Program-made: the position numbers and the translations under genes | The notes under the pieces: generated by a model | What the model was told of the DNA's origin: nothing | What the model saw: only the letters and a program-made list of their open reading frames with translations | Database searches by the model: none | Origin: Herbidospora sakaeratensis | GTDB taxonomy: Bacteria; Actinomycetota; Actinomycetes; Streptosporangiales; Streptosporangiaceae | DNA: 64,000 bases | Assembly (NCBI RefSeq): GCF_001570525.1 | Contig: NZ_BBXC01000013.1 | Span: 186,001-250,000 of the forward strand | Direction of reading: 5' to 3' | Shown here: one piece after another, positions 1 through 64,000 of the stretch | Position numbering within the stretch: the first letter of the stretch is position 1 | How the letters are laid out: each line of letters starts with the position of its first letter

Positions 1-552
1 GGGGGCCGGGCCGGCGATAAAGACATCGTTCTGCGTTCCTCTCCATCAGGTGCACCGGAAACGAGGTGGGAGCGCTGAGGTTGCAGCGGAGCACATACGA
101 CCTGGTCATGAATGTCAAGCAGCTTGATACGCGGGACCCGCTGGCCAGGGAAGGTTCGGGCCGATCGCGTGAAACTTTCGTGGGTAACAGCCCGATCGTA
201 GGCCGGTGGCGGGTGTCCGCGTCGACCTATGAGCCATCGCCATATGGGACTCTTCGCGTCCATAAGTTTCGGAATAACGCCGATAATTTCATCCGAATGA
301 GATCGACGCGCGGTCGGGGATCGGCACGCTGTTCTCGACCTGGTCGGGGTCGAGACTCCCGGGTCGACCTGGATGATTCCGGCTCCCTTGCGGGGCGCCG
401 CCCGGAGGCGTTCGAGGACCTGCCGGAAGTTCAGGGGCCGCGAGATGGGCGCATCGCCGCCGGGGGAGCGATCGGAACGCAATACACGTTCGTGCCTCAT
501 GGCGGGTACGGCGCTCAGGTAACGTCCAGAGACGGGCGACTCGAGGTGGATC
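1..552. other. No convincing gene; left edge
   Basis: I find no reading frame here with a recognisable domain, ribosome-binding site or family resemblance. The frames that stay open on both strands have the arginine- and proline-rich composition of high-GC shadows. The stretch ends at the start of a flavoprotein gene fragment. A promoter for that fragment could lie here, but I cannot point to one. Confidence 0.5.
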
Positions 553-831
553 ATGAAGGTCGTGGTGATCGGGGCGGGGATGGGCGGCCTGGCGCTGGCT
601 CAGGCGTTGTCCCGTGGCGGGATCGAGGTGGTCGTCCACGAACGTGATCGGGCCGTGGAGGCCACCGGGGGATACCGGCTCCACCTCGACCACCGGGCCT
701 GCGCCGTGTTGCGCCGCCATCTCGCGCCGAGTCACTATCAGGCGCTGCTCGCCAGCTCGGCCGGGCGGCAGGCGTTCACGCGGTTCGCCATGGCCGACCA
801 CCGGATGCGCCTGCTGTTGGGGTGCCGGTAA
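553..831 (+). pseudogene. FAD-dependent monooxygenase, N-terminal fragment
   Basis: This encodes the first ~90 residues of a group A flavoprotein monooxygenase. A Rossmann dinucleotide-binding motif (VIGAGMGGLALAQALSR, about residues 5-21) sits at the N-terminus and is followed by the usual strand ending in an acidic residue (VVVHERD). Such enzymes are normally 380-420 residues, so about three quarters are missing. The frame stops at 829-831 just where Tn3-type transposase sequence begins. A C-terminal piece of the same enzyme type starts at about 13650 on the same strand. I infer that these are two parts of one gene separated by mobile DNA, with roughly 50 residues lost between them; they could instead come from two different relatives. 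Confidence 0.72.
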
Positions 832-900
832 GAACGTTGTCACACGCCCCAAACCGGGATGATCTTGTTTTGTGACCTGGCTTGTTGATGCTGAGCCGTC

Positions 901-1220
901 ATGGCGCGTGCCCCGATGGACATCGATGAACTGGTCGAGCACTGGACGATCCTGGACGAGGAACGTGATCTGATCGCAGGGAAGCGCGGTGCCACCCGCC
1001 TCGGCTTCGTGATCTTGCTCAAGTTCTACACCCGGCAGGGCCGGTTTCCGCGCGGGCGCGGGGAATTGAGAGGAAGGAGGAGGTCGAGCACGTGGCCAAG
1101 CAGATCAACGTGGCCGCCGCGGACCTTTCCTCCTATGAGTGGTCCGGATCGACGATCGAATACCACCGCAGCCAGATCCGCGCCCACCTCGGATTCCGTA
1201 CGTGCTCGGCCGCCGATGCC
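901..1220 (+). pseudogene. Tn3-family transposase, N-terminal (DUF4158) remnant
   Basis: From the ATG at 901 the protein reads like the N-terminal DUF4158 region of actinobacterial Tn3-family TnpA (ELVEHWTILDEERDLIAGKR, then GFVILLKFYTRQGRFPRGRGEL). The frame breaks near 1068. The homologous reading continues one frame over, as HVAKQINVAAADLSSYEWSG and IEYHRSQIRAHLGFRTCSA, to about 1220. Full-length TnpA is about 1,000 residues; only the first ~110 remain, so this cannot be active. It lies directly after the broken monooxygenase. A TnpA C-terminal portion in opposite orientation lies at 12135-13645. Both may derive from one element, but I cannot prove that. Confidence 0.75.
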
Positions 1221-1273
1221 GTGGTGCGGGTTGCCAGGAAGGACTGGACGGTCCCATCGTGCGCATGTGGGTG

Positions 1274-1966
1274 TCACGCCATGGCAACGCAGTCGACTTC
1301 GATGTCGAAATTCCCTGGCCAGGCGGGAACGCAGACGAAGACGCGGGACGGCGGGTCGACGGGGAAGTAGCGCGTGTAAATGGTGTTGACCGCCGCGAAC
1401 TTCTCGACCGATGTGCAGTACACGGTGCACTTGAGAATCTTGTCCAGCGACGAGCCCGCCGCCTGGAGGCAGAGTTCCATCTGGTTGAGGACGAGTTCGG
1501 TCTGCCGCTCGATCGATGCCCCAGCAGCGACCTGTCCGCTGCCCGGGTCGAAAGGTGGGAACCTGGAAACGTAGATCGTGTCGCCGTGCCTGGTCACGGC
1601 CGAGGTCGGTGCCTTCCACCGTTCGAGGTAGGTCGACAGCGGCTCGACGCGAATGATTTCCCTGCTGGTCGCCGGTTCTGGGACGTCGTAGGTCTCCAGG
1701 ACGCGCCGGTCGAGAAGCGGGATGAGCCGGCCGATGACGAGATCGGTGAAATGCGGTGTCGCCTGGTGGACGGCGAACGCCTCACGTGAGGCGTGGCGTT
1801 CCAGGATCACGATCTCGTGGTCGTCGTCGAGTTGCCGGTGGGGGATGAAGGAGATGTTGCCGGGTTCTGTTCGCGCGGCCCGGGTGATCTCCTGAAGGAG
1901 AGCGAGCGCCTTGTTCTGATTGCCGTTTGCGATCGACAGGCGGGCGATGACTTGCAGTTCGGGCAT
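1274..1966 (-). CDS. ABM monooxygenase-RidA fusion protein
   Basis: This 230-residue protein combines two small domains. Residues 1-~98 match the antibiotic-biosynthesis-monooxygenase (ABM, YgiN-like) dimeric alpha-beta barrel: LQVIARLSIANGNQNKALAL, then a central EIVILERHASREAFAVHQ. Residues ~105-230 are a RidA/YjgF/UK114 domain with the characteristic arginine in PPSRVFV and a C-terminal DIEVDCVAMA. RidA proteins hydrolyse reactive enamines and imines; ABM proteins act on quinols and polyketides or have structural roles. Joining them suggests a detoxification or tailoring step in aromatic or amino-aromatic metabolism, which is my inference. It is intact although genes on both sides are wrecks. 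Its stop codon lies within 55 bases of the Tn3 remnant. Confidence 0.82.
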   Translation of the reverse strand: MPELQVIARLSIANGNQNKALALLQEITRAARTEPGNISFIPHRQLDDDHEIVILERHASREAFAVHQATPHFTDLVIGRLIPLLDRRVLETYDVPEPATSREIIRVEPLSTYLERWKAPTSAVTRHGDTIYVSRFPPFDPGSGQVAAGASIERQTELVLNQMELCLQAAGSSLDKILKCTVYCTSVEKFAAVNTIYTRYFPVDPPSRVFVCVPAWPGNFDIEVDCVAMA

Positions 1967-1984
1967 GGCTTTCCTGTCGCCGCC

Positions 1985-2105
1985 GCATCGTGGCCTGCGC
2001 CGACCACAACCCGACGCCGCGTACCGCGGTGAGCGCGGAGATGATCGCTGGATCCTTCAGCGTGTCCATGGTCTCGACGTCGATGAGCCTGTCCCGACTT
2101 GAGGC
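1985..2105 (-). pseudogene. HhH-GPD DNA glycosylase (AlkA-like) remnant
   Basis: A short stretch read on the minus strand gives ETMDTLKDPAIISALTAVRG followed by VGLWSAQ. This resembles the helix-hairpin-helix of AlkA-type 3-methyladenine DNA glycosylases, where the family pattern is roughly LTAVRGIGxWTAxM. About 40 residues are recognisable. The catalytic aspartate region and the rest of the protein are absent, and the frame runs on into the ABM-RidA gene. It looks like gene debris left by rearrangement. The call rests on one motif and should be treated as tentative. Confidence 0.4.
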
Positions 2106-2539
2106 CTGCCCTCCCGTCATCTGGGCGATCACGCTGCTCGGCGAAACCGGGTCTCCCAGGTCCTGACCGGCAGCGTCGGGGCCTGGGATGTGGGCCGTGT
2201 CCCTCTGCGTCGAGGAGGGGCGGTTGTGCCAGTGGAGATCGCCGACGCACCAGGCGCTCGTGACCCGGTGGACCTGGATGGCGTCCAAGGCGCCGAACAC
2301 CCACGCACGCCGGCCACCCGGGCTCACACGCGGGTTTTACAGGCGGGCTCGGACTCACGATCGGGCCCGGACTCAGGTTCGCGTTCAGGCTCTCGGTCGG
2401 GTTCGTGGGCGGATTCATCCTCGGGCTCGCCGTCAGGCTAGCCGGCCGAAGGTACCCCGAAGCGGAGCTTCGCCGCTGCCGTCTACTCCCGGCACGCCTT
2501 GCATGCCGCCCTTCGCTCCGCCATGGGCGCACTGCTCTT

Positions 2540-2942
2540 CACCAGCCACGACCGCGCGCAGCGTCCGGTGCCGCGCATCGGCGCGAGCGGCGGACCGGCC
2601 ACAGGCTCTCACCGGTGATGCCGAGCGGCTCCCGGCTGGTCGCCAGCACCCGCAGCAGGGGGCAGCGTCTCAGCAGCCGTTCGGCCAGCGCCGCCACCCC
2701 GTCGACCAGATGCTCGCAGTTGTCCAGCCGTTCCCGCAGCGGATGCGACGCGGTCAACTCCCGCAGCTCCGGTACGGCCGCCCGATGCCCGCCCTGCCGG
2801 AGCTCCGCCTCGATCCGGTCCTCCAGCGCGCCGGCAGCGAGAGCAGTCCCCGTCGGGCCGGACCGCCGAGCGCCACCTCGCTCCCGTTGTCACGCCACGC
2901 CCGCGTGTCACCCAGGATCTGGAACCGCACGAAAGCCGCCAC
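2540..2942 (-). pseudogene. AfsR/SARP-type regulator, internally deleted
   Basis: On the minus strand the start near 2942 reads [20 protein letters not shown], the usual opening of the winged-helix domain of SARP/AfsR activators. After a frame change the BTAD domain appears ([20 protein letters not shown], then [12 protein letters not shown]). It joins directly to an NB-ARC piece ([20 protein letters not shown], then [20 protein letters not shown]). Most of the DNA-binding domain and the P-loop are missing. The gene therefore carries at least two internal deletions and one frameshift and is dead. It may once have controlled a biosynthetic or catabolic cluster nearby; the cytochrome P450 gene starts 131 bases away on the opposite strand. 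Confidence 0.72.
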
Positions 2943-3072
2943 CGGCTCGATGGATCGAAGCCATCGATGAACCCCATTGACAACAGTCGTTTCTGGAGAT
3001 CGATCCCGCGTACATAGGCTGGTTCAACAGCGCGCTGCCAGGAATGCCGTCACATCGGAGGTGGCGTCCGTC

Positions 3073-4314
3073 ATGACCAGTTGCCCAATCCGCTTTGACC
3101 CGCTCTCGCCGGAGCAGCTGGCGGATCCGTATCCGCTTTACGCTCGGCTGCGACGTGAGGCCCCGGTCTTCTACTCCGAGGCGCACGGGCTGTGGGTCGT
3201 CAGCCGGTACGAGGACGTGCTCGCGGTCGTACGCGACACGGAGACCTTCTCCTCCCAGAACGCGGTCCGTGCCTCCGTACGTCCGCTTCCGCAGCCGGTG
3301 CTGGACGTCCTCGCCACGGGCCGGCCCATGGCGCCGACGCTCACCGACAGCGACGGGCAGGTTCACCGCAGGCTCCGCCTGCTGGTCAGCAAGGCGTTCA
3401 CCCCCAAGCGCGTCGCCGAGCTGGAAGGCCGTATCAGGGAGAACGTCGACGCTCTCATCGACGAGTTCGCCGGCGACGGCCGCGCGGACATCATCGAGAG
3501 GTTCGCGTGGAATCTTCCGATGTTCACCCTCACCGACATGCTCGGTATCCCCCGCGACGACATCCCCACCCTGCATCGGTGGAGCGTCAGCTGGTTGCGC
3601 ATCCTGCAGGCGACCGACGGCGTCGAGGAACTCGTCACCCGCGCGCACGACGTCGTGGCGATGCAGCGGTATTTCATGGACGCGCTTCAATCGCGGGTGG
3701 GCAAGGCGGGAGAGGACCTCATGTCGAGCCTGCTGGACGCCCGCGTGGCCGATGGCGAGCCCATCGGGCATGAGGAAGCCATGCGCGTGACGATCAACCT
3801 CCTCATCGCCGGACATGTGACCGTCACCCGCAGCATCGGCAATGGTCTCACCACATTGCTGGCGCACTCGGACCAGCTTCAGGCCGTGCTGAACGACCCG
3901 GACCTGGTGCCGGCCATGGTGGAGGAGATCCTGCGCTTCGAGTCACCCGCGCAGGGACTTTTCCGTACCGTCCGCAAGGACACCGTGCTCAATGACGTGG
4001 CGATCCCGGCCGGCGCTCACCTGATGGTCCACTGGGCGTCGGCCAACCGTGACGAGCGGGTTTTCGGCGGGTCCGACGTCTTCGATGTCACCCGCGACTC
4101 CATGGCCACCCACGTCGCCTTCGGAAAGGGAGTCCATGCCTGCCTGGGCGCCCCGCTCGCCCGCCTGCAGTTGAAGATCGCGTTACCCCGGCTGTTCGAG
4201 CGGTTGCCGAATCTCCGCATGGCCGCGGGCGAGGACACCGCCGTGCGCGACACCATCTTCTTCGCGCGCGGCTTCAAGAGGCTCGAAATCGAATGGGACG
4301 TGAAAGACAGCTGA
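3073..4314 (+). CDS. Cytochrome P450
   Basis: This 413-residue soluble bacterial-class P450 has the ExxR helix (EEILRFE, about residues 284-290) and the heme loop FGKGVHACLG with the thiolate cysteine at about 357. I chose the ATG at 3073 because GGAGG sits 11 bases upstream; an in-frame GTG at 3061 also exists. The I-helix normally reads AGHET or AGxDT, but here it is AGHVT (about 245-249). The threonine is kept while the acidic proton-relay residue is valine. A rare TTA leucine codon lies near 4183. The gene begins the block of catabolic genes that runs to 9972. The substrate cannot be told from sequence; hydroxylation of an aromatic or terpenoid compound is a guess. Confidence 0.93.
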   Translation: MTSCPIRFDPLSPEQLADPYPLYARLRREAPVFYSEAHGLWVVSRYEDVLAVVRDTETFSSQNAVRASVRPLPQPVLDVLATGRPMAPTLTDSDGQVHRRLRLLVSKAFTPKRVAELEGRIRENVDALIDEFAGDGRADIIERFAWNLPMFTLTDMLGIPRDDIPTLHRWSVSWLRILQATDGVEELVTRAHDVVAMQRYFMDALQSRVGKAGEDLMSSLLDARVADGEPIGHEEAMRVTINLLIAGHVTVTRSIGNGLTTLLAHSDQLQAVLNDPDLVPAMVEEILRFESPAQGLFRTVRKDTVLNDVAIPAGAHLMVHWASANRDERVFGGSDVFDVTRDSMATHVAFGKGVHACLGAPLARLQLKIALPRLFERLPNLRMAAGEDTAVRDTIFFARGFKRLEIEWDVKDS

Positions 4315-4517
4315 GCCTATCGATCACAGCGATGACATCCATCGATGACAACCGTTTCCGGTGCTTCCCCGTCGTCGCATAGGTTCACCGCAGGGGCACA
4401 TTTCTCAGTTCGCCAGGTAAACGCTTCCGGATCATCGGTTGAGCGACCGCTGCACGCACTTCGCTGTACGCACAGAGCGTCACACGCATGCGCTCTGGCA
4501 GGTTCTTGGAGAACGCA

Positions 4518-5273
4518 TTGAACAAGCCGAATGATGAAGTCGTCATCGTCACCGGTGGTGCCAAGGGCATCGGCCGCACCTACTGCCACGCTCTCGCCGC
4601 CGCCGGTTACCGGGTGGCCGTCGCCGACATCGCCGACCCCTCCGACACCGTCACCGAGATCTTGGACAGCGGTCGCGAGGCCCTCGCGGTCGACGTCGAT
4701 GTCGCCTCGCCGGAGTCGGCCGAGGCGATGGCCGGGCAGGTGGCCGAGAGGTGGGGCCGCATCGACGGCCTCATCAACAACGCCGCCTACTTCACCGCAG
4801 TACGGAAAGCGCCGTTCCACGAACTCACGGCCGAGGAGTGGGAGAAAGCGTTCCGCGTGAACGTTCTCGGCACCTGGCTGTGCTGCAAGGCCGTCTTTCC
4901 CGTCATGCGCGAACAGGACTACGGGAAGATCATTAACACGTCCTCGATGGTGGTGGCGACCGCGATGCCGATGTTCCTGCACTACGTCGCGTCGAAGTCG
5001 GCGATCGTCGGTCTCACCCGCTCCCTCGCCCACGAGGTGGCGCGGTACGGCATCGCGGTCAACACCATCTCACCGTGCTACGTGCCCCACGACGCCTCGT
5101 ACGTCGCCAGGCAGGACCACGCCATGGGCACCGCGATCATCAACCAGCGGGCCTTCAAACGCGAGATGAACCAGCACGACCTGGTGGGCACGATGCTCTA
5201 CCTGATCGGGCACGGCTCGGACTTCGTGACCGGCCAGAACCTCTTCGTCAACGGCGGACGCGCCTTCACCTGA
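4518..5273 (+). CDS. SDR-family oxidoreductase
   Basis: This is a classical short-chain dehydrogenase of about 251 residues. It shows the cofactor-binding glycine motif TGGAKGIG near the N-terminus, NNAA, a serine in INTSSMVV, the catalytic YVASK (Y-x3-K), and a C-terminal NGGRAFT. I prefer a TTG start at 4518, which has GGAGA six bases upstream and leaves a normal short lead into VTGG; an ATG at 4488 without a ribosome site is the alternative. The gene lies between the P450 and the flavoprotein hydroxylase on the same strand, so it probably oxidises an alcohol or dihydrodiol produced in the same pathway. That role is inferred from neighbours only. Confidence 0.9.
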   Translation: MNKPNDEVVIVTGGAKGIGRTYCHALAAAGYRVAVADIADPSDTVTEILDSGREALAVDVDVASPESAEAMAGQVAERWGRIDGLINNAAYFTAVRKAPFHELTAEEWEKAFRVNVLGTWLCCKAVFPVMREQDYGKIINTSSMVVATAMPMFLHYVASKSAIVGLTRSLAHEVARYGIAVNTISPCYVPHDASYVARQDHAMGTAIINQRAFKREMNQHDLVGTMLYLIGHGSDFVTGQNLFVNGGRAFT

Positions 5274-5378
5274 GAGAGGCGTCGTCCGCTGCAGCAGTTT
5301 GGGGGAATCGGTGATTGGTCTGACGCGGCGGCACGACTGGTTATGCGACTGCCGGGCATTCGGAAGAGGCGTCGCAGC

Positions 5379-7031
5379 ATGAGAGCCGGGTTCGACGCCA
5401 CCGGGGAGACCCTTCCCGTCGCGGTGGTGGGCGCGGGCCCGGTCGGCCTGATCACCGCCCTCGGACTGACCCGGTACGACGTGCCGGTGGCCGTCTTCGA
5501 GGAAGACGACCGGCTCTCGCTGGACACCAAGGCCGGCACCGTGCTCACCCGCACCCTGGAGGTGCTGCACCGGTACGGGGTGCTGCCCGACGTGCTGCGC
5601 GCCTCACTGCGTATCGACGAGATCGGTGAGATCGACCGGGCCACCAACGAACCCACGCTGAGCGTGCGTACGGGAGACCTCACCGAGGACACCCGCTTCC
5701 CCTTCGTCGTCAACATCCCCCAGCACCAACTCGAACCGGTCCTGCGTGACCGCCTCGTGGCGCGTGAACTGGCGACCCTGCACATGGCGCACCGGCTGAC
5801 CACCTTCGAACAACACGCCGACCACGTCGAGTTGACGTTCGACACCCCGGACGGCGAGCGGCACGTCAAGGCCCGCTATCTCCTGGCCTGCGACGGCGGC
5901 CGCTCGCGGGTGCGTGAGCGGCTCGGTATCACGGTGGAGGGGCACACGCTCGACGAGCGTTACGTGCTGGTCGACCTCAAGGTGGATCTGGATATCGCCA
6001 ACCCGCGCGACTACCCCTACCTGGCCTACTTCTCCGACCCTTCCGAGTGGGTGGTCCTGGTCCGGCAGCCGCACTGCTGGCGCTTCCTCCACCCCCTGCC
6101 CAAGGAGGCCGCCGAGCCGACGTACGAGGAGTTGCGGGACAAGGCCATCCGGTTCATCGGTGAGGTCGAGGGCATCGAGGTGCTCGGTACCAACCTCTAC
6201 TCCGTCCACCACCGCGTGGCCGGGCGGTGGCGTACGGGCCGGGTGTTCCTCATGGGCGACGCCGCGCACCTGATCACTCCGATGTGGGCGCTCGGCCTCA
6301 ACACCGGCGTGCTCGACGCGTGCAACCTGCCGTGGCGGCTCGCCTGGGTGCTGCGCGGCTGGGCGGAGGAGTCGCTGCTGGCCGGCTACGAGGTGGAGCA
6401 GGCCCCAGTCGCGATCAAGGGTTCAGGCCAGATGGCCGAAGCGGCCCGCGCCGCCATGAGCCGGCAGGGCGATGCCGTGGGCGGGGCCGTCACGGCGATG
6501 ACCGACGGCAACTGGGGCAACGCGTTCACGCGCGGTCTGCTCGGGGTCCGCCTCGACGTCGATGGCACCGGCGACTGGTCGATGGTCAGGACCGGTTCGG
6601 CCCCGCTGCCGGTACGCACCGGCGACCGCGCTCCCGACCTGCCGCTCTTCGGCCTCGAAGGGCCGGTTCACCTGCACGATCTCACCGCCGAGTCCTTCGT
6701 CGCGCTCTACTTCACCGACACCCGGCGACGCCCGCAGGTGCCCGCTCAGGACAGTCCCGCACTGCGGCGTTTCGCGGTCTCCCGCTGGGACGCGCCGCAC
6801 GACTCAGGGCTGCGTGGGCGAGCCCTGTTCGACCCCGCCGACCGGGTGCGCCGCCGGTTCGGCGTGGGCACCGACACCGTTGTCCTGCTCAGGCCCGACG
6901 CGCACGTGGCCGCGATCCTGCCCTTCACTCCCACGTCGGATGAGGACGTCGCCGCGGCCGTTTATCAGCGCATCACCGGATGCGCTCCGATCCGTTTCGA
7001 GAAGTTCGAGAAGTTCGGGGAGAAGGCATGA
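5379..7031 (+). CDS. FAD-dependent aromatic hydroxylase (PheA/MhpA type)
   Basis: This 550-residue flavoprotein has an N-terminal VAVVGAGPVGLITALGL dinucleotide fold, the mid-protein DG motif (LACDGGRSRVRERLG) and the second FAD motif beginning GDAAHLITPMWALGLNTG. About 150 C-terminal residues look like the thioredoxin-like domain of phenol-hydroxylase-type enzymes. Family members usually read PPxGGQGMNTG at the second motif; here MWALG replaces GGQG. The ATG at 5379 is preferred over 5343 because of an AGAGG upstream. Its stop overlaps the cupin start (ATGA), so translation is probably coupled. The expected reaction is NADPH- and oxygen-dependent ring hydroxylation of an aromatic substrate, probably the one brought in by the adjacent ABC importer. 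Confidence 0.92.
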   Translation: MRAGFDATGETLPVAVVGAGPVGLITALGLTRYDVPVAVFEEDDRLSLDTKAGTVLTRTLEVLHRYGVLPDVLRASLRIDEIGEIDRATNEPTLSVRTGDLTEDTRFPFVVNIPQHQLEPVLRDRLVARELATLHMAHRLTTFEQHADHVELTFDTPDGERHVKARYLLACDGGRSRVRERLGITVEGHTLDERYVLVDLKVDLDIANPRDYPYLAYFSDPSEWVVLVRQPHCWRFLHPLPKEAAEPTYEELRDKAIRFIGEVEGIEVLGTNLYSVHHRVAGRWRTGRVFLMGDAAHLITPMWALGLNTGVLDACNLPWRLAWVLRGWAEESLLAGYEVEQAPVAIKGSGQMAEAARAAMSRQGDAVGGAVTAMTDGNWGNAFTRGLLGVRLDVDGTGDWSMVRTGSAPLPVRTGDRAPDLPLFGLEGPVHLHDLTAESFVALYFTDTRRRPQVPAQDSPALRRFAVSRWDAPHDSGLRGRALFDPADRVRRRFGVGTDTVVLLRPDAHVAAILPFTPTSDEDVAAAVYQRITGCAPIRFEKFEKFGEKA

Positions 7032-7390
7032 CCAGCGCCAAGACCGTGCCCGGCCCCGACGGGCAGCCCGTCGAACTGGGCCCCGTCGGCCAGGAGATCG
7101 TTTTCGAGAACGAGCAGGTGCGGGTCTGGGAGATCGAGCTGGAGCCCGGCCGATCGCAGCCGTGGCACCACCACCTCAACCCGTACCTGGTGATCGCCCT
7201 GGAGGCGGCGGACAACCGCATCGACTCGATCCACGGGGGTGACCCGCGTCTGGTGCACGAGCCCGTCGGGGGAGTTGTCTACCGCGATCCCGGCGAGATC
7301 CACATGCTCACCAACCGTGGCGAGGGCCGCTACCGCTGCCGTCTGGTCGAACTCAAGTGCCTGGGAGAGAACGACAAGGAGGAACAATGA
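7028..7390 (+). CDS. Cupin-domain protein
   Basis: This 120-residue single-domain cupin carries the first metal-binding motif (ELEPGRSQPWHHHLNPYLVI) and a second conserved strand region around VYRDPGEIHMLTN. The three consecutive histidines and the later GEIH histidine are the likely metal ligands. The start overlaps the stop of the hydroxylase gene, and its own stop overlaps the start of the next gene, so it belongs to one tightly coupled operon. Small cupins in such operons often act as ring-cleavage or isomerase-type enzymes or as sensors. Which applies here cannot be decided, because no characterised close relative is recognisable to me. Confidence 0.85.
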   Translation: MTSAKTVPGPDGQPVELGPVGQEIVFENEQVRVWEIELEPGRSQPWHHHLNPYLVIALEAADNRIDSIHGGDPRLVHEPVGGVVYRDPGEIHMLTNRGEGRYRCRLVELKCLGENDKEEQ

Positions 7391-8391
7391 AGGCCACCTG
7401 GTTCACCCGCTTCGCCGGGGCCGCCGGCGTCGTGCTCATGGTCGCCGCGTGCGGCGGCGGCGGAGGAGACGACGAAGGTCAAGCCGCCGACACCGTCCGC
7501 TATCTGACCTCGTTCAACACTTTTGGTCGCGACGCGTACGCCTATGTGGCGCTGGAGAAGGGCTACTTCAAGGACGCGGGGCTCAACGTCGACATCAAGC
7601 CGGGCACCGGCACCGTCGACGCGATGAAGCTGCTGGCCGGTGGCCGGGCCGACTTCGGCATCGGCGACTTCACCGGCACGCTGATCACGATGGCCAAGGA
7701 GAAGCTGCCCGTCGTCGCCGTCGGCATGGTGCACCAGAACTCGTTGGCCGCGATCATCGCGCTGGAGGAGGGCGGGATCAGAACGCCGAAGGACCTGGAG
7801 GGAAGGACCATCGGCGACCAGCCGGGTTCCACCGTCCAGGTGACCTTCCCGGTTTACGCCAAGGCCGCCGGCGTCGACGCGTCGAAGATCACGTTCGTCC
7901 CGGGCGCCCCGCCCGCGTTGCCACAGCTGCTGGCGAGCGGCTCGGTGGACGCGATCGGCCAGTTCGTCGTCGGCCGAGGGCTCATCGAAAAGGCCGCACA
8001 GGGGAAGAAAGCCGTCGTCCTCCCGTACGGCGAGGTCCTGCCCGACCTGTACGGCAACGCGTTGCTGACCTCGAACACCATGGCCAGTGAGAAGCCCGAG
8101 GTGGTCAAGAGGTTCGCCGCCGCCCTGTTCAAGGGCCTGGAGTACTCCATCGCCAACCCCGAGGAATCCGGCGAGATCCTCAAGAAGTACCAGCCCACCC
8201 AGAACGCGGAGGTCGCGGCCGCGGAGGTACGGGCGATGGCTCCCTACGTCACCGCGCAGGGCCAGACGATCGGCGCGGTCAGCAGGGCCAAGGTCGAGGC
8301 GAACATCAAGCTTCTCACCGATTCGGGTGCGATCCCGGCCGGAATGACTCCCGAGCAGGTCATCGACCTGTCCCTGACGCCGCAGGGCTAG
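7387..8391 (+). CDS. ABC transporter substrate-binding lipoprotein (NMT1/THI5-like)
   Basis: This 334-residue lipoprotein has a signal peptide with a lipobox (VLMVAAC, cleavage before the cysteine at about residue 23) followed by a glycine-rich linker. The mature part matches the NMT1/SsuA-like fold: YVALEKGYFKDAGLNVDI, then LLAGGRADFGIGDFTG. These proteins capture sulfonates, pyrimidine precursors, riboflavin or aromatic acids outside the membrane and hand them to a permease. AAGGAGGAA lies just before the ATG. With the two genes that follow it forms a complete importer. Its position inside the oxygenase operon suggests that the ligand is the pathway substrate. Confidence 0.93.
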   Translation: MKATWFTRFAGAAGVVLMVAACGGGGGDDEGQAADTVRYLTSFNTFGRDAYAYVALEKGYFKDAGLNVDIKPGTGTVDAMKLLAGGRADFGIGDFTGTLITMAKEKLPVVAVGMVHQNSLAAIIALEEGGIRTPKDLEGRTIGDQPGSTVQVTFPVYAKAAGVDASKITFVPGAPPALPQLLASGSVDAIGQFVVGRGLIEKAAQGKKAVVLPYGEVLPDLYGNALLTSNTMASEKPEVVKRFAAALFKGLEYSIANPEESGEILKKYQPTQNAEVAAAEVRAMAPYVTAQGQTIGAVSRAKVEANIKLLTDSGAIPAGMTPEQVIDLSLTPQG

Positions 8392-8401
8392 GCGAGGCGG
8401 C

Positions 8402-9178
8402 ATGATCAAGCTCACGCACGTCTCGCACGTCTTCGCCGGACGTCAGGGTGAGGTCCACGCGCTGGACGACATCACCCTTGAGGTGCGCCGCAACGAGCTG
8501 GTGACGCTCGTGGGCCGCTCGGGCTGCGGCAAGTCGACCATGTTGCGGATGGTCGCCGGGCTGCTGCGGCCCTCGTCGGGAACGGTCACGGTCGCCGGTG
8601 AGCCGGTGGGCAAACCCCGGCAGGATGTCAGCTTCATGTTCCAGCGTGCGGCCCTGCTGCCGTGGCGTACGGTGCTGGACAACGTCCTGCTCCCGGTGGA
8701 GATTCTCCGCCTGGACCGGGCGGCCAAGCGCCGGCGGGCACATGAGCTGCTGGAACTCGTCGGTCTCGCCGGTTTCGAGAAGCGGCTGCCGCACGAGTTG
8801 TCGGGCGGCATGCAGCAGCGCGCGTCCCTGTGCCGTTCGCTGATCCAGGATCCCCTCGTCCTGCTCATGGACGAGCCCTTCTCCGCGCTCGACGCGCTGA
8901 CCCGGGAGGAGTTGTCGATAGAGCTGCAACGCATCCGGATGGAGCGGGAGATGACCATCGTCTTCGTCACCCACTCCATCGAGGAGGCGGTGCTGCTCGC
9001 CGACCGGGTGGCGGTGCTCAGCCCCCGGCCCGGCCGGCTCCGCAAGATCATCGACGTGGACATCCCACGCCCGCGCACACTCGGGCGCAACGCGTACGCG
9101 GACCGAGTCGCCGAGGTCAGCGCCGAACTGCACGAGCTGTTGATGCCGGCGCCGATGGCGCCGGAGGGCGCCGGATGA
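8402..9178 (+). CDS. ABC transporter ATP-binding protein (SsuB/TauB-like)
   Basis: This 258-residue ATPase has all the expected motifs: Walker A (GRSGCGKST), a Q-loop glutamine in FQRAALLPWRT, the signature LSGGMQQR, Walker B with the catalytic glutamate (LLMDEPFSALD), and the switch histidine in FVTHSIEEAV. The family powers uptake of sulfonates, nitrate or other small anions together with an NMT1-type binding protein. It starts 11 bases after the binding-protein gene, and its stop overlaps the permease start (ATGA). Nothing unusual was seen. The substrate is not identifiable from the ATPase. Confidence 0.95.
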   Translation: MIKLTHVSHVFAGRQGEVHALDDITLEVRRNELVTLVGRSGCGKSTMLRMVAGLLRPSSGTVTVAGEPVGKPRQDVSFMFQRAALLPWRTVLDNVLLPVEILRLDRAAKRRRAHELLELVGLAGFEKRLPHELSGGMQQRASLCRSLIQDPLVLLMDEPFSALDALTREELSIELQRIRMEREMTIVFVTHSIEEAVLLADRVAVLSPRPGRLRKIIDVDIPRPRTLGRNAYADRVAEVSAELHELLMPAPMAPEGAG

Positions 9179-9972
9179 CCGCCGTGCCGCGGACGCGGCG
9201 GATCGGCTCCAGGGCGACGCGGCGTCTGGTGGACTGGGGCCTCCCCGTCATCGCCCTGGTCGTCCTGGTCGCCCTGTGGTGGCTGGCCACGATCGTCTTC
9301 TCGATCGAGCAGTTCCTGGTGCCCGCGCCGGACGACGTGATCGAGGCCTTCATCGGCCAGTCCGGCTTCCTCTTGGAGCAGACCTGGGTGACCCTGCTGG
9401 AGACGGTGCAGGGGTTTGCGGTCGCGGTCGTCGTCGGAATCTCCACGGCGATGTCGATCGCCGGTTCGCGGTTACTTGAGAAGATGATTTATCCGCTGCT
9501 GCTCGCGGTGAATGCCGTACCGAAGATTGCGATCGCGCCGATCCTTGTGGTCTGGCTGGGCTTCGGGCCGTTTCCGAAGATCGTCATGGTGTTCCTGCTC
9601 TGTTTCTTCCCGATCGTGATCTCAACGGCCACCGGCCTGAAATCCACTCCCGCCGAGCTGACCGAGCTGGTCCGCTCCTACGACGCCAGCCGCCTGCAGG
9701 TGTTTGTCAAAGTCCGTTTTCCGTACGCGTTGCCGCAGGTGATGGTGGGTCTCAAGACGGCGATCTCATTGGCGGTCATCGGCGCGGTCATCGCGGAATT
9801 CGTCGGTGCCGACGCCGGACTCGGCTTCGTCATCGTGCAGTCGGGCGCGAGCGCGGACACCCCGCTGGCCTTCGCCGCCATGGCCCTGCTCGGCGTCATC
9901 AGCATCGTTCTCTTCTACGGTCTGAACGCGCTTGAGAAGGTGATTCTCCCGTGGGCGGAGGAGAATCGTTGA
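9175..9972 (+). CDS. ABC transporter permease (SsuC/TauC-like)
   Basis: This 265-residue membrane protein has about six predicted transmembrane segments. The first is near LPVIALVVLVALWWLATIV. The cytoplasmic coupling loop of the BPD_transp_1 family follows, centred on ELTELVRSYDASRLQVFVKV. It completes the importer with the binding protein and ATPase before it. The ATG at 9175 overlaps the ATPase stop. A rare TTA leucine codon lies near 9470, which in Streptomyces-like actinomycetes can make expression depend on the bldA tRNA. The gene ends four bases before the convergent LysR gene, so little room remains for a terminator. Confidence 0.94.
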   Translation: MTAVPRTRRIGSRATRRLVDWGLPVIALVVLVALWWLATIVFSIEQFLVPAPDDVIEAFIGQSGFLLEQTWVTLLETVQGFAVAVVVGISTAMSIAGSRLLEKMIYPLLLAVNAVPKIAIAPILVVWLGFGPFPKIVMVFLLCFFPIVISTATGLKSTPAELTELVRSYDASRLQVFVKVRFPYALPQVMVGLKTAISLAVIGAVIAEFVGADAGLGFVIVQSGASADTPLAFAAMALLGVISIVLFYGLNALEKVILPWAEENR

Positions 9973-9976
9973 GAAA

Positions 9977-10882
9977 TTAGATGCTGCGAGCCGTGTCGAT
10001 GAGCCGGCGGCGGAGCCACTGGTGCGCGAGGTCGTCGTTGTCGCGAGGGTTCCAGTACATGGCTTCCTGGATGGCGCTCAGCGACAACGGATATTCCACG
10101 ATCCGCAGTTGTGCCACGCTGACCAGTTTGAGAGCCAGACGTTCCGGCGCGATGGTGGCCAGCCGGGTTCCGGTGAGCAGGAGCAGCGGCACCGCGAAGC
10201 TCTCCGTCGTCAGCTCCACCGGAATGTGCACATTCAGCGCCTCCAGATCCACGTTGGTGATCGGTGAGACGGTTCCCCCGCTGAAGGCGACGTACCGGAG
10301 TGCGGTGGCCTGTTCGGGTGTCACCGAATCGCGCACGTCAGGGTGGTTCCGATCGACCACCAGCACGTAGCGATCGGTGAACAGCGGCTCGTGGGGGAAG
10401 GGAAGCTTCCGGTCGGCGAGCTTGGTCGGGATGATGACCATGTCGACCGCTCCGGAGCGGAGCTGGTCGGCGAAGTCGGCGTCGACCGGACGCATGCAGA
10501 TCCGAATGTGCGGCGCCGTACCGGCGATCGATTCCAGCAGCGGGCCCAGGAGCACTATCGTGACGTAATCCGCCGCCATGATCGTGAACGCGGCCTTGTC
10601 CTTCGCCGGGTCGAAGCCGGGCGAGCGAAGTAAAACCGCCTCGGCGGCGCTCAGCGCCTCCCGTACCGGCCCGACCAGCGTATCGGCGAGCGGCGTCCGC
10701 TGCAGGCTCCGCCCTTCCCGCACCAGCAGCGGATCACCGAAATGTTTGCGCAGTCTCGCCAGCGAGGCGCTCATCGCAGGCTGCCCGACCGACGTCCGCT
10801 TGGCCGCCCGCGTGACGTTGCGCTCGGTCAACAGCGCGTCCAGCGCGACGAGCAGGTTGAGGTCGACACTTGCCAGGCTCAT
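9977..10882 (-). CDS. LysR-family transcriptional regulator
   Basis: The protein is 301 residues. Its N-terminal winged helix reads LNLLVALDALLTERNVTRAA then VGQPAMSASLARLRKHFGDP, the classical LTTR pattern resembling NodD/NahR-type members. An effector-binding domain of about 200 residues follows. The ATG at 10882 gives a normal-length protein; a longer open frame to 11128 would add sequence unlike the family. It is convergent with the oxygenase-importer operon and is the only intact regulator near it, so it is a reasonable candidate for aromatic-inducible control. No palindromic T-N11-A operator was identified with confidence. Confidence 0.92.
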   Translation of the reverse strand: MSLASVDLNLLVALDALLTERNVTRAAKRTSVGQPAMSASLARLRKHFGDPLLVREGRSLQRTPLADTLVGPVREALSAAEAVLLRSPGFDPAKDKAAFTIMAADYVTIVLLGPLLESIAGTAPHIRICMRPVDADFADQLRSGAVDMVIIPTKLADRKLPFPHEPLFTDRYVLVVDRNHPDVRDSVTPEQATALRYVAFSGGTVSPITNVDLEALNVHIPVELTTESFAVPLLLLTGTRLATIAPERLALKLVSVAQLRIVEYPLSLSAIQEAMYWNPRDNDDLAHQWLRRRLIDTARSI

Positions 10883-11000
10883 GAAGGGCTCCGGCCGCTT
10901 ATGAGAAAGATCGACAACTCTCCACGACGCTACCACTCCATAAAGCGCGGCGCGCTGCACGTCGTGGGCCGCCTCCCAGCCGCCTGCCGGCGCGGCGGCC

Positions 11001-11201
11001 CGCGTCAACGCCGTCTCCCCGGGCTTCATCGACACCCCCATCCAGGGCGGCGCCACCCCGGAGCAGCTTTCGCAGCTCCACCCCAACAAGCGCACCGGCA
11101 CCGTCGACGACATCGCCAGGGGCGTCATCTACCTGGAGGAGTCGCCGCTGGTCACTGGCGAGTTCCTGCACGTCGACGGCGGCCTCATCGCCGGCCGCTG
11201 A
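11001..11201 (+). pseudogene. SDR oxidoreductase, 3'-terminal fragment
   Basis: Sixty-six codons and a stop encode the last part of a short-chain dehydrogenase. RVNAVSPGFIDTPI is the conserved segment after the catalytic lysine, and HVDGGLIAGR is the standard C-terminus. The Rossmann fold and active site are absent. Upstream sequence runs straight into the LysR promoter region without homology. It is a 3' scrap of a ~250-residue gene left by a deletion. The next gene, a SnoaL-like protein, starts 33 bases later and may have been co-transcribed with the original dehydrogenase. Confidence 0.75.
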
Positions 11202-11233
11202 ACTTCGGCGACCGAGCGAAAAGGAGCGGGAAC

Positions 11234-11617
11234 ATGGCAGGCGAGAAGAGCGACGAGGAGATCTTCGCGAGCGTCCTCGACACCTGGAAACACGGCATCG
11301 ACGTGCACGACACCACCGAGATCGGGTCGGCCTTCGCCGAAGACGCCATCTTCCAGGGCGGCCACCCCGACCCCGTGCGAGGACGCGACGCCGTAGTGGC
11401 CTACTACGACCCCGAGCCGCTGACCGGGGTCGAGTACGAGATCATCGACGCCCGCCGCTCGGCGGACAATGTGATCGTCGGTTACGCGACCGCGCACTTC
11501 GAGTTCCCCGGCCACACTCCGACCGTCCACCGGCACGTGACCATGGTGCTCGAACGCACCGGCCAGCAGTGGCTCATCGGTCATTACCACGTGTCGCTGA
11601 TCCCGGCCCCGCACTGA
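11234..11617 (+). CDS. SnoaL-like (NTF2-fold) protein
   Basis: This 127-residue protein has the cone-shaped alpha+beta pattern of the SnoaL/NTF2 superfamily: helices carrying VLDTWKHGIDVHDTTEIGSA, then FAEDAIFQGGHPDPVRGRDA, and a C-terminal strand with WLIGHYHVSLIP. AAGGAG lies eight bases before the ATG. Members range from polyketide cyclases to ketosteroid isomerases and small hydrolases; the catalytic chemistry cannot be read from sequence alone. It follows an SDR fragment and sits within the rearranged catabolic region, so it may be a surviving pathway enzyme. Confidence 0.82.
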   Translation: MAGEKSDEEIFASVLDTWKHGIDVHDTTEIGSAFAEDAIFQGGHPDPVRGRDAVVAYYDPEPLTGVEYEIIDARRSADNVIVGYATAHFEFPGHTPTVHRHVTMVLERTGQQWLIGHYHVSLIPAPH

Positions 11618-11639
11618 GCCGGGCCCGCCGGGCGGTCGT

Positions 11640-12105
11640 CACGGCCGGGGGATGACCGGGAGCAGGGCCGGGCGTTTGGCCGTCCGGCCGTCGCCGCTCG
11701 ATCGGCCCCGGATACGGCGGATCCGCCAGGGGCCGAGGAAGGCGGTGCCCCAGCCCATCTCGGCCCCGGTGGGGAGCAGGGCGTTCGGGTGGCGGACCCG
11801 GGGAGTTCGTCGGTCCGGGTGAGGTCGCTGCCGGGCACGTCCAAGGCGTGGGCGGCCGCGGCGGCGATGCGTTCGTGGCCCAGGGGAGCGGCGTGGAGCC
11901 GGTCGCGGCTCCACAACCTGGCGTCGGTGGAGACAGGGCAGGGGAACGGGGTAGGGGAAGGTGTCCGCCAGGACCGTGCCGTGCCGGCGAGAGGCCTCAC
12001 GGAGCCGGTCGTCAAGTTGAGGATCTTGGCAGGAAACGCCGGGCAACCGGGCCGCGTTCTTCACGCCGCGTTCTTCACCAGGTGATGTGCCCTTGGCCGT
12101 CATCC
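11640..12105 (-). pseudogene. SGNH/GDSL-family hydrolase, C-terminal remnant
   Basis: Read on the minus strand, one frame gives RLPGVSCQDPQLDDRLREAS then HGTVLADTFPYP. A second frame continues with DARLWSRDRLHAAPLGHERI and AAAAHALDV. The D-x-x-H pattern (DRLHAAPLGHERIA) is the C-terminal catalytic block of SGNH hydrolases. The N-terminal serine block is missing, and at least one frameshift separates the pieces, so no functional enzyme can be made. It lies directly downstream of the Tn3 transposase remnant on the same strand. Confidence 0.65.
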
Positions 12106-12134
12106 TCGCGGGTGGCGAGCCGACCGGCGGCTTC

Positions 12135-13645
12135 TCAGCGCGGCGCGCCAGCGGGGTCGGTGATCGGCAGCCGGACGGCCGTGTTCAGCCTGACCTCGCC
12201 GTAGGGGCGGACGTGCTGCCAGAACAGTGGGGTCAGGCCGCGCCGGTCGGCCGGGGTGAGCAGGCCCGCCCACTGCTCGTCGGCCAGGACGTCCTGCAGC
12301 ATGAGGGTGTTGACGAACACCAGCGCCGCCTGGAGGATCCAGCGCGGTCATCTCCACCTCCTCGCGCCGGTTGGTGGAGATCTCCCCGCCGCGTCCGTAG
12401 CAGATGACCGCGTTGGCGCCGTTCCATGCCTCCACCACGTTCAGGCCTTCCTCGATCTGCCGCCGCAGGTCGCGATCGCGCAGGTAGCGGGCCACGAAGA
12501 CGGTGCGCTGGGCGCGGCCGATCTCCAGCATCGCCTGGTAGGCCGGGTGCGAGGCCGAGCGGGTGAACCGCGACAAGATCGCCTCGGTGGAGGCGGTGCC
12601 GGTCCGGATCGCGGTGGCGTACTTGATCACCTGGTCGTCGTTGGTGGCGATCAGGTCCCAGCGCACCGGCCGGGTCAGCGCCGGCGCCACCCGCCCGTAC
12701 CGGGCAGCGTCCCCCGGCTCGGCCTGGTACAGCCGTACGTGGTTGATCTGCTTGATGCGCGGGAGCAGGTCGACGTTCAGCAGCCGGGTGATGCCGAACC
12801 CGATCTCCGACTGGCCGTGGGAGTCGACGTAGTTGCCCTCCACCTTCATGGTGGTGCCGTGCCTGATGGCGCCCTCCACCATGGCGGCCACCTCTGAGGC
12901 CGAGGCCTTCAGCGTCTGGGAGTGCACCACCACCGACCCGCGCTCGACGTGCCAGTAGACCAGCACGCCGCGGCCGCCGTAGCGCGAGTGCCACTCGGTG
13001 AACAGGTTCTGATCCCAGGCCCGGAAATGGGTGGAGTCGGAGGCCACCGCCGTCGACCCGGCACCCCACAATCCGGCATCGCGCACCGCGAAGGTGGCGT
13101 TGGCGATCTCGACCGCGACCATCCGCGCCACCTCCGCGCTCAGATAGCGGCGGCGCACATACCGCAGCTCCTCCTCGGTGTGCGGGTGCGCGCCGGAGGT
13201 GACCGACCGGATCCCGCAGTTGGTGCCGTAGGCGTAGATCAGCAGCATCAGACGCTCGGCCAGCACCTGCCCCTCCAGGTGGCCGCCCCCGGTCAGCGAG
13301 GCCACCTTCTCCAGGCAGCCGGTCCGCAAGATCGCCTCCTTCAGCACATCGATGAGCGGGACCGCGCTCCACCGGCGGGCGACCTCGTTCTTGATCCGGC
13401 GCAGGTTACGCGGCTCGGGGGCGGTTTCGATCGGGGACAGCTTGATCGCGCCGCCCTTCCGGTCGGCGATCTGCACCCACGACAGCGTCGGCAGCATATG
13501 GTCGAGCTCGGCCAGGGCGTCGCTCACCTCCTGGCGCAGCGCCCGGCAGAACGCCTCGGATCGCGCGGCTTGCGCAACTCGGCGTAGTGCTCGTCCTCGA
13601 GGTCACGCGGCGAGCCGACGCGGACCTTGAGGATGTAGCTCTCCT
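12135..13645 (-). pseudogene. Tn3-family transposase, C-terminal (DDE) remnant
   Basis: This is the second half of a Tn3-type TnpA (DDE_Tnp_Tn3). It opens with YILKVRVGSPRDLEDEHYAE near 13640. One frameshift follows near 13560. It then continues through LIYAYGTNCGIRSVTSGAHP, VASDSTHFRAWDQNLFTEWH and VEGNYVDSHGQSEIGFGITR to NGANAVICYGRGGEISTNRR. A second frameshift near 12335 moves the reading to VFVNTLMLQDVLADEQWAGL and RGLTPLFWQHVRPYGEVRLN. The ~450 preceding residues are missing. No matching terminal inverted repeat was found. It directly abuts the C-terminal part of a broken FAD monooxygenase at about 13650. Confidence 0.85.
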
Positions 13646-13649
13646 CCCC

Positions 13650-15491
<1,842 letters not shown>

Positions 15492-15516
15492 TCACCTGGC
15501 CCGGTGCGAGAGGGCC

Positions 15517-16494
15517 TCAGCCGTATCGCTCGACGAGCGCGTTGCCGATCGAGACCAGGTGGTCTCGCACCCCGGGAGGGCCGATCACCTCGAGCCATTC
15601 GACCAGTCCGGCCAGCTCGCCGGCCAGCGCGTACTCGTTGTAGCCCCGGATCACGACCTCGATGCGGCCGTCGCTCGTGGGACCTCCCACCTCAAGCCGT
15701 CCGCCGAGCATCATCCGGAGCCGGCCTATCCAGTCAGGCGTACACAGCGCCTGAATCTCAAGGGGCGATCGCTTACGGTCGATCTCGTCGGCGATCTCGC
15801 GCCAGCTCGCGGCCAGGTCGAAGTCCGCAGGCCGGTGCACGGGATCGCCGGTCGGCTCGGTGGACGAGACGCGGTCGATCCGGAAGGTCCGCCGACCGGT
15901 CTCGGTGTGGGAGACGAGGTACCAGGACGGACCTTTGGCGACGATGCCCAGCGGGTGCACGGTCCTCTCGGTTTCGACGCCGGTGCTGTCGACGTAGCCG
16001 AGCCGCACCTGAACCCCGCGGATCACCGCGTTCTGGAGTTCGTCGAGGAACCGGGGCGGTCGGGCCTCGAACCGGCCAGACCCCCACCGTCCCGGGTCCA
16101 TGACCAGCGAGGAGGCTGCCGCTTCGGCCTGCACCCGAAAAGGCTCCGGCAGGGCCTGGACGAGCTTGCGCAGCGCCGCCTTCACGGCCGGCGTCGCAGC
16201 CGAAGCCGGTCCGGCCACCAGGAACAGCGCGCGGACCTCACTCTCCGTCAACCCGGATAGATCGGTGCGGGCACCCCCCACGAGACGCCAACCACCGCCT
16301 CGGCCCTGCATGGAGTAGACGGGCACCCCGGCCATGGCCAGGGCGTCGAGGTCACGGCGCGCGGTGCGCTCGGAGACCTCCAGCTCTCGGGAGACCTCTG
16401 CCGCCGTCACCTGTTCGCGCCGTTGCAGCAGGAGAAGGATGGCCACCAGCCGGTCGGTTCGCACGCCGCCAACGTTGCCACTCAAACCGGTCAT
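15517..16494 (-). CDS. WYL-domain HTH transcriptional regulator
   Basis: This 325-residue regulator has an N-terminal HTH_11 winged helix (about residues 11-65: RTDRLVAILLLLQRREQVTA, then VSERTARRDLDALAMAGVPV) and a WYL domain around GIVAKGPSWYLVSHTETGRR, followed by a C-terminal WCX-like extension. WYL proteins are usually dimeric repressors or activators that bind nucleic acid or small ligands. The ATG at 16494 is preferred; a GTG at 16464 is also possible. The gene is divergent from the epoxide hydrolase gene (80 bases between starts), so it probably controls that gene as well as itself. Confidence 0.9.
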   Translation of the reverse strand: MTGLSGNVGGVRTDRLVAILLLLQRREQVTAAEVSRELEVSERTARRDLDALAMAGVPVYSMQGRGGGWRLVGGARTDLSGLTESEVRALFLVAGPASAATPAVKAALRKLVQALPEPFRVQAEAAASSLVMDPGRWGSGRFEARPPRFLDELQNAVIRGVQVRLGYVDSTGVETERTVHPLGIVAKGPSWYLVSHTETGRRTFRIDRVSSTEPTGDPVHRPADFDLAASWREIADEIDRKRSPLEIQALCTPDWIGRLRMMLGGRLEVGGPTSDGRIEVVIRGYNEYALAGELAGLVEWLEVIGPPGVRDHLVSIGNALVERYG

Positions 16495-16573
16495 GGGGTG
16501 ACCGGTTTCGGTCGGCAAGATGGCGACCACACCGCAAGGGACCGCCCCTGCGGCAACACAGCGAGGAAACGTG

Positions 16574-17518
16574 ATGTTCGATCCGGCCGATTTCCCCAAA
16601 CCCACCCTTGTTCCGGTGAACGGGGTGGAACTCGAAGTCTTCGAAGCAGGCCGACAGAATGCGGGGAAACCCATTGTGCTCTGTCACGGCTGGCCGGAGC
16701 ACGCCTTCTCCTGGCGCCATCAGATGCCCGCCCTAGCGGCAGCGGGCTACCACGTCATCGTTCCGAACCAGCGAGGTTATGGGAACTCATCCCGCCCGAC
16801 CGAAGTGAGCGAATATGACATCGAACACCTGACGGGTGATCTCATCGCCCTCCTCGATCACTACGGATACGAAGACGCCACTTTCGTCGGCCACGATTGG
16901 GGTGCGAACGTCGTCTGGAGCCTGGCCCTGCTGCATCCGAGCCGCGTGAACAAAGTGATCAACCTGAGCCTGCCCTACCAGGAGCGCGGAGAAAAGCCCT
17001 GGGTCGAGTTCCTGGAAGAGGTGTTCGGCGGCGACCTCCACCTCGTCCATTTCAATCGACAACCAGGCGTCGCGGACGCCGTGTTCGAAGCCAACACCTT
17101 CCAGTTCCTCCGCAACCTCTACCGGAAGAACGAGCCCCCCAGAGAGTTCCGGCCGGGTATGGCGTTGATCGATCTCGCCCGAGCGGAGACGCCCCTCGGC
17201 GAGCCCATCATGAGCGACGACGAACTGGCGGTTCTGGTGTCGGCTTTCGAATCGACAGGGTTCACGGGCACCATAAATTGGTACCGAAACCTCGACCGCA
17301 ACTGGGACTTGCTGGCGGACGTGGACCCGATCATCCGACAGCCCGCACTCATGATCTACGGCGACCGAGATGCTGTCTCGAAGTCTGAACGACTGGCCGA
17401 GTTCGTGCCCAATGTGGAAGTGGTCAATCTGGATTGCGGTCACTGGATCCAGCAAGAGGAGCCCGAAGAAGCCAACCAGGCGATTCTCAAATGGCTGGAA
17501 CAGCAGGACACCATCTAG
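16574..17518 (+). CDS. Alpha/beta hydrolase, epoxide hydrolase type
   Basis: This 314-residue cytosolic alpha/beta hydrolase shows the epoxide hydrolase layout: the oxyanion motif HGWPE (about 38-42), the nucleophile aspartate in GHDWGAN (Asp ~108), a cap domain containing WYRNLDRNWDL, the acid in YGDRDAVSK and the base histidine in DCGHWIQQEEP. GAGGAAAC precedes the ATG at 16574. An upstream in-frame ATG at 16520 would overlap the promoter shared with the WYL regulator. Its base composition is slightly lower in G+C than its neighbours, hinting at separate acquisition. Haloalkane dehalogenase activity is an alternative, but the cap residues look more like those of epoxide hydrolases. Confidence 0.88.
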   Translation: MFDPADFPKPTLVPVNGVELEVFEAGRQNAGKPIVLCHGWPEHAFSWRHQMPALAAAGYHVIVPNQRGYGNSSRPTEVSEYDIEHLTGDLIALLDHYGYEDATFVGHDWGANVVWSLALLHPSRVNKVINLSLPYQERGEKPWVEFLEEVFGGDLHLVHFNRQPGVADAVFEANTFQFLRNLYRKNEPPREFRPGMALIDLARAETPLGEPIMSDDELAVLVSAFESTGFTGTINWYRNLDRNWDLLADVDPIIRQPALMIYGDRDAVSKSERLAEFVPNVEVVNLDCGHWIQQEEPEEANQAILKWLEQQDTI

Positions 17519-18421
17519 CGACTCGTGACCCGGTCTGGGCCACCCGACGCGCTTCGCGTTCGGTGGTCAGTGCGTGAATCGCTTCTTCGACCGGGGCTCG
17601 ATATTTCAGCGTCTGCGTGTGAAGAACGGGTCGGAGGGCATTCCTTCGACCTGTTCGCGTTAGCCCGTCGAAGCCCATCCCGAATAAGCACTGAGAGGCG
17701 CCCCCTTCAGTTCCCGGCGCTGAGTGCATCATGAATCATCGAGTCACCGTGGCCCGCTCGGTCGACTCTCCACATCGTGGAACGAAGACGTGATGAACAG
17801 CGTCACCTCGATCGCACCTAAGCTCGATCACACTCGGCGCCAACCGCTGTGCCGATGATCCCCAAGCCGGCATCCACCTCCGCCGCTTCTTGCCTCTAAA
17901 CAGCCTTGGTTGCCACCGCCTGGCCGCCACGTGTAGCCCAGCCACGCGGGTAGGCACGGGCCATCGGCAATGTCGTCAAGGCCGAAAGCGCCGCCGGAAC
18001 GAGACCATTTGCCGTCGGTGACGTCACCTCCCTTAGGCGCTGAGCATCAGCTCGGTTCGACAGCCCCAGCGGTGGTCGACCGGGGCCAAAGCGGTCAGCC
18101 AGTCGGGGCGGTAGACCGACCGCTCCCCGGTGGGCCAGATCGCCAAGCGGATCCAGCGCCGCCCGGGTTGGGCGGTGCTGGAGATCCCGATGGACGGGTT
18201 GGCTGGGCGTCATCGCCGACTGGAACCCGCTGTCGTCGACGGCGGCGGCCACGCGGGAGCCGTTCGGCAAGCTCGGCTGGGCCAACGACACCAGGGCAGT
18301 CCTGAACGGCGCGGTGGACGCTGCTGCGCCCGGTCGCGCAATCGAGCTGCAGGCGCCGGCGGACCTGCGGGTGACGATGGGCGAGGTGGAGCTCGGCATG
18401 ACGGAGAATTTTCGCTGAGAC

Positions 18422-18449
18422 TTACTTTGTAAAGGTGTCGGGTCAATGC
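18422..18449 (+). repeat. Dispersed 28-bp repeat, copy 1
   Basis: The sequence TTACTTTGTAAAGGTGTCGG and the next 8 bases recur at 30140-30167 with only four differences. The following ~40 bases are weakly similar as well, both ending in a CCTCAAC block. It begins just after a TGA that closes a coding-like stretch. It could be the end of a mobile element, a small MITE-like remnant or a shared promoter; the sequence does not decide. Confidence 0.5.
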
Positions 18450-18732
18450 TAGATAGTTTTTACCTCCAATAAGCCTCAACGACGATGAACGGTTTGCTCC
18501 GGGCGGAGCCGGGTGGCCGGAGAAGCTGCTCATGCCGAAGTCACCGTGACTGGTCTCGGTCAGGTAGGCGTCGCTGGGGCATCGTCGGTCGCGTTGTCGG
18601 CACCGACCTCCGTGATCGCCCATAGCCCGAGCAGCCTGGCCGATCTGTTCGGCGAGCGCAGTTCGGGCATGCGCAGCACCTCCTGGGCCACGCCGTTCCG
18701 CTGCTCCGCTGCTCCGCTGGACCGCCGGAGCC

Positions 18733-18807
18733 GATGGTCCGTGCTCCGATGGTCCGTGCTCCGATGGTCCGTGCTCCGATGGTCCGTGCTCCGATGGTCC
18801 GTGCTCC
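18733..18807 (+). repeat. 15-bp tandem repeat, five perfect copies
   Basis: Five identical head-to-tail copies of GATGGTCCGTGCTCC fill 75 bases, and the array is flanked by partly related GCTCCGCT repeats. The unit length is a multiple of three, so it stays open in all frames and encodes a repeated five-residue unit if translated, but no gene is recognised around it. It is probably a minisatellite produced by replication slippage. Confidence 0.9.
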
Positions 18808-19083
18808 GAAGGGCCATACGGTCAGAGGGCCTTAAGGGCAGACGGGCCGGGACGGAAATCGGTCGCTTGCGTCTCTCGGCTGGTCCTGGATGCCCCACCC
18901 GTGCACAGCATCCCGGGCCCGCCGTTAGGGGGCTCATCGACCAATCCCAGTGTTGCCAGTACTGATGGAGTGCGAACCATCAGCGTCGGCCATTTGTGGC
19001 CATAACACGCCAGGCTCGTTGACGATCACTGGGCTTGATCCGGTGTGACGGACATCTGAGATCAGGGGTTCGTCCCCGGAAGG

Positions 19084-19398
19084 ATGTCCATCATGGAGAG
19101 CATGGGGAAGAAGAAACGTCCTCGCCGCTCGTTCACGCCGGAGTTCAAGGCCGAAATCGTCGAGCTGTGCCGGCGAGGTGACCGCTCGGTCGGCCAGGTG
19201 GCCAAGGATTTCGAACTGACCGAGACCGCGGTGCGGGCCTGGGTCCGCCAGGCCGAGGTCGACGCCGGCAGTCGGGAAGGGCTGACCAGCGCCGAGCGGG
19301 AGGAGCTGGCCGCGTTGCGGCGGGAGAACCGCCGGTTGCGCGAGGACTTTGACATCCTCAAGCGGGCCACGGCTTTCTTTGCGAAGGAGACCCGGTGA
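19084..19398 (+). CDS. IS3-family transposase OrfA
   Basis: This 104-residue OrfA has a helix-turn-helix of the HTH_Tnp_1 type (FTPEFKAEIVELCRRGDRSV, then FELTETAVRAWVRQAEVD) and a C-terminal leucine-zipper-like helix (EELAALRRENRRLREDFDIL). This is the usual DNA-binding and oligomerisation part of IS3 transposases. Its stop overlaps the GTG start of orfB by three bases. The fusion protein OrfAB would normally be made by ribosomal frameshifting in this overlap. This frame is intact. Confidence 0.92.
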   Translation: MSIMESMGKKKRPRRSFTPEFKAEIVELCRRGDRSVGQVAKDFELTETAVRAWVRQAEVDAGSREGLTSAEREELAALRRENRRLREDFDILKRATAFFAKETR

Positions 19399-20269
19399 AC
19401 GTGGACCCGTTCATCGAGGCGGAGAAGCGCGGCGGACGCAACGTCAAGCGGACGTGTGAGCTGCTGAAGGTCTCCCGCACCGCCTTCTACGCACGCCGCA
19501 TCGCCGTTCCGGGCCCCCGCGCTGTCCGTGATCAGGAGTTGAGCGGTCGCATCGGCGTCGTCCACCGCGATTCGCGGGGCACCTATGGAGCGCCACGCAT
19601 CCACGTGGCCCTGCGGCGGGAGGGAGAGCCGTGCGGCCGGCGCCGGGTGGCCCGGCTGATGCGCGTGCTGGGATTACAGGGCAGGCACCGGCACCGCCGG
19701 CAGATCACCACGATCCCCGCCCCGGATGCGGGCGGGTGGCCCGACCTGATCGGGCGGGACTTCCATCCCGACGCGGGAGGGATCGACACCCGCCGGTGTG
19801 GCGACATCACGTATGTTGCCACCGATGAGGGCTGGTTGTACCTGGCCACGGTCATCGACATCGCCTCCCGGCGGGTGGTCGGCTGGGCCACCGCCGACCA
19901 TCTGCGCACCGAACTCGTCGCCGACGCCCTGCAGCAGGCGTGGCACACCCGCCGTCCCGCGACGCCGGTGATCTTCCACTCCGACCGCGGCTGCCAGTAC
20001 ACCAGCGCCGCCTACGCTCAGCTGGCACAACGGCTTGATGTCTGGCTGTCGGTCGGCCGGACGGGCCAATGCTGGGACAACGCCCTGGCCGAGTCGTTCT
20101 TCGCCACGATCAAGGGCGAACTCCTGGACGAACGCCGATGGCCCACCCGAGCAGCCGCCCCCACAGCGCGATCTTCGAGTTCATCGAGAGCTGGTACAAC
20201 CTGCGTCGCCTGCACAGCAGGCTCGGCTACGTTAGCCCCGCCGCTTACGAGGAAACTCTCGCGGCCTGA
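19395..20269 (+). pseudogene. IS3-family transposase OrfB, frameshifted near 3' end
   Basis: OrfB starts at the GTG overlapping the orfA stop and contains the HTH_21 and rve integrase domains. The DDE residues are visible in RRCGDITYVATDEGWLY, IFHSDRGCQYTS and DNALAESFFATIKGEL. Near 20160, two extra bases in a run of C residues shift the frame. The correct ending (HSAIFEFIESWYNLRRLHSR, then LGYVSPAAYEETLAA) is found in another frame, stopping at 20269. All three catalytic residues lie before the shift, but the conserved C-terminal helix is replaced by unrelated sequence, so activity is doubtful. Confidence 0.87.
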
Positions 20270-20377
20270 CCACCACAACGACGGTGTCCGTCAAAGCGGA
20301 ACAAGCTCATCACGTTCCCGGTTGTGCTGTGCGCGAAGAGGTCGGGACCTCGGCTCGGTGGCTGTTTATGGTGAGGC

Positions 20378-20716
20378 ATGGCCTCCTCTGTTACGCCGCT
20401 GCGGCGACTGAGCGATCGAAGCGAGCCGGAGCCCGCGCGGGAGCCGCTGTGGCGCGAGGCGCTCGGTGAGTGCCTGCGGGAGATCCGCCACGAGCGTGGG
20501 GAGAAGCTGGCCGATACCGCGCGCCGTGCCGGGGTATCGCCGCAGTACCTCTCCGAGATGGAGCGGGGCGTCAAGGAGCCGTCGAGCGAGATGATCGCCG
20601 CGGTCGCCGGGGCGCTGGAGGTCACGTTGGTCGATCTGACCTTCGCGGTGACCGAGAACCTGCGGGCGGCGCAGGGTGGTGGCGCGTCGGCGGGGGTCAC
20701 GCTGCTGGCCGCCTAA
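20378..20716 (+). CDS. XRE-family regulator, PopR/ClgR-like
   Basis: This 112-residue protein has a cro/C1-type helix-turn-helix: LREIRHERGEKLADTARRAG, then VSPQYLSEMERGVKEPSSEM. The pattern is very close to PopR and ClgR, which activate clpP genes in Streptomyces and related actinomycetes. It ends in two alanines (VTLLAA). Streptomyces PopR is degraded by ClpP through a C-terminal pair of alanines, forming a feedback loop. Its position, convergent with two clpP-type genes 30 bases away, supports the same role. A family resemblance to other small XRE proteins remains possible. Confidence 0.87.
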   Translation: MASSVTPLRRLSDRSEPEPAREPLWREALGECLREIRHERGEKLADTARRAGVSPQYLSEMERGVKEPSSEMIAAVAGALEVTLVDLTFAVTENLRAAQGGGASAGVTLLAA

Positions 20717-20745
20717 CGCGGCCCCGGCCCCGGCGTTCGCTGCGA

Positions 20746-21342
20746 TCAGTTACGTGCGTTCTCCTCGATGATCTGGTCGAGGAGCCCGTATTCCATCGCC
20801 GCCGTCGCGGTGAACACGCGGTCGCGGTCGGTGTCGGCGCGCAGGGTCTCGACGGTCTGGCCGGTGTGACGCGACAGGATGCGCTCGATGTCGGCCCGGA
20901 CTCGCACGACCTCGTCGGCCTGCAGGATGAGGTCGGGGATCGCGCCGCGTCCCTGGGCGGCCGGCTGGTGCAGGACCACCCGTGCGTGGGGGAGGGCGGC
21001 CCGTTTGCCTTCGGCGCCGGCCGCCAGGAGCACCGCGCCCACCGCGATGGCCTGGCCGATGCAGGTGGTGGCGACCTTCGGGCGGATGTAGCGCATCGTG
21101 TCGTAGATGGCGAGCATGGCGCTCGGGTCGCCGCCTTCGCAGTTGATGTAGAACTGGATTTCGGCGTCGGGATTGTCGGACTCCAGGAAAATCAGCTGCG
21201 CGATGAGCGCGTTCGCGACGCCCGCGTCGATCGCGGTGCCGAGATAGACGATTCGTTCGGTGAGCAGATGTGAATAGACGTCGAGAATACGTTCGCCGCG
21301 TGAATTGCGGGCGATGACGTTGGGGATCGTGTAAGTGCTCAT
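20746..21342 (-). CDS. ClpP-like subunit lacking the catalytic serine
   Basis: This 198-residue protein has the complete ClpP fold, but the serine of the family motif GQAASM is replaced: it reads GQAIAVGAVL with alanine at ~100. The codon is GCG, and the surrounding reading frame is clean. The histidine (RVVLHQP, ~125) and aspartate (TDRDRVF, ~174) are kept. It should therefore be an inactive ClpR-type subunit that assembles with an active partner and modulates ring composition or chaperone docking. It is the second gene of the pair, and its ATG overlaps the stop of the active clpP, implying co-translation. Direct proteolysis by this subunit alone is not expected. Confidence 0.93.
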   Translation of the reverse strand: MSTYTIPNVIARNSRGERILDVYSHLLTERIVYLGTAIDAGVANALIAQLIFLESDNPDAEIQFYINCEGGDPSAMLAIYDTMRYIRPKVATTCIGQAIAVGAVLLAAGAEGKRAALPHARVVLHQPAAQGRGAIPDLILQADEVVRVRADIERILSRHTGQTVETLRADTDRDRVFTATAAMEYGLLDQIIEENARN

Positions 21343-21965
21343 CGGGCCGCTCCTTCGGTGACGCCGAAACCGAGCCGATGGGTGGCGAGTGGCGCGATCT
21401 CGCCGAAATCGCTGACGATCGAATCGATGAAGCCGTAGTCGAGCGCTTCCTGTGCGGTGTACCAGCGGTCGTGCAGGGAGTCGTCGAAGATGCGCTCCAC
21501 GGGCTGGCCGGTGTCTTCGGCGATGAGGCCGAGCACCGTGTCGCGGGTGTGCCGCAGGTCGCTGGCCTGCAGTTCGATGTCGACGGCGGTGCCGCCGATT
21601 CCGGCCGAGCCTTGGTGCATCAGCACCCGGGCGTGGGGCAGCGCGCGGCGTTTGCCCCGGGCGCCCGAGGAGAGCAGGAACTGGCCGGCGCTGTAGGCGA
21701 TGCCGAGCACCAGCGTCGACACGTCACACGGAATCAGCCGCATGACGTCACGGATCGCCAGCATCGACGGCACGGAACCACCCGGGGAATGGATCCACAA
21801 TGCGATGTCGGCCGAGGGATCCTGGGTCGCGAGGGTTATCAATTGCGTGGTGAGAAGAGTGCCGTTGTCGTCGTCGAGAGGGCCGTCGAGAACGAGCGTT
21901 CGCTGCTCGTAAAGCCGACGCCGCACATGCACGTCGAACAAAGGGGATTTCGATTCATCGCTCAT
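21339..21965 (-). CDS. clpP: ATP-dependent Clp protease proteolytic subunit
   Basis: This 208-residue ClpP has an intact triad: serine in LGIAYSAGQFLL (Ser ~92), histidine in ARVLMHQG (~117) and aspartate in LHDRWYTAQEA (~166). The glycine-rich handle HSPGGSVPSM near residues 59-68 is typical. It forms tetradecameric chambers that degrade proteins fed by ClpX or ClpC. The start at 21965 removes an upstream arginine-rich extension. The motif around the serine (GIAYSAG instead of GQAASMG) places it outside the housekeeping ClpP1/ClpP2 type and nearer the inducible clpP3/clpP4 pair of streptomycetes. That assignment is inferred and also rests on the neighbouring PopR-like regulator. Confidence 0.93.
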   Translation of the reverse strand: MSDESKSPLFDVHVRRRLYEQRTLVLDGPLDDDNGTLLTTQLITLATQDPSADIALWIHSPGGSVPSMLAIRDVMRLIPCDVSTLVLGIAYSAGQFLLSSGARGKRRALPHARVLMHQGSAGIGGTAVDIELQASDLRHTRDTVLGLIAEDTGQPVERIFDDSLHDRWYTAQEALDYGFIDSIVSDFGEIAPLATHRLGFGVTEGAAR

Positions 21966-22498
21966 GCGTCCATCATGTGAGGCCGCCCGCCGCGATATCG
22001 ACCCGATCCGCCTGCGGCGGATCCGCTCAGAGCAGCGTGGCCTGATCGTTGATGACCTGCGGTGCGCGGACGCGGCAGGCACCGAGCCTGCGCCGGTGTA
22101 CCGGTATTCCGCCCCGATACCCCGCCGTCATCGTCGCGCAGCTGCACGGCACGGTGGCGGGCACCGTGTGCCAACGCGATCATCGGAACTCGGAACAGGC
22201 GCAGGTCAGGAGACGCCCGAGCCGCCTGCGACGCAACCGCGACGACCTATCGAATGAAGCGGACCGCTCGAATGAAGCGGACCGCGCCCACCGCCGCTAT
22301 CCGAGTAACGCCCATGAGGGCGATGAGGGCCGCACGCACAGCCGCTATCCGGGTGGTGGCCACCAACGCCCATGAGGGCGAAGAAGCCTGAGCCTCGATG
22401 ATGATGAGCGGCCGAGTGAGTTCGCCGGTGGGCTTGGGAAAACATGGTGTCGGGTGGCGGCTGACGCATGGTCTGCCGCCAGGGACAGAGGCGGTCTG
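21966..22498. other. Intergenic region with short direct repeats
   Basis: No gene is supported in about 530 bases. The part near 22255-22380 holds two imperfect short duplications: GAATGAAGCGGACCGC appears twice in tandem, and CGCTATCCG with a downstream CCCATGAGGGCGA block appears twice. The promoter of the clpP pair should lie at the left end of this interval and that of the methyltransferase at the right end. I could not recognise a definite PopR/ClgR binding site. Confidence 0.5.
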
Positions 22499-23236
22499 AT
22501 GTCCAGCGGACACTTGTACGACACCATCGGAACCACCTACACCCTGACACGGCGCACCGACCCGCGTATCGCCCGGCAGATCTGGGCCGCACTCGGCGAG
22601 GCGCGGACCGTGCTGAACGTCGGGGCCGGCACTGGTTCCTACGAGCCTCCGGCCCTTGAAGTGACGGCGGTGGAGCCGTCGGCGGTCATGCGGGCCCAGC
22701 GCCCAGCCGGTGCGGCGCCGTGCGTCGAGGGAAGCGCGGAGGATCTCCCGTTCGAGGACCGATCGTTCGACGCCGCGATGGCGTTCGCCACAATCGATCA
22801 CTGGGGGGATCCGATCGCGGGTCTGCGGGAGATGCGGCGGGTCGCCCGCCGGGTGGTCGTGTTCACCTGCGACGCCCGAGCCGCCGACCTGTTCTGGCTG
22901 AATCGCGACTACCTGCCGGAGTTCGCCGGCCTGTGGGCAGACCGGCCTTCGCTGAGTGAGCTGGCCGGAGCGATCGGAGCCCGGATCGAACCGGTGCTCG
23001 TCCCGTGGGACTGCGCCGACGGTTTCTACCACGCCTTCTGGCGACGCCCCGAGGCATACCTGGACGCGCAGGTCCGCGGCGGCATGTCGATCTGGGCCAG
23101 GGTCGGCCCGGAGGCCGAGCGCCGTGTGGTCGACACCCTCCGCGACGACCTCGCCTCCGGCCGATGGGCCGACCGCAACCGCGACCTCTCCGGTCTCGAC
23201 GCCGCCGAGCTCGGCCTGCGCCTGCTCATCGCCTAG
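22499..23236 (+). CDS. SAM-dependent methyltransferase, class I
   Basis: This 245-residue protein shows the class I methyltransferase motif I (VLNVGAGTGSYE), the acidic end of strand 2 (VTAVEPSAVM) and a Methyltransf_11-type motif (EDLPFEDRSFDAAMAFATID). A GAGGCGG stretch lies shortly before the ATG at 22499. The acceptor is unknown; the family includes ubiquinone/menaquinone and secondary-metabolite methylases. It converges with the sensor kinase gene with one base between stop codons. Confidence 0.88.
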   Translation: MSSGHLYDTIGTTYTLTRRTDPRIARQIWAALGEARTVLNVGAGTGSYEPPALEVTAVEPSAVMRAQRPAGAAPCVEGSAEDLPFEDRSFDAAMAFATIDHWGDPIAGLREMRRVARRVVVFTCDARAADLFWLNRDYLPEFAGLWADRPSLSELAGAIGARIEPVLVPWDCADGFYHAFWRRPEAYLDAQVRGGMSIWARVGPEAERRVVDTLRDDLASGRWADRNRDLSGLDAAELGLRLLIA

Positions 23237-23237
23237 A

Positions 23238-24743
23238 TCACCAGCGGCTCTGCTGCCGGGCTTGACTGGCCACGCCTTTGGAGATCTGCCCCCGGTCGTT
23301 CATGATGACCGCCCTCCGCAGCCAGTCGGGCCAGGGATGCCGGTTCGGTCCGTCCGCCGGCGTCGGCACGGTCTGCAGGGACGTCTCGCGGGCCCCGGGG
23401 CACTGGGGGAGACGGAGCACGAACCGTGCGCCCCGTTCGCTGTCCTCGATGGTCAGCGTGCCTCCGTGGGCGTGGGCGATCTCCCTGGCGATGGCCAGGC
23501 CGAGGCCCGTGCCTCCCGAGTCGCGGTCGCGGGCCGCGTCCAGGCGGGTGAAGCGTTCGAAGACCCGTTCGCGGTCGGCGGTGGCGACGCCGTCTCCGTC
23601 GTCCAGGACCTCGAGGACGGCGGTGCCGTCCTCGGCGCGGACGGTGACGGTGATCCGGGAGGTGGCGTGGCGTTCGGCGTTGTCGAGGAGGTTCACCAGC
23701 ACCCGGGAGATGCGCAGGCGGTCGCAGTCGACGCACACGCCGTCCTCCAGGCGGCGGACGATCGTCGCGCCGTGGGTGCGCTGGTCGAGTTCGGCGGCGG
23801 CGAGCACGCCCAGGTCGGTGGGTTCGCCGTTGAGGGGGGCGCCGGCGTCGAGGCGGGCCAGGGCCAGCAGGTCGGTCACGATCGCCTGGAGCCGGTCGAC
23901 GCCCGCCATGACCTTCGTGGCGACCTGTGACCAGTCGGCGTCCTTGGGGTAGGCGAGGGCTTCGTCCAGGTGGAGGCGCATGGCGGTGATCGGGCTGCGC
24001 AGGTCGTGGGAGGCGTCGGAGGTGAAGCGCCGCAGGCGTTCGTAGGCGGCCTCCAGCCGGTCGAGGGTGTCGTTCACCGTCTCGGCCAGGACGGTCACCT
24101 CTTCGTAGGTCTTGTAGGCGTCGGGCACGGGGACGCGGCGTTCGAGGTGGGTCGCGGTGATGTCGGCCAGTTGCCGCTGGATCGCGGAGACCGGTTCCAC
24201 GGCCTTGGAGATGTCGCGGAACACCCAGGCGGTGACCGCCGCCGTCATCAGCAGGGACGTGCCGATCGCCAGCAACACCGCGGTGGTGTTGCCGTACCAG
24301 GGGACCGTGGGGGTCGCCACGTAGATGGACCAGATGCCGTCGGGCTGGTCGACGTTGATCGACGTGACGGTGCTGCAGCCGGCCAAGCCCGCCGGGGGAC
24401 ACAAGATCCTGGTGCCGCTCAGTTTGCCGTTCATGGGGTGGAAGGTCGCCATCGGGGGCGCGCCGATCAACTGACTGCTGGCCGCGGCCACTTTGTCCAG
24501 GGGATCCAGCACCTGGATCACCTCGTCGTGCTCATGCGGCAGGACGGGAGGCAGGCGCTCCTGCTGGATCAGGGGTTCGACGTCGCCCCAGGCGGACAGG
24601 CCCCGTTGCAGAGCGTTGTCACTTTCCTTGCCGCCTACGTACATCAAGAAGAGCAAACTCAGCCCCAGGCACATGAACGTCATGAGTACGCCTGTGGCTA
24701 CGGTCCTTCGTGCGCGGTACGACGACCGTTTCCATCTTCCCAT
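23238..24743 (-). CDS. Membrane sensor histidine kinase (orphan)
   Basis: This 501-residue kinase has two transmembrane helices (about 14-34 and 155-180) around an extracellular sensor of ~120 residues that contains two cysteines. HAMP, a HisKA H-box (FTSDASHDLRSPITAMRLHL), an N-box (LVNLLDNAERHA), and G-boxes (DDGDGVATADR, GGTGLGLAIAREIAH) follow. An unusual ~55-residue basic tail with tryptophans follows the ATPase domain. A strong GGAGGGGAGG precedes the ATG. No response regulator gene is adjacent, so the partner is elsewhere or was lost in rearrangement. The sensed signal is unknown. Confidence 0.92.
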   Translation of the reverse strand: MGRWKRSSYRARRTVATGVLMTFMCLGLSLLFLMYVGGKESDNALQRGLSAWGDVEPLIQQERLPPVLPHEHDEVIQVLDPLDKVAAASSQLIGAPPMATFHPMNGKLSGTRILCPPAGLAGCSTVTSINVDQPDGIWSIYVATPTVPWYGNTTAVLLAIGTSLLMTAAVTAWVFRDISKAVEPVSAIQRQLADITATHLERRVPVPDAYKTYEEVTVLAETVNDTLDRLEAAYERLRRFTSDASHDLRSPITAMRLHLDEALAYPKDADWSQVATKVMAGVDRLQAIVTDLLALARLDAGAPLNGEPTDLGVLAAAELDQRTHGATIVRRLEDGVCVDCDRLRISRVLVNLLDNAERHATSRITVTVRAEDGTAVLEVLDDGDGVATADRERVFERFTRLDAARDRDSGGTGLGLAIAREIAHAHGGTLTIEDSERGARFVLRLPQCPGARETSLQTVPTPADGPNRHPWPDWLRRAVIMNDRGQISKGVASQARQQSRW

Positions 24744-24834
24744 CGATCCTCCCCTCCCTCCACAGGTCAAGGAACCCCGTTGACCAGCCAAAACTTCCCG
24801 ATGGCAGGTAAAGCTCGCGCGGAGGGGGAATCGT

Positions 24835-25416
24835 TTACCGAGCCGGCACTCGCTGGACGACGATGTATTCCGCCACCAGGACGTTGCCCAGGATGGACGC
24901 CCACACGGCCGAGGTGTAGATCGCCTCGAACCCGAGCGAAGGCGACAGCTGCAGTCCGAGCAGCAGATAAACGCGCAGGGTGACCGCCGCGAACGTCAGC
25001 GCGTAGTTGCGGATCATCCAGATCCGGTGCAGCCGCGCCTCACCCCGGCGGATGCACCGGTAGGCCATCGCGACGGTGTACAACCACGCCGCCACCAGGA
25101 TGAAGAACGCGACCTGAACCGCGAAGCCGCTGATCGTGATCGCGGCGTTGACGGCGGCCGCGATCGACGCGATCACGACCGAGATCATGTACACCCGGCC
25201 GACGACACGGTGCAGTTTGGGCCGGCGGGCGCGGAGGCGGCCGACGAACTGCAGCGGCCCGAGCGCCAGGGCCAGGCCGCCGGGGAGGGCGTGCACCGCC
25301 AGTGACAGGTAGTGCAGCGCCACGTCCGGGTTGAGCGGCAGCGGGGCATCGGCGGCGTCCCCGCTCAAGTAGGGCGGCACCGACGCGACGGCGAAGCCGA
25401 CGGCGGACAGTGCCAT
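24835..25416 (-). CDS. DUF2306 membrane protein
   Basis: This 193-residue integral membrane protein has about four to six transmembrane helices and the DUF2306 hallmarks: KLHRVVGRVYMISVVIAS with a conserved histidine, and RLHRIWMIRNYALTF. The ATG at 25416 shares its A with the TGA of the upstream SRPBCC gene (TGATG), implying translational coupling. The biochemical role of DUF2306 is unknown. In actinomycetes such genes often lie beside small ligand-binding or regulatory genes. It may still be expressed even though its partner is frameshifted. Confidence 0.85.
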   Translation of the reverse strand: MALSAVGFAVASVPPYLSGDAADAPLPLNPDVALHYLSLAVHALPGGLALALGPLQFVGRLRARRPKLHRVVGRVYMISVVIASIAAAVNAAITISGFAVQVAFFILVAAWLYTVAMAYRCIRRGEARLHRIWMIRNYALTFAAVTLRVYLLLGLQLSPSLGFEAIYTSAVWASILGNVLVAEYIVVQRVPAR

Positions 25417-25828
25417 CAGGCCCCATGCCGCCCACCGCTTCCGGTGTACGCGGCCAGGCCGTCGGCCATGCGTTGCATGAAGCGAGTCAGGTACCACGTC
25501 CAGAAACCACCCAAGAAAGGGATCTTCGGCACGAAGACCGCAGACCATGTGATGTGCGTGCCCCCGCCGGATGCTGGGGCGAGATCGACGGTCCCCCGGT
25601 ACGAGCGGAAGGGGCCGCCGAGGTTGTCGTAGACGAACCGCCGGTCGTCGATCAGCTCGACGATCCGCTCGCGGGAGACGCTCCGGCCGGTGCGGAGGAT
25701 CCTGGTGTCGCCGGCATCCTGCCGGTCGTCGGTGACCAGCGGGGCCAGGTGGCCGCGTGGACCAGCGCCGCGAAGACGGCGTCGGGAGGGGCCTGGGAAC
25801 GTGCGGTGACGCCATAGGAATAGGGCAT
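25416..25828 (-). pseudogene. SRPBCC-family protein with a frameshift
   Basis: The N-terminus from 25828 reads MPYSYGVTARSQAPPDAVFA then ALVHAATWPRWSP, an SRPBCC (START-like, polyketide cyclase/dehydrase) opening. The rest lies in another frame: LVTDDRQDAGDTRILRTGRS, then RFMQRMADGLAAY, ending at 25416. The break falls at GCTGGTCACC. Duplicating that 10-bp word would restore one continuous protein of about 140 residues, so one copy of a 10-bp direct repeat seems to have been lost. SRPBCC proteins bind hydrophobic ligands in a cavity. It overlaps the DUF2306 start. Confidence 0.78.
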
Positions 25829-25887
25829 GCGCCCCAACGTAGGAGCTGCCGATCTGGCCGGACATGCGGCCGATTGCGGTTGATCGA

Positions 25888-26766
25888 TCAGTTCTTGCGG
25901 TACGCGGACGGGCGTACCCCCATCTGGCGCAGGAAGGCCGACGACAACGCGCCCGGGGAGGCGAATCCGCAGCGTGGGGCGATCTGTTCGAGGCTGAGCG
26001 GGGTGGTGGTCAGCAACCTGCGGGCCTGCTCGATCCGCAATCGGGTGAGGTGGCGGTGTGGCGTCTCGCCGGTCGCCTCCCGGAAGACCCGGACGAAGTG
26101 GTACACGCTCAAGTGCACCTCGGCGGCGATCACGGCCAGCGTCAAGGGGCCTGCGAGACGATCACGCATGATGGCGATGGCCGCTCTGACGGCGGCGTGC
26201 TCGGGTCCGGGCAGCCGCGCATGTCCGCCCAGAGTCAGCACATGGGTCGCGAGGAACGCCGCGGCCGACTCCGCGTACAGATCACCGGCGCCCCCGCTGC
26301 ACGGCAGCGCCCGGAGCAGCTGCTCGACGACCGGATCGCCCGTCCCGACGGCGGCGGCCAGCCCCTCGAAGTCGGGCTCCCGCCCGCCCAGCGCCCCCGC
26401 GGCCTCGCGGACCGCCGCCGAGGGGACGTGCACCTGGACGGTCCGCAACCGCGACGTCGACCGGTAGTCGAACGAGGTCGCGCGCCCGGGCACCATGAGC
26501 TCCAGGTGCCCCGGGACCCACCGCCGCTCGACGGGCCGGCCGCCCGCGTGCAGCCGGACGTCCGCGTTCCCCGCCACGCACAACACGAGGTGCAGATCGC
26601 ACACCGCGGGCATGGGGAGCTGCTCCGCCTGGGACGCGTGATCGAAGCTCTGCACCAGCAGCGACCGCCAACCGGCGCCGTCCCAGCTGTTGTACGTGTG
26701 CCGCACATAGGCCGCCGTGTCGAACTCGGCATACGACGAGGTGTCGAAGTCAGGCGAATCGAACAC
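25888..26766 (-). CDS. AraC-family transcriptional regulator
   Basis: This 292-residue protein has an N-terminal cupin-like effector domain and a C-terminal pair of helix-turn-helices typical of AraC/XylS: LTLAVIAAEVHLSVYHFVRV, then FREATGETPHRHLTRLRIEQ, then IAPRCGFASPGALSSAFLRQ. The terminal pattern GVRPSAYRK is standard. It is divergent from the SRPBCC start region only at a distance and is divergent from the P450 gene at 26852, with 85 bases between starts. Control of that P450 is therefore the simplest inference. Confidence 0.92.
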   Translation of the reverse strand: MFDSPDFDTSSYAEFDTAAYVRHTYNSWDGAGWRSLLVQSFDHASQAEQLPMPAVCDLHLVLCVAGNADVRLHAGGRPVERRWVPGHLELMVPGRATSFDYRSTSRLRTVQVHVPSAAVREAAGALGGREPDFEGLAAAVGTGDPVVEQLLRALPCSGGAGDLYAESAAAFLATHVLTLGGHARLPGPEHAAVRAAIAIMRDRLAGPLTLAVIAAEVHLSVYHFVRVFREATGETPHRHLTRLRIEQARRLLTTTPLSLEQIAPRCGFASPGALSSAFLRQMGVRPSAYRKN

Positions 26767-26851
26767 ATGGCGAGCCTAACCGGCGGCCCGCCGGCTTCTG
26801 GAAGGGGTTGCTCGATGCGCTCACGGTGTTACGTTCCGTCGGGAGGTAGTG

Positions 26852-28045
26852 ATGACCGCAGAGATCCGCCCAGGGCCGCTGGGCACGCCGTCCCCCGACT
26901 ACGCCCGCCGCCGCGAGCACGACCCGATGGGTGTCGCTCCGATGCCGAGCGGCGACCATGTGCCCGTGGCCGTGCGATATGAGGACGTCCGCCTCCTGCT
27001 GGCCTCGCCCGCGTCCAGCCGGAACCTGCGGCTGCCGGGGCTGCCCAGGTTCGTCGCCGGCATCGGCATCGACGACGACCCCGACTCCCTGGTCAACCAG
27101 GACCCGCCTGAGCACACCCGCTACCGGCGCATCATGCAGGGCGCCTTCACGCCCCGCCAGGTCGAACGGTGGCGGCCGAGGATCGCCGACATCGCCGGCC
27201 GGCTCCTCGACGAGATGGACGACGAGTTCGACCTGGTGAACGCGTTCGCGGTGCAGATCCCGTGCCGGGTGATCTGCGAACTGCTCGGCGTGCCGGGGGA
27301 GAGGTACGACCAGTTCCTCGCCTGGACCGACATGTTCCTCACCACCTCCACGGCCGACGAGATGGTGCGCTACCGCGGCTACACCGAGTTCATGGCGTAC
27401 TGCGCCGAATTGGTCGCCGCGCACCGCGCCGACCCCGGCCACGACCTGATCGACCTGCTGGTGGCCGCCCGCGACGAAGGCGACCGGCTGACCGAGGGCG
27501 AGCTGGTCAACACGGTCTTCTCCCTCATCACCGCCGGGCACGAGACGACCGCCTCGATGATCGCCAAGGGCGTGTTGCGGCTGCTGCTGCACCCGGCGGC
27601 CTGGGCCGAGCTGGCCGCCGATCCGGACCTGACACCGGCCGCGGTCGAGGAGATCCTGCGGTACGACGGCCCTCCGGCCAGCGCGTTCATGCGCCGGATC
27701 ACGCGGGACCTCGATCTGCCGAGCGGGTGCCCGGTCACGGCGGGCACGGTGGTCCTGCCCGACCTGCTGGCGGCCAACCACGACCCCGACGCGTTCCCCG
27801 ATCCCGCGACGTTCGACATCCACCGATTCGCCGGGCACACCCCCAACCCCCACGTCGCCTTCGGCTACGGCCCCCACCGCTGCCTGGCCGCCGCCTTGGC
27901 CCGGGTCGAGCTGACCGAGGCGATCAGGGCGCTGGTGACGCGGCTGCCCGGTCTGCGGCTGGCCGCGCCTGCGGAGGAGATCTCCTGGACGAACGGGCTG
28001 GTGCACCGTCCGGGCCGCCTGATGGTCACCAGCGCTACCAGGTGA
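26852..28045 (+). CDS. Cytochrome P450
   Basis: This 397-residue P450 has a canonical I-helix AGHETT (about 228-233), ExxR in EEILRYDGPP, and the heme loop FGYGPHRCLAAALAR with cysteine at about 344. The residue two after the cysteine is alanine where most P450s have glycine. GGGAGG precedes the ATG at 26852 by a few bases; a GTG one codon earlier is also in frame. It converges on the next P450 with an 11-base overlap of coding ends. It resembles CYP105/CYP107-type bacterial hydroxylases in overall pattern, but I do not assign a subfamily or substrate. Confidence 0.94.
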   Translation: MTAEIRPGPLGTPSPDYARRREHDPMGVAPMPSGDHVPVAVRYEDVRLLLASPASSRNLRLPGLPRFVAGIGIDDDPDSLVNQDPPEHTRYRRIMQGAFTPRQVERWRPRIADIAGRLLDEMDDEFDLVNAFAVQIPCRVICELLGVPGERYDQFLAWTDMFLTTSTADEMVRYRGYTEFMAYCAELVAAHRADPGHDLIDLLVAARDEGDRLTEGELVNTVFSLITAGHETTASMIAKGVLRLLLHPAAWAELAADPDLTPAAVEEILRYDGPPASAFMRRITRDLDLPSGCPVTAGTVVLPDLLAANHDPDAFPDPATFDIHRFAGHTPNPHVAFGYGPHRCLAAALARVELTEAIRALVTRLPGLRLAAPAEEISWTNGLVHRPGRLMVTSATR

Positions 28046-29210
28046 CGGGCAGGGCGGTCAGCCCGCCGGTGAGGGTCTTCGGGTCGAAGGTCATCTCCTC
28101 CACGGGAAGGCCGAGCCGCAGGCCCGGGAACCGCGTGACGAGCTGGGCGAAGACCACGCTCAGCTCGATGCGGGCCAGGGGCGCGCCCATGCAGTAACGC
28201 GCGCCGTGGCCGAAGCTCAGGTGCGGCGCGCCGGAGCCGTCGGGGTCGAAGCGCTCGGGCTCCGGGTAGGCGGCCGGGTCGTGGTTGGCCGCGCCGGTGT
28301 CCAGCAGGAGCAGGTCGCCGGTCCGCACCTGGACGCCCTCCACGTCGAGGTCGGTGCGGGCGTAGCGCACCAGGCCGCCGCCGCCCAGGCCGAAGCCGCG
28401 CAGGATCTCCTCCACCGTGGCGTCGACCCGGCCCGGGTCGGCGGCCAGGGCCTGCCACTCGCCGGGGGTGGACATCATCCACAGGGTGCCCATGCCGATC
28501 GCGGTCACCGTGGTCTCGTGGCCGGCGAACAGCAGGGACATGCCCAGCATGGCGGCCTCGTCGTCGCCGACGCCGTCGGTGGCGGCCAGGCAGGAGATCA
28601 CGTCGGCGTCCGGGTCGCCTTCGGCGCGTTTGCGGGCGACCAGGTCACGGCCGTACAGGAACAGATCGGCCAGACCCTGCTCCGAGCGGGCGCGGTCGGT
28701 GACGTCGGCGGCGGCCTGGCTCCAGGCGCGGAAACGGTCGCGGTCGTCGTAGGGCACGCCGAGGAGTTCGCAGATGACGGCGATCGGCAGCGGCAGGGCG
28801 AGGGCGGCGTGCAGGTCGGCGGGGGAGCCCGCGGCCTCCATCTCGTCGAGCAGCGTCGTGGTGAGCTCCTCGATGCGGGGACGCAGGGCGCGCATGCGCT
28901 TGGGGGAGAAGTGCGGCTGCAGGAGGGCGCGCATGCGGCGGTGGTCGGTCTGCTCGGTGTCGAAGTTCCCGAGCGGGCCGCCGAAGAGGGCCGACTCCCC
29001 GCTGCGGGAAGCGCGTTCGGGCTCTGGATGGGCGCGGCCGAGGCGGTCGTCGGCGAGCAGGCGACGTACCTCCTCATAACCGGTGACGAGCCAGGCGGGG
29101 TCGCCGACCGCCGTGGTCACCGGGTGGACCGGGCCCTGCGCCTGAAGTTCGCCCAGCTCAGGAGGGCGGCGCAGCGGGCCGTCCGACTGCTGGAACGGAA
29201 GCGTGGACAT
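28035..29210 (-). CDS. Cytochrome P450
   Basis: This 391-residue P450 has LLFAGHETTVTAI in the I-helix, ExxR in EEILRGFGLG and heme loop FGHGARYCMGAPLARIEL with cysteine at about 339. Arginine replaces the usual histidine two before the cysteine, a substitution common in actinomycete P450s. It contains a family-typical DHRRMRALLQPHFSPKRM stretch. It is divergent from the TetR gene at 29302 across 91 bases containing a strong palindrome, so TetR control is likely. Its 3' end overlaps the oppositely oriented P450 by 11 bases. Confidence 0.94.
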   Translation of the reverse strand: MSTLPFQQSDGPLRRPPELGELQAQGPVHPVTTAVGDPAWLVTGYEEVRRLLADDRLGRAHPEPERASRSGESALFGGPLGNFDTEQTDHRRMRALLQPHFSPKRMRALRPRIEELTTTLLDEMEAAGSPADLHAALALPLPIAVICELLGVPYDDRDRFRAWSQAAADVTDRARSEQGLADLFLYGRDLVARKRAEGDPDADVISCLAATDGVGDDEAAMLGMSLLFAGHETTVTAIGMGTLWMMSTPGEWQALAADPGRVDATVEEILRGFGLGGGGLVRYARTDLDVEGVQVRTGDLLLLDTGAANHDPAAYPEPERFDPDGSGAPHLSFGHGARYCMGAPLARIELSVVFAQLVTRFPGLRLGLPVEEMTFDPKTLTGGLTALPVTW

Positions 29211-29265
29211 GGGACCCCCGGATAAGTAGACGATCAGTTGTATACTCCGACGTCTAAAAATCTAA

Positions 29266-29289
29266 CTTGTATACTTCGGGGGATACAAG
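29266..29289. promoter_or_regulatory. Probable TetR operator
   Basis: The 24-bp sequence has perfect 7-base arms, CTTGTAT and ATACAAG, around a 10-base centre. A half-copy, TTGTATACTCCG, occurs 28 bases upstream at 29239-29250. It lies between the divergent P450 (start 29210) and TetR (start 29302) genes. TATACT within both copies also resembles a -10 hexamer, so repressor binding would block promoters directly. Autoregulation and P450 repression are inferred. Confidence 0.65.
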
Positions 29290-29301
29290 AGGAGTGTCCG
29301 A

Positions 29302-29895
29302 ATGGTCGACCAGGCGGCCCCGGTCCGGCGGCTGCGGCGGGCAGAGCGGCGCGAGCAGATCCTCGACGCGGCCACCCGCGCCTTCGCCCGCCACGGGTTC
29401 GCCGACACCGGCCTCGACGACGTCGCCGCCGAGGCGGAACTGACGCGGGCCATGCTCTACCGGCACTTCGAGTCCAAGGCCGACCTCTATCGGGCCGTGC
29501 TCGACCGCTCGTGCGCGCGCCTCATCGAGACCACCGGTTCCGGCGACTACGACGACCGCGCGATCCCCGCGCTGGTCGAGGCCGCGAGCGGCGACCCCGA
29601 CGGGTTCCGGTTGTTGTTCCGCCATGCCGCGCGTGAACGCGAGTTCCGCGACCTGACCAGCTTCATGGCCGTCGCCTCGCGCGAACTCGCCCATCGCAAC
29701 CTGGCCCGCGTCATCCCGGCGGGACCGTGGCTTGAGTGGGCCGCCGACCTGATTCCGGTGCTCACCGTCGAGGCGGTCATCGCCTGGCTCGACGCCGGGC
29801 AGCCCGATCCCGGCCAGGCTCCCGAGCGCATCGCCGCAGCGGTGCAGGGCGTCATCGACGCGGCACGGGCGCCGATCAGGTGGCCCGCAGAGTAG
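29302..29895 (+). CDS. TetR-family transcriptional regulator
   Basis: This 197-residue regulator opens with a TetR helix-turn-helix (RREQILDAATRAFARHGFAD, then ELTRAMLYRHFESKADLYRA). A ligand-binding domain follows in which LFRHAAREREFRDLTSF and the C-terminal helices are recognisable. AAGAGGAG lies before the ATG. The palindrome in the intergenic region with the divergent P450 gene is its likely operator. The ligand is unknown but may be the P450 substrate or product. Confidence 0.93.
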   Translation: MVDQAAPVRRLRRAERREQILDAATRAFARHGFADTGLDDVAAEAELTRAMLYRHFESKADLYRAVLDRSCARLIETTGSGDYDDRAIPALVEAASGDPDGFRLLFRHAAREREFRDLTSFMAVASRELAHRNLARVIPAGPWLEWAADLIPVLTVEAVIAWLDAGQPDPGQAPERIAAAVQGVIDAARAPIRWPAE

Positions 29896-30354
29896 GGCCG
29901 ACCGGGGCGACGACCGGCGGCAGATCGCAGCACATAACGGGTCGGGGCAGGTCGAAAACCTGGGTGGCGACCAGCCCAGCCGGGTGGCGAAGATCTCCCG
30001 CAGCGGGTCGGCGGCGGCCTGGTGGGGGACCGCAGTAGCGCCATAAGTCAGGTCAGAGGGAGGGGATCCCTCGCGCTCGCCCGATCACCTGCGCATTGGT
30101 CGGAGTCATGCGACATCGGGGCTCAACGCGGTTAGAAATCTACTTTGTAAAGGCGTCGGGACAATACAAAAATTTCAGCTCCCCAAACAACAACCCTCAA
30201 CCAGGGGAGAGCGGCAGCTCTCCGATGCCGCGTGACCAGGGCCCACAGCGGCGCTGAGATCGCCATGGGCGCCTTCGTTACAGGGCCGGAGGGCGTTGGT
30301 CGTGGTCGTTGCCGGCGGGCGACCTGACCGAAGCTGGGATCTCCGCCCCCGTGG
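29896..30354. other. Intergenic region; no gene seen
   Basis: No coding region is supported in about 460 bases. The interval contains the second copy of the dispersed 28-bp repeat (30140-30167). A GGAGGGGATCCCTC palindromic stretch at about 30058-30073 might form a short hairpin. The promoter of the propeller-like gene at 30355 is expected toward the right end but is not obvious. Confidence 0.5.
30140..30167 (+). repeat. Dispersed 28-bp repeat, copy 2
   Basis: CTACTTTGTAAAGGCGTCGG and the next 8 bases match the copy at 18422-18449 at 24 of 28 positions. The two copies lie 11.7 kb apart, each in a gene-poor interval. A weaker match continues for some 40 bases to a CCTCAAC block. No transposase is next to either copy. 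Confidence 0.5.
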
Positions 30355-31485
30355 ATGCGTCAGAATGTCCAGATCTTTCCAGGGCGATGGGGGCAAATCG
30401 TGTGGGCTCTCGTGATGGCGGCGGTGCTGGTGGGCGGCGCGGCCGGTGAGGCGCCGGTGTGGCGGTCGGCGTCGCTGGCGCCGAAGGCGGGTCATGACTC
30501 TTTCGCCCACGTGGCGGCGGTCGGCGCGAAGGACATCTGGGCGGCGAGCGGGGCGGGCAGCGTTCTGGTGTCCGGGTCCCACGCGGCTCTGCTCGAGCGT
30601 TTCGACGGCAGGCGCTGGCGGTCGATGCCCAGGCCGTCGGGGGCGATCACGGCCTTGTCCGCTTCGTCGGCGGGTGACGTGTGGGCGCTCAGTTCTGGCC
30701 GGGCGCATCGTTGGGATGGGAAGGGCTGGCGGGTGATGCGGTCGTTCTCGCGGTCGGCTCATGTGCTGCTGGCCGCTGTTCCCGGTGGGGCCTGGTTGTC
30801 GGAGCAGGGGAGGCTGAGCCGGTACGACGGCAGGCGCTGGCAGTCTGTTCCGGTTCCGGCCGGTCTTGAGGTCGGGGCGGTGCGTGTGCAGGGGCGGGAC
30901 GTGTGGGTGCTTGGCCGGTACAAGTCGGGTAAGGCCATTTACGACACGATTCAGGGTGGCAGCCCTGCCGCGTTGCGGTGGAACGGCCGGGCGTTGGTCC
31001 GGGTGCCCGTTTCGGCGCCGGCGAAGGTCGGTGTCCAGTTGCAGCTCGATGACGTGGTCGTCGGCAAGGGTGGTGATCTGTGGTTGTCGGGCCGTTCGGT
31101 GCTGGACGGCGACCGTCTGCCGGTCCTGCAGCGGCGTGGGTCGAAGTGGACGACCTTGACCCCGCCTGGCACGTCCGCGCCGGGCAATATCGAGCCTGAC
31201 GGGTTGGGGGGTGTGTGGTTCGATTACGGCCTTGATCAGCCGCTGTGGCGCAGTCGTGCGGGGAAGTGGGTGAAGGTCGCCGCTCCGCAGCCGCCTTCGG
31301 GTCGTCGTTGGGGTCTGTTCACGAATTTCGGGGCGGCGGTCACGGTGCATGTTCCGGGGACGACGTTGCTGGTGCGGGCGGGGGCGTCGTCGGTTCCGGC
31401 GCCGGGGAACTCCTATGACCCGGAGACGAGTGTGAAGGCGCACGAGTCGGCTGACCGGGTGGTCATGACGGGCCCGTACCGGTGA
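30355..31485 (+). CDS. Secreted beta-propeller-like protein
   Basis: This 376-residue protein begins with a signal-anchor or signal peptide (IVWALVMAAVLVGGAAG). It then has repeated blades with a D-(I/V/L)-W core: GAKDIWAASG, AGDVWALSSG, GRDVWVLGRY, GGDLWLSGRS and GGVWFDYG, each followed after ~20 residues by a W-containing strand (DGRRWRS, DGKGWRV, DGRRWQS). This spacing is typical of BNR/sialidase-like or lectin-type propellers found in exported actinomycete proteins. No catalytic residues can be assigned. Its 3' end overlaps the convergent SDR gene by 23 bases. Confidence 0.75.
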   Translation: MRQNVQIFPGRWGQIVWALVMAAVLVGGAAGEAPVWRSASLAPKAGHDSFAHVAAVGAKDIWAASGAGSVLVSGSHAALLERFDGRRWRSMPRPSGAITALSASSAGDVWALSSGRAHRWDGKGWRVMRSFSRSAHVLLAAVPGGAWLSEQGRLSRYDGRRWQSVPVPAGLEVGAVRVQGRDVWVLGRYKSGKAIYDTIQGGSPAALRWNGRALVRVPVSAPAKVGVQLQLDDVVVGKGGDLWLSGRSVLDGDRLPVLQRRGSKWTTLTPPGTSAPGNIEPDGLGGVWFDYGLDQPLWRSRAGKWVKVAAPQPPSGRRWGLFTNFGAAVTVHVPGTTLLVRAGASSVPAPGNSYDPETSVKAHESADRVVMTGPYR

Positions 31486-32374
31486 ACGTGACTCCGGTGA
31501 GGTCTTCGGAGATGGCCCACAGCCGCTGCTGGACGTCTGCTTCGTAGGATTCCGGGCTGGAGGTGACCGGTCGGGGGTGGCCGATGACCTGGTTGCGGCC
31601 GCCGGGGCCGTAGTACTGGCCGCCGAGGGCGGCGGGGTCGGTGGCGGCGCGCAGGGTGGGCAGGGCGCCCATGGCGGGTGTCTGGGTGATGAGTGGTGCG
31701 AGCCAGGTGATGGGGAGCCGGAGGGGGGCCGGGACGTTGCGGGCGAGTTCGGTCGCGGAGATGCCGGGGTGGGCGGCGAGTGCGATGGTGGTGCCGTGGG
31801 GGGCGAGGCGGCGCTGGAGTTCGTAGGTGAACATCAGGTTGGCCAGTTTGGATTGGCCGTAGGCGGCGATGCGGCTGTATGAGCGTTCCCATTGCAGGTC
31901 GTCGAAGTGGATGGCGGCTCGGATGCGGTGGCCGGTGCTGCTGACCGTCACGACGCGTGAGCCGGGTAGGGGCAGCATCAGGTCGAGTAGTAGCCCGGTG
32001 AGGGCGAAGTGGCCGAGGTGGTTGGTGCCGAACTGCATTTCGAAGCCGTCGTGGGTGGTCTGTTTGGGGGTGTACATGACGCCGGCGTTGTTGATGAGCA
32101 GGTCGATGCGGTCGGTCCGGTTTCGTAGTGCGGCGGCTGCGGCGTGGATGGAGTCGAGCGAGGTGAGGTCGAGGGCTTGGACGGTCACGTCGCCGGTCAT
32201 GCGGGCTGCGGCTTGGTTGCCTTTTTCGGTGTCGCGTACGGCGAGTATCACGGAGGCGCCGTGTTCGGCGAGGGCTTTGGCGGTCTCGTATCCGAGGCCG
32301 GTGTTGGCTCCGGTGACGACGGCGAGTCGTCCGTGTTGGTCGGGGATGTTGGTGGTGGTCCAGTTCTGGGTCAT
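31463..32374 (-). CDS. SDR oxidoreductase (retinol-dehydrogenase-like)
   Basis: This 303-residue short-chain dehydrogenase has TGANTGLGYETAKALAEHGA at the cofactor site, NNAGVMYTPK, the long-chain SDR loop [16 protein letters not shown], a serine in VVTVSSTGHR and catalytic YGQSK. The family (NCBI group oxidoreductase / RDH-like) reduces small carbonyls or quinones. It is divergent from a TetR gene, with a perfect 39-bp palindrome between the starts, a typical xenobiotic-response arrangement. A closely similar SDR, also paired with a regulator, lies at 50773-51720. Confidence 0.92.
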   Translation of the reverse strand: MTQNWTTTNIPDQHGRLAVVTGANTGLGYETAKALAEHGASVILAVRDTEKGNQAAARMTGDVTVQALDLTSLDSIHAAAAALRNRTDRIDLLINNAGVMYTPKQTTHDGFEMQFGTNHLGHFALTGLLLDLMLPLPGSRVVTVSSTGHRIRAAIHFDDLQWERSYSRIAAYGQSKLANLMFTYELQRRLAPHGTTIALAAHPGISATELARNVPAPLRLPITWLAPLITQTPAMGALPTLRAATDPAALGGQYYGPGGRNQVIGHPRPVTSSPESYEADVQQRLWAISEDLTGVTFTGTGPS

Positions 32375-32386
32375 ACCGGGACATTA

Positions 32387-32425
32387 AAATACCTCCGGTA
32401 CGTTGTCAACGTACCGGAGGTATTT
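32387..32425. promoter_or_regulatory. Perfect 39-bp palindromic operator
   Basis: Two perfect 19-base arms surround a single T: AAATACCTCCGGTACGTTG and its exact complement. The right arm contains the GGAGG ribosome site of the TetR gene that starts at 32430, and the left end lies 13 bases upstream of the SDR start. Binding of a TetR dimer pair here would block transcription in both directions and translation initiation of tetR. The transcript of the palindrome could also fold into a hairpin hiding the ribosome site. Confidence 0.85.
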
Positions 32426-32429
32426 AAGT

Positions 32430-33107
32430 ATGCTGGCGACCGTGACCTTCCAGCGGGCCCGAACCGAGGAACAGCGTGAGATCCGGCGGCGGGCGATCCT
32501 CGACGAGGCGTCGGCGATGCTCGACGAGATGCCCGTCGCGGCGGTGAGCCTGAACGAGCTCAGCCGCCGGGTGGGCCTGGCCAAGCCCAACGTGCTGCGT
32601 TATTTCGAGTCGCGTGAGGCGGTGCTGCTGGAACTGCTGGACCGTTTCCTGGGGGAGTGGCTGGCGGAACTGGCGGGGGAGCTGGCGGCCGGCGTCCACG
32701 ACGACCGTCCGATGGCCGAGCGGGCGACGGCGGTGGCCGGGATCCTGAGCAGGTCGCTCTCCCGCCGGGTGGTGTTGTGCGATCTGTTCGGGGCGCAGGG
32801 CAGCGTGCTGGAGCACAACGTGTCCGTCGAGGTGGTGGCGCGGTACAAGCGCGGCTCCCTGGCCCGGCTGACGACCATGTCCGGTCTGGTCGGGAGGTGC
32901 CTGCCGGAGCTGGGGGAGAACGCGACGCTGTTCTGCCTGCAGACCATGGTGATGGCGGGGGCGCTGTCGGCCTACAGCACGCCCCCGCCGAGCCTGCGGG
33001 CGGCTTATGAGGCCGAGCCCGACCTGGCCGGCTTCCACATGGAGCTGGGGGACTCCTTGAGGCTGGCCCTGACCGCGACCCTGTTGGGCGTGCTGCCTCG
33101 CGATTGA
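32430..33107 (+). CDS. TetR-family transcriptional regulator
   Basis: This 225-residue repressor-type protein has an N-terminal TetR helix-turn-helix: IRRRAILDEASAMLDEMPVA, then LSRRVGLAKPNVLRYFESRE. The C-terminal domain is the TetR_C_17-like type seen in actinomycete repressors paired with SDR genes. I chose the ATG at 32430 because GGAGG lies at 32416-32420; upstream frames run through the operator. It is divergent from the SDR gene at 31463-32374. Its ligand is unknown, perhaps a reactive carbonyl. Confidence 0.92.
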   Translation: MLATVTFQRARTEEQREIRRRAILDEASAMLDEMPVAAVSLNELSRRVGLAKPNVLRYFESREAVLLELLDRFLGEWLAELAGELAAGVHDDRPMAERATAVAGILSRSLSRRVVLCDLFGAQGSVLEHNVSVEVVARYKRGSLARLTTMSGLVGRCLPELGENATLFCLQTMVMAGALSAYSTPPPSLRAAYEAEPDLAGFHMELGDSLRLALTATLLGVLPRD

Positions 33108-33110
33108 CCC

Positions 33111-33917
33111 TCAGGGTGCTTGGGGGCCTCCGGCGATGGCGTCGCGGCAGAGCAGGCACCCCTGGTCGGTGCAGCGGGTGATGTCCTGGTCGGCGGCGAT
33201 GGCGGCCGTCGCGGCGGCCACGGCCTGCCGGGCGGGGTAGGCGCGCCAGAGGGAGGCGCCCACGGTGGCGGTGCGGGCGAAGGGGCGCAGGGCCGGCTCC
33301 AGGCGGGGGAAGCCCTCGGAGCAGGAGCCGACCTCCACCGTGCGGATTTCGCCGTCCTCGCCCCGCGCCCATCTGAGGAACAGGCGGCGGCCCGACCGCT
33401 GTTCGGCCAGGTGCAATGCCGTCATGCGGTTGAGGCCCACGCCGATGAGCAGGATCGCGCCGTCGCGGTCGGCCAGGTCGCGGACGGGGCCGTACACGTC
33501 GTCCGGGCTCTGGGCTGCCATGAGTTCGGCGGCCTGCGGGCCGAGGGCGGCGAAGGAGTTGAGCGGGTGCCTGCCGCGTACGGCGCCGGGCCGCCGGATG
33601 AGCGCCGCGGGCAGCATGCCCAGGTGTGGGTTGATGAGACCGCAGTCCACGGTGTAGGCGGGGCCGTCCGGAATCCGGTCGGGCCCGGTGGTGTAGTCGA
33701 CGCCGTTGCGGGCCGGGCCGGCGGAAACGCGCAGGCTGAACTGGGGCTCGGTGAAGGCGGGCACCACCACGGTGCAGCCGCGCGCGAGCAGCGCGTCCAG
33801 GACGGTGTCGGCGTCGACGGGTGTGCCGAACGACCGCAGTGAGGTGTGCAGCATCACGGGGCGGCCGGCGAGGCCGAGGTCGTCGACGGCGGCGGTGAGG
33901 TGGCCGGGGTGGATCAT
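33111..33917 (-). CDS. AAC(3)-family N-acetyltransferase
   Basis: This 268-residue protein matches the Antibiotic_NAT (aminoglycoside 3-N-acetyltransferase) family: VMLHTSLRSFG near the N-terminus, TVVVPAFTEPQFS, RRPGAVRGRHPLNSFAALGP with the conserved histidine, and LLIGVGLNRMTALHLAE. The C-terminus carries a cysteine cluster (CTDQGCLLCRD) that may bind metal and is unusual for resistance enzymes. It starts 17 bases downstream of the STAND gene stop on the same strand, so it may belong to that operon. Aminoglycoside resistance is possible, but many family members acetylate other amines. Confidence 0.87.
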   Translation of the reverse strand: MIHPGHLTAAVDDLGLAGRPVMLHTSLRSFGTPVDADTVLDALLARGCTVVVPAFTEPQFSLRVSAGPARNGVDYTTGPDRIPDGPAYTVDCGLINPHLGMLPAALIRRPGAVRGRHPLNSFAALGPQAAELMAAQSPDDVYGPVRDLADRDGAILLIGVGLNRMTALHLAEQRSGRRLFLRWARGEDGEIRTVEVGSCSEGFPRLEPALRPFARTATVGASLWRAYPARQAVAAATAAIAADQDITRCTDQGCLLCRDAIAGGPQAP

Positions 33918-33933
33918 GGGGGCCTCCGTTGGG

Positions 33934-36054
33934 TCAGGCGAGGTGGTCGGCGTCGACGACGTGGCCGCGCAGGAGCTCGTCGAGGGCCCGCCGGGTCGTC
34001 ATGGTGTCGGGGTGGTCGTCGCCCAGGGTGCGGCCGCGCCGTTCGGCGACCCGCCGGTAGAGGGACTCGGCCTCGTGGAGGCGGTTTTGGCGGGCGATCG
34101 TCCAGGCGAGTTCGTGCAGGGTGAGCAGGGTCTGGGGGTGGTCGGTCTCGAGGGTCCGGCGCAGGGTGAGGAGGTCGTGGTACATGGCCTCGGCCTCGGC
34201 CCAGTTGCCCTGCTTGGCGGTGATCCAGGCGAGTTCGTGCTGGGTCTGCACGGTCTGCGGGTGATCGCCGCCGAGAATGCGCCGCCGGTCGTGGAGGACG
34301 TCCTGGAAGGCGGCGCGGGCCTCGTCGAGGCGGCCCTGCCGGGCGATGGCGAGGGCCAGTTCGTGCCGGGTGGTCAGGGTGAGGCGCGCCTCGGGGCCCA
34401 GGTGGCGCAGGCCGTCGGTGAGCGCGTGCCGGTAGCGTTCCTCGGCTTCGGCCCATCGGTCCAGGCAGGTGGCGACCCAGGCGAACTCGTGACGGCTCTC
34501 GATGGTCTGGGGGTGGTGGTCGCCGAGCACGCGGCGCCGGATGTCGAGCACCTCTTTGAACATCGTCTCGGCGCGGGCGGGGTCCCCGCCGTCGGCGACC
34601 GCCCAGGCGTGGTTGTGCCGGACGTCGAGCACGGCGGGATGCTCCTGTCCCAGGGCGGCGCAGCGGGTCAGGGCGGTCCGGCACAGGATGTCGGCGGCTT
34701 TCCCGGCTCCGCTGCAGTTGAAGGCCCCGGACAGGTCGGCGGCGGCGTCCATGAGCAGGGCGAGGTGGTCGAGGTCCACGTGCCCGGCGGCGTTGTCGAG
34801 CAGGGCCAGCAGGTGCTGGCCGAGCAGCCGGTAGTGGGGCCAGCGGTCCGGTGACCAGTGGTCGGGCCGGTCCGCGCGGAGCTCCCGCAGCGCGTCGGCG
34901 AGCCGTTCGACGGCGGTGTGCCAGAGGTCCGGCCCGTCGATGCGGGCCCGGCCGGCGGCGGTGACGACGGGGTGGAGCGTGATCACGGCGGGTTCCCGCC
35001 GGATGAGTCCGACGCCCCGCAGTCCGTCCAGCGCCTCCTTCAGCCCGGTCGTGGGCAGGATGCGCGTGGGGATGGACGTGGAGGCGTAGCAGCTCGCCAG
35101 CCGCAGCAGCGTCCGGGCCTGGGGGACGCCGTGGCTGGCCAGGCCGTCGAGGGAGATCTCCGCGGTGCGCGCCACGGCGGTGCCGGGGACTCGTCCGAGG
35201 GCGCGGGTGTACGCGGCGAAGGTCGGCCATTGGGCGACCGGCGAACGCAAGTAGGCGCCGGCCAGGGTGAGGGCGAGCGGGAGGCCGTCGAGCCGGTGTG
35301 CCAGGGTCTCGGCTTCGGCGTCGTCTCCGGCGTCCGGCGCGAGGTCGCGCAGGACCTGGGCCGCGTCGGCGGTGCTCAGGCGGTCGACCGTGAACGTCCG
35401 GGCGGCCTCCCAGTGGCGCGGGTCGGTCTGTCTGCTGGTCACCACGACGAGGCCGCGGTGCGACGCGCGGGCCCAGCCCCGGCCGTCCCGCGCGCCCGCG
35501 AGCACCTGGGGATCGTCGGCGTTGTCGAAGACGAGCAGCCATTCCCGGGACGCGTTCTCCAGCAGCCGCCAGAGCCGATCCGGAGCCTCGGCCGCCCCTT
35601 TGGCGATCGATTCGACGTCGGTGTGGGATCCGCCCAGGTCACCCGCCACGTCGGCGAGGCCCGCGGAGAAGCCGGCCGGGTCGGCGGCGCAGACCCACCA
35701 CACGTGCCGCTCGCTTAGCTGCTCGGTGAGGGCGGCGGCGAGCGTGGACTTCCCGGCTCCGCCCGGCCCGGCCAGGACGGCGGGGCCCTCTCCGGGGCGG
35801 TGCGCCAGTGCCACCAGCCGCTCCAGCAGGTCGCGGCGGCCGCGCAGTTCGGGCATGGTGCCGTCGAGGGTGTCGTCGAGGGTGTCGTCGAGGGTGTCGT
35901 CGAGGGTGTCGTCGACGATGTCGACCTCGCGGTCGATCCACGCCATCAGGTCGTCCAGGCCGCGCCGGACGTCGTAGGGCGGGGCCGCCGCGGCGGTGTG
36001 GGCGCGCCGGTAGAGGTCGGCGTAGGTGAGCCGGATCGGCTCGTCGTGGTTCAT
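33934..36054 (-). CDS. STAND (NB-ARC) NTPase with TPR repeats
   Basis: This is a 706-residue protein. A short N-terminal region with a repetitive acidic linker (DDTL repeats at about 47-66) leads to an NB-ARC/STAND NTPase with P-loop AGPGGAGKST (95-104), Walker B LLVFDNADD (173-181) and sensor motif VVVTSRQTD. From about 480 to the end there are five or so TPR/kinesin-light-chain-like repeats with the signature GDHHPQTI..HELAW and GGDHPQTV..HELAW. Such proteins oligomerise on sensing a ligand and signal to an effector. The ATG at 36054 overlaps the sigma-factor stop (ATGA), so the two are probably made together. The effector may be the sigma factor itself or the downstream acetyltransferase. 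Confidence 0.9.
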   Translation of the reverse strand: MNHDEPIRLTYADLYRRAHTAAAAPPYDVRRGLDDLMAWIDREVDIVDDTLDDTLDDTLDDTLDGTMPELRGRRDLLERLVALAHRPGEGPAVLAGPGGAGKSTLAAALTEQLSERHVWWVCAADPAGFSAGLADVAGDLGGSHTDVESIAKGAAEAPDRLWRLLENASREWLLVFDNADDPQVLAGARDGRGWARASHRGLVVVTSRQTDPRHWEAARTFTVDRLSTADAAQVLRDLAPDAGDDAEAETLAHRLDGLPLALTLAGAYLRSPVAQWPTFAAYTRALGRVPGTAVARTAEISLDGLASHGVPQARTLLRLASCYASTSIPTRILPTTGLKEALDGLRGVGLIRREPAVITLHPVVTAAGRARIDGPDLWHTAVERLADALRELRADRPDHWSPDRWPHYRLLGQHLLALLDNAAGHVDLDHLALLMDAAADLSGAFNCSGAGKAADILCRTALTRCAALGQEHPAVLDVRHNHAWAVADGGDPARAETMFKEVLDIRRRVLGDHHPQTIESRHEFAWVATCLDRWAEAEERYRHALTDGLRHLGPEARLTLTTRHELALAIARQGRLDEARAAFQDVLHDRRRILGGDHPQTVQTQHELAWITAKQGNWAEAEAMYHDLLTLRRTLETDHPQTLLTLHELAWTIARQNRLHEAESLYRRVAERRGRTLGDDHPDTMTTRRALDELLRGHVVDADHLA
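35868..35915. repeat. 12-bp tandem repeat inside the STAND gene
   Basis: Four copies of GGGTGTCGTCGA lie head to tail and encode, on the minus strand, the acidic tetrapeptide repeat DDTL just before the P-loop region. The repeats keep the reading frame. Copy-number change by slippage would lengthen or shorten the linker by four residues without breaking the protein. Confidence 0.9.
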
Positions 36055-36632
36055 GGCGAGGGCTCCTCTTCTTCTTCCTCGTCGTCGGTGAAGGACACCA
36101 GGTGGCCGACGCCGGCCTTGATCTGCCCGCGGGCCTCCCGCAGGTGCCCGCGTACCGTGCTCGGGGCCAGCCCGAGGTGCTCGGCGACCTGCTGGGTGGT
36201 CCACGACTCCCGCCAGAGCAGGCAGGCGACCGTCCGCCGGGTGGGCGGCATCGACTCGATCACCCGCCAGCAGGCCTCCAGTGCGAGGGCGAACGCGACC
36301 CGGTCGCCGACGTCGTCGCACGGAGAGTGCGGGTGGGGGAGGTCGTCGGTCAGCGGGCTCACCGCCGGCCTCCTGCACAGGTCGATCGACCGGTACCTGA
36401 CCGCCTGGCGCAGCCACTTCCTGCGCTGGCCGGGACTGAGCGGGCCGACGTCGTCCCAGGCGCGGCAGACCGCCTCGAAGGCCTTCTGCACGAGATCCGG
36501 CGCGTCGCACGCGCGGGCCCAGGGGAGGGAGCAGGCGTATCGATGCAGGTCGTGGGCTTCCTGCCGGAAGAGGTCGGCGACCTGCCGGCGTTGCCGCCGG
36601 GTGAGTTCGGGCCGGGGGGTGGAGGGGGCCAT
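36051..36632 (-). CDS. ECF-like sigma factor
   Basis: This 193-residue sigma-70-type protein has a region 2-like segment (DAPDLVQKAFEAVCRAWDDV, then KWLRQAVRYRSIDLCRR) and a region 4 helix-turn-helix (LLWRESWTTQQVAEHLGLAP, then STVRGHLREARGQIKAG). The C-terminus is a run of glutamates (DDEEEEEEPSP). No anti-sigma factor with a classical zinc motif is adjacent. Instead the stop overlaps the start of a STAND NTPase, which could control it. The gene starts one base after the stop of a small membrane-protein gene, giving a tight three-gene operon. Confidence 0.87.
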   Translation of the reverse strand: MAPSTPRPELTRRQRRQVADLFRQEAHDLHRYACSLPWARACDAPDLVQKAFEAVCRAWDDVGPLSPGQRRKWLRQAVRYRSIDLCRRPAVSPLTDDLPHPHSPCDDVGDRVAFALALEACWRVIESMPPTRRTVACLLWRESWTTQQVAEHLGLAPSTVRGHLREARGQIKAGVGHLVSFTDDEEEEEEPSP

Positions 36633-36633
36633 G

Positions 36634-36921
36634 TCATGTCTCCGGCTGCCGTTCGCGCTGGTCGGGGTCGGTTCCCCAGGCCAGGTGGAAGGTCGGTGGC
36701 CGCGAGGCGTTCCGCCGGATCGTGATCAGTCCGGCCGGGAGTGTGCGGGTGAGGGCGAGGAGCGTCTGGCGCGCCTGCCATTCGGCGAGCAGTCGCATCG
36801 CGGCCCAGGCTGTCAGCGAGCTCGCCACCATCAGTGCGGTCGACTGCCAGGTCAGTACGCCCGCGGCCAGTGCGGTCAGGGCCGCCTCTGCGTCGTGTTT
36901 GGGGGAAGTCAGCAGCATCAC
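36634..36921 (-). CDS. Small membrane protein of sigma/STAND operon
   Basis: This 95-residue protein has one or two hydrophobic segments (AALTALAAGVLTWQSTALMV, then SLTAWAAMRLLAEW) followed by a basic, polar C-terminal half that should face the cytoplasm. I do not recognise a family. It is the first gene of the operon with the sigma factor and the STAND NTPase, so it could anchor or sense for that system at the membrane. Two adjacent ATG codons begin the gene; the second is equally plausible. Confidence 0.65.
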   Translation of the reverse strand: MMLLTSPKHDAEAALTALAAGVLTWQSTALMVASSLTAWAAMRLLAEWQARQTLLALTRTLPAGLITIRRNASRPPTFHLAWGTDPDQRERQPET

Positions 36922-37004
36922 ACCTAAGAGTCGATCGAGCAGGGGTCGGCGTTTGGTCGTCCCGGCGGATTTCCCGGCGGGGGGATTAGGGAGACTGTGG
37001 TGGC

Positions 37005-38210
37005 ATGAGCCTCGACGTCGCGCGGATTCGCGCGCTTTATCCCGCCCTTTCTGACGGATACGCCTGGCTGGACGCCGCCGCGGGCACCCAGGCGCCCCGG
37101 CCGGTGATCGACGCCGTCGCCGCCGCCTACGCCGAGGGCATCGGCAACACCCATGGCGCCTTCGCGGCCAGCGGTCGGTCGGACGCGATCGTCGTACGGG
37201 CGCGGCAGGCCGTGGCGGACCTGGTCGGCGGGGACGCGGGCGGGGTGGTGTTCGGTCCGAACATGACCACGTTGACCTACCGGTTCGCGTACGCGCTGGC
37301 GAAGGACTGGGGGCCGGGGGACGAGATCGTGGTGTCCCGGCTCGACCATGACGCCAACGTGCGGCCGTGGGTGCAGGCCGCCGAGCGGGCCGGGGCCACG
37401 GTCCGGTGGGCGGCGGTCGAGGTGCCGAGCGGGGAACTGCCGGCCGGGCAGTACGACGACCTGGTGACCGACCGGACGAGGCTGGTCGCGGTCACCGCGG
37501 CCAGCAACATCCTGGGCACCATGCCCGACGTGCGGCGCATCACCGACCGGGCCCATGCGGTCGGCGCGCTGACCTACGTCGACGGCGTGCACGCCACCCC
37601 GCACACCCCGATCGACATGGTGGCGCTCGGCGCGGACTTCTACGCGACCAGCTCCTACAAGTGGTCCGGCCCGCACGTCGGCGCCGTCGTCGCCCGTCCC
37701 GAGCTGCTCGGACGGCTCTGGCCCGACAAGCTCGCCTCCTCGCCGGCCGAGGTGCCCGACCGGTTCGAGACGGGCACGCTGCCGTTCGCCGACCTGGCGG
37801 GCGTGGCCGCCGCGGTCGACCATCTGGCCGGGCTCGACCCGGAGGCGACCGGCACCCGGCGCGACCGGGTGCTCGCCTCGATGGCGGCCGTGGAGGCCCA
37901 CGAGCAGGCCGAGCTCGCCCACCTGCTGAAGGGCCTGTCCGCGCTGCCGGGTGTCGGCCTGGTCGGCTCGCCGCGGCGGCGTACCGCCACCGCGTTCTTC
38001 ACCGTCGCCGGGCACACCCCCCGGCAGGTGGCCGAACATCTGGCCGCCCGCCAGGTCAACGTGTGGGACGGGCACTGCTACGCCTGGGAGCTCACCCAGG
38101 CGTTCGGCATCCGCGACAGCGGGTCCGGCGTACGGGCCGGGCTCGTGCATTACAACGACAGGTCCGACGTCGACCGGCTGCTCGACGCCCTGGGAGACCT
38201 GACCGCGTGA
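37005..38210 (+). CDS. Cysteine desulfurase-like PLP enzyme
   Basis: This 401-residue class V aminotransferase-fold protein has the PLP-binding lysine in SSYKWSGPH (about 219), the aspartate and histidine in YVDGVHATPHTPID, and a phosphate-binding FGPNMTTLTYRF. It belongs to the cysteine-desulfurase-like group (TIGR01976 type) rather than to housekeeping IscS/SufS, since the mobile cysteine loop is not recognisable. Such proteins may act as lyases or isomerases on amino acids. The GTG or ATG region at 37005 is preceded by GGGAGAC. It is divergent from the sigma-STAND operon across 83 bases. Confidence 0.88.
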   Translation: MSLDVARIRALYPALSDGYAWLDAAAGTQAPRPVIDAVAAAYAEGIGNTHGAFAASGRSDAIVVRARQAVADLVGGDAGGVVFGPNMTTLTYRFAYALAKDWGPGDEIVVSRLDHDANVRPWVQAAERAGATVRWAAVEVPSGELPAGQYDDLVTDRTRLVAVTAASNILGTMPDVRRITDRAHAVGALTYVDGVHATPHTPIDMVALGADFYATSSYKWSGPHVGAVVARPELLGRLWPDKLASSPAEVPDRFETGTLPFADLAGVAAAVDHLAGLDPEATGTRRDRVLASMAAVEAHEQAELAHLLKGLSALPGVGLVGSPRRRTATAFFTVAGHTPRQVAEHLAARQVNVWDGHCYAWELTQAFGIRDSGSGVRAGLVHYNDRSDVDRLLDALGDLTA

Positions 38211-38214
38211 CGGT

Positions 38215-38586
38215 TCACCAGTCGCGCTCGTCGATCACCTGGTCGGCGGGCGGGACGGTGACGACCAGGGGACTCCCCAGTCGCGGTGGCTGGTGGGGAA
38301 CGCCCTGGGCGTTGGTCCAGAGCCATCCGTTGATCGTGTCTTTCTCGCGGCCGAGCGAGGCGGCGCCCCGTGCGCCGAGGGTCACGACGCCGCGGTGGGC
38401 GTACCCGCCGGAGGCGGGCTTTCCGGTCGCGTCCCGCAGCAGCGTGCGCAGGATGCGGGTGTCGGACACGTCGATCGGCTGGCGGGTGAAATGGCGCTCA
38501 TGGGCGGCATCCGGGTTCAGCCGGACCCAGGTCGTGCCGTCGGGGAGCGCCGTGCTCGAAATGCCGGTGGGTGACTCCGCCGACAT
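38215..38586 (-). CDS. Hypothetical protein, possibly truncated
   Basis: A 123-residue frame has a balanced, protein-like composition (TTWVRLNPDAAHERHFTRQP, then YAHRGVVTLGARGAASLGRE). It has no motif I recognise, no signal peptide and no clear ribosome site. It sits convergent to the PLP-enzyme gene with four bases between stops. It may be a real small gene or the 3' end of a longer one whose beginning is lost. Confidence 0.4.
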   Translation of the reverse strand: MSAESPTGISSTALPDGTTWVRLNPDAAHERHFTRQPIDVSDTRILRTLLRDATGKPASGGYAHRGVVTLGARGAASLGREKDTINGWLWTNAQGVPHQPPRLGSPLVVTVPPADQVIDERDW

Positions 38587-38740
38587 GGGTGACGTCGTCC
38601 CGGTCCATTCCGGCCAGCGAGGCGCGGGCGTCGTTCTCCGGTGAAGGCGGGGGGCCTGAATGACGGGCCCTCAAGTCGACCGATCGGCTCCCCTAATCGA
38701 CAGACGGTCTTTGTCGGCAATAGGCAGAATTTGTCGGTCA

Positions 38741-38759
38741 TCTCGAATTGTATTCGAGA
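38741..38759. promoter_or_regulatory. Palindrome in AT-rich promoter region
   Basis: TCTCGAAT and ATTCGAGA form perfect 8-base arms around TGT. It lies about 50 bases before the start of the DNRLRE secreted protein gene, in the most AT-rich 100 bases of the window. Three TTTGTC words at 38710-38780 accompany it. It is a candidate operator for the gene at 38808; the protein that binds it is unknown. Confidence 0.55.
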
Positions 38760-38807
38760 ATGTCAATATATCGATTTGTCAGATAATTTGTTAGCGTCCC
38801 CTTCGTG

Positions 38808-40184
38808 ATGTCAATGATCATTTCGGCGCCCCGGAGAAGTCGATCCCTCCTGCGGAGGAGGGCCCTGTCCCTGATGACCGCCGTCGTGACGGTGGCCGGG
38901 CCAGCCGCCGTGCCGTCCGCCGCCTCGGCCGATGTGCCGACGCTCGTCGTCGTCCAGGACCTCATGTCGCAGACCACCATCCCCGTCACCTCCAGGAACG
39001 ACGAGGACTCCCCGGCGTCGTGGCTCGACGAGACGCTCCTGTCGGGCAGCCGGCGCGGTGTGACGGCCCGGAGCTATCTGCGGTTCGACCTGTCCCATCT
39101 GCCCGAAGGCGTCATCCGGTCGGCCACGCTGCGGCTCACCGGGCTCGGCGCGCCGGCCTGCGGGCCCGCGGTGGGGGAGGGCGTCCAGGTGCGCCGCGTC
39201 ACCGGGCCCTGGTCCGGCGACTTCCTGCACTGGGGCAACACGCCCGGTTCGACCGACGAGGACGCCCAGATCGCCGCCAAGGGCGTCACCCCGCAGTGCG
39301 CGGTCTACCCCGACACGGTGGAGTGGCCGGTCACCGGCATCGTCAACGCCTGGGCCGGTGGCGCGGAGAACCACGGCCTGGTGCTGCAGTCCCCGGACGA
39401 GAGCACCGACGACGGCCTGTGGGCCTTCTCCTCGGGGATCAACCCGCTCGACGTCATCCCCGTGCTCACCGTCACCATGGACGTGCCCTCCGTCCCGTCC
39501 ACCCGAGCGTCGTCCATCGCGACCCATGAGGACGGCCCCGGCACGTGGGTGGCCGGGCTGACGCCCCGCGTGGAGTCGCAGGTGGTCGACCCCGCCGGCG
39601 GCAGCCTGACCGCCGAGTTCGAGGTCGAGCACGACCCCGCCGCCCCCGGTCAGGGCGTCGGGCGGATCTGGACCGCCACTTCCGCCCCGGTGTCCAGCTT
39701 CGGAAGGCCGTCGGTGGTCGTGCCCGCGGGGCTGCTCCAGGACGGCTGGCACATCCGCTGGCGGGTCCGCGCCCACAACCTGACGGCGGGCACGGTCTCC
39801 GACTGGTCGGCGTGGAACGCAGGCACCGTGGCCGCCGACGTCGCCCAGATCACCGCCCGCCAGGTCGTCCCCTCCTACGAGAGCCAGACCTCCACGGTGA
39901 GCATGAGCCTGACCCCCGAACTGCGGGCCACGGTCACCCATCCGCTCCTCGACACGACGCGGGTGGTGTTCCAGATGGAGTACGACCCGGACGCGCCGCT
40001 GCAGGGCACCGGCCTGATCTGGGAGAAGACGGTCCTGGACGTCCCCTCCGGCGGCCAGGCGGTGGTGACCCTCCCCGACGGCCTGGCCGACGGCGGCCTG
40101 CAGGTCCGCTGGCGGGTGGGCGCGTATGGCGGGCCGTTCCAGTCGGGCTGGTCGGACTGGCGGAAACTCACCCTCGACATGTAA
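38808..40184 (+). CDS. Secreted DNRLRE-domain protein
   Basis: This ~458-residue exported protein has a twin-arginine-like, basic signal region (SLLRRRALSLMTAVVTVAGP) with cleavage expected after ASA near residue 40. A DNRLRE domain follows, with SYLRFDLSHLPEGVIRSATL, TEDAQ-type turns and VNAWAGGAENHGLVLQS. The second half has two fibronectin-like repeats ending in WSDW (TVSDWSAW and QSGWSDWR). DNRLRE domains occur in large secreted toxin or teneurin-like proteins of actinomycetes. Here they stand alone, so the role may be adhesion. ATG at 38808 or 38814. Confidence 0.85.
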   Translation: MSMIISAPRRSRSLLRRRALSLMTAVVTVAGPAAVPSAASADVPTLVVVQDLMSQTTIPVTSRNDEDSPASWLDETLLSGSRRGVTARSYLRFDLSHLPEGVIRSATLRLTGLGAPACGPAVGEGVQVRRVTGPWSGDFLHWGNTPGSTDEDAQIAAKGVTPQCAVYPDTVEWPVTGIVNAWAGGAENHGLVLQSPDESTDDGLWAFSSGINPLDVIPVLTVTMDVPSVPSTRASSIATHEDGPGTWVAGLTPRVESQVVDPAGGSLTAEFEVEHDPAAPGQGVGRIWTATSAPVSSFGRPSVVVPAGLLQDGWHIRWRVRAHNLTAGTVSDWSAWNAGTVAADVAQITARQVVPSYESQTSTVSMSLTPELRATVTHPLLDTTRVVFQMEYDPDAPLQGTGLIWEKTVLDVPSGGQAVVTLPDGLADGGLQVRWRVGAYGGPFQSGWSDWRKLTLDM

Positions 40185-40269
40185 CCGGCGGCTGTCGAAG
40201 CTTGCCGCCGGCTAAACGGTGACGGAACATGACCGAAATCGAGCCGGGCAAAGTCTTTAAATACGGAAC

Positions 40270-40405
40270 GTGAAATCGGGCGCCTGTCTCGATTCGGAAA
40301 TCCGTCGAATGACGGCGACACCCAGCGGTGGCGGCTGAACCGAGCCGACGACGGGCGGCACCTGGTGAACGTCGGAACCGGGGAATGCCTCAGCACCGCG
40401 GAGCG
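40270..40405 (+). pseudogene. Ricin-B-type lectin domain remnant
   Basis: In one frame VKSGACLDSE and in another NDGDTQRWRLNRADDGRHLV then NVGTGECLST resemble the beta-trefoil pattern of ricin B lectins (SGxCLD and QxW motifs). The two halves are separated by a frameshift, and no start, signal peptide or catalytic partner is present. It probably is the tail of a lost secreted hydrolase or glycan-binding protein. The rest of the interval 40185-40507 contains nothing else I can identify. Confidence 0.55.
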
Positions 40406-40507
40406 GACGTCGCGCCGCCCCTCCGGCCGCCCCGGAGGGGCCGCTGTCCTCCGACGGGCCGGTCCCCGGCCGGGAACGGCCGCGAACGCCGTGGCTGCGG
40501 CGTGTGA

Positions 40508-40945
40508 TCACGTCTTCGCCGTTGCCGTGGCGTCGTAAGCGCGCTGGTGATCGCGGATTTCGCAGTGATTGCCGGCGGACCAGGCAGCGAGATCCAGAAC
40601 GATGGACAGCAACGAGGTGCCCAGATCAGTCAGGGAGTACTCGACGCGGGGAGGGACCTCCGCGTAGACGGTGCGGTCGACGAGCCCGCTGCGCTGCAGG
40701 TGTTTGAGGGTGAGGGTGAGCATGCGCTGCGAGATTCCGGGGATGTCGGCCGCGAGGGCGGTGTAGCGGATCGGGCCGTCGGCGAGCGTGCCGATGATCA
40801 GTACGCTCCATTTGTCGCCGACCAGGTCGAGGACCTGGCGGATGAAGTCGGCGTCCTCGTCCTCCCAGTGGGCGCACGGGCTGGGGATCCGCCGCACGTT
40901 GCCGCGCACGTTGGTGCGCTCCGCTCCGATCTTGCCCGCGCTCAT
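40508..40945 (-). CDS. HxlR-family transcriptional regulator
   Basis: This 145-residue winged-helix regulator shows the HxlR pattern LVGDKWSVLIIGTLADGPIR, then IPGISQRMLTLTLKHLQRSG, and VEYSLTDLGTSLL. A cysteine upstream (SPCAHWEDED) matches the redox- or quinone-sensing cysteine found near the N-terminus of many members. It is divergent from the DsbA-like and azoreductase genes, a combination known for electrophile and quinone response (e.g. YodB, QorR types). The spacing of 109 bases contains a 14-bp palindrome. Confidence 0.92.
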   Translation of the reverse strand: MSAGKIGAERTNVRGNVRRIPSPCAHWEDEDADFIRQVLDLVGDKWSVLIIGTLADGPIRYTALAADIPGISQRMLTLTLKHLQRSGLVDRTVYAEVPPRVEYSLTDLGTSLLSIVLDLAAWSAGNHCEIRDHQRAYDATATAKT

Positions 40946-40967
40946 GGCCGCCGTCTCTCCTGGTCAC

Positions 40968-40981
40968 GCACATGGATGTGC
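40968..40981. promoter_or_regulatory. Palindrome near HxlR start (possible operator)
   Basis: GCACATGGATGTGC is a perfect 14-base inverted repeat, located 23 bases upstream of the HxlR start and 74 bases before the DsbA-like start. A TGCACA word recurs nearby at 41006 and 41018. HxlR-type regulators commonly bind such sites in divergent promoters. The assignment is by position only. Confidence 0.45.
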
Positions 40982-41054
40982 CTTTTGTACGGGTCTCGAT
41001 ACTAATGCACAGTGGGGCTGCACACATTTTGTAAGTGACCCACGAGGTGCCGCC

Positions 41055-41741
41055 ATGAAGATCGAGATCTGGTCTGACATCGTCTGCCCTTTCTGCGGGC
41101 TGATGGACCATCGGCTCCACCAGGCGCTGGAGCGTTTCGAACACGCCGCCGACGTCAACCTGGTCCACCGCTCCTTCCAGCTCCACCCCGGCCTGCCGCG
41201 CGAAGGCGTCACTCAGCTCGAACTGCTGCGGATGGCGGGTGTGCCCGAGGTCGCCGGCCAGGTCCTGCGGCCGATCGAGAAACAGGCGGCGGCCGAGGGG
41301 CTGACGCCCTATCACGTGCTGGAGCGCACACTCGGGCCCACCGACCTGGCGCACGAACTGCTCGCCCACGCCACCGAGCAGGGGCGGGGCGACGAGGCGT
41401 GGACGGCGATGTTCCGCGCCCACTTCGGGCAGGCGCGCAAGCTGTGGACCGAAGGTGAGGTGCTCGGCTTCGCCGCCGAGCTGGGCCTGGACGGTCGGCG
41501 GGCCGCCGAGATCCTCGGTGAGCGTCGGTACGAGGCGCAGGTGGCGGCCGACCAGCGTGACGCCGTCCGGCTGGGCGCGCGGGGGGTGCCGTTCCTGGTC
41601 ATCGACGGCCACCGGCCCATCAGCGGGGCCGTCGGCACCGACCGGCTGCTCGCCGCGATGACCGAGGCGTGGGACGCCGGCCACGCCGATGGGCTCTGCG
41701 CTCCGGACGGCTGCGCCGTTCCCGGCCCGCAGATCTCCTGA
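41055..41741 (+). CDS. DsbA-family oxidoreductase (FrnE-like)
   Basis: This 228-residue thioredoxin-fold protein has the CxxC active site CPFC at residues 11-14 right after the first strand (MKIEIWSDIVCPFC), an inserted helical domain, and the cis-proline loop ARGVPFLVIDG, as in FrnE/DSBA-like cytosolic isomerases. A second cysteine pair (CAPDGC) lies at the C-terminus. It probably repairs or forms disulfides or transfers electrons during oxidative stress. It heads an operon with azoreductase. GAGG lies before the ATG at 41055. Confidence 0.92.
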   Translation: MKIEIWSDIVCPFCGLMDHRLHQALERFEHAADVNLVHRSFQLHPGLPREGVTQLELLRMAGVPEVAGQVLRPIEKQAAAEGLTPYHVLERTLGPTDLAHELLAHATEQGRGDEAWTAMFRAHFGQARKLWTEGEVLGFAAELGLDGRRAAEILGERRYEAQVAADQRDAVRLGARGVPFLVIDGHRPISGAVGTDRLLAAMTEAWDAGHADGLCAPDGCAVPGPQIS

Positions 41742-41775
41742 GCACATCCATCACCGCCATTCAGGAAGCACCACA

Positions 41776-42429
41776 ATGTCCTACCTTCTGCGCATCGACG
41801 CCTCCGTCTCCGGCCGCGCCTCCTTCTCCCGGCAGGTCGCCGACACCTTCACCGACGCCTGGGCCGGCGCCGTCGTCCACCGCGACCTCGCGCTCACCCC
41901 GGTTCCGCACCTGGACGCCGCGGGCGTCTGCGCCCGGGCCGTCCCCGCCGACCGGCACACCCCCGAGCAGCGGGCGGCGGCGGTCCTGCAGGACGAACTC
42001 GTGGAGGAGTTCCTCGGCGCCGGCGCGTACCTGTTCGCCGTCCCGCTGTACAACTACTCGATACCCTCGGTCTTCAAGGCGTGGCTCGACCACATCATGA
42101 TCGTCGGCAGGACCATCGCCGTGGGTCAGGCCACTCCCACCACCGGGCGCCCGGCCGTCATCGTCTCCGCCCGCGGCGGCGGATACGGGCCCGGCGCCCC
42201 GCAGCACGGCAAGGACTTCCTCCTTCCCGCCCTGGAGACCATCCTCGGCGACACCCACCTCTTCGGCCTCGACGTCCGCTCCATCACCGCCGAGCTGACC
42301 TATGCGCCGACCATCGAACCGATGCGGCACCTGATACCGCTCCACGAGGCATCCCTGGCCAACGCCCACGACCTGGCTCGCCGCCACGCCGCGGACATGT
42401 CCCCGCTGTCCGAGCCCGCACGCCGGTGA
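41776..42429 (+). CDS. azoR: FMN-dependent NADH-azoreductase
   Basis: This 217-residue flavodoxin-fold protein matches AzoR: SVSGRASFSRQVADTFTDAW binds FMN phosphate, and FAVPLYNYSIPSVFKAWLDH is the signature FMN loop. The dimer reduces azo dyes and quinones with NADH by two-electron transfer. It starts 34 bases after the DsbA-like gene. The HxlR regulator upstream on the opposite strand suggests induction by quinones or electrophiles. Nothing abnormal in the frame was noticed. Confidence 0.9.
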   Translation: MSYLLRIDASVSGRASFSRQVADTFTDAWAGAVVHRDLALTPVPHLDAAGVCARAVPADRHTPEQRAAAVLQDELVEEFLGAGAYLFAVPLYNYSIPSVFKAWLDHIMIVGRTIAVGQATPTTGRPAVIVSARGGGYGPGAPQHGKDFLLPALETILGDTHLFGLDVRSITAELTYAPTIEPMRHLIPLHEASLANAHDLARRHAADMSPLSEPARR

Positions 42430-42508
42430 CCATGCCGAACCTCGCGCGGCGGAAGGTCTCCGTACACGAGATCGTCGTCTGTCGCCAGCCATACCGCCGA
42501 TCGTCCGG

Positions 42509-42535
42509 TTGTCGGTGCCGGGATCTATTGTCCCG
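42509..42535 (+). promoter_or_regulatory. Leaderless-type promoter element, copy 1
   Basis: The 27-base element starts TTGTCGGTG and ends GGGATCTATTGTCCCG. TATTGT fits the TANNNT -10 motif and ends 7 bases before the ATG at 42539, exactly where transcription starting at the A of ATG would be expected. No ribosome site precedes the ATG. A second copy with only two differences stands three bases before the SWIM gene at 46384. The ends CGGGA/TCCCG form an inverted repeat that could also bind a regulator. Confidence 0.65.
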
Positions 42536-42538
42536 ATC

Positions 42539-45500
42539 ATGACCTCAGCCACCCCCGCCGCCCTCTGGGCGGAGATCACCGACCTGGTCGTCCGCAACCA
42601 GGCCGCCACCCTGGCCGATCGCCTGGTCGCGCTCGGCGATGCGGAGCGCGCCGAGATCGGCGCGCGGTTGCCCGGCCTGGTGAAGGAGGTCCGCCGCCGC
42701 GTCGCCGAGCAGACCCCGGAACCGGCCGCGTGGGAGGTCGACGGCCTGCTCGACGATCGGGCCGGGGCGCTGGCGCTGGCGCTGGCCGGTGTCGGCTGCA
42801 TCGGCGGTTCGGCGGCCGCCGTGACGTGGCTGACCAGCCGCGACGTCAACCGCCGCTGGGCCGGCGACCTCGACGTCGCGGCGGTCGTGCGGGTGGCGGC
42901 GGCCCGGCCTGAGACGTGGCGGCTCGACGTGGCCGACCGGCTGGCCCGGCGCATCCGCCGTCCCGCCGACCGCATCGCCCCGCTGGCCATCGCGCTGCTC
43001 CGCCATTCGGGCGCGACGCCGCCCGACCACGACCCGCTGGTGGCCGCCTGGCTGACCGTGCCGAGTGTGGCCGGCGACCCCCTGACCCCCGTGTTGTTGC
43101 CGCGCGTCTTCGACGCCGACGGCGCGGGCCGGGCTCTCCGGGAGGAGAGGCTCGACCCGGAGCCGACCCGCTGGCTGGCGGCCGCCGCCCGCGACCTGCC
43201 GAGAGAGCGGGCGCTCGACGGGTGCGTGAGCCGGTTCCTGCGCGGCGGCGACGTCCAGGACCTGCGGTTCTTCGTCCGCCTGCACACGCTGCTCGACCCG
43301 ACGCCGCAGGAGGCGGCGGCGCGGTCGCGCGACTACCTGCGGCTGCTGCCCTCGGCCCCGGGCCCGGTCGCCGAGCTGGCCGCCGCGCAGGTGCGCAAGG
43401 CGCTGCCGCTCGACCACGCCGACCTGGTGGAGGCGGTCGAGGCGCTGACCTTCCGCGCCGAGGCGAAGCTGGCGGCGGTGGGGCTGCGCTGGCTCGACCA
43501 GTGCGTGAAGTCCGCCGGCGAGAGCGCCGGTGACCTGCTGCCCGCGCTGACGACCGCCTACGCGCACACGTCGTTCGACGTGCGCAACCGCGCCGCCGAC
43601 CTGACCCTCAAGCACGCCGGGGCGTTCGCCCCGCACGCCGGGGCGATCCTCGACGCGCTGCCCCACCTGGGCGCCGAGCTGGGCGCCAAGCTCGCGGCGC
43701 GGTTCAGCGGAACGGCCCCGGCCGAGGATCGCGCCGAGCGCAGGGAGTTCCCGCCGCTGCCCGACATACCGGAAGTGGGGCGTTTTCCCGAGCCGTCGTT
43801 GTCGCCCGACGACGAGGCGGGCTGGGTGGCCGGGGAACGCTGGCTGGCGGCGTTCGTGGCGGCCGTCGCCGGCGACCGGGAGAAGGCGCGGCGCGACGTG
43901 AAGCCCTGGCACGACCAGGCGCCCCACTGGTGGCGGTCGACCGAGGCGCGGACCGACCTCGGCGAGTGGCGGTTCGCGCTGGCCGACGAGCTGGCCGAGC
44001 CGGGCCCCGGCGGGCCGCCCGACCTGCCGCCGCGCGAACCGAAGACCGTGTGGATCCCGTGCGCCTCGTCCCACGTGGTCCGCCGGGTCACCCGGGGTGA
44101 GGCGGCGCCCGAGGTGAGCATGCCGGTCCCGGCGCGTTCGGCCCGGCGGCCCGACTACGTCTTCGCCGACGAGGTGACCCCCCGCACGGTCGTCATCACC
44201 TGGACCACCGACGAGGGCCCGGCCGGGGCCCTCGCCACCGAAGAGGGGCGGCCGCTGCCCGTCGTCGACGGCACGGTCAGGGTGGACGCCGGGAAGCACG
44301 TCCTGGACGGCCTCGACGCCATCGCCGCCGAGCTCCTGGAGCTCGGCGTGGACCCCCGCCGGGCCGAGGCCATGCGGCGGTCGCGGCCGGTGCCGCCGCC
44401 GGGCCCCGGTGAGCCGTGCGTCGCCGTGACGATGTTCCACACGCTGGGCCACCGGCGGGTCCTGGAGCCCGAGCCGCTGTCGCCGTTCGAGGAGTGGCGG
44501 CGGCGCCACCGCATGCCCTACCCGGGGGCCGTGGCGCCGCCGCACGAGTTCCTCATCCACCGCCATCTGGAGCTGCTGACCGCGCTCCGGGACGACGCGC
44601 TGCCGCCCGTCCTGCTGGCCACGCCCACCTGGCTCGACGGCCACCTCGACCCCGGCGTCCTGGTCACCCGGCTGGAGACCTGCGCGGCCGCCGGAGTGGA
44701 ACCGCTGCCCGCCGACCTGGCCCAGGCCCTGATGCGGCTGCCCCGGGGCGGCCACCCCGCCGCCGCCGCGCGCGCCGCGGCCCTCGGCTCCGACGCCGCC
44801 CGCTCGGTCGCGCGCTGGCTGGCGCGAGGCGGCCTGCCCGACCCGCGGACCGGCGTCACCTGGGAACACCGCTCCGACCGCAAGTGGGTCGAGCTCGGCG
44901 ACGACGAGCCGGCCGGCTTCACCACGGCCCGGATCGTCCCGGTCCTCACCGCACCGCCCACCGGCCACCCGCTGATCGACGAGATGCTGCTGAAGCCGCG
45001 TGACGGCGCCTTCTCCGCGGACTCGGCCGGGTGGTGGTCGGCGATGATGCCCGCCCACCGCGAGGTCGTGTCCGTCCACCTCCTGCCCGCGCTGCTGCGC
45101 GGCCGGTGGCTGCGCTGGACGCAGGTCGCCGAACTGCCGGGGCTGGCCATGGCCGACGGGCCGCTGGGCGAGGCCACCGCCGTGCTGGCCGCCGTGATGC
45201 TGGCCGACGGCACCTCCGACGTGATCGCGACGGCGCTGCGGCTGGCCGCGAAGGGAGAGCTGCCCGCCGAGTCGATCGGACGGCAGATGGCCCTGGCGAT
45301 CCGCCGCACGTCCTGGCTGGAGATCCGCCCCGCCATCGCCGCGCTCACCGACCTGGCCGAGCGGGGCGGGCACCACGAGGTGTGGCGCATGCTGCGCGTC
45401 CTGCTGCCCGCGCTGCTGCCCCGCGCGGGCGAGCGTGTCACCGTCAGCCACGCCGACCTCGTCGCCTTCGCGGCCGACGTCGCCGGGTGGACCGGCGCGC

Positions 45501-45595
45501 GGGGGGAGATCCCGCAGATCGCCGAGTACGCCAACAGCGGCCGCACCACCCGGTTCGCCCACGAGTGCCGTCGGCTGCACGCCCAGCTGACCTGA
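42539..45595 (+). CDS. DUF6493-like ~1,000-residue protein, paralogue 1
   Basis: This 1,018-residue protein is rich in alpha-helical, HEAT-like segments ([20 protein letters not shown], then [38 protein letters not shown]). There are no transmembrane helices or catalytic motifs I can name. The C-terminal block ([20 protein letters not shown], then FAHECRRLHAQLT) is shared with the paralogue at 47706. The arrangement beside a SWIM zinc-finger gene matches the actinobacterial DUF6493/SWIM gene pairs I know of, whose function is unreported. No Shine-Dalgarno precedes the ATG, so leaderless initiation is likely. It may be a scaffold of a larger complex with the SWIM and AAA proteins. Confidence 0.85.
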   Translation: MTSATPAALWAEITDLVVRNQAATLADRLVALGDAERAEIGARLPGLVKEVRRRVAEQTPEPAAWEVDGLLDDRAGALALALAGVGCIGGSAAAVTWLTSRDVNRRWAGDLDVAAVVRVAAARPETWRLDVADRLARRIRRPADRIAPLAIALLRHSGATPPDHDPLVAAWLTVPSVAGDPLTPVLLPRVFDADGAGRALREERLDPEPTRWLAAAARDLPRERALDGCVSRFLRGGDVQDLRFFVRLHTLLDPTPQEAAARSRDYLRLLPSAPGPVAELAAAQVRKALPLDHADLVEAVEALTFRAEAKLAAVGLRWLDQCVKSAGESAGDLLPALTTAYAHTSFDVRNRAADLTLKHAGAFAPHAGAILDALPHLGAELGAKLAARFSGTAPAEDRAERREFPPLPDIPEVGRFPEPSLSPDDEAGWVAGERWLAAFVAAVAGDREKARRDVKPWHDQAPHWWRSTEARTDLGEWRFALADELAEPGPGGPPDLPPREPKTVWIPCASSHVVRRVTRGEAAPEVSMPVPARSARRPDYVFADEVTPRTVVITWTTDEGPAGALATEEGRPLPVVDGTVRVDAGKHVLDGLDAIAAELLELGVDPRRAEAMRRSRPVPPPGPGEPCVAVTMFHTLGHRRVLEPEPLSPFEEWRRRHRMPYPGAVAPPHEFLIHRHLELLTALRDDALPPVLLATPTWLDGHLDPGVLVTRLETCAAAGVEPLPADLAQALMRLPRGGHPAAAARAAALGSDAARSVARWLARGGLPDPRTGVTWEHRSDRKWVELGDDEPAGFTTARIVPVLTAPPTGHPLIDEMLLKPRDGAFSADSAGWWSAMMPAHREVVSVHLLPALLRGRWLRWTQVAELPGLAMADGPLGEATAVLAAVMLADGTSDVIATALRLAAKGELPAESIGRQMALAIRRTSWLEIRPAIAALTDLAERGGHHEVWRMLRVLLPALLPRAGERVTVSHADLVAFAADVAGWTGARGEIPQIAEYANSGRTTRFAHECRRLHAQLT

Positions 45596-45601
45596 GCCGG
45601 G

Positions 45602-46339
45602 TCAGGGGTCGTCGTCGACGATGTGGCGCATGTAGAGGTCGGGGCGGGCCAGGAATCGGCGCCAGTCGTCGACCAGCGGTAGTTTCGCCCACTCGCCGGT
45701 CCGCGCCCCGTGGTCGCCCAGTTCGACGATCTGGGCGCCGGGCAGGGCGGTCAGGATCGGTGAGTGGGTGGCGCAGACGACCTGGCCGCCCTCGCCCGCC
45801 ACGCGGTGCATCAGCCCGGCCAGGCGCAGGCAGGATTGGAAGGAGAGGGCGGCCTCGGGTTCGTCCAGGAGATAGAGCCCGGGGCCGTCGAGCATGTAGT
45901 CGAGGACGGTGACGAAGCCCTCGCCGTGCGACTGGGTGGTGAGGTCGTCCGCCCAGAAGCCCTTTCCCTCTTTGGTGAGGACGCCGCGGGCGAGGTTGAC
46001 GAGCGTTTCGGCGCGGAAGAAGAACGCGCGCCGTTTCAGGCGGGGGCCGTGCAGGAGGCGTCCGCCGGTGACGGTGAGGTCGGCGTCGAGGACCTCGCCG
46101 AGCGGGGTGGCGGGGCCGGTGCCGGCGTATTTCGTGCCGGCCTTGCCGCCTTCGGCGTTGATGCCGCCGACGTCCGCGATCGCCTCCATGAGGGTGGACT
46201 TGCCCGATCCGTTGTCGCCGACGAGGAACGTCACGGGGGCGGTCAGCGGCACGCCCCGCTCGGCGAGGTGGCGGACCACGGGCAGGGCGGCGCACCAGCC
46301 GTCGGGGAGTCGCCGGGCGCTCAATCGGGTGATCAGCAC
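45602..46339 (-). CDS. AAA/ABC-type ATPase (OLD/RecF-like core)
   Basis: This 245-residue ATPase has Walker A VGDNGSGKST near residue 40, a signature-like TQSHGEGF, Walker B LYLLDEPEAALS, and a conserved histidine in CATHSPILTALPGA. This is the compact AAA_15/AAA_23 ABC-like type used alone in several conflict systems and housekeeping roles. No nuclease domain is attached. It lies between the two DUF6493-like genes but on the opposite strand: it converges on paralogue 1 with six bases between stops, and its GTG start is divergent from the SWIM gene (44 bases). It may supply ATP-dependent remodelling to that locus or be an unrelated insert. Confidence 0.9.
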   Translation of the reverse strand: MLITRLSARRLPDGWCAALPVVRHLAERGVPLTAPVTFLVGDNGSGKSTLMEAIADVGGINAEGGKAGTKYAGTGPATPLGEVLDADLTVTGGRLLHGPRLKRRAFFFRAETLVNLARGVLTKEGKGFWADDLTTQSHGEGFVTVLDYMLDGPGLYLLDEPEAALSFQSCLRLAGLMHRVAGEGGQVVCATHSPILTALPGAQIVELGDHGARTGEWAKLPLVDDWRRFLARPDLYMRHIVDDDP

Positions 46340-46353
46340 GGGAGGTCTCTCGT

Positions 46354-46380
46354 TTGTCGGTGGGGGGATCTATTGTCCCG
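46354..46380 (+). promoter_or_regulatory. Leaderless-type promoter element, copy 2
   Basis: This is identical to copy 1 at 42509-42535 except for two bases (GG for CC in the middle). TATTGT lies 7 bases before the ATG at 46384, so transcription and translation could start at the same A. It lies in the 44-base gap between the divergent AAA ATPase and SWIM genes. The shared element suggests the same regulator or sigma factor for both operons of this locus. Confidence 0.65.
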
Positions 46381-46383
46381 GCC

Positions 46384-47709
46384 ATGACTTCTGCGACGCA
46401 GGCGTACACGTACGCCGCGCCCTCCTCTCTTGTCGACGGCCGGCTCGGGTTGGCGACCTCCGGCGGCCGGGCCCTGACCGGCCCGGCCGTGGCGCCGCGG
46501 TTCTTCAGCGGCGTGGTGACCCAGGCGGCGCCCGCCGCGGCGGCGCTGCTCGGGGTGGCCGACGTGGCGCTGGCGCGCTACCACCAGCCGCAGGCGCGCA
46601 GCTGGGTGCGCGACCCGGTGGTGACGTGCAACGGCGACCGGTTGCGGTTCGAGTCGTTCTCGGCCTGCGGCGGGGTCTACTCGCGGCTCGACCTGCTGGG
46701 CGGCGCGCTCGACGGCGAGGTGTTCGACCGGGGGACCACCAACGTCGACGTGAACGCGCCGCTGCGGGAGGCGCTGGCGCGCGTCGGCGCGCGTGATCCG
46801 CTGCACCTGGGGGTCGGGCTCGACGAGCTGGTCGTGACGACGATGGACGGCGCGGTGGTGGAGAAGAAGGTGCCGCTGCCCGAACGCTGGTTGCGCGGCT
46901 TCGCCGAGGTGCAGGTCATCGCCTCGCGCATGGACCAGCGCGGCGAGCTGGCGGGCCTGGCGGCGGTGCGGTTCCTGCGCGGGCTGCCGAAGAAGGGCAT
47001 GGTGTGGGTGACCCCGTCGGGGCGTGACCTGAAGGTCTGCGACCGCGAGGTCGCCGGTTCGGTGCGGCTGGCCGCTCCGAACCGGCTCGGCACCCTCCTG
47101 CCGCTCCTGCGCTTCGCGAAGAGCCTTCGGGTGTACGGCCCCGCCGACGCCGCCTCCAGCGCCTGGGAGCTGGAGCTGCCCGGGATGCGCTACACGCTCG
47201 TGTTGTCGCCCGAACGCTGGCGCGGCTTCTCCGGCGAAGGCGCGGTCCTCGACGACCTGGCGACCGACGAGGCCGAGAACGACGCCGACGTGGTGGGCAT
47301 GCTGCTCAACTTCGAGCCCGAGGTCGAGATCGGGCTGCTGGCCGACCGCGCGGGCCTGCCCGCCGACCGGGTGCGGGCCGCGCTGACCCAGCTCGGCGTC
47401 GCCGGGCGGGTCGGCTACGACCTGGCCGAGGCCGCCCACTTCCACCGCGAGCTGCCCTACGACAAGGACAACGTGCTCCTGCTCAACCCGCGTCTGGCCA
47501 AGGCGCGCACGCTGGTCGAGGCGGGCGCCGTGCGGCTCGAGGGCGAGCTGGCCACCGTCACCACCTCGGGCGGGGCCCGGCGCGTCTCGCTGACCGACGG
47601 CTCCTGCACCTGCGAGTGGTGGTGGGACCATCGCGGCTCCCGCGGCCCGTGCAAGCACGTGCTCGCCGCCCGCATCGCCGTCCGCGCCGCCGTGGAGGTC
47701 TCCCGGTGA
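46384..47709 (+). CDS. SWIM zinc-finger protein
   Basis: This 441-residue protein ends in a SWIM zinc finger: CTC (C408, C410) and CKH (C423, H425), CxCx12CxH, in SCTCEWWWDHRGSRGPCKHV. SWIM domains bind DNA or mediate protein contacts and occur in conflict-type and chaperone systems. The first ~390 residues have no recognised catalytic domain but contain a winged-helix-like GLLADRAGLPADRVRAALTQ. The stop overlaps the GTG start of paralogue 2, so the SWIM protein and paralogue 2 are co-translated. The start is set by the leaderless promoter element, with no Shine-Dalgarno. Confidence 0.9.
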   Translation: MTSATQAYTYAAPSSLVDGRLGLATSGGRALTGPAVAPRFFSGVVTQAAPAAAALLGVADVALARYHQPQARSWVRDPVVTCNGDRLRFESFSACGGVYSRLDLLGGALDGEVFDRGTTNVDVNAPLREALARVGARDPLHLGVGLDELVVTTMDGAVVEKKVPLPERWLRGFAEVQVIASRMDQRGELAGLAAVRFLRGLPKKGMVWVTPSGRDLKVCDREVAGSVRLAAPNRLGTLLPLLRFAKSLRVYGPADAASSAWELELPGMRYTLVLSPERWRGFSGEGAVLDDLATDEAENDADVVGMLLNFEPEVEIGLLADRAGLPADRVRAALTQLGVAGRVGYDLAEAAHFHRELPYDKDNVLLLNPRLAKARTLVEAGAVRLEGELATVTTSGGARRVSLTDGSCTCEWWWDHRGSRGPCKHVLAARIAVRAAVEVSR

Positions 47710-50700
47710 GCCTGCTGGACGAGATCGCGCAGCTGCTCACCGGCCCGTCGATCACCCGGCTGGCCGACCGGCTGGTCACGCTCACCGAGCACGAGCGCGC
47801 CGAGCTGGCCGGGCCCCTGCCCGATCTGGTCAGGAGCGTGCGCGACCCGGACGAGCCGCCCGACCCCACCCTGGTGCTGCTGACCGCGGCGGGCGTCGTC
47901 ACCGGCCCGGCCGCCGCCGTGACGTACATGACCGGCCGCGACGTCACCCGCCGCTGGGCCGCCCCCATCGACGTCGCCCTGGTGTGCCGGGTGGCGGCCA
48001 CCCGGCCACCGCAGTGGCGGAGCGACGTCGCCGTCCGGCTGGCCCGGCGGATCCGGCGGCCCGGCGACCGCATCGCGCCGCTGGCCGTGGCGCTGCTGCG
48101 CGAGTCCGGCGCGACACCGCCCGACCACGACCCGCTGGTCGCCGCCTGGCTCACCGACCCGGGCGTGGACGGCGACCCGCTGACCCCCGTGCTGCTGCCG
48201 CGCGTCTTCGACGCCGACGGCGCCGGCCGCGCCCTCCGGGGGGAGAGGCTGGCGCCCGAGCCGACCCACTGGCTGGCCACGGCCGTCCGCGAGCTGCCCC
48301 GAGAACGGGCGCTCGACGGGTGCGTCAGCCGGTTCCTGCGCGGCGGCGACGCGCACGACCTGCGGTTCTTCGTCCGCCTCCACACCCTGCTCGACCCGAC
48401 GCCGCAGGAGGCGGCAGCGCGGTCGCGCGACTACCTGCGGCTGCTGCCCTCGGCCCCGGGCCCGGTCGCCGAGCTGGCCGCCGCGCAGGTGCGCAAAGCG
48501 CTGCCGCTCGACCACGCCGACCTGGTGGAGGCGGTCGAGGCGCTGACCTTCCGCGCCGAGGCCAAGCTGGCGGCGGTGGGGCTGCGCTGGACCGACCAGA
48601 CGATCCGGGCCGCCCCGGAGCGCGCGGGCGATTTCGTCACCGCGCTGACCGTGGCGTACACCCACGGCTCCTTCGACGTGCGCAACCGCGCGGCCGAGCT
48701 GACTTTGAAGCACGCCGGCCTGTTCGCGGGTCACGCCGAGGCGTTCCTGGCGGCGATCCCCGCACTGCCCGCCGAGCTCGGCTCCGTGCTGGCGAAGCGG
48801 TTCGGCGGGGAGATCCCGGCCGGGGAGGTCGCGGAACACAGGGAGTTCCCGCCGCTCCCGCAGCCGGCGGAGGCGCAACCGTTCCCCGAGCCGTCGATCA
48901 CGTCCTCCGGCCTCGACGAGTGGGTCCGCTGGGAGTGCTGGCCGGCCGCCTTCGTCGCCGGGATCCACGCCGACCGGGCGGAACTGCGCCGCGTGCTCAC
49001 GCCCTACGTCCAGCAGCGATCGGGCTACCTGCAGGTCGGCGACCAGCGCACCGACCTCGACGCGTGGCAGGCGACGCTGGCCGCCGAGCTGGTCTCACCC
49101 GGGAGCGTGCCGGTGGCGCCGCCGCTCGGGCCGCAGCGGTACTGGGAGGGCGAGAGCCACTCGACGCAGGTGCTCGCCGTGACGCGGGGTGCGCGGATCG
49201 CCGCGCCGAGACGGGTGGTCCGGGGCGTCAGCATCAGCTTCGGCGGCCCGGAGCGGGGCCGTTTCCTCGACGACGACGCCCCCGTGCGCTCCATCTCCGT
49301 CACGTGGACGAGCGACGAGGGCCCGTCCACGGCCGAGGCCCGGGAGAACGGCGAGCAGATTCCCTGCGCGAACGGCTGGGTGTCCCTCAACGGAGAACCG
49401 GTCGTCGGTGTCCCCGAGCCGACGTGGCACCGTTTCGACCACGAAGAAGACCACGAAGAAGACCACGGAGAAGACCACGGAGAAGAGCAGGACGAGGGCC
49501 CCGCCGCCGGGGAGGCGATGCCTGACCACGTCCTCGACGGCGTCTACCACCGCATGGCGGAACTCGGTGTCCACCCCGCCCGGATCGAGGCGATGCGCGC
49601 GGGCGGCCCGGTGCCCCCGCCCGGCGACGACGAGCCGTGCGTGGCGGTGACGGTGACCTACTTCCCGGCCCGGCGGCGCTCCTTCCAGCCCGACCCGCTG
49701 CCCGACGCCGAGGAATGGCGGCGGCAGCACCTGCTTCCCCATCCGACCATGCTCTCCCCGCTCCACGACTTCCTGCTGCACCGCTACGCCGAGATCCTCG
49801 ACGCCCTGCGCGCCGGCACGCTGCCGCCCGTGCTGCTGGCCACCCCGACCTCGCTGCGCGGCCACCTCGACCCCGCCGTGCTGGTCGACCGCCTGGAGAG
49901 CTGCGCCGCCGCGGGCCGCGAGCCGCTGGAAGCCGACCTGGCCCAAGCGCTGCTCCGGCTCCCGAGGGGCAGCCACCCGGCCGAGGCCGCCCGCGCCGCC
50001 GCGATCGGCTCGGCCGCCGCCCGGCAGGCCGCCGCCTGGCTGGCCGGGGAGGGCCTGCCCGACCCGGAGTGCGGCGCCGCCCGGCCGAAAGGGGCCGAAG
50101 GCGGCGAAGGCCGGCTGACGCCCGTGCTCCGGGCCGCGCCCACCGGCGTCCGGCTCATCGACGACGTGGCGCTGCGGGAGCCGTTCTCGTGGACCGACTA
50201 CGACAAGGGCGGGGCGATGGCCGCCTGGCCTGCCATGCTGCCGTCCCACCGGGAGGTCGTGGCGGTCAACTTCCTGCCCTTCACCTTCCGCACCTACTGG
50301 AGCGGCAACGTGCGCCAGCCGGAGGTCTCCCGGATGGTCGCCGCCGACGGCCCCCTGGGCGACGCGACGGCGCTGATCCTCGCCTACCTGCTCGGCGCGG
50401 AGCCGTCCCCGACGATCCCGCTGGTGCTGCGCATGGCCGCGCGCGGCGACCTGCCCGCCGAGACGATGGGAGCGCAGCTCGCGCTGATGATCCGCGGCAC
50501 CCCGCTGGAGACCCGGCCCGTCATCGGGGCCCTGACCGCCCTGGCCGAGGCGGGCGGCCACCACGAGGTGTGGCGCATGCTGCGGGCGATGCTGCCCGAC
50601 CTGCTCGGCGAAGGCCGCTGCATCACCGCCCCGCTGGCCGAACTGGTGGCCTTCGCCACCGAGGTCGCCCGATGGACCGGTGCGCGCGGGGAGATCCCGG

Positions 50701-50804
50701 TCGTCGCCGCGTACGCCAGGAGCCGGCGGACGATCCGCTTCGTCCACGAATGCGGGCGCCTCCACGCCCAGCTCACCGAGGGCCGGGAAAGCCCACCTTC
50801 GTAA
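47706..50804 (+). CDS. DUF6493-like ~1,000-residue protein, paralogue 2
   Basis: This 1,032-residue paralogue of the gene at 42539 has the same architecture and C-terminal signature ([20 protein letters not shown], then [15 protein letters not shown]). The GTG start at 47706 overlaps the SWIM stop (GTGA). A block of 76 residues ([20 protein letters not shown] to LAAVGLRW) is identical to paralogue 1, and the 204 bases encoding most of it differ at only three positions, unlike the rest. A low-complexity charged run ([19 protein letters not shown]) near residue 580 is encoded by a 12-bp repeat. The function is unknown. Its 3' end overlaps the convergent SDR gene by 32 bases. Confidence 0.85.
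49437..49484 (+). repeat. 12-bp tandem repeat in paralogue 2
   Basis: Four in-frame copies of GACCACGAAGAA or GACCACGGAGAA encode a DHEE/DHGE acidic-histidine run. Paralogue 1 has no counterpart at this site. The histidine-rich acidic stretch might bind metal or simply be a flexible insertion. Slippage could vary its length without frameshift. Confidence 0.9.
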
Positions 50805-51720
50805 GTTCCTGGGAGACCTGCCAGATACGCCGGGCCTCCTCGGCGCCGCGCAGGCGCGAGTAGAGGTCCTGCTCGCCGGGAGGGCCGCCCAGGTGCCGGA
50901 ATCCGCGCGGCCCGTAGAACGCGCCGCGCCGGGCGTCGGGGGAGGTGGCGGCGTACAGGGCCGGGAGTTGCGCGGTGTGCACGGTGCCGGCCAGGACGCC
51001 GTAGCCCGACAGCAGGCGGATCAGGCGCGCGCCCATGGTGGCCCTGGCGCGTCCCATTTCGGGGCGGGCGGCCAGCAGGTTCGTCGGGGCGACGCCGGGG
51101 TGGGAGAGGTTGCTCGTGATGCCCCAGCCGCCGGCCTGGCTGCGCCGGTCGAGTTCGAGGCCGAAGAGGCCGAAGGCGATCTTCGACTGGCTGTAGGCCC
51201 GCATGCCGTCGTAGGAGCGGTCCCAGTTCAGGTCGTCCCAGTTGATGGCCCCCCGGTCCGCCGCGATGCTGACCTGCGAGGTCACGCGCGCCTGGCCGGC
51301 GCGCAGCAGCGGCAGCAGGTGGGCCACCAGGGCGACGTGGCCGAGGTGGTTGGTGCCGAACTGGAGCTCGAACCCGTCGGCGGTGGCCTGCCGGTCGGGC
51401 GGGGTCATGACGCCGGCGTTGTTGATCAGGATGTGGACGGGCCGGCCCTCCTCCAGCAGGGTCTGGCCGAGGGCGGCGACCGAGGCGAGGGAGGACAGGT
51501 CGAGCGTGCGCAGCGACACCTTCGCGTGCGGGGCGCTGCGGCGGATGGCGGCGAGCGCGGCCTCGCCCTTGCCGGGGTTGCGGACGGGCAGCAGCACGTC
51601 GGCCCCGGCCGCGGCGAGCCTGGTGGCCAGTCCGAGGCCGATGCCGTCGCTCGCTCCGGTGACGACGGCGCGCTTGCCGGACAGGTCGGGAACGGTGATG
51701 TCGATGGGTCGGCGTGGCAT
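50773..51720 (-). CDS. SDR oxidoreductase (retinol-dehydrogenase-like)
   Basis: This 315-residue SDR has [50 protein letters not shown] and catalytic YSQSK. It belongs to the same subgroup as the protein at 31463-32374. The usual catalytic serine position lies in [11 protein letters not shown]. The ATG at 51720 is followed by a normal short lead. It is divergent from an XRE-family regulator at 51856, a pairing common in actinomycetes for small-molecule-responsive reductases. Its 3' end overlaps the DUF6493-like gene by 32 bases on the opposite strand. Confidence 0.92.
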
Positions 51721-51855
51721 GGAGGCACTCCCTGGTCGTGGTGTTCCTCCACCGTCGCAGAAGGCGCGAACGCCATTCAGGGCCCCGCGATCCACTGATC
51801 AGGACGTTGAGGGGGACTGACAATCCGTGGATGTCGCCGGGCGCGGGCGGTAGAC

Positions 51856-52737
51856 ATGAGCATCGAATCCGGCACGTACGGTGAGGAAGCGCACGCGGTG
51901 ATCGATCGAATTGGACTGGCGGAGTTCCTCCGGCGCCGCCGGGAGTCGCTGCAACCCGAAGACGTCGGCCTTCCCCGGGGGCGACGCCGCCGGACGAGCG
52001 GCCTGCGGCGGGAGGAGGTGGCCGGGTTGTGCCACATGTCGACCGACTACTACGCGCGGCTGGAGCGGGGGCGCGGACCTCACCCGTCCCCGCAGATGAT
52101 CGCCTCCATCGCGCAGGGGCTGCACCTGTCCCTGGAGGAGCGCGACCACCTGTTCCGGCTCGCCGGGCACACCGCGCCCCCGCAGGGCGCGCACGGCGAC
52201 CACATCAGCCCCGGCATGCTGCGCATCCTCGACCGCCTGCAGGACACCCCCGCCGAGATCGTCACCGAGCTGGGCGAGACGCTGCGGCAGACCCCGCTGG
52301 CCGTCGCGCTCACCGGCGACCTGACCGTGCACACCGGCCCGGCGCGCAGCATCGGCTACCGGTGGTTCACCGACCCCGCCACGCGGGAGCTCTACGCGGC
52401 CGGCGACCACGCGTTCCTGACCCGCATGTTCGCCTCGGGCCTGCGCGGCGTCGCCACGCTGCGGGGGCCCGGTTCCCGCGCGGCGCACTACGTCGACCTG
52501 CTGCTGGCGCGAAGCGAGGAGTTCCGTGCGGTGTGGAACGACCACGAGGTCGGCATCCGGCCCGACGACGTGAAGAACTTCACCCACCCCGAGGTCGGTG
52601 CACTGCAGCTGACCTGCCAGACCCTGCTCGACCCGCACCAGTCCCATCACCTGATCGTCTACACCGCCGTGCCCGGCAGCGAGAGCTACGAGAAGCTGCA
52701 GTTGTTGTCCGTCCTGGGCGCGCAGACCCTGCGCTGA
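51856..52737 (+). CDS. XRE regulator with MmyB-like ligand domain
   Basis: This 293-residue regulator has an N-terminal helix-turn-helix (LAEFLRRRRESLQPEDVGLP, then LRREEVAGLCHMSTDYYARL) and a C-terminal MmyB-like PAS-type domain (NFTHPEVGALQLTCQTLLDP). The family controls divergent SDR genes in response to a small ligand. The gene is transcribed away from the SDR at 51720 with 135 bases between. Its own stop lies two bases before the response-regulator stop on the opposite strand. Nothing unusual was seen. Confidence 0.92.
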   Translation: MSIESGTYGEEAHAVIDRIGLAEFLRRRRESLQPEDVGLPRGRRRRTSGLRREEVAGLCHMSTDYYARLERGRGPHPSPQMIASIAQGLHLSLEERDHLFRLAGHTAPPQGAHGDHISPGMLRILDRLQDTPAEIVTELGETLRQTPLAVALTGDLTVHTGPARSIGYRWFTDPATRELYAAGDHAFLTRMFASGLRGVATLRGPGSRAAHYVDLLLARSEEFRAVWNDHEVGIRPDDVKNFTHPEVGALQLTCQTLLDPHQSHHLIVYTAVPGSESYEKLQLLSVLGAQTLR

Positions 52738-52739
52738 CT

Positions 52740-53377
<638 letters not shown>

Positions 53378-53381
<4 letters not shown>

Positions 53382-54466
53382 GGCGCGCCCCTGCGGGGGA
53401 TGGTGACGGTCAGCCGGGTGCCGCCGCCGGGCGGGCCGGCGATGTCGACCCGGCCGCCGGCGAGCTCGACCCGTTCGCGCATGCCGAGCAGGCCGTACCC
53501 CTCGCTCCCCGGCGCGAAGCCCCGTCCGTCGTCGCTGACCACGAGCTCCGCGGCCTGCGGGCCGAGCGACGCGGCGACCGACACGCGGGTGGCGCGGGCG
53601 TGCCGCCGGGCGTTGGTGATGCCCTCCTGCGCCGCGCGGTAGAGGGCCCGCAACGCGGCCGGGTCGTGGCCGCCCTCCTCGCCGGAGAACTCCAGGACCA
53701 CGTCCGCCTGGCCGTCGACCAGGGCCGACAGGGCCTCTTCGAGGTGGAAGGACTCGCGCAGGGTGCGCACCGAGCGCCGCACGTCCTCCAGCGCCCGCCG
53801 CGCCGAGCCGTGCGCGTCGGCGACCGCGCGATCGGCCGCCTCGGCGTCGAGGTCGCGGAACGCGGTGGCCTTCTCCAGCAGCACCACGATCGCGGTCAGG
53901 TGGTGGCCGAGATCGTCGTGGACGTCCCGGGCCACCCGGTTGCGCTCGGCCGTGGCCGACAGCTCGGCGACCGCCGCCGCCGAGGCGGCCAGTTCCACGC
54001 GGGCCCGGCGCTCCTCGGCCGCCACCGCCGCCATGGTCACCGCCAGCACCAGCCCCACGCAGAACATCAGCAGGTCGGAGACCTGCCCGGCGTCGGCGAG
54101 CCAGTTGGGGTCGTGCACCGTGCCGGCCACCACGAAGACCACGACGCATGCCACGGCGAGCGCCACGGCGACCGTCCGCCCGAACACGAAGTAGGCCGTG
54201 AACGGCACCAGCACGAACAACACCCGCGACAACCCGGCCCCGTCGGCGGAGGCGACGAGCGTGAATAAGCCCACCCGCAGGGCCAGCAGCGGCACCGGGT
54301 CGATCCGGTGCTCCCACCGGTCGAGGACGGCCAGCGCCGCCAGCCCCGCCACGAACGGGACGGGCCGGGTGTCCCCGAGCCCGGCCAGCCAGGCGTACAG
54401 ACCCGCGAGGAGGACCGCGCCGTAGAGCACCGGCGACACCCACGGCACCGGACGGGACAGGGCCAT
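53378..54466 (-). CDS. HisKA_3 sensor histidine kinase
   Basis: This 362-residue kinase has about five N-terminal transmembrane helices and no large extracellular domain, so it probably senses within the membrane. The dimerisation domain is RNRVARDVHDDLGHHLTAIV with the phosphorylated histidine, and the ATPase domain is LVVSDDGRGFAPGSEGYGLL. It belongs to the NarX/DesK type. A start at 54466 leaves ten bases after the membrane-protein stop. It is paired with the downstream response regulator. The system may answer to cell-envelope conditions, in view of the upstream membrane protein. Confidence 0.93.
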
Positions 54467-54476
54467 GCCCGAAAGA

Positions 54477-55040
54477 CTACGGTCGGTCCGCATACCGCCG
54501 CACCGACAACGACAACCAGATGAGCGTCGCGGCGACCAGGACGTGGAGCAGGCTCGTCAGCACGCTGTCGGGCGACGACGCGGCCAGCGCCAGCGCCGTC
54601 AGCGTGACGCCGTATCCGGCGGCGGGCACTTTCGGGAAGACGCCCGCGCGCAGCATCGCCGCCGAGAACAGGATCGTGCCGGCCACGAACACCGCCGTCC
54701 CGCCCAGCAGGACGATCTTCGTGGGTCCCCGGAGCAGCTCCCGCGTCACCGCGTCGTCGAGGAAGAAGACGACCACGTTCAGCGCGAGGGCGAGGCCGGC
54801 GAAGAGGGTCAGACCGATCATGTTGACGGCGTACGCGACCGCGCCGAACCGCCCGGACACCTCGCTCTGCCGCAGGTGGAAGGCGGTGAGCGCGGGCGGC
54901 CCGAAGGCGACCCCGAGCCCGATGACCAGGCTGGTGGCCGTCGTCTCGCCGGTGAACGCCTCGACGGCGCCCGGGACGCCGACCGACAGGCCCATGACGA
55001 CGCCGCAGACGACGCCGAACCGAAGGAGGGAGGAGGGCAT
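54477..55040 (-). CDS. Membrane protein of two-component operon
   Basis: This 187-residue protein has about six transmembrane helices (LLRFGVVCGVVMGLSVGVPG, ALTAFHLRQSEVSGRFG loop, then ALNVVVFFLDDAV). It has no signal peptide and no recognised enzymatic motif; a resemblance to hypothetical membrane proteins of actinomycete kinase operons is all that can be said. GGAGGGAGGAGG precedes the ATG at 55040. It is first in the operon with the kinase and regulator and may be a sensor partner. Confidence 0.8.
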   Translation of the reverse strand: MPSSLLRFGVVCGVVMGLSVGVPGAVEAFTGETTATSLVIGLGVAFGPPALTAFHLRQSEVSGRFGAVAYAVNMIGLTLFAGLALALNVVVFFLDDAVTRELLRGPTKIVLLGGTAVFVAGTILFSAAMLRAGVFPKVPAAGYGVTLTALALAASSPDSVLTSLLHVLVAATLIWLSLSVRRYADRP

Positions 55041-55140
55041 GGGAGAACTCCTTGACCGAAGGGATTCCGACGGTAGGAGCGGTGGTCGGGCCGGATAAGT
55101 GCCGCAGGTCATGGTGACGTCACGCCTTCGGCGGCGACGG

Positions 55141-55965
55141 TCATGTGCCGGACGCGGCGAACGCGGTGACGATCCAGATCGCGGCGTCCAGACGCACCCC
55201 GCCGGGACCGGCGTGCTCCGCGAGGGCGGCCCGCAGGTCGCCGAGCGCGGCGTCCCGGCCGGCGTCGGCCACGGCGGCCAGCTGCGCCCGGACGGGCCCG
55301 GTGCCGGCCAGGTATTCGGCCGCGTCCGCGACCTCGGCCCCGACGTGGAGCGGCACCCGCACACCATCGAGGTGGACGTGGCCGAACCCGGCCCGCGTCA
55401 GCAGCCGCTCGACCACGGCGGGGTCGGACTGGCTGAACATGCTGCGCCCGCGCAGGTCGACGGGGGCGGCGGCGTGGCGCAGGATCGCCGTGCCCGGGAC
55501 GGTGAGCCAGGGGTTGGCGTCGGGGGGCTGCCAGGTCGCCAGCACCAGCCGCCCGCCGGGGACCAGGCCGCCGGCCATCGCGGTGAAGGCGCGGGCGGGG
55601 TCGGTGAAGAACATGGTGCCGAACCGGCTGATCACCACGTCGAACGGGCCGGGCGGCGTGTGGGTCTCCGCGTCGGCGTGCACGAACCGCGCGTTGGCCG
55701 GGCCGCCCGACTCCTGACGGGCGCGGGCCACCCGGAGCATGGGCGCCGAGACGTCCAGGCCGGTGGCCGTGCCGCCGGGGGCGACCTGGCGGGCGGCCTG
55801 AAGCGTGGTGGCTCCGCAGCCGCAGCCGACGTCCAGCACCCGCTCTCCGGGCCGCAGCCCGGCGGCGGTGAGCAGCGTCTCGCCGACCGAGGCCAGCACC
55901 CGGTCGCGCCGGTCGGCGTCGGCGGCCCACCGTTCGCCGTCGTCGTCGTTCCAGATCTGCGCCAT
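55141..55965 (-). CDS. SAM-dependent methyltransferase, class I
   Basis: This 274-residue protein has motif I VLDVGCGCGATT, acidic strand-2 end TGLDVSAPML and motif IV DVVISRFGTMFF. Ordering and the central VPGGRLVLATWQPPDANPWL match the UbiE/arsenite methyltransferase-like group. The substrate is unknown. The next gene (FGLLP-type protein) on the same strand ends 13 bases upstream of this start, so these two may be co-transcribed. The GC content is typical for the window. Confidence 0.9.
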   Translation of the reverse strand: MAQIWNDDDGERWAADADRRDRVLASVGETLLTAAGLRPGERVLDVGCGCGATTLQAARQVAPGGTATGLDVSAPMLRVARARQESGGPANARFVHADAETHTPPGPFDVVISRFGTMFFTDPARAFTAMAGGLVPGGRLVLATWQPPDANPWLTVPGTAILRHAAAPVDLRGRSMFSQSDPAVVERLLTRAGFGHVHLDGVRVPLHVGAEVADAAEYLAGTGPVRAQLAAVADAGRDAALGDLRAALAEHAGPGGVRLDAAIWIVTAFAASGT

Positions 55966-55978
55966 GCCCTCACCGTAG

Positions 55979-58840
55979 TCAGCGCGACGACGGGTGTCGT
56001 GACCGCCGGAACCGCACGAACGCCCAGTACGCGAGCGAGGCCACCGCGAACGCGGCGAACAGGCCCAGCATCTCCCGCACGGAGTCCCAGTCGAGCTCGA
56101 CCGCCTTCTCCGACTCCTTGCCGTACACGATGTGCACGAAGGCGAACAGCGCGACCGCGACGATCACACCCCACACCCGACGGCTCCACCGGGTGAGCTT
56201 GTAGCCGTCGAGGAACGGCAGCGGGATCAGGCCGAACAGCACGCTCTGCACGCCCATCACGAAGACGGCGGCGAAGATCGTGTCGGCCCGCAGGACCGCG
56301 GGGTCGACGCTCGCGCGCAGCGCCTCGTCGTGCGAGGGGGTCCAGGCCAGCCAGGCGACCAGGCTCAGCGTCAGCGTGGCGACCGCCGCCACGAGCACGG
56401 CCCGCGCCCGGTCCTCCTCGGCGCCCCGCTCCTGCGCCGAGACGAAGACGGTGATGATCCCGTACACGTAACCGGGATCGAGCCCCAGCCAGAACGACCC
56501 GAGCGCGCAGACGGCGGCCACCGCCAGCCCTCCCGGCAGCACCCGGAACGAGCCCGCGATCCCGGTCGCCCACCGGATGAACACCTCGTTCACGACCGTG
56601 TACGTGAGGCAGGTCAGCAGGAACGCCACGAGATACCCCAGAGCGGTGTCGAGGGTCCGGTCGTCCGGCGGCGACACGAGCGTGAGCAGCCCCGCCCCCG
56701 CCGCCCCGGCCACCAGGAACTGGACGACGACCGGCACCCGGCCCAGCGCGTCGCGGACGCCCCGCAGCATCCGCGACCGCTCGCCGAGCTCCCTGCTGTG
56801 CTCGTAGGCCTTGTTGAAGATCTCGGCGGGGAAGCCGAGCAGCAGCACGATCAGCACGCCGAGCACCAGCGATCCGGCGAGGTGGCCGAGCCGCCACGAC
56901 ACCTCCCCGGGCCCCTGGACCGCCGTCGCGAACGCCGGCCTGACCCACACCTCGGGGATCGTGTACGTCGCCGCGGCCGTGGCCCGCCCGCCGCAGACCA
57001 GCGACACCGAATAGACGCCGGCGCCGCGGTCGGGGACGGTGAAGTCGCCTCCGGCCGGCACCTCGCGCAGCCGGGTCAGCGGCCGGTCCTCGTCGTCGAA
57101 GCGCAGCCGGAAGGTGGTGCACTCGGCGGGGAAGGCCCTGCCGATCGCGGTCACCAGGGAGCCGGGCGGGCCGACGTTCCTGACCAGCTCCAGCGTGGCG
57201 TCGGTCGTCGGAAGCACGTCGTACTGCTCGTGGCTCACCGGCTCGACGGCCCCGGCGCAGCGGGCCGCGACCTCGTGCCGCCCCAGGGGCATGTTCTCCG
57301 GGACGGGCAGCTCGGCGTGGAAGACCCCGTCGGCCGGCCACGCGCTCCGGGCGGGCCGGCCCGCCCAGCCGAACCTCACCTCGCCGCAGGCGAAACCGCT
57401 CCCGTGGAGGGTGACCCGCTCACCGCGCTCCCCGTGCCCGGCGCCGAGCCGGAGCCTGACCGGGGCCGGACGCGGCGTGGGCCGAGGAGCGTCGCGGGGC
57501 GTGACGGCGGTGACGGTGAGCCGCCCCTGGGCGGCGCGCCGTTCATCGGCCGCGCACCACGCGCGGATGGTGCGGGGACCGGGCCCGGCGTCGCGTGGCA
57601 GCCGAACGCGGGCCCGGAAGCCGCCGTCGCCGCCGGTGGTCGCCGAGCCCCAGGTGTGCCGCACCTCTCCGGCGGCTCCGGCCCGGTCGCCGCAGTCGAA
57701 CATCGTTCCCTGGACGACCACCTCCGCGCCCGGCCCGGCGCGCTGCGGCCACACGTCCAGCCGGGGAGTGCGCGGGACCACGTCGAAAGACGCGGTGAGG
57801 GGCGTGCCGCCGCAGGTCAGCACGATCTGGCGGGGACCGAAAACGGCGTCGGCGGGCACCGGAACAGACGCGGTGAACGCCCCGCCGGTCACCGTGACGG
57901 GCCGGGCCGTCTCCTGGACGCCGTCCCAGGCCAGAGTGGCGTTCGCGCAGGTCAGACGGGTCCCGCGCACCGTCACGAGGCTGCCGGCCGGGCCCTTCGC
58001 CGGGGATCGGGCCAGCACGGGCCGCGCCGGCACCTCGACGACGCCCGTCGCCGCTTCCGGCGGCCGGGAGTCGCAGAAGGCGCTGATCCGATGCGTCCCC
58101 GGCGCCAGGTCCTCGGGCAGCGTCAGGACGAACGTGCCGTCGGGCCCCGCCGACGTGGGGATCGACCGGGTTCCGCCGATGGTGACGCGCATGGGCCCGG
58201 CGTGCGCCCCGGGTCCGGGGCCGCAGGAGAAGCCCGCGCCCGTGATCTGGATCGCCGACCCCGGGTGCGGGGACGGCGCCTGGCCGACGGCGACGACTCC
58301 GAGGGGAATGCGCGCGACCTCCTGCGTGCCCTCGGGGCAGTGCGCGACGACGTCGATCACGTGGTGGCCGGCCTCGACCTCCGGCACCGTCAGGGAGGCG
58401 GTGAGATCGCCTTTCTCGCCGACCCGGGCGTCGGTGCCCGTGCCCGCCAGCACGAGTCGCACCGCGCAGCGGTAGCCGTCGCCCCTGACGGTCACCGTGG
58501 AGCCGCGCATGGCCATGGCGACGTCGGCCGCGGCGGTCACGACGGTGAAGACGCCGCTGTGGTCGCCGAGCTCCTGCCCCAGGCAGCGGATCGTCACCTG
58601 GCGCGGCCCGGGGACGGCGTCACCGGGCACGGCGAACCGCACCGAGGAAGGGTCCGACTCCATCGGCTCCACGAAGGCGCCGTCGACCGACACCGAGTAG
58701 CCGGCCTCGCATCCACCGGCGGGCTCGGCCCTCACCATGGTGCCCGCGACACCCCACCGGGGTGTGAGCGTCAAGTCGGCCGCCGCCGGCCCGAGCAGGC
58801 TCGTCACGACGCCCAGACCGATCACGACCCACGTTCGCAT
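55979..58840 (-). CDS. FGLLP-type surface and membrane protein
   Basis: This 953-residue protein has a signal peptide (MRTWVVIGLGVVTSLLGPAA). About 620 residues of repeated immunoglobulin/IPT-like modules follow, most marked by a GxxVTVRG strand and a conserved cysteine pair (e.g. RTIRAWCAADE). A C-terminal membrane domain of about seven helices contains FGLIPLPFLDGYKL, near the FGLLP motif of actinobacterial membrane proteins. GGAGGAGG lies before the ATG at 58840. It probably spans the membrane with an outer repeat stalk. The transporter or protease function often suggested for FGLLP proteins is unproven. It is divergent from a small cytochrome-b-like gene. Confidence 0.85.
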   Translation of the reverse strand: MRTWVVIGLGVVTSLLGPAAADLTLTPRWGVAGTMVRAEPAGGCEAGYSVSVDGAFVEPMESDPSSVRFAVPGDAVPGPRQVTIRCLGQELGDHSGVFTVVTAAADVAMAMRGSTVTVRGDGYRCAVRLVLAGTGTDARVGEKGDLTASLTVPEVEAGHHVIDVVAHCPEGTQEVARIPLGVVAVGQAPSPHPGSAIQITGAGFSCGPGPGAHAGPMRVTIGGTRSIPTSAGPDGTFVLTLPEDLAPGTHRISAFCDSRPPEAATGVVEVPARPVLARSPAKGPAGSLVTVRGTRLTCANATLAWDGVQETARPVTVTGGAFTASVPVPADAVFGPRQIVLTCGGTPLTASFDVVPRTPRLDVWPQRAGPGAEVVVQGTMFDCGDRAGAAGEVRHTWGSATTGGDGGFRARVRLPRDAGPGPRTIRAWCAADERRAAQGRLTVTAVTPRDAPRPTPRPAPVRLRLGAGHGERGERVTLHGSGFACGEVRFGWAGRPARSAWPADGVFHAELPVPENMPLGRHEVAARCAGAVEPVSHEQYDVLPTTDATLELVRNVGPPGSLVTAIGRAFPAECTTFRLRFDDEDRPLTRLREVPAGGDFTVPDRGAGVYSVSLVCGGRATAAATYTIPEVWVRPAFATAVQGPGEVSWRLGHLAGSLVLGVLIVLLLGFPAEIFNKAYEHSRELGERSRMLRGVRDALGRVPVVVQFLVAGAAGAGLLTLVSPPDDRTLDTALGYLVAFLLTCLTYTVVNEVFIRWATGIAGSFRVLPGGLAVAAVCALGSFWLGLDPGYVYGIITVFVSAQERGAEEDRARAVLVAAVATLTLSLVAWLAWTPSHDEALRASVDPAVLRADTIFAAVFVMGVQSVLFGLIPLPFLDGYKLTRWSRRVWGVIVAVALFAFVHIVYGKESEKAVELDWDSVREMLGLFAAFAVASLAYWAFVRFRRSRHPSSR

Positions 58841-58966
58841 CGGCGGATCCTCCTCCCACACCGCGCCCTTCATGAGTGGGGAGTGCGGGACCGGCCCGGA
58901 GATACAGGGGGACGTGAAATCATTCGGCACATGATCATTCGATTACTGAGCACGACGTAGGCCGCC

Positions 58967-59413
58967 GTGGAACGCGCACGGCAGCTGACCGGCGAGGTGC
59001 TTCTGTGCCTCTTCCTGGTCCTCCTGGCCACCGGCGTCTACTCGGCGACGCGGCCCACCCCTGCGATCCTCGACTACGACGGGTCTCTGGAGTCCGTGTA
59101 CTCGATGGTGAGCTATTACAACGGGCACGAAGGCCTGTCCGCCTACGTGCTGCACGCGGACGTCTCCACGATGTTCCTGGCCGGCTCGGTCGTCTGGGCG
59201 CTGCTCGGCCGCTACCGCGAGGGCCCCGCCGTGTTCGCGCTCGGCCTGCTGATGCTCCTCGTCGGCAACACGTGGGTGCACCTGGTCGCCGCGCTGGTCA
59301 TCGCGGTCATCCTGGTACGCAGCTCGTGGCTGGAGGCCAGAGTCAACCGGCGCACCCCGGGTTACCTGGCCGCGACCCTGGCCTTCACGGCGTTCCTGGT
59401 CGTCGTGATCTAG
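58967..59413 (+). CDS. Small cytochrome-b-like membrane protein
   Basis: This 148-residue protein has four hydrophobic helices. Its first half resembles the N-terminal part of actinobacterial QcrB: LFLVLLATGVYSATRPTPAI, YDGSLESVYSMVSYYNGHEG, then a histidine in YVLHADVSTMFL where heme-ligand histidines occur. Only one helix-bundle part is present, about one third of a full cytochrome b, so it may be a diverged partial homologue. The GTG start lies 127 bases from the FGLLP-type gene, divergent. The TAG stop coincides with the insertion point of two ISs. Excising them reconstructs the same TAG, so the frame is unharmed. Confidence 0.65.
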   Translation: MERARQLTGEVLLCLFLVLLATGVYSATRPTPAILDYDGSLESVYSMVSYYNGHEGLSAYVLHADVSTMFLAGSVVWALLGRYREGPAVFALGLLMLLVGNTWVHLVAALVIAVILVRSSWLEARVNRRTPGYLAATLAFTAFLVVVI

Positions 59414-60547
59414 TGTCCTGAGGCGTTAATGCGTTGTCAGTGGGCAGCGAGGTCACATGCCGTTGCCGACAGCAGTACCGATCGTGCTCACTGACGACGA
59501 GCGGAAGCAGTTACTCGCCTGGTCCCGGCGCCCTTCCAGCGCTCAGGCCATCGCGTTGCGATCACGAGTGGTGCTCGCCTGCGCGGACGCATCCGGGACC
59601 ACCAACGGGTCGATCGCCGAAGGCCTGGGGATTTCCCGCGCCACGGTGACCAAATGGCGCAACCGCTTCGCCGCCGATCGGCTCGAGGGGCTGCTGGACG
59701 AGCCGCGGCCCGGCCGCCCCCGGACGATCACCGACGCCGAGGTGGAGAAGGTGATCACCACGACCCTGGAGTCCGCCCCCAAGGACGCGACCCATTGGTC
59801 GACCCGGTCTCTGGCCGCTCAGGTGGGCTTGTCGCAGACCGCCGTGTCCCGGATCTGGCGGGCTTTCGGGCTCCAGCCGCACCGGCGCGAGGCCTGGAAA
59901 CTGTCCAAGGATCCGCAGTTCATCGACAAGGTCCGTGACGTGGTGGGCTTATACCTCGACCCGCCTGAGCGCGCCGTCGTGCTCTGTGTGGATGAGAAAT
60001 CCCAGATCCAGGCCCTGGACCGCACCGCCCCGGTACTGCCGATGCTGCCCGGCACCCCGCAGCGGGCCAGCCACGACTACGTCCGCGCCGGGACCTCCAG
60101 CCTGTTCGCCGCGCTGGACCTGGCCACCGGCAAGGTCATCGGCAGCCTGCACGCCCGCCACCGCGCGATCGAGTTCAAGAAGTTCCTGGCCACCCTCGAC
60201 CGTCAGGTGCCGCCCGATTTGGAGGTGCACGTGGTGCTGGACAACGCCTCCACGCACAAAACCCCGGCCGTCAAACGCTGGCTGGCGGCCCATCCCCGCT
60301 TCGTCCTGCACTTCACCCCGACCAGCGCCTCCTGGCTCAACCTGGTCGAACGCTGGTTCGGCGAGCTGACCACCAAGAAACTGCAGCGCGGCACCCACCG
60401 CAGCGTCCGCGAACTGAACCAGGACATTCTCGACTGGATCGAGACCTGGAACGACGCCCCGCGACCCTACGTGTGGACCAAGACCGCCGACCAGATCCTC
60501 GAATCCATCGCACGCTACTGCAAGCGAATCAACGACTCACGACACTA
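59411..60547 (+). mobile_element. IS630-family insertion sequence
   Basis: The element is bounded by TA at both ends (59411-59412, 60546-60547), as for mariner/IS630 elements that target TA. Just inside are imperfect inverted repeats: GTGTCCTGAGGCGTTAAT on the left and the complement of GTGTCGTGAGTCGTTGAT on the right (15 of 18 match). It has inserted in the TA of a TAG stop codon of the cytochrome-b-like gene. The right TA is itself part of a CTAG next to an IS481-type element. Confidence 0.88.
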
Positions 60548-60548
60548 G
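59457..60548 (+). CDS. IS630-family transposase
   Basis: This 363-residue intact transposase has N-terminal HTH segments (GLGISRATVTKWRNRFAADR, then VGLSQTAVSRIWRAFGL) and a DDE_3 domain with aspartates in LCVDEKSQIQ and VVLDNASTHK and glutamate in SASWLNLVERWF. A rare TTA leucine codon is present (GLYLDP). The stop TAG lies at the right end of the IS. A complete copy like this could still be mobile. Confidence 0.95.
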   Translation: MPLPTAVPIVLTDDERKQLLAWSRRPSSAQAIALRSRVVLACADASGTTNGSIAEGLGISRATVTKWRNRFAADRLEGLLDEPRPGRPRTITDAEVEKVITTTLESAPKDATHWSTRSLAAQVGLSQTAVSRIWRAFGLQPHRREAWKLSKDPQFIDKVRDVVGLYLDPPERAVVLCVDEKSQIQALDRTAPVLPMLPGTPQRASHDYVRAGTSSLFAALDLATGKVIGSLHARHRAIEFKKFLATLDRQVPPDLEVHVVLDNASTHKTPAVKRWLAAHPRFVLHFTPTSASWLNLVERWFGELTTKKLQRGTHRSVRELNQDILDWIETWNDAPRPYVWTKTADQILESIARYCKRINDSRH

Positions 60549-61631
60549 GTGTACTTGGTCATGGACTTGGTGACAGTCGGCTGATGGGCGGCCTGCCGCC
60601 AAGGGCTGAGTGTGGCCGGGTGGTGTTGTAGTACTCCAGCCAGGGGCCGAGAGCCTGGGTGCGGTGCTGGTTGCTGGCGTAGGGCCGGCGGTAGGCCCAT
60701 TCGGTGGCCATCGTGCGGTTGAGGCGTTCGGCTTTGCCGTTGGTCCAGGGGCAGTGTGGCCGGGTGAACTTCTGCCGGGCGCCCAGTGCGGCGCAGGCCT
60801 GCTGGAAGGCGTAACTGATCCGGTAGTTCTTGGCGTTGTCGGTCATCACCCGCTGAATGCGGGTGATGCCCTGGCTGGCGAGAAAGGCCGCGGCCCGGGT
60901 CAGGAAGGCGGCGCAGGTGGTGCCTTTCTCGTCGGTCAGGACTTCGATGTAGGCCAGGCGGGTGTGGTCGTCGATGGCGGTGTGCAGGTAGTCGTAGCCG
61001 ATGCCGCGGCCACGCGGGGATCCGTCGCGGCCGTGTGCGCGGTGGCCGCCGCCCTCGGGGATGCGGCCGAGTTTCTTGACGTCCAGGTGGATCATGTCGC
61101 CGGGCGCGGGATGCTCGTAACGGCGCTCGCCTTTGCGGCTGGCGCGGATCGGTTCGCCGGTCAGCGGGTCACACATCGCCAGCCGGGCGACGCCGTGGCG
61201 GCGCAGGATCCAGGTGATCGTCCGGGCCGGCACCCCGGTGGCCACGGTGAGCCGATCGGGTCCGGCCCGCAGGTCGGCGCGGGCCTGGATCACCGCCTGC
61301 TCGACCTCTGGCGGGGTGCGGCGCGGGCTGGTGCGGGGCCCGCTGCGCCGTTCCCTCAGTCCTGGCCAGCCTTCCTGCCGGTAGCGGCGGACCCACCGGT
61401 GCGCGCATTGTCGGGAGACGCCCAGCTCGGCGGCCACGTGCGCGACCGGGCGGTCGTCGAACACGACACGGCGAACCAGCAGACATCTGCCGTGAAACGT
61501 CAACCGGGCATTAGCGTGACCCATCAAGACCTCCGTGCGTGCGTGAAGCGGCTAACTCCACTACGCCCGGAGGTCTTCTCCATGATCAATCGCCGATGGC
61601 CATGTGTCACCAAGATCTCGGCCAAGTACGG
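60549..61631 (-). mobile_element. IS481-family insertion sequence
   Basis: The element, about 1,083 bp, is flanked by CTAG on both sides (60545-60548 and 61632-61635), the duplication known for IS481, whose target is NCTAGN. Terminal inverted repeats with the core GTACTTGG and CTTGGTGACA lie two bases inside each end. The left CTAG was supplied partly by the IS630 end. Removing both elements leaves GATCTAGCC, so one original CTAG served both insertions. Confidence 0.87.
60559..61524 (-). CDS. IS481-family transposase
   Basis: This 321-residue transposase has a helix-turn-helix (VAAELGVSRQCAHRWVRRYR), a linker, and an rve integrase domain with DDE residues in HLDVKKLGRIPEGG, RVMTDNAKNYRIS and NGKAERLNRTMATEW. 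The end (RPHSALGGRPPISRL) is typical of IS481 proteins. It fills the element in opposite orientation to the IS630 transposase. A TTG at 61527 and the ATG at 61524 are both possible starts. No frame damage was noticed. Confidence 0.95.
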   Translation of the reverse strand: MGHANARLTFHGRCLLVRRVVFDDRPVAHVAAELGVSRQCAHRWVRRYRQEGWPGLRERRSGPRTSPRRTPPEVEQAVIQARADLRAGPDRLTVATGVPARTITWILRRHGVARLAMCDPLTGEPIRASRKGERRYEHPAPGDMIHLDVKKLGRIPEGGGHRAHGRDGSPRGRGIGYDYLHTAIDDHTRLAYIEVLTDEKGTTCAAFLTRAAAFLASQGITRIQRVMTDNAKNYRISYAFQQACAALGARQKFTRPHCPWTNGKAERLNRTMATEWAYRRPYASNQHRTQALGPWLEYYNTTRPHSALGGRPPISRLSPSP

Positions 61632-61735
61632 CTAGCCCGGCGTCATTCGGCGCGGAAGACCCCCTGGACACCGATGAGGTTTCCGCGCCGCGCCCGTCTG
61701 TACGTGAGAGAACCCACTGACGAAAGGCCGGCACG

Positions 61736-62320
61736 ATGCGGAAACTGACCTTCGCCATGAACACGACCCTGGACGGCTACATCGCCGCGCCCGGCGGCGA
61801 CCTCGGCTGGAGCGCGGGGGAGGGACCGGACTCCTCGCCGGGCGCCGAGCTGTTCCGGTTCTGGTCCGACCGGGTGGGGGCGACCGGCCTGTCGCTGTAC
61901 GGGCGCAAGTTGTGGGAGGCGATGGTCCCCCACTGGCCGACCGCCGACCAGCGGCCCGGCGCCACCCCGGCGGAGATCGAATACGCCCGCCGCTGGCGGG
62001 ACATGCCCAAAGTGCTGTTCTCCTCGACGATCGGCGCGGTCGACTGGAACACCCGCCTGTGCGCCGGCGACCCGGTCGCGGAGATCACCCGGCTGAAGGC
62101 CGAGGACGGCGGCCCGATGGACATCGGCGGCGCGACGCTCGCCGGGGCGGCCATGCGGGCCGGCCTGATCGACGAGTACGTGCTGGTCACCAGGCCGGTC
62201 CTGGTGGGCGGCGGCACCCCGTTCTTCACCGCGCTCGACAACTGGGTGAACCTGAACCTCGTCGAGACGCGGACCTTCCCCGGCGGCGTGCTGCTGACCC
62301 GCTACGAGACGAGGCGCTGA
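61736..62320 (+). CDS. Dihydrofolate reductase-like (RibD_C) protein
   Basis: This 194-residue RibD_C-type reductase has KLTFAMNTTLDGYIAAPGGD at the N-terminus, RKLWEAM, the NADPH loop IGGATLAGAAMRAGLIDEYV and the C-terminal LVETRTFPGGVLLTRY. Such proteins are common as stand-alone NADPH-dependent reductases of unknown substrate in actinomycetes. It lies between the IS481-type element and the sigma-factor gene (opposite strand, nine bases between stops). True DHFR activity is unlikely. Confidence 0.92.
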   Translation: MRKLTFAMNTTLDGYIAAPGGDLGWSAGEGPDSSPGAELFRFWSDRVGATGLSLYGRKLWEAMVPHWPTADQRPGATPAEIEYARRWRDMPKVLFSSTIGAVDWNTRLCAGDPVAEITRLKAEDGGPMDIGGATLAGAAMRAGLIDEYVLVTRPVLVGGGTPFFTALDNWVNLNLVETRTFPGGVLLTRYETRR

Positions 62321-62329
62321 CCGGTCTGA

Positions 62330-63304
62330 TCACAACGTCGCGGGCAGGCCCAGCCATGCCTTGCCGGCGACCTCGAATCCGGTGAGCTCGGCGATCTTCC
62401 CGTCGACGACGCGCAGGACCGCGAGGTTCAGCAGGCGGTGTACGGGGTCGCCGGGGGTGCGGACGTACAGCGCGGCGGCGGGCATGCGGTTGACCGTCGT
62501 GGCGACGCAGCGCCAGTCGTCGTAGCCGCGCTGGAAGAGCCCCCCGGCGACCCACCCGTCCACCGCGTCCCTGGCCGTGACGTCCACGGCGCCCGAACCC
62601 GGCAGCATGACGAAACGCAGGTCCTCGCGCAGCAGCGCCGTCAGCCCGTCGAGGTCGTTGCGCTCATGGGCGTCCATGTACGCCCTCACCACGCCGCGCT
62701 CGCCCTCCGACAACTCGTGCGTGGCCGGGGTGCGCCAGTCGAGCCTGCCCTGGGGCAGCTGCTCACGCACCGTCACCCGCGCCCGCTGCAGCGCACTGGT
62801 CACCGACGCGACGGTCAGCTCCAGGACGTCGGCGGCCCTGGCCGCCGGCCAGCCCAGGACGTCACGCACGATGAACACCGCCCGCTGCCGGGGCGGCAGA
62901 TGCTGGACGGCGACGATGAAGGCCAGCTCGATCGTCTCCCGCGCCACCGCCGATTCCTCCGGCAGCATCCGGTCGGGGTAGGGCTGCAGGTAGAGCAGCT
63001 CGTCCGGCACGGGTGCGCGGCCGTCGCGCTTCTCCAGGAAGTCCAGGCAGGCGTTGGTCGCGATCCGGTACAACCAGGTCCGCAGCGCGGCGTCGCCCTT
63101 GAACGACTCCCGCTTGTGCCACACCCGCAGGAACGTCTCCTGCGTCAGGTCCTGGGCGTCCTCGTAGTTCGCGGTCATGCGATAGCAGTGGACCTGCAGC
63201 TCACGCCGGTAACGCTCGGTGATGAGCGCGAACCGTCCCGCGTCGTCGGAGCGCGCCGCCGCGATGAACGCGGCCTCGTCGCCCGGCAGTCTGGCGTCGG
63301 TCAT
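62330..63304 (-). CDS. ECF sigma factor, SigG-like with C-terminal NTF2 domain
   Basis: This 324-residue ECF sigma has region 2 (YEDAQDLTQETFLRVWHKRE, then LRTWLYRIATNACLDFLEKR) and region 4 (LPPRQRAVFIVRDVLGWPAA, then VTSALQRARVTVREQL). An extra SnoaL/NTF2-like domain of ~125 residues follows (EGERGVVRAYMDAHERNDLD onward). ECF sigmas with such tails (TIGR02960/SigG group) lack a classical anti-sigma, and the tail regulates them. It starts five bases after the upstream ferritin-like gene stop, so the two form one operon. Targets are unknown. Confidence 0.93.
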   Translation of the reverse strand: MTDARLPGDEAAFIAAARSDDAGRFALITERYRRELQVHCYRMTANYEDAQDLTQETFLRVWHKRESFKGDAALRTWLYRIATNACLDFLEKRDGRAPVPDELLYLQPYPDRMLPEESAVARETIELAFIVAVQHLPPRQRAVFIVRDVLGWPAARAADVLELTVASVTSALQRARVTVREQLPQGRLDWRTPATHELSEGERGVVRAYMDAHERNDLDGLTALLREDLRFVMLPGSGAVDVTARDAVDGWVAGGLFQRGYDDWRCVATTVNRMPAAALYVRTPGDPVHRLLNLAVLRVVDGKIAELTGFEVAGKAWLGLPATL

Positions 63305-63309
63305 GGTCG

Positions 63310-64000
63310 TCAATCCTTCCGTAGGTGACCACCAGAACTGACGACGCGACGACGGATTTCTGAGCGGTCCGACGGGGGGTCCCCGTCCACATGAGCGAAG
63401 GCGGGCAGGGCGCCCTTGGCGACCAGGGCCATGGCCTGCGCTTTGACGCCGAACATGGCGGCCACGGCCGAGCCCATCTGCTGCGGGCTGCCGTCGAAGG
63501 CCTCGTCCAGGGCCCGCAGCAGCGCGCGGTAGGCCCGGTTGAACTCCTCCGACGAGGCCGTCGTCGTGATCGGGTAAACGCCCGCCGGGTCGACCGTGAT
63601 CGGGTCGCCCGTCGGGCCGGAGTTCGGCGTGTCGCCCCGCTGGTAGCGGCGGCCCGCCTTGAGCTCCAGGAAGCGGTAGTAGTGGGCGACCTCGTCCCGT
63701 TCGGGGTGGAAGACGTCCTTGTCGCCGTCCCAGACCTCGTCGCGGGCCATGCCCTCGCCCTGTTCCACGATCTCCTCCAGCGCCGCCAGCCCCGACTCCA
63801 GGTCGGTGACCGCGATCAGCCGGCCGGCCGTGTGGCGGAAGTGGCTCGCGCCGATCTGGCGGGAGGGATCGCCGGCGAAGACGGCCTCCTCGCCCAGCCG
63901 GGCGCACAACGCGCGCAGGCCCTTCTCGATCGCGGCGTAGAACTGGCCGATCGTCTCGTAACCCTCCGCCCGCGCCGGAGTGCCCTCGGGCGTGGGCGCT
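63310..64000 (-). CDS. Ferritin-like protein, partial at window edge
   Basis: The C-terminal ~230 residues of a ferritin-like domain protein of the VioB/iminophenylpyruvate-dimer-synthase type are present. Recognisable are YETIGQFYAAIEKGLRALCA, IEEIV-like LAALEEIVEQGEGM, DEVAHYYRFLELKAGRRYQR and MGSAVAAMFGVKAQAMALVA. The frame is open at the right edge (64000), so the start lies outside the window. The helical bundle may bind a di-iron site, since glutamates and histidine (E...ExxH) are conserved in DEVAHYY. It is co-directional with the SigG-like gene five bases downstream. Confidence 0.88.
   Translation of the reverse strand, partial: APTPEGTPARAEGYETIGQFYAAIEKGLRALCARLGEEAVFAGDPSRQIGASHFRHTAGRLIAVTDLESGLAALEEIVEQGEGMARDEVWDGDKDVFHPERDEVAHYYRFLELKAGRRYQRGDTPNSGPTGDPITVDPAGVYPITTTASSEEFNRAYRALLRALDEAFDGSPQQMGSAVAAMFGVKAQAMALVAKGALPAFAHVDGDPPSDRSEIRRRVVSSGGHLRKD

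Follow-up and report, generated by a model that had tools for sequence, protein, structure and literature searches.

A gene for a SWIM zinc finger protein and an overlapping gene for a giant DUF6493-type protein appear, from sequence comparisons, to form a pair transcribed from a promoter of the DNA-damage-responsive RecA-NDp type. Our preferred reading, to which we attach a probability of about 0.62, is that this is a DNA-damage-induced relative of the accessory pair of type XIII retrons that does without a reverse transcriptase (RT) and combines a conserved SWIM protein with fast-evolving solenoid partners. On the joint grounds of a RecA-NDp promoter and kinship to a retron protein, the pair is probably an uncharacterised DNA-damage response unit.

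Results

The window analysed was a 64,000-nucleotide stretch of the Herbidospora sakaeratensis genome (contig NZ_BBXC01000013.1, positions 186,001 to 250,000). The first-pass annotation of this DNA had placed a DUF6493-like gene (DUF-a), an AAA ATPase gene on the opposite strand, a SWIM gene and a second DUF6493-like gene (DUF-b) in that order, with a GTGA overlap between the last two, and both the order with its strands and the overlap were confirmed (Table 1). An earlier start of DUF-a at a TTG at 42509 was abandoned, this being the first base of a promoter; the likely starts of DUF-a and the SWIM gene are ATG codons, each located 30 nt from the first base of its promoter. The two-gene unit is taken from these features to span 46354 to 50804, with an extra DUF6493-type paralogue at 42509 to 45595, served by a separate copy of the promoter.

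Table 1. Features of the locus, with positions numbered within the window
Feature	Position	Strand	Description
RecA-NDp (PafBC-type DNA-damage) promoter of DUF-a	42509..42531	+	Perfect match to TTGTCRGTG-N8-TANNNT
DUF-a	42539..45595	+	DUF6493/DUF7824-family protein, 1018 aa
Gene-conversion-like tract, DUF-a aa 224-323	43208..43507	+	Near-identical to DUF-b 48306-48605
AAA_21 ATPase, 245 aa	45602..46339	-	Judged a lineage-specific bystander outside the unit
RecA-NDp (PafBC-type) promoter of SWIM-DUF-b operon	46354..46376	+	Perfect match
SWIM protein, 441 aa	46384..47709	+	Long-range homologue of retron type XIII SWIM protein
SWIM zinc finger	47584..47670	+	C408, C410, C423 and H425 invariant across 14 aligned proteins
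GTGA overlap, SWIM stop/DUF-b start	47706..47709	+	Putative translational coupling
DUF-b	47706..50804	+	DUF6493/DUF7824-family protein, 1032 aa, predicted alpha-solenoid
Gene-conversion-like tract in DUF-b	48306..48605	+	Partner of 43208-43507

The RecA-NDp promoter is a PafBC-dependent, LexA-independent DNA-damage promoter of actinobacteria. Its consensus is given in PMC5656591 as tTGTCRgtg-8nt-TannnT, together with a report of recognition by ClgR, and activation of PafBC by single-stranded DNA (ssDNA) is described in PMC11804915. A start-proximal element shared by the DUF-a and SWIM genes had been noticed previously; the element proved to be real, with two matches to the 23-base pattern in the window and none in 100 shuffles, and its identity as a known DNA-damage promoter had been missed. 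Both transcription units are, by this match, read as beginning with a RecA-NDp promoter. Across the H. sakaeratensis genome, 15 perfect sites were detected, compared to none for a reversed-pattern control. Five of these sites were located at SWIM/DUF units. There are eight such units in total, and the remaining three carry the element with one, two and two mismatches. Further sites were present ahead of the genes for UvrB, UvrA, SbcD and two DEAD-type helicases, and also ahead of genes for WYL, integrase-family and TnpB-type proteins.

The promoter was then scored in 80 named loci, the best of 534 relatives, with shuffles that preserve base content only. Among these 80 SWIM genes, 39 exhibited no mismatch in the 12 defined positions, 36 had one, 4 had two and 1 had three; hence, 79 of 80 had a site with at most two mismatches, compared to 3 of 925 other genes of the same loci (14 of 925 when three mismatches were allowed). 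The spacing from promoter to start was exactly 30 nt in 71 of these best 80. Solitary DUF genes also carried the element, with at most two mismatches in 15 of 20 examples hand-picked among the listed matches but in 0 of 45 other genes; the remaining five had three to five mismatches. A perfect promoter was observed at the SWIM gene in four genomes of another family, and RecA-NDp sites were present in at least 15 of the 16 genomes searched, among the matches listed. One genome carrying the pair (G042) had no perfect site among the matches listed and one for the control. An HTH_PafC domain scored above cut-off in 12 of 12 genomes (best match in the H. sakaeratensis genome, 7.3e-39) with a model that is unspecific, matching 5 of 14 control genomes.

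DNA-damage control of the SWIM/DUF genes does not appear to be universal. More than three promoter mismatches were found for 6 of 39 SWIM calls within the family, some due to wrong starts, and two of the seven other genomes of the phylum with a SWIM gene had no site better than three mismatches in the stored flanks (G303 and G185). No perfect site was present at three Streptomyces plasmid copies or three proteobacterial loci, and SOS-box patterns were not detected near the SWIM start in these plasmid and proteobacterial loci.

The likeness to the PafBC regulon extends to an exact promoter consensus, a conserved 30-nt spacing and occurrence of the promoter at uvrA, uvrB and sbcD in the same genome; the difference is that SWIM genes were not among the regulon members reported in the literature searched. 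There is a precedent for a gene with this promoter in Streptomyces: the macrodomain gene SCO6735 is described in PMC5087735 as an orphan with a RecA-NDp promoter and as UV inducible, the protein being unrelated to SWIM or DUF. In Streptomyces venezuelae, a first search reported in a LexA study (PMC9380542) suggested that the PafBC motif of M. smegmatis was not conserved.

SWIM and DUF6493-type genes were strongly co-inherited. Among the candidates scored in 100 family genomes, 37 genomes had both, 1 had DUF only, 4 had SWIM only and 58 had neither (P = 1e-21), such that the two were both present or both absent in 95 of 100. Of 396 genomes across the phylum, 8 were SWIM positive and at least 7 of these had a DUF7824 score, and the pair was also found in Diaphorobacter and Asticcacaulis. 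Several of the 41 SWIM-positive family genomes held only broken or partial SWIM genes. Within the best 80 of 534 relatives, a DUF gene in cis was present in 52 of the 74 loci not ending at the SWIM gene (five of them short) and absent in 22 of 80; the SWIM/DUF gap was −4 in 40 of these 52. Identities of SWIM and cis DUF proteins correlated at 0.95, with the DUF proteins having diverged 2.3 to 4.2 times more. The pair therefore ranks, on its pattern of co-occurrence, as a conserved and co-inherited unit. The multigenome searches scored part of the first-look candidates (e.g., 7 per genome, 27 or 4) and, hence, absences and statements that AAA is not near DUF elsewhere rest on the candidates scored and listed. 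Gene calling in the loci relied on a simple script that misplaced some starts, putting that of SWIM 105 nt too far downstream at several loci, and that did not call the SWIM gene in L242.

The ATPase, which had been proposed as a component of an undescribed four-gene system, was a Pfam AAA_21 protein (57.6 bits; cut-off, 27). Adjacency to SWIM was seen in the window and in 3 of the best 80 of 534 loci (L125, L126 and L128), all Herbidospora, leaving 77 of 80 without it, and the ATPase gene was disrupted in L128. Among 39 SWIM calls in 47 family loci, the only one beside an AAA ATPase was the window itself. No association between AAA and DUF presence was found in 100 genomes (11/27/12/50; P = 0.33). 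The ATPase was rejected as a component for its rare, Herbidospora-only adjacency and lack of genome-level association, and is best regarded as a lineage-specific bystander. Of the proposed system, what stands is a two-gene unit of SWIM and a large helical DUF6493-type protein, with co-occurrence and a shared promoter; the search across genomes suggested at the outset recovered the SWIM/DUF association strongly and no such association for the ATPase. A four-part NTP-dependent machine built around the ATPase, for which adjacency at these four Herbidospora loci would speak, is extremely improbable in view of these counts.

A resemblance to NTP-dependent conflict systems of the MoxR/vWA type did not hold up either. 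Neither a MoxR ATPase nor a vWA protein was present among seven window proteins scanned with Pfam. The E. coli yehL-yehM-yehP-yehQ cluster (MoxR, YehM, vWA and SWIM) likewise includes one protein annotated with SWIM zinc fingers but differs in that no similarity to the window proteins was detected for YehQ, YehM or YehI, a comparison of low power because the templates were single sequences. Kinship to MoxR/vWA systems or yehQ was rejected on this lack of similarity. SWIM is not mentioned in the conflict-system paper PMC7159879.

The SWIM protein matched Pfam SWIM with 20.9 bits (cut-off, 19.6) and consists of a conserved N-terminal region, a winged-helix-like segment with a weak DprA_WH match and the C-terminal zinc finger; its structure model was poor (pLDDT, 50.3). 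Retrons are known antiviral elements, and the accessory proteins of type XIII retrons have a role in defence. We take the type XIII designations from PADLOC model names; in these retrons, a SWIM protein and a large partner, presumably an ARM-type solenoid, are encoded together with an RT. The SWIM protein matched the PADLOC SWIM_XIII model (1.8e-48), 14 of 14 SWIM proteins matched that model, and hhalign aligned it at 99.57% over 352 columns with a SWIM protein whose gene adjoins an RT_XIII gene. It is, on these profile comparisons, judged a long-range homologue of the type XIII retron SWIM protein. A retron XIII locus in Methylobacterium bullatum (L246) encodes a large protein of 1048 aa, a SWIM protein of 554 aa and an RT of 602 aa. 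The large-protein and SWIM genes overlap by 4 bp in both loci; the differences are that the large gene precedes SWIM in M. bullatum and follows it in the window, and that the SWIM unit of the window has a PafBC-type promoter. A search for RT that used one query, the protein of L246, gave best matches of E = 0.43 among 1849 called proteins of other loci and 0.74 in the window. As this search found no RT_XIII beside SWIM, the pair was not filed as a retron. The DUF6493 proteins had no sequence relation to the large L246 protein (hhalign, 0.3%), and DUF-b had no PADLOC match.

DUF-b matched Pfam DUF7824 (28.6 bits; cut-off, 27.5), DUF-a fell below cut-off (22.8) and neither matched the DUF6493 model. 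As DUF6493, DUF7824 and DUF7825 fall within one protein family, relatives carrying all three, the designation DUF6493-like was a fair one; the window copies differ from that family in being too diverged for the DUF6493 model and in having an extra strand-containing segment (in DUF-b at approximately aa 477 to 662), which is missing from several relatives. DUF-b was predicted as an alpha-solenoid (mean pLDDT, 88.7), and Foldseek searches of PDB and viral structures returned generic solenoids only, none at E ≤ 0.001. DUF-a and DUF-b were 60% identical. Differences at 4-fold sites were 0.12 and 0.03 in two 50-codon bins, compared to 0.21 to 0.67 in the other 18, and the tract shared there is on this pattern gene-conversion-like. 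DUF-a is similar to the SWIM gene in its promoter and first codons and has the look of a SWIM-DUF unit from which the SWIM gene has disappeared. The genome contains eight DUF genes and two SWIM genes, and the possibility that DUF genes occur singly was partly borne out, six of the eight having no SWIM gene directly upstream. In one relative (L010), a truncated DUF copy adjoins genes that look biosynthetic by eye. DUF6493 was not named in the literature searched.

Discussion

Under the preferred reading, DNA damage would generate ssDNA and activate PafBC, which would switch on an mRNA with its 5' end at the ATG or directly beside it. Translational coupling would then yield the SWIM and solenoid proteins together and the two would form a complex, in which SWIM, with its winged helix and zinc finger, may be the constant component that binds nucleic acid, and the solenoid the component that varies and binds partners. 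Without a reverse transcriptase, timing would be set by PafBC. The most likely target of the pair is damaged or foreign DNA, on which it would serve either as a repair or tolerance factor, the option we marginally prefer, or as a defence effector triggered by damage.

A repair or tolerance role, in which SWIM-DUF complexes would assist in handling particular lesions or stalled forks and different lesions or genotoxic natural products of actinomycetes would account for the DUF repertoire, is a serious possibility that falls short of even odds. It is consistent with a putative regulon shared with excision-repair and SbcD nuclease genes, with the truncated DUF copy of L010 and with the conservation of SWIM at 15 Nonomuraea loci, where its median identity was 0.85 versus 0.82 and 0.75 for flanking regulator genes. 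Against this, no known repair domain was found and the solenoid matches were generic.

It is possible, with the odds somewhat against it, that the pair is instead a retron-XIII-related antiphage effector that is triggered by ssDNA from phage attack or DNA damage and halts growth or attacks phage DNA. The SWIM_XIII homology points this way, as do the rapid divergence of the DUF proteins, the signs of gene conversion, the copies in tandem and their variable presence; the closest SWIM copies were also located, as judged by eye, in differing surroundings across genera. However, no PADLOC family recurred in more than two of the 108 adjacent proteins scanned (of 144; a raw count), SWIM had no match in phages, neither SWIM nor DUF had a relative in viral_contigs, and the promoter is that of uvrA, uvrB and sbcD. 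A PHROGs search gave no match, and no meaningful relative of solved structure was found by sequence search. A plain housekeeping pair, such as a chaperone scaffold with an incidental promoter match, would suit the copies without a promoter but is very improbable given the contrast between SWIM and other genes of the best 80 loci and the 15 genome-wide sites against none in the control.

A bolder form of the preferred reading, which we regard as rather unlikely, is an effector free of RT and msDNA, with PafBC as trigger, in which one SWIM adaptor serves a diversifying DUF6493 repertoire. SWIM is usually present as one or two genes per genome. If true, no bacterial system described so far would resemble this damage- or phage-sensing solenoid repertoire.

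A relative of the retron pair that is induced by DNA damage and does without RT would link a retron accessory family to a chromosomal DNA-damage regulon, would allow the activity of the retron-XIII SWIM protein to be studied apart from RT, and would give the DUF6493/DUF7824/DUF7825 proteins a first testable function, in the DNA-damage response. The sites found in nearly all genomes searched also indicate that RecA-NDp promoters are numerous outside mycobacteria, where the S. venezuelae study had not settled whether a PafBC response exists. A SWIM protein encoded in a uvrA/pcrA operon is described for Porphyromonas (PG1037; PMC3747172), and we regard this as an analogy rather than as kinship.

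The SWIM and DUF genes form a conserved pair

The gene calls for the locus are listed in the table. The closest named relatives of the SWIM zinc-finger protein, among the best 80 of 534 relatives, were from Herbidospora species (96%). A promoter starts at 42509, where a TTG was previously read as the start of DUF-a; the gene itself probably begins at 42539, and the GTGA overlap of SWIM and DUF-b reported in the same first-pass annotation is present in the sequence.

Gene calls in the window (own genome G000, contig C13, positions 186001 to 250000; genome size, 8.6 Mb)
Feature	Position	Strand	Basis
DUF-a	42539-45595	+	gene call
AAA	45602-46339	-	gene call
SWIM	46384-47709	+	gene call
DUF-b	47706-50804	+	gene call

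Both DUF proteins of the window matched the DUF7824 model, DUF-a below its cut-off. This model was detected in 13 of 14 aligned relatives, with DUF7825 in 7 and DUF6493 in 5, and an Asticcacaulis relative exhibited strong matches to all three. DUF-b is confidently predicted to fold as an alpha-solenoid (mean pLDDT, 88.7). The SWIM finger is located at the C terminus of its protein; a winged-helix match was weak (DprA_WH, E ≤ 0.01 in 10/14 aligned SWIM proteins) and scored under the model cut-off in the window protein.

Family and phylum samples were each obtained by one search, with part of the candidates scored. Of 100 family genomes, 38 had a DUF homologue and 41 a SWIM homologue (both, 37; DUF only, 1; SWIM only, 4; neither, 58; Fisher P = 1e-21). 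The DUF-only genome was G012, and the SWIM-only genomes were G050, G068, G072 and G077, of which G068 and G077 hold SWIM fragments only. Among 396 phylum genomes, SWIM was found in 8 and DUF7824 in 7, all 7 of which contained SWIM. Inspection of longer stretches in seven phylum genomes besides our own detected a DUF-family gene at every SWIM place, including one in G303 that the Pfam model did not detect; in these stretches, the home-made gene caller overlooked the SWIM gene of locus L242. In some genomes without a DUF match, homology may have been missed. Large plasmids of Diaphorobacter and Asticcacaulis also carry SWIM-DUF6493 pairs with 4-bp overlaps.

The 80 best-matching named loci, all from close actinomycetes, were examined with the same gene caller. 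The DUF gene adjoining SWIM was full length in 47, short in 5 and absent in 22, with the contig edge reached in 6; a 4-base overlap was present in 40/52 adjoining pairs and a second DUF gene in 10/80 loci. Identities of SWIM and adjoining DUF were correlated (0.95; 1,081 pairs from 47 loci), and DUF was the more diverged in every comparison. The conserved unit is the SWIM-DUF pair.

The AAA ATPase is a bystander to this unit. Its relatives (23/100 family genomes) exhibited no association with DUF (both, 11; DUF only, 27; ATPase only, 12; neither, 50; P = 0.33). Among the 80 loci, it lies 5′ of SWIM only in L125, L126 and L128, all Herbidospora, as it does in the window; it is disrupted in L128, with matches split over two frames and the middle absent. 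Together with its relatives it constitutes a small AAA_21 family (≤72% identity across genera) with partial matches to several PADLOC ATPase models (mad3, AriA and GajA).

A DNA damage promoter motif precedes the unit

The conserved block 5′ of SWIM genes corresponds to the published RecA-NDp consensus, tTGTCRgtg-8nt-TannnT (PMC5656591), the motif at sites bound by PafBC in vivo (PMC6789036; PMC8223512). Our genome contains 15 perfect sites and none for the reversed pattern. Five are at DUF/SWIM units (C13 twice, C7:1375972, C24:7989 and C32:62861), and the remaining three units have sites with 1, 2 and 2 mismatches (L011, L009 and L218). The other ten precede genes for UvrB, UvrA, SbcD, two DEAD-type helicases, a WYL regulator, and integrase-family and TnpB-type proteins (by Pfam) and, as identified by eye, a small protein and an ABC-type protein.

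At the 80 named loci, SWIM genes had 0 (39 loci), 1 (36), 2 (4) or 3 (1) mismatches; shuffled upstream regions reached 3 once and otherwise had at least 4. Among 925 other genes of these loci, 0, 1 and 2 mismatches occurred once each and 3 in 11 genes; two of the three best-scoring genes have a TnpB-like beginning by eye. The promoter-start distance was 30 nt at 71/80 SWIM genes. With this spacing, 7 nt separate the upstream −10-like element from the ATG, so the SWIM mRNA is probably leaderless.

In a wider stretch, 33/39 family SWIM calls had ≤3 mismatches versus 28/512 other genes, some of the six exceptions being wrongly called starts. In a picked set of solitary DUF genes of other genomes, 15/20 had ≤2 mismatches versus 0/45 other genes. 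At SWIM, a perfect site was present in four genomes from another family, and a fifth genome had one mismatch; in G303 and G185 the best match had 3 mismatches or worse. Perfect patterns were detected in 15/16 genomes searched (4 to 40 copies each; reversed control, 0); pair-bearing G042 had none in the whole genome (reversed control, 1). PafC-type HTH domains were present in 12/12 genomes tested. One report indicates that the Mycobacterium smegmatis PafBC motif is seemingly unconserved in Streptomyces venezuelae (PMC9380542). Four congeneric genomes from another family (G206, G227, G260 and G281) had 29, 40, 28 and 34 perfect sites (control, 0), with mostly A at the R position among the matches listed.

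Fewer SWIM than DUF genes

Our genome has 8 DUF genes versus 2 SWIM genes. At one locus, equated by common neighbours, Herbidospora daliensis (L145 and L088) has an intact SWIM gene, G033 (L124) has only a short remnant of it, and our genome (L011) has none, with promoter and DUF kept. A similar loss is suggested for DUF-a in the window, where promoter and opening codons are SWIM-like (38 bp, 87%). Synonymous change between DUF-a and DUF-b is low in one tract, spanning two neighbouring bins with differences at 4-fold sites of 0.12 and 0.03 (other 18 bins, 0.21 to 0.67), a pattern that fits gene conversion. Fifteen Nonomuraea loci, selected on the size and strand of the gene on either side, retained SWIM (median identity, 0.85 versus 0.82 and 0.75 for the flanks); the next gene was DUF in 6, 2 of these truncated. 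In our genome, a DUF6493-type gene that lacks its N-terminal part (L010:5063-6964, C7) has a perfect RecA-NDp site of its own and adjoins genes with a biosynthetic look.

Relation to type XIII retrons and possible function

The PADLOC model SWIM_XIII matched the window SWIM (1.8e-48) and 14/14 aligned SWIM proteins. A Methylobacterium bullatum plasmid locus lacking gene annotation in its record (L246:3480-10412) resembles a type XIII retron: a SWIM_XIII protein lies between a 1,048-aa protein and a reverse transcriptase (RT_XIII, 6.6e-176; also Pfam RVT_1). The window SWIM is similar to the L246 SWIM along most of its length (28%, E = 4e-27; profile comparison, 99.57% over 352 columns). The 1,048-aa protein is putatively the type XIII retron ARM partner and has a WGR/HEAT-like look by eye; it had no Pfam match at 1e-5 and no sequence relation to the DUF6493 proteins. 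With the L246 reverse transcriptase as query, the best match in the window and 1,849 proteins of other loci was E = 0.43; the unit is therefore not classed as a retron.

Single-stranded DNA activates PafBC (PMC11804915). Given the promoter match, DNA damage would generate ssDNA, activating PafBC and, hence, transcription of SWIM/DUF units. Gene overlap and coevolution suggest that the two proteins would be translated in a coupled manner and then form a joint complex, in which, judging by domain type, SWIM may bind nucleic acid and the solenoid a partner. The final act of the pair could be defence, as suggested by the retron kinship of SWIM and the diversification of DUF; repair or tolerance is slightly favoured, because SWIM is conserved and because of the other genes that carry this promoter motif.

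RecA-NDp-like sites were also observed near the starts of TnpB-type (IS605 OrfB) genes: perfect at L225 (C11:535204, our genome) and L160:1-330 (identified by eye), and with one mismatch at L151:4261-5352 and two in another relative, at L167. These sites suggest that some TnpB genes may be DNA damage inducible.
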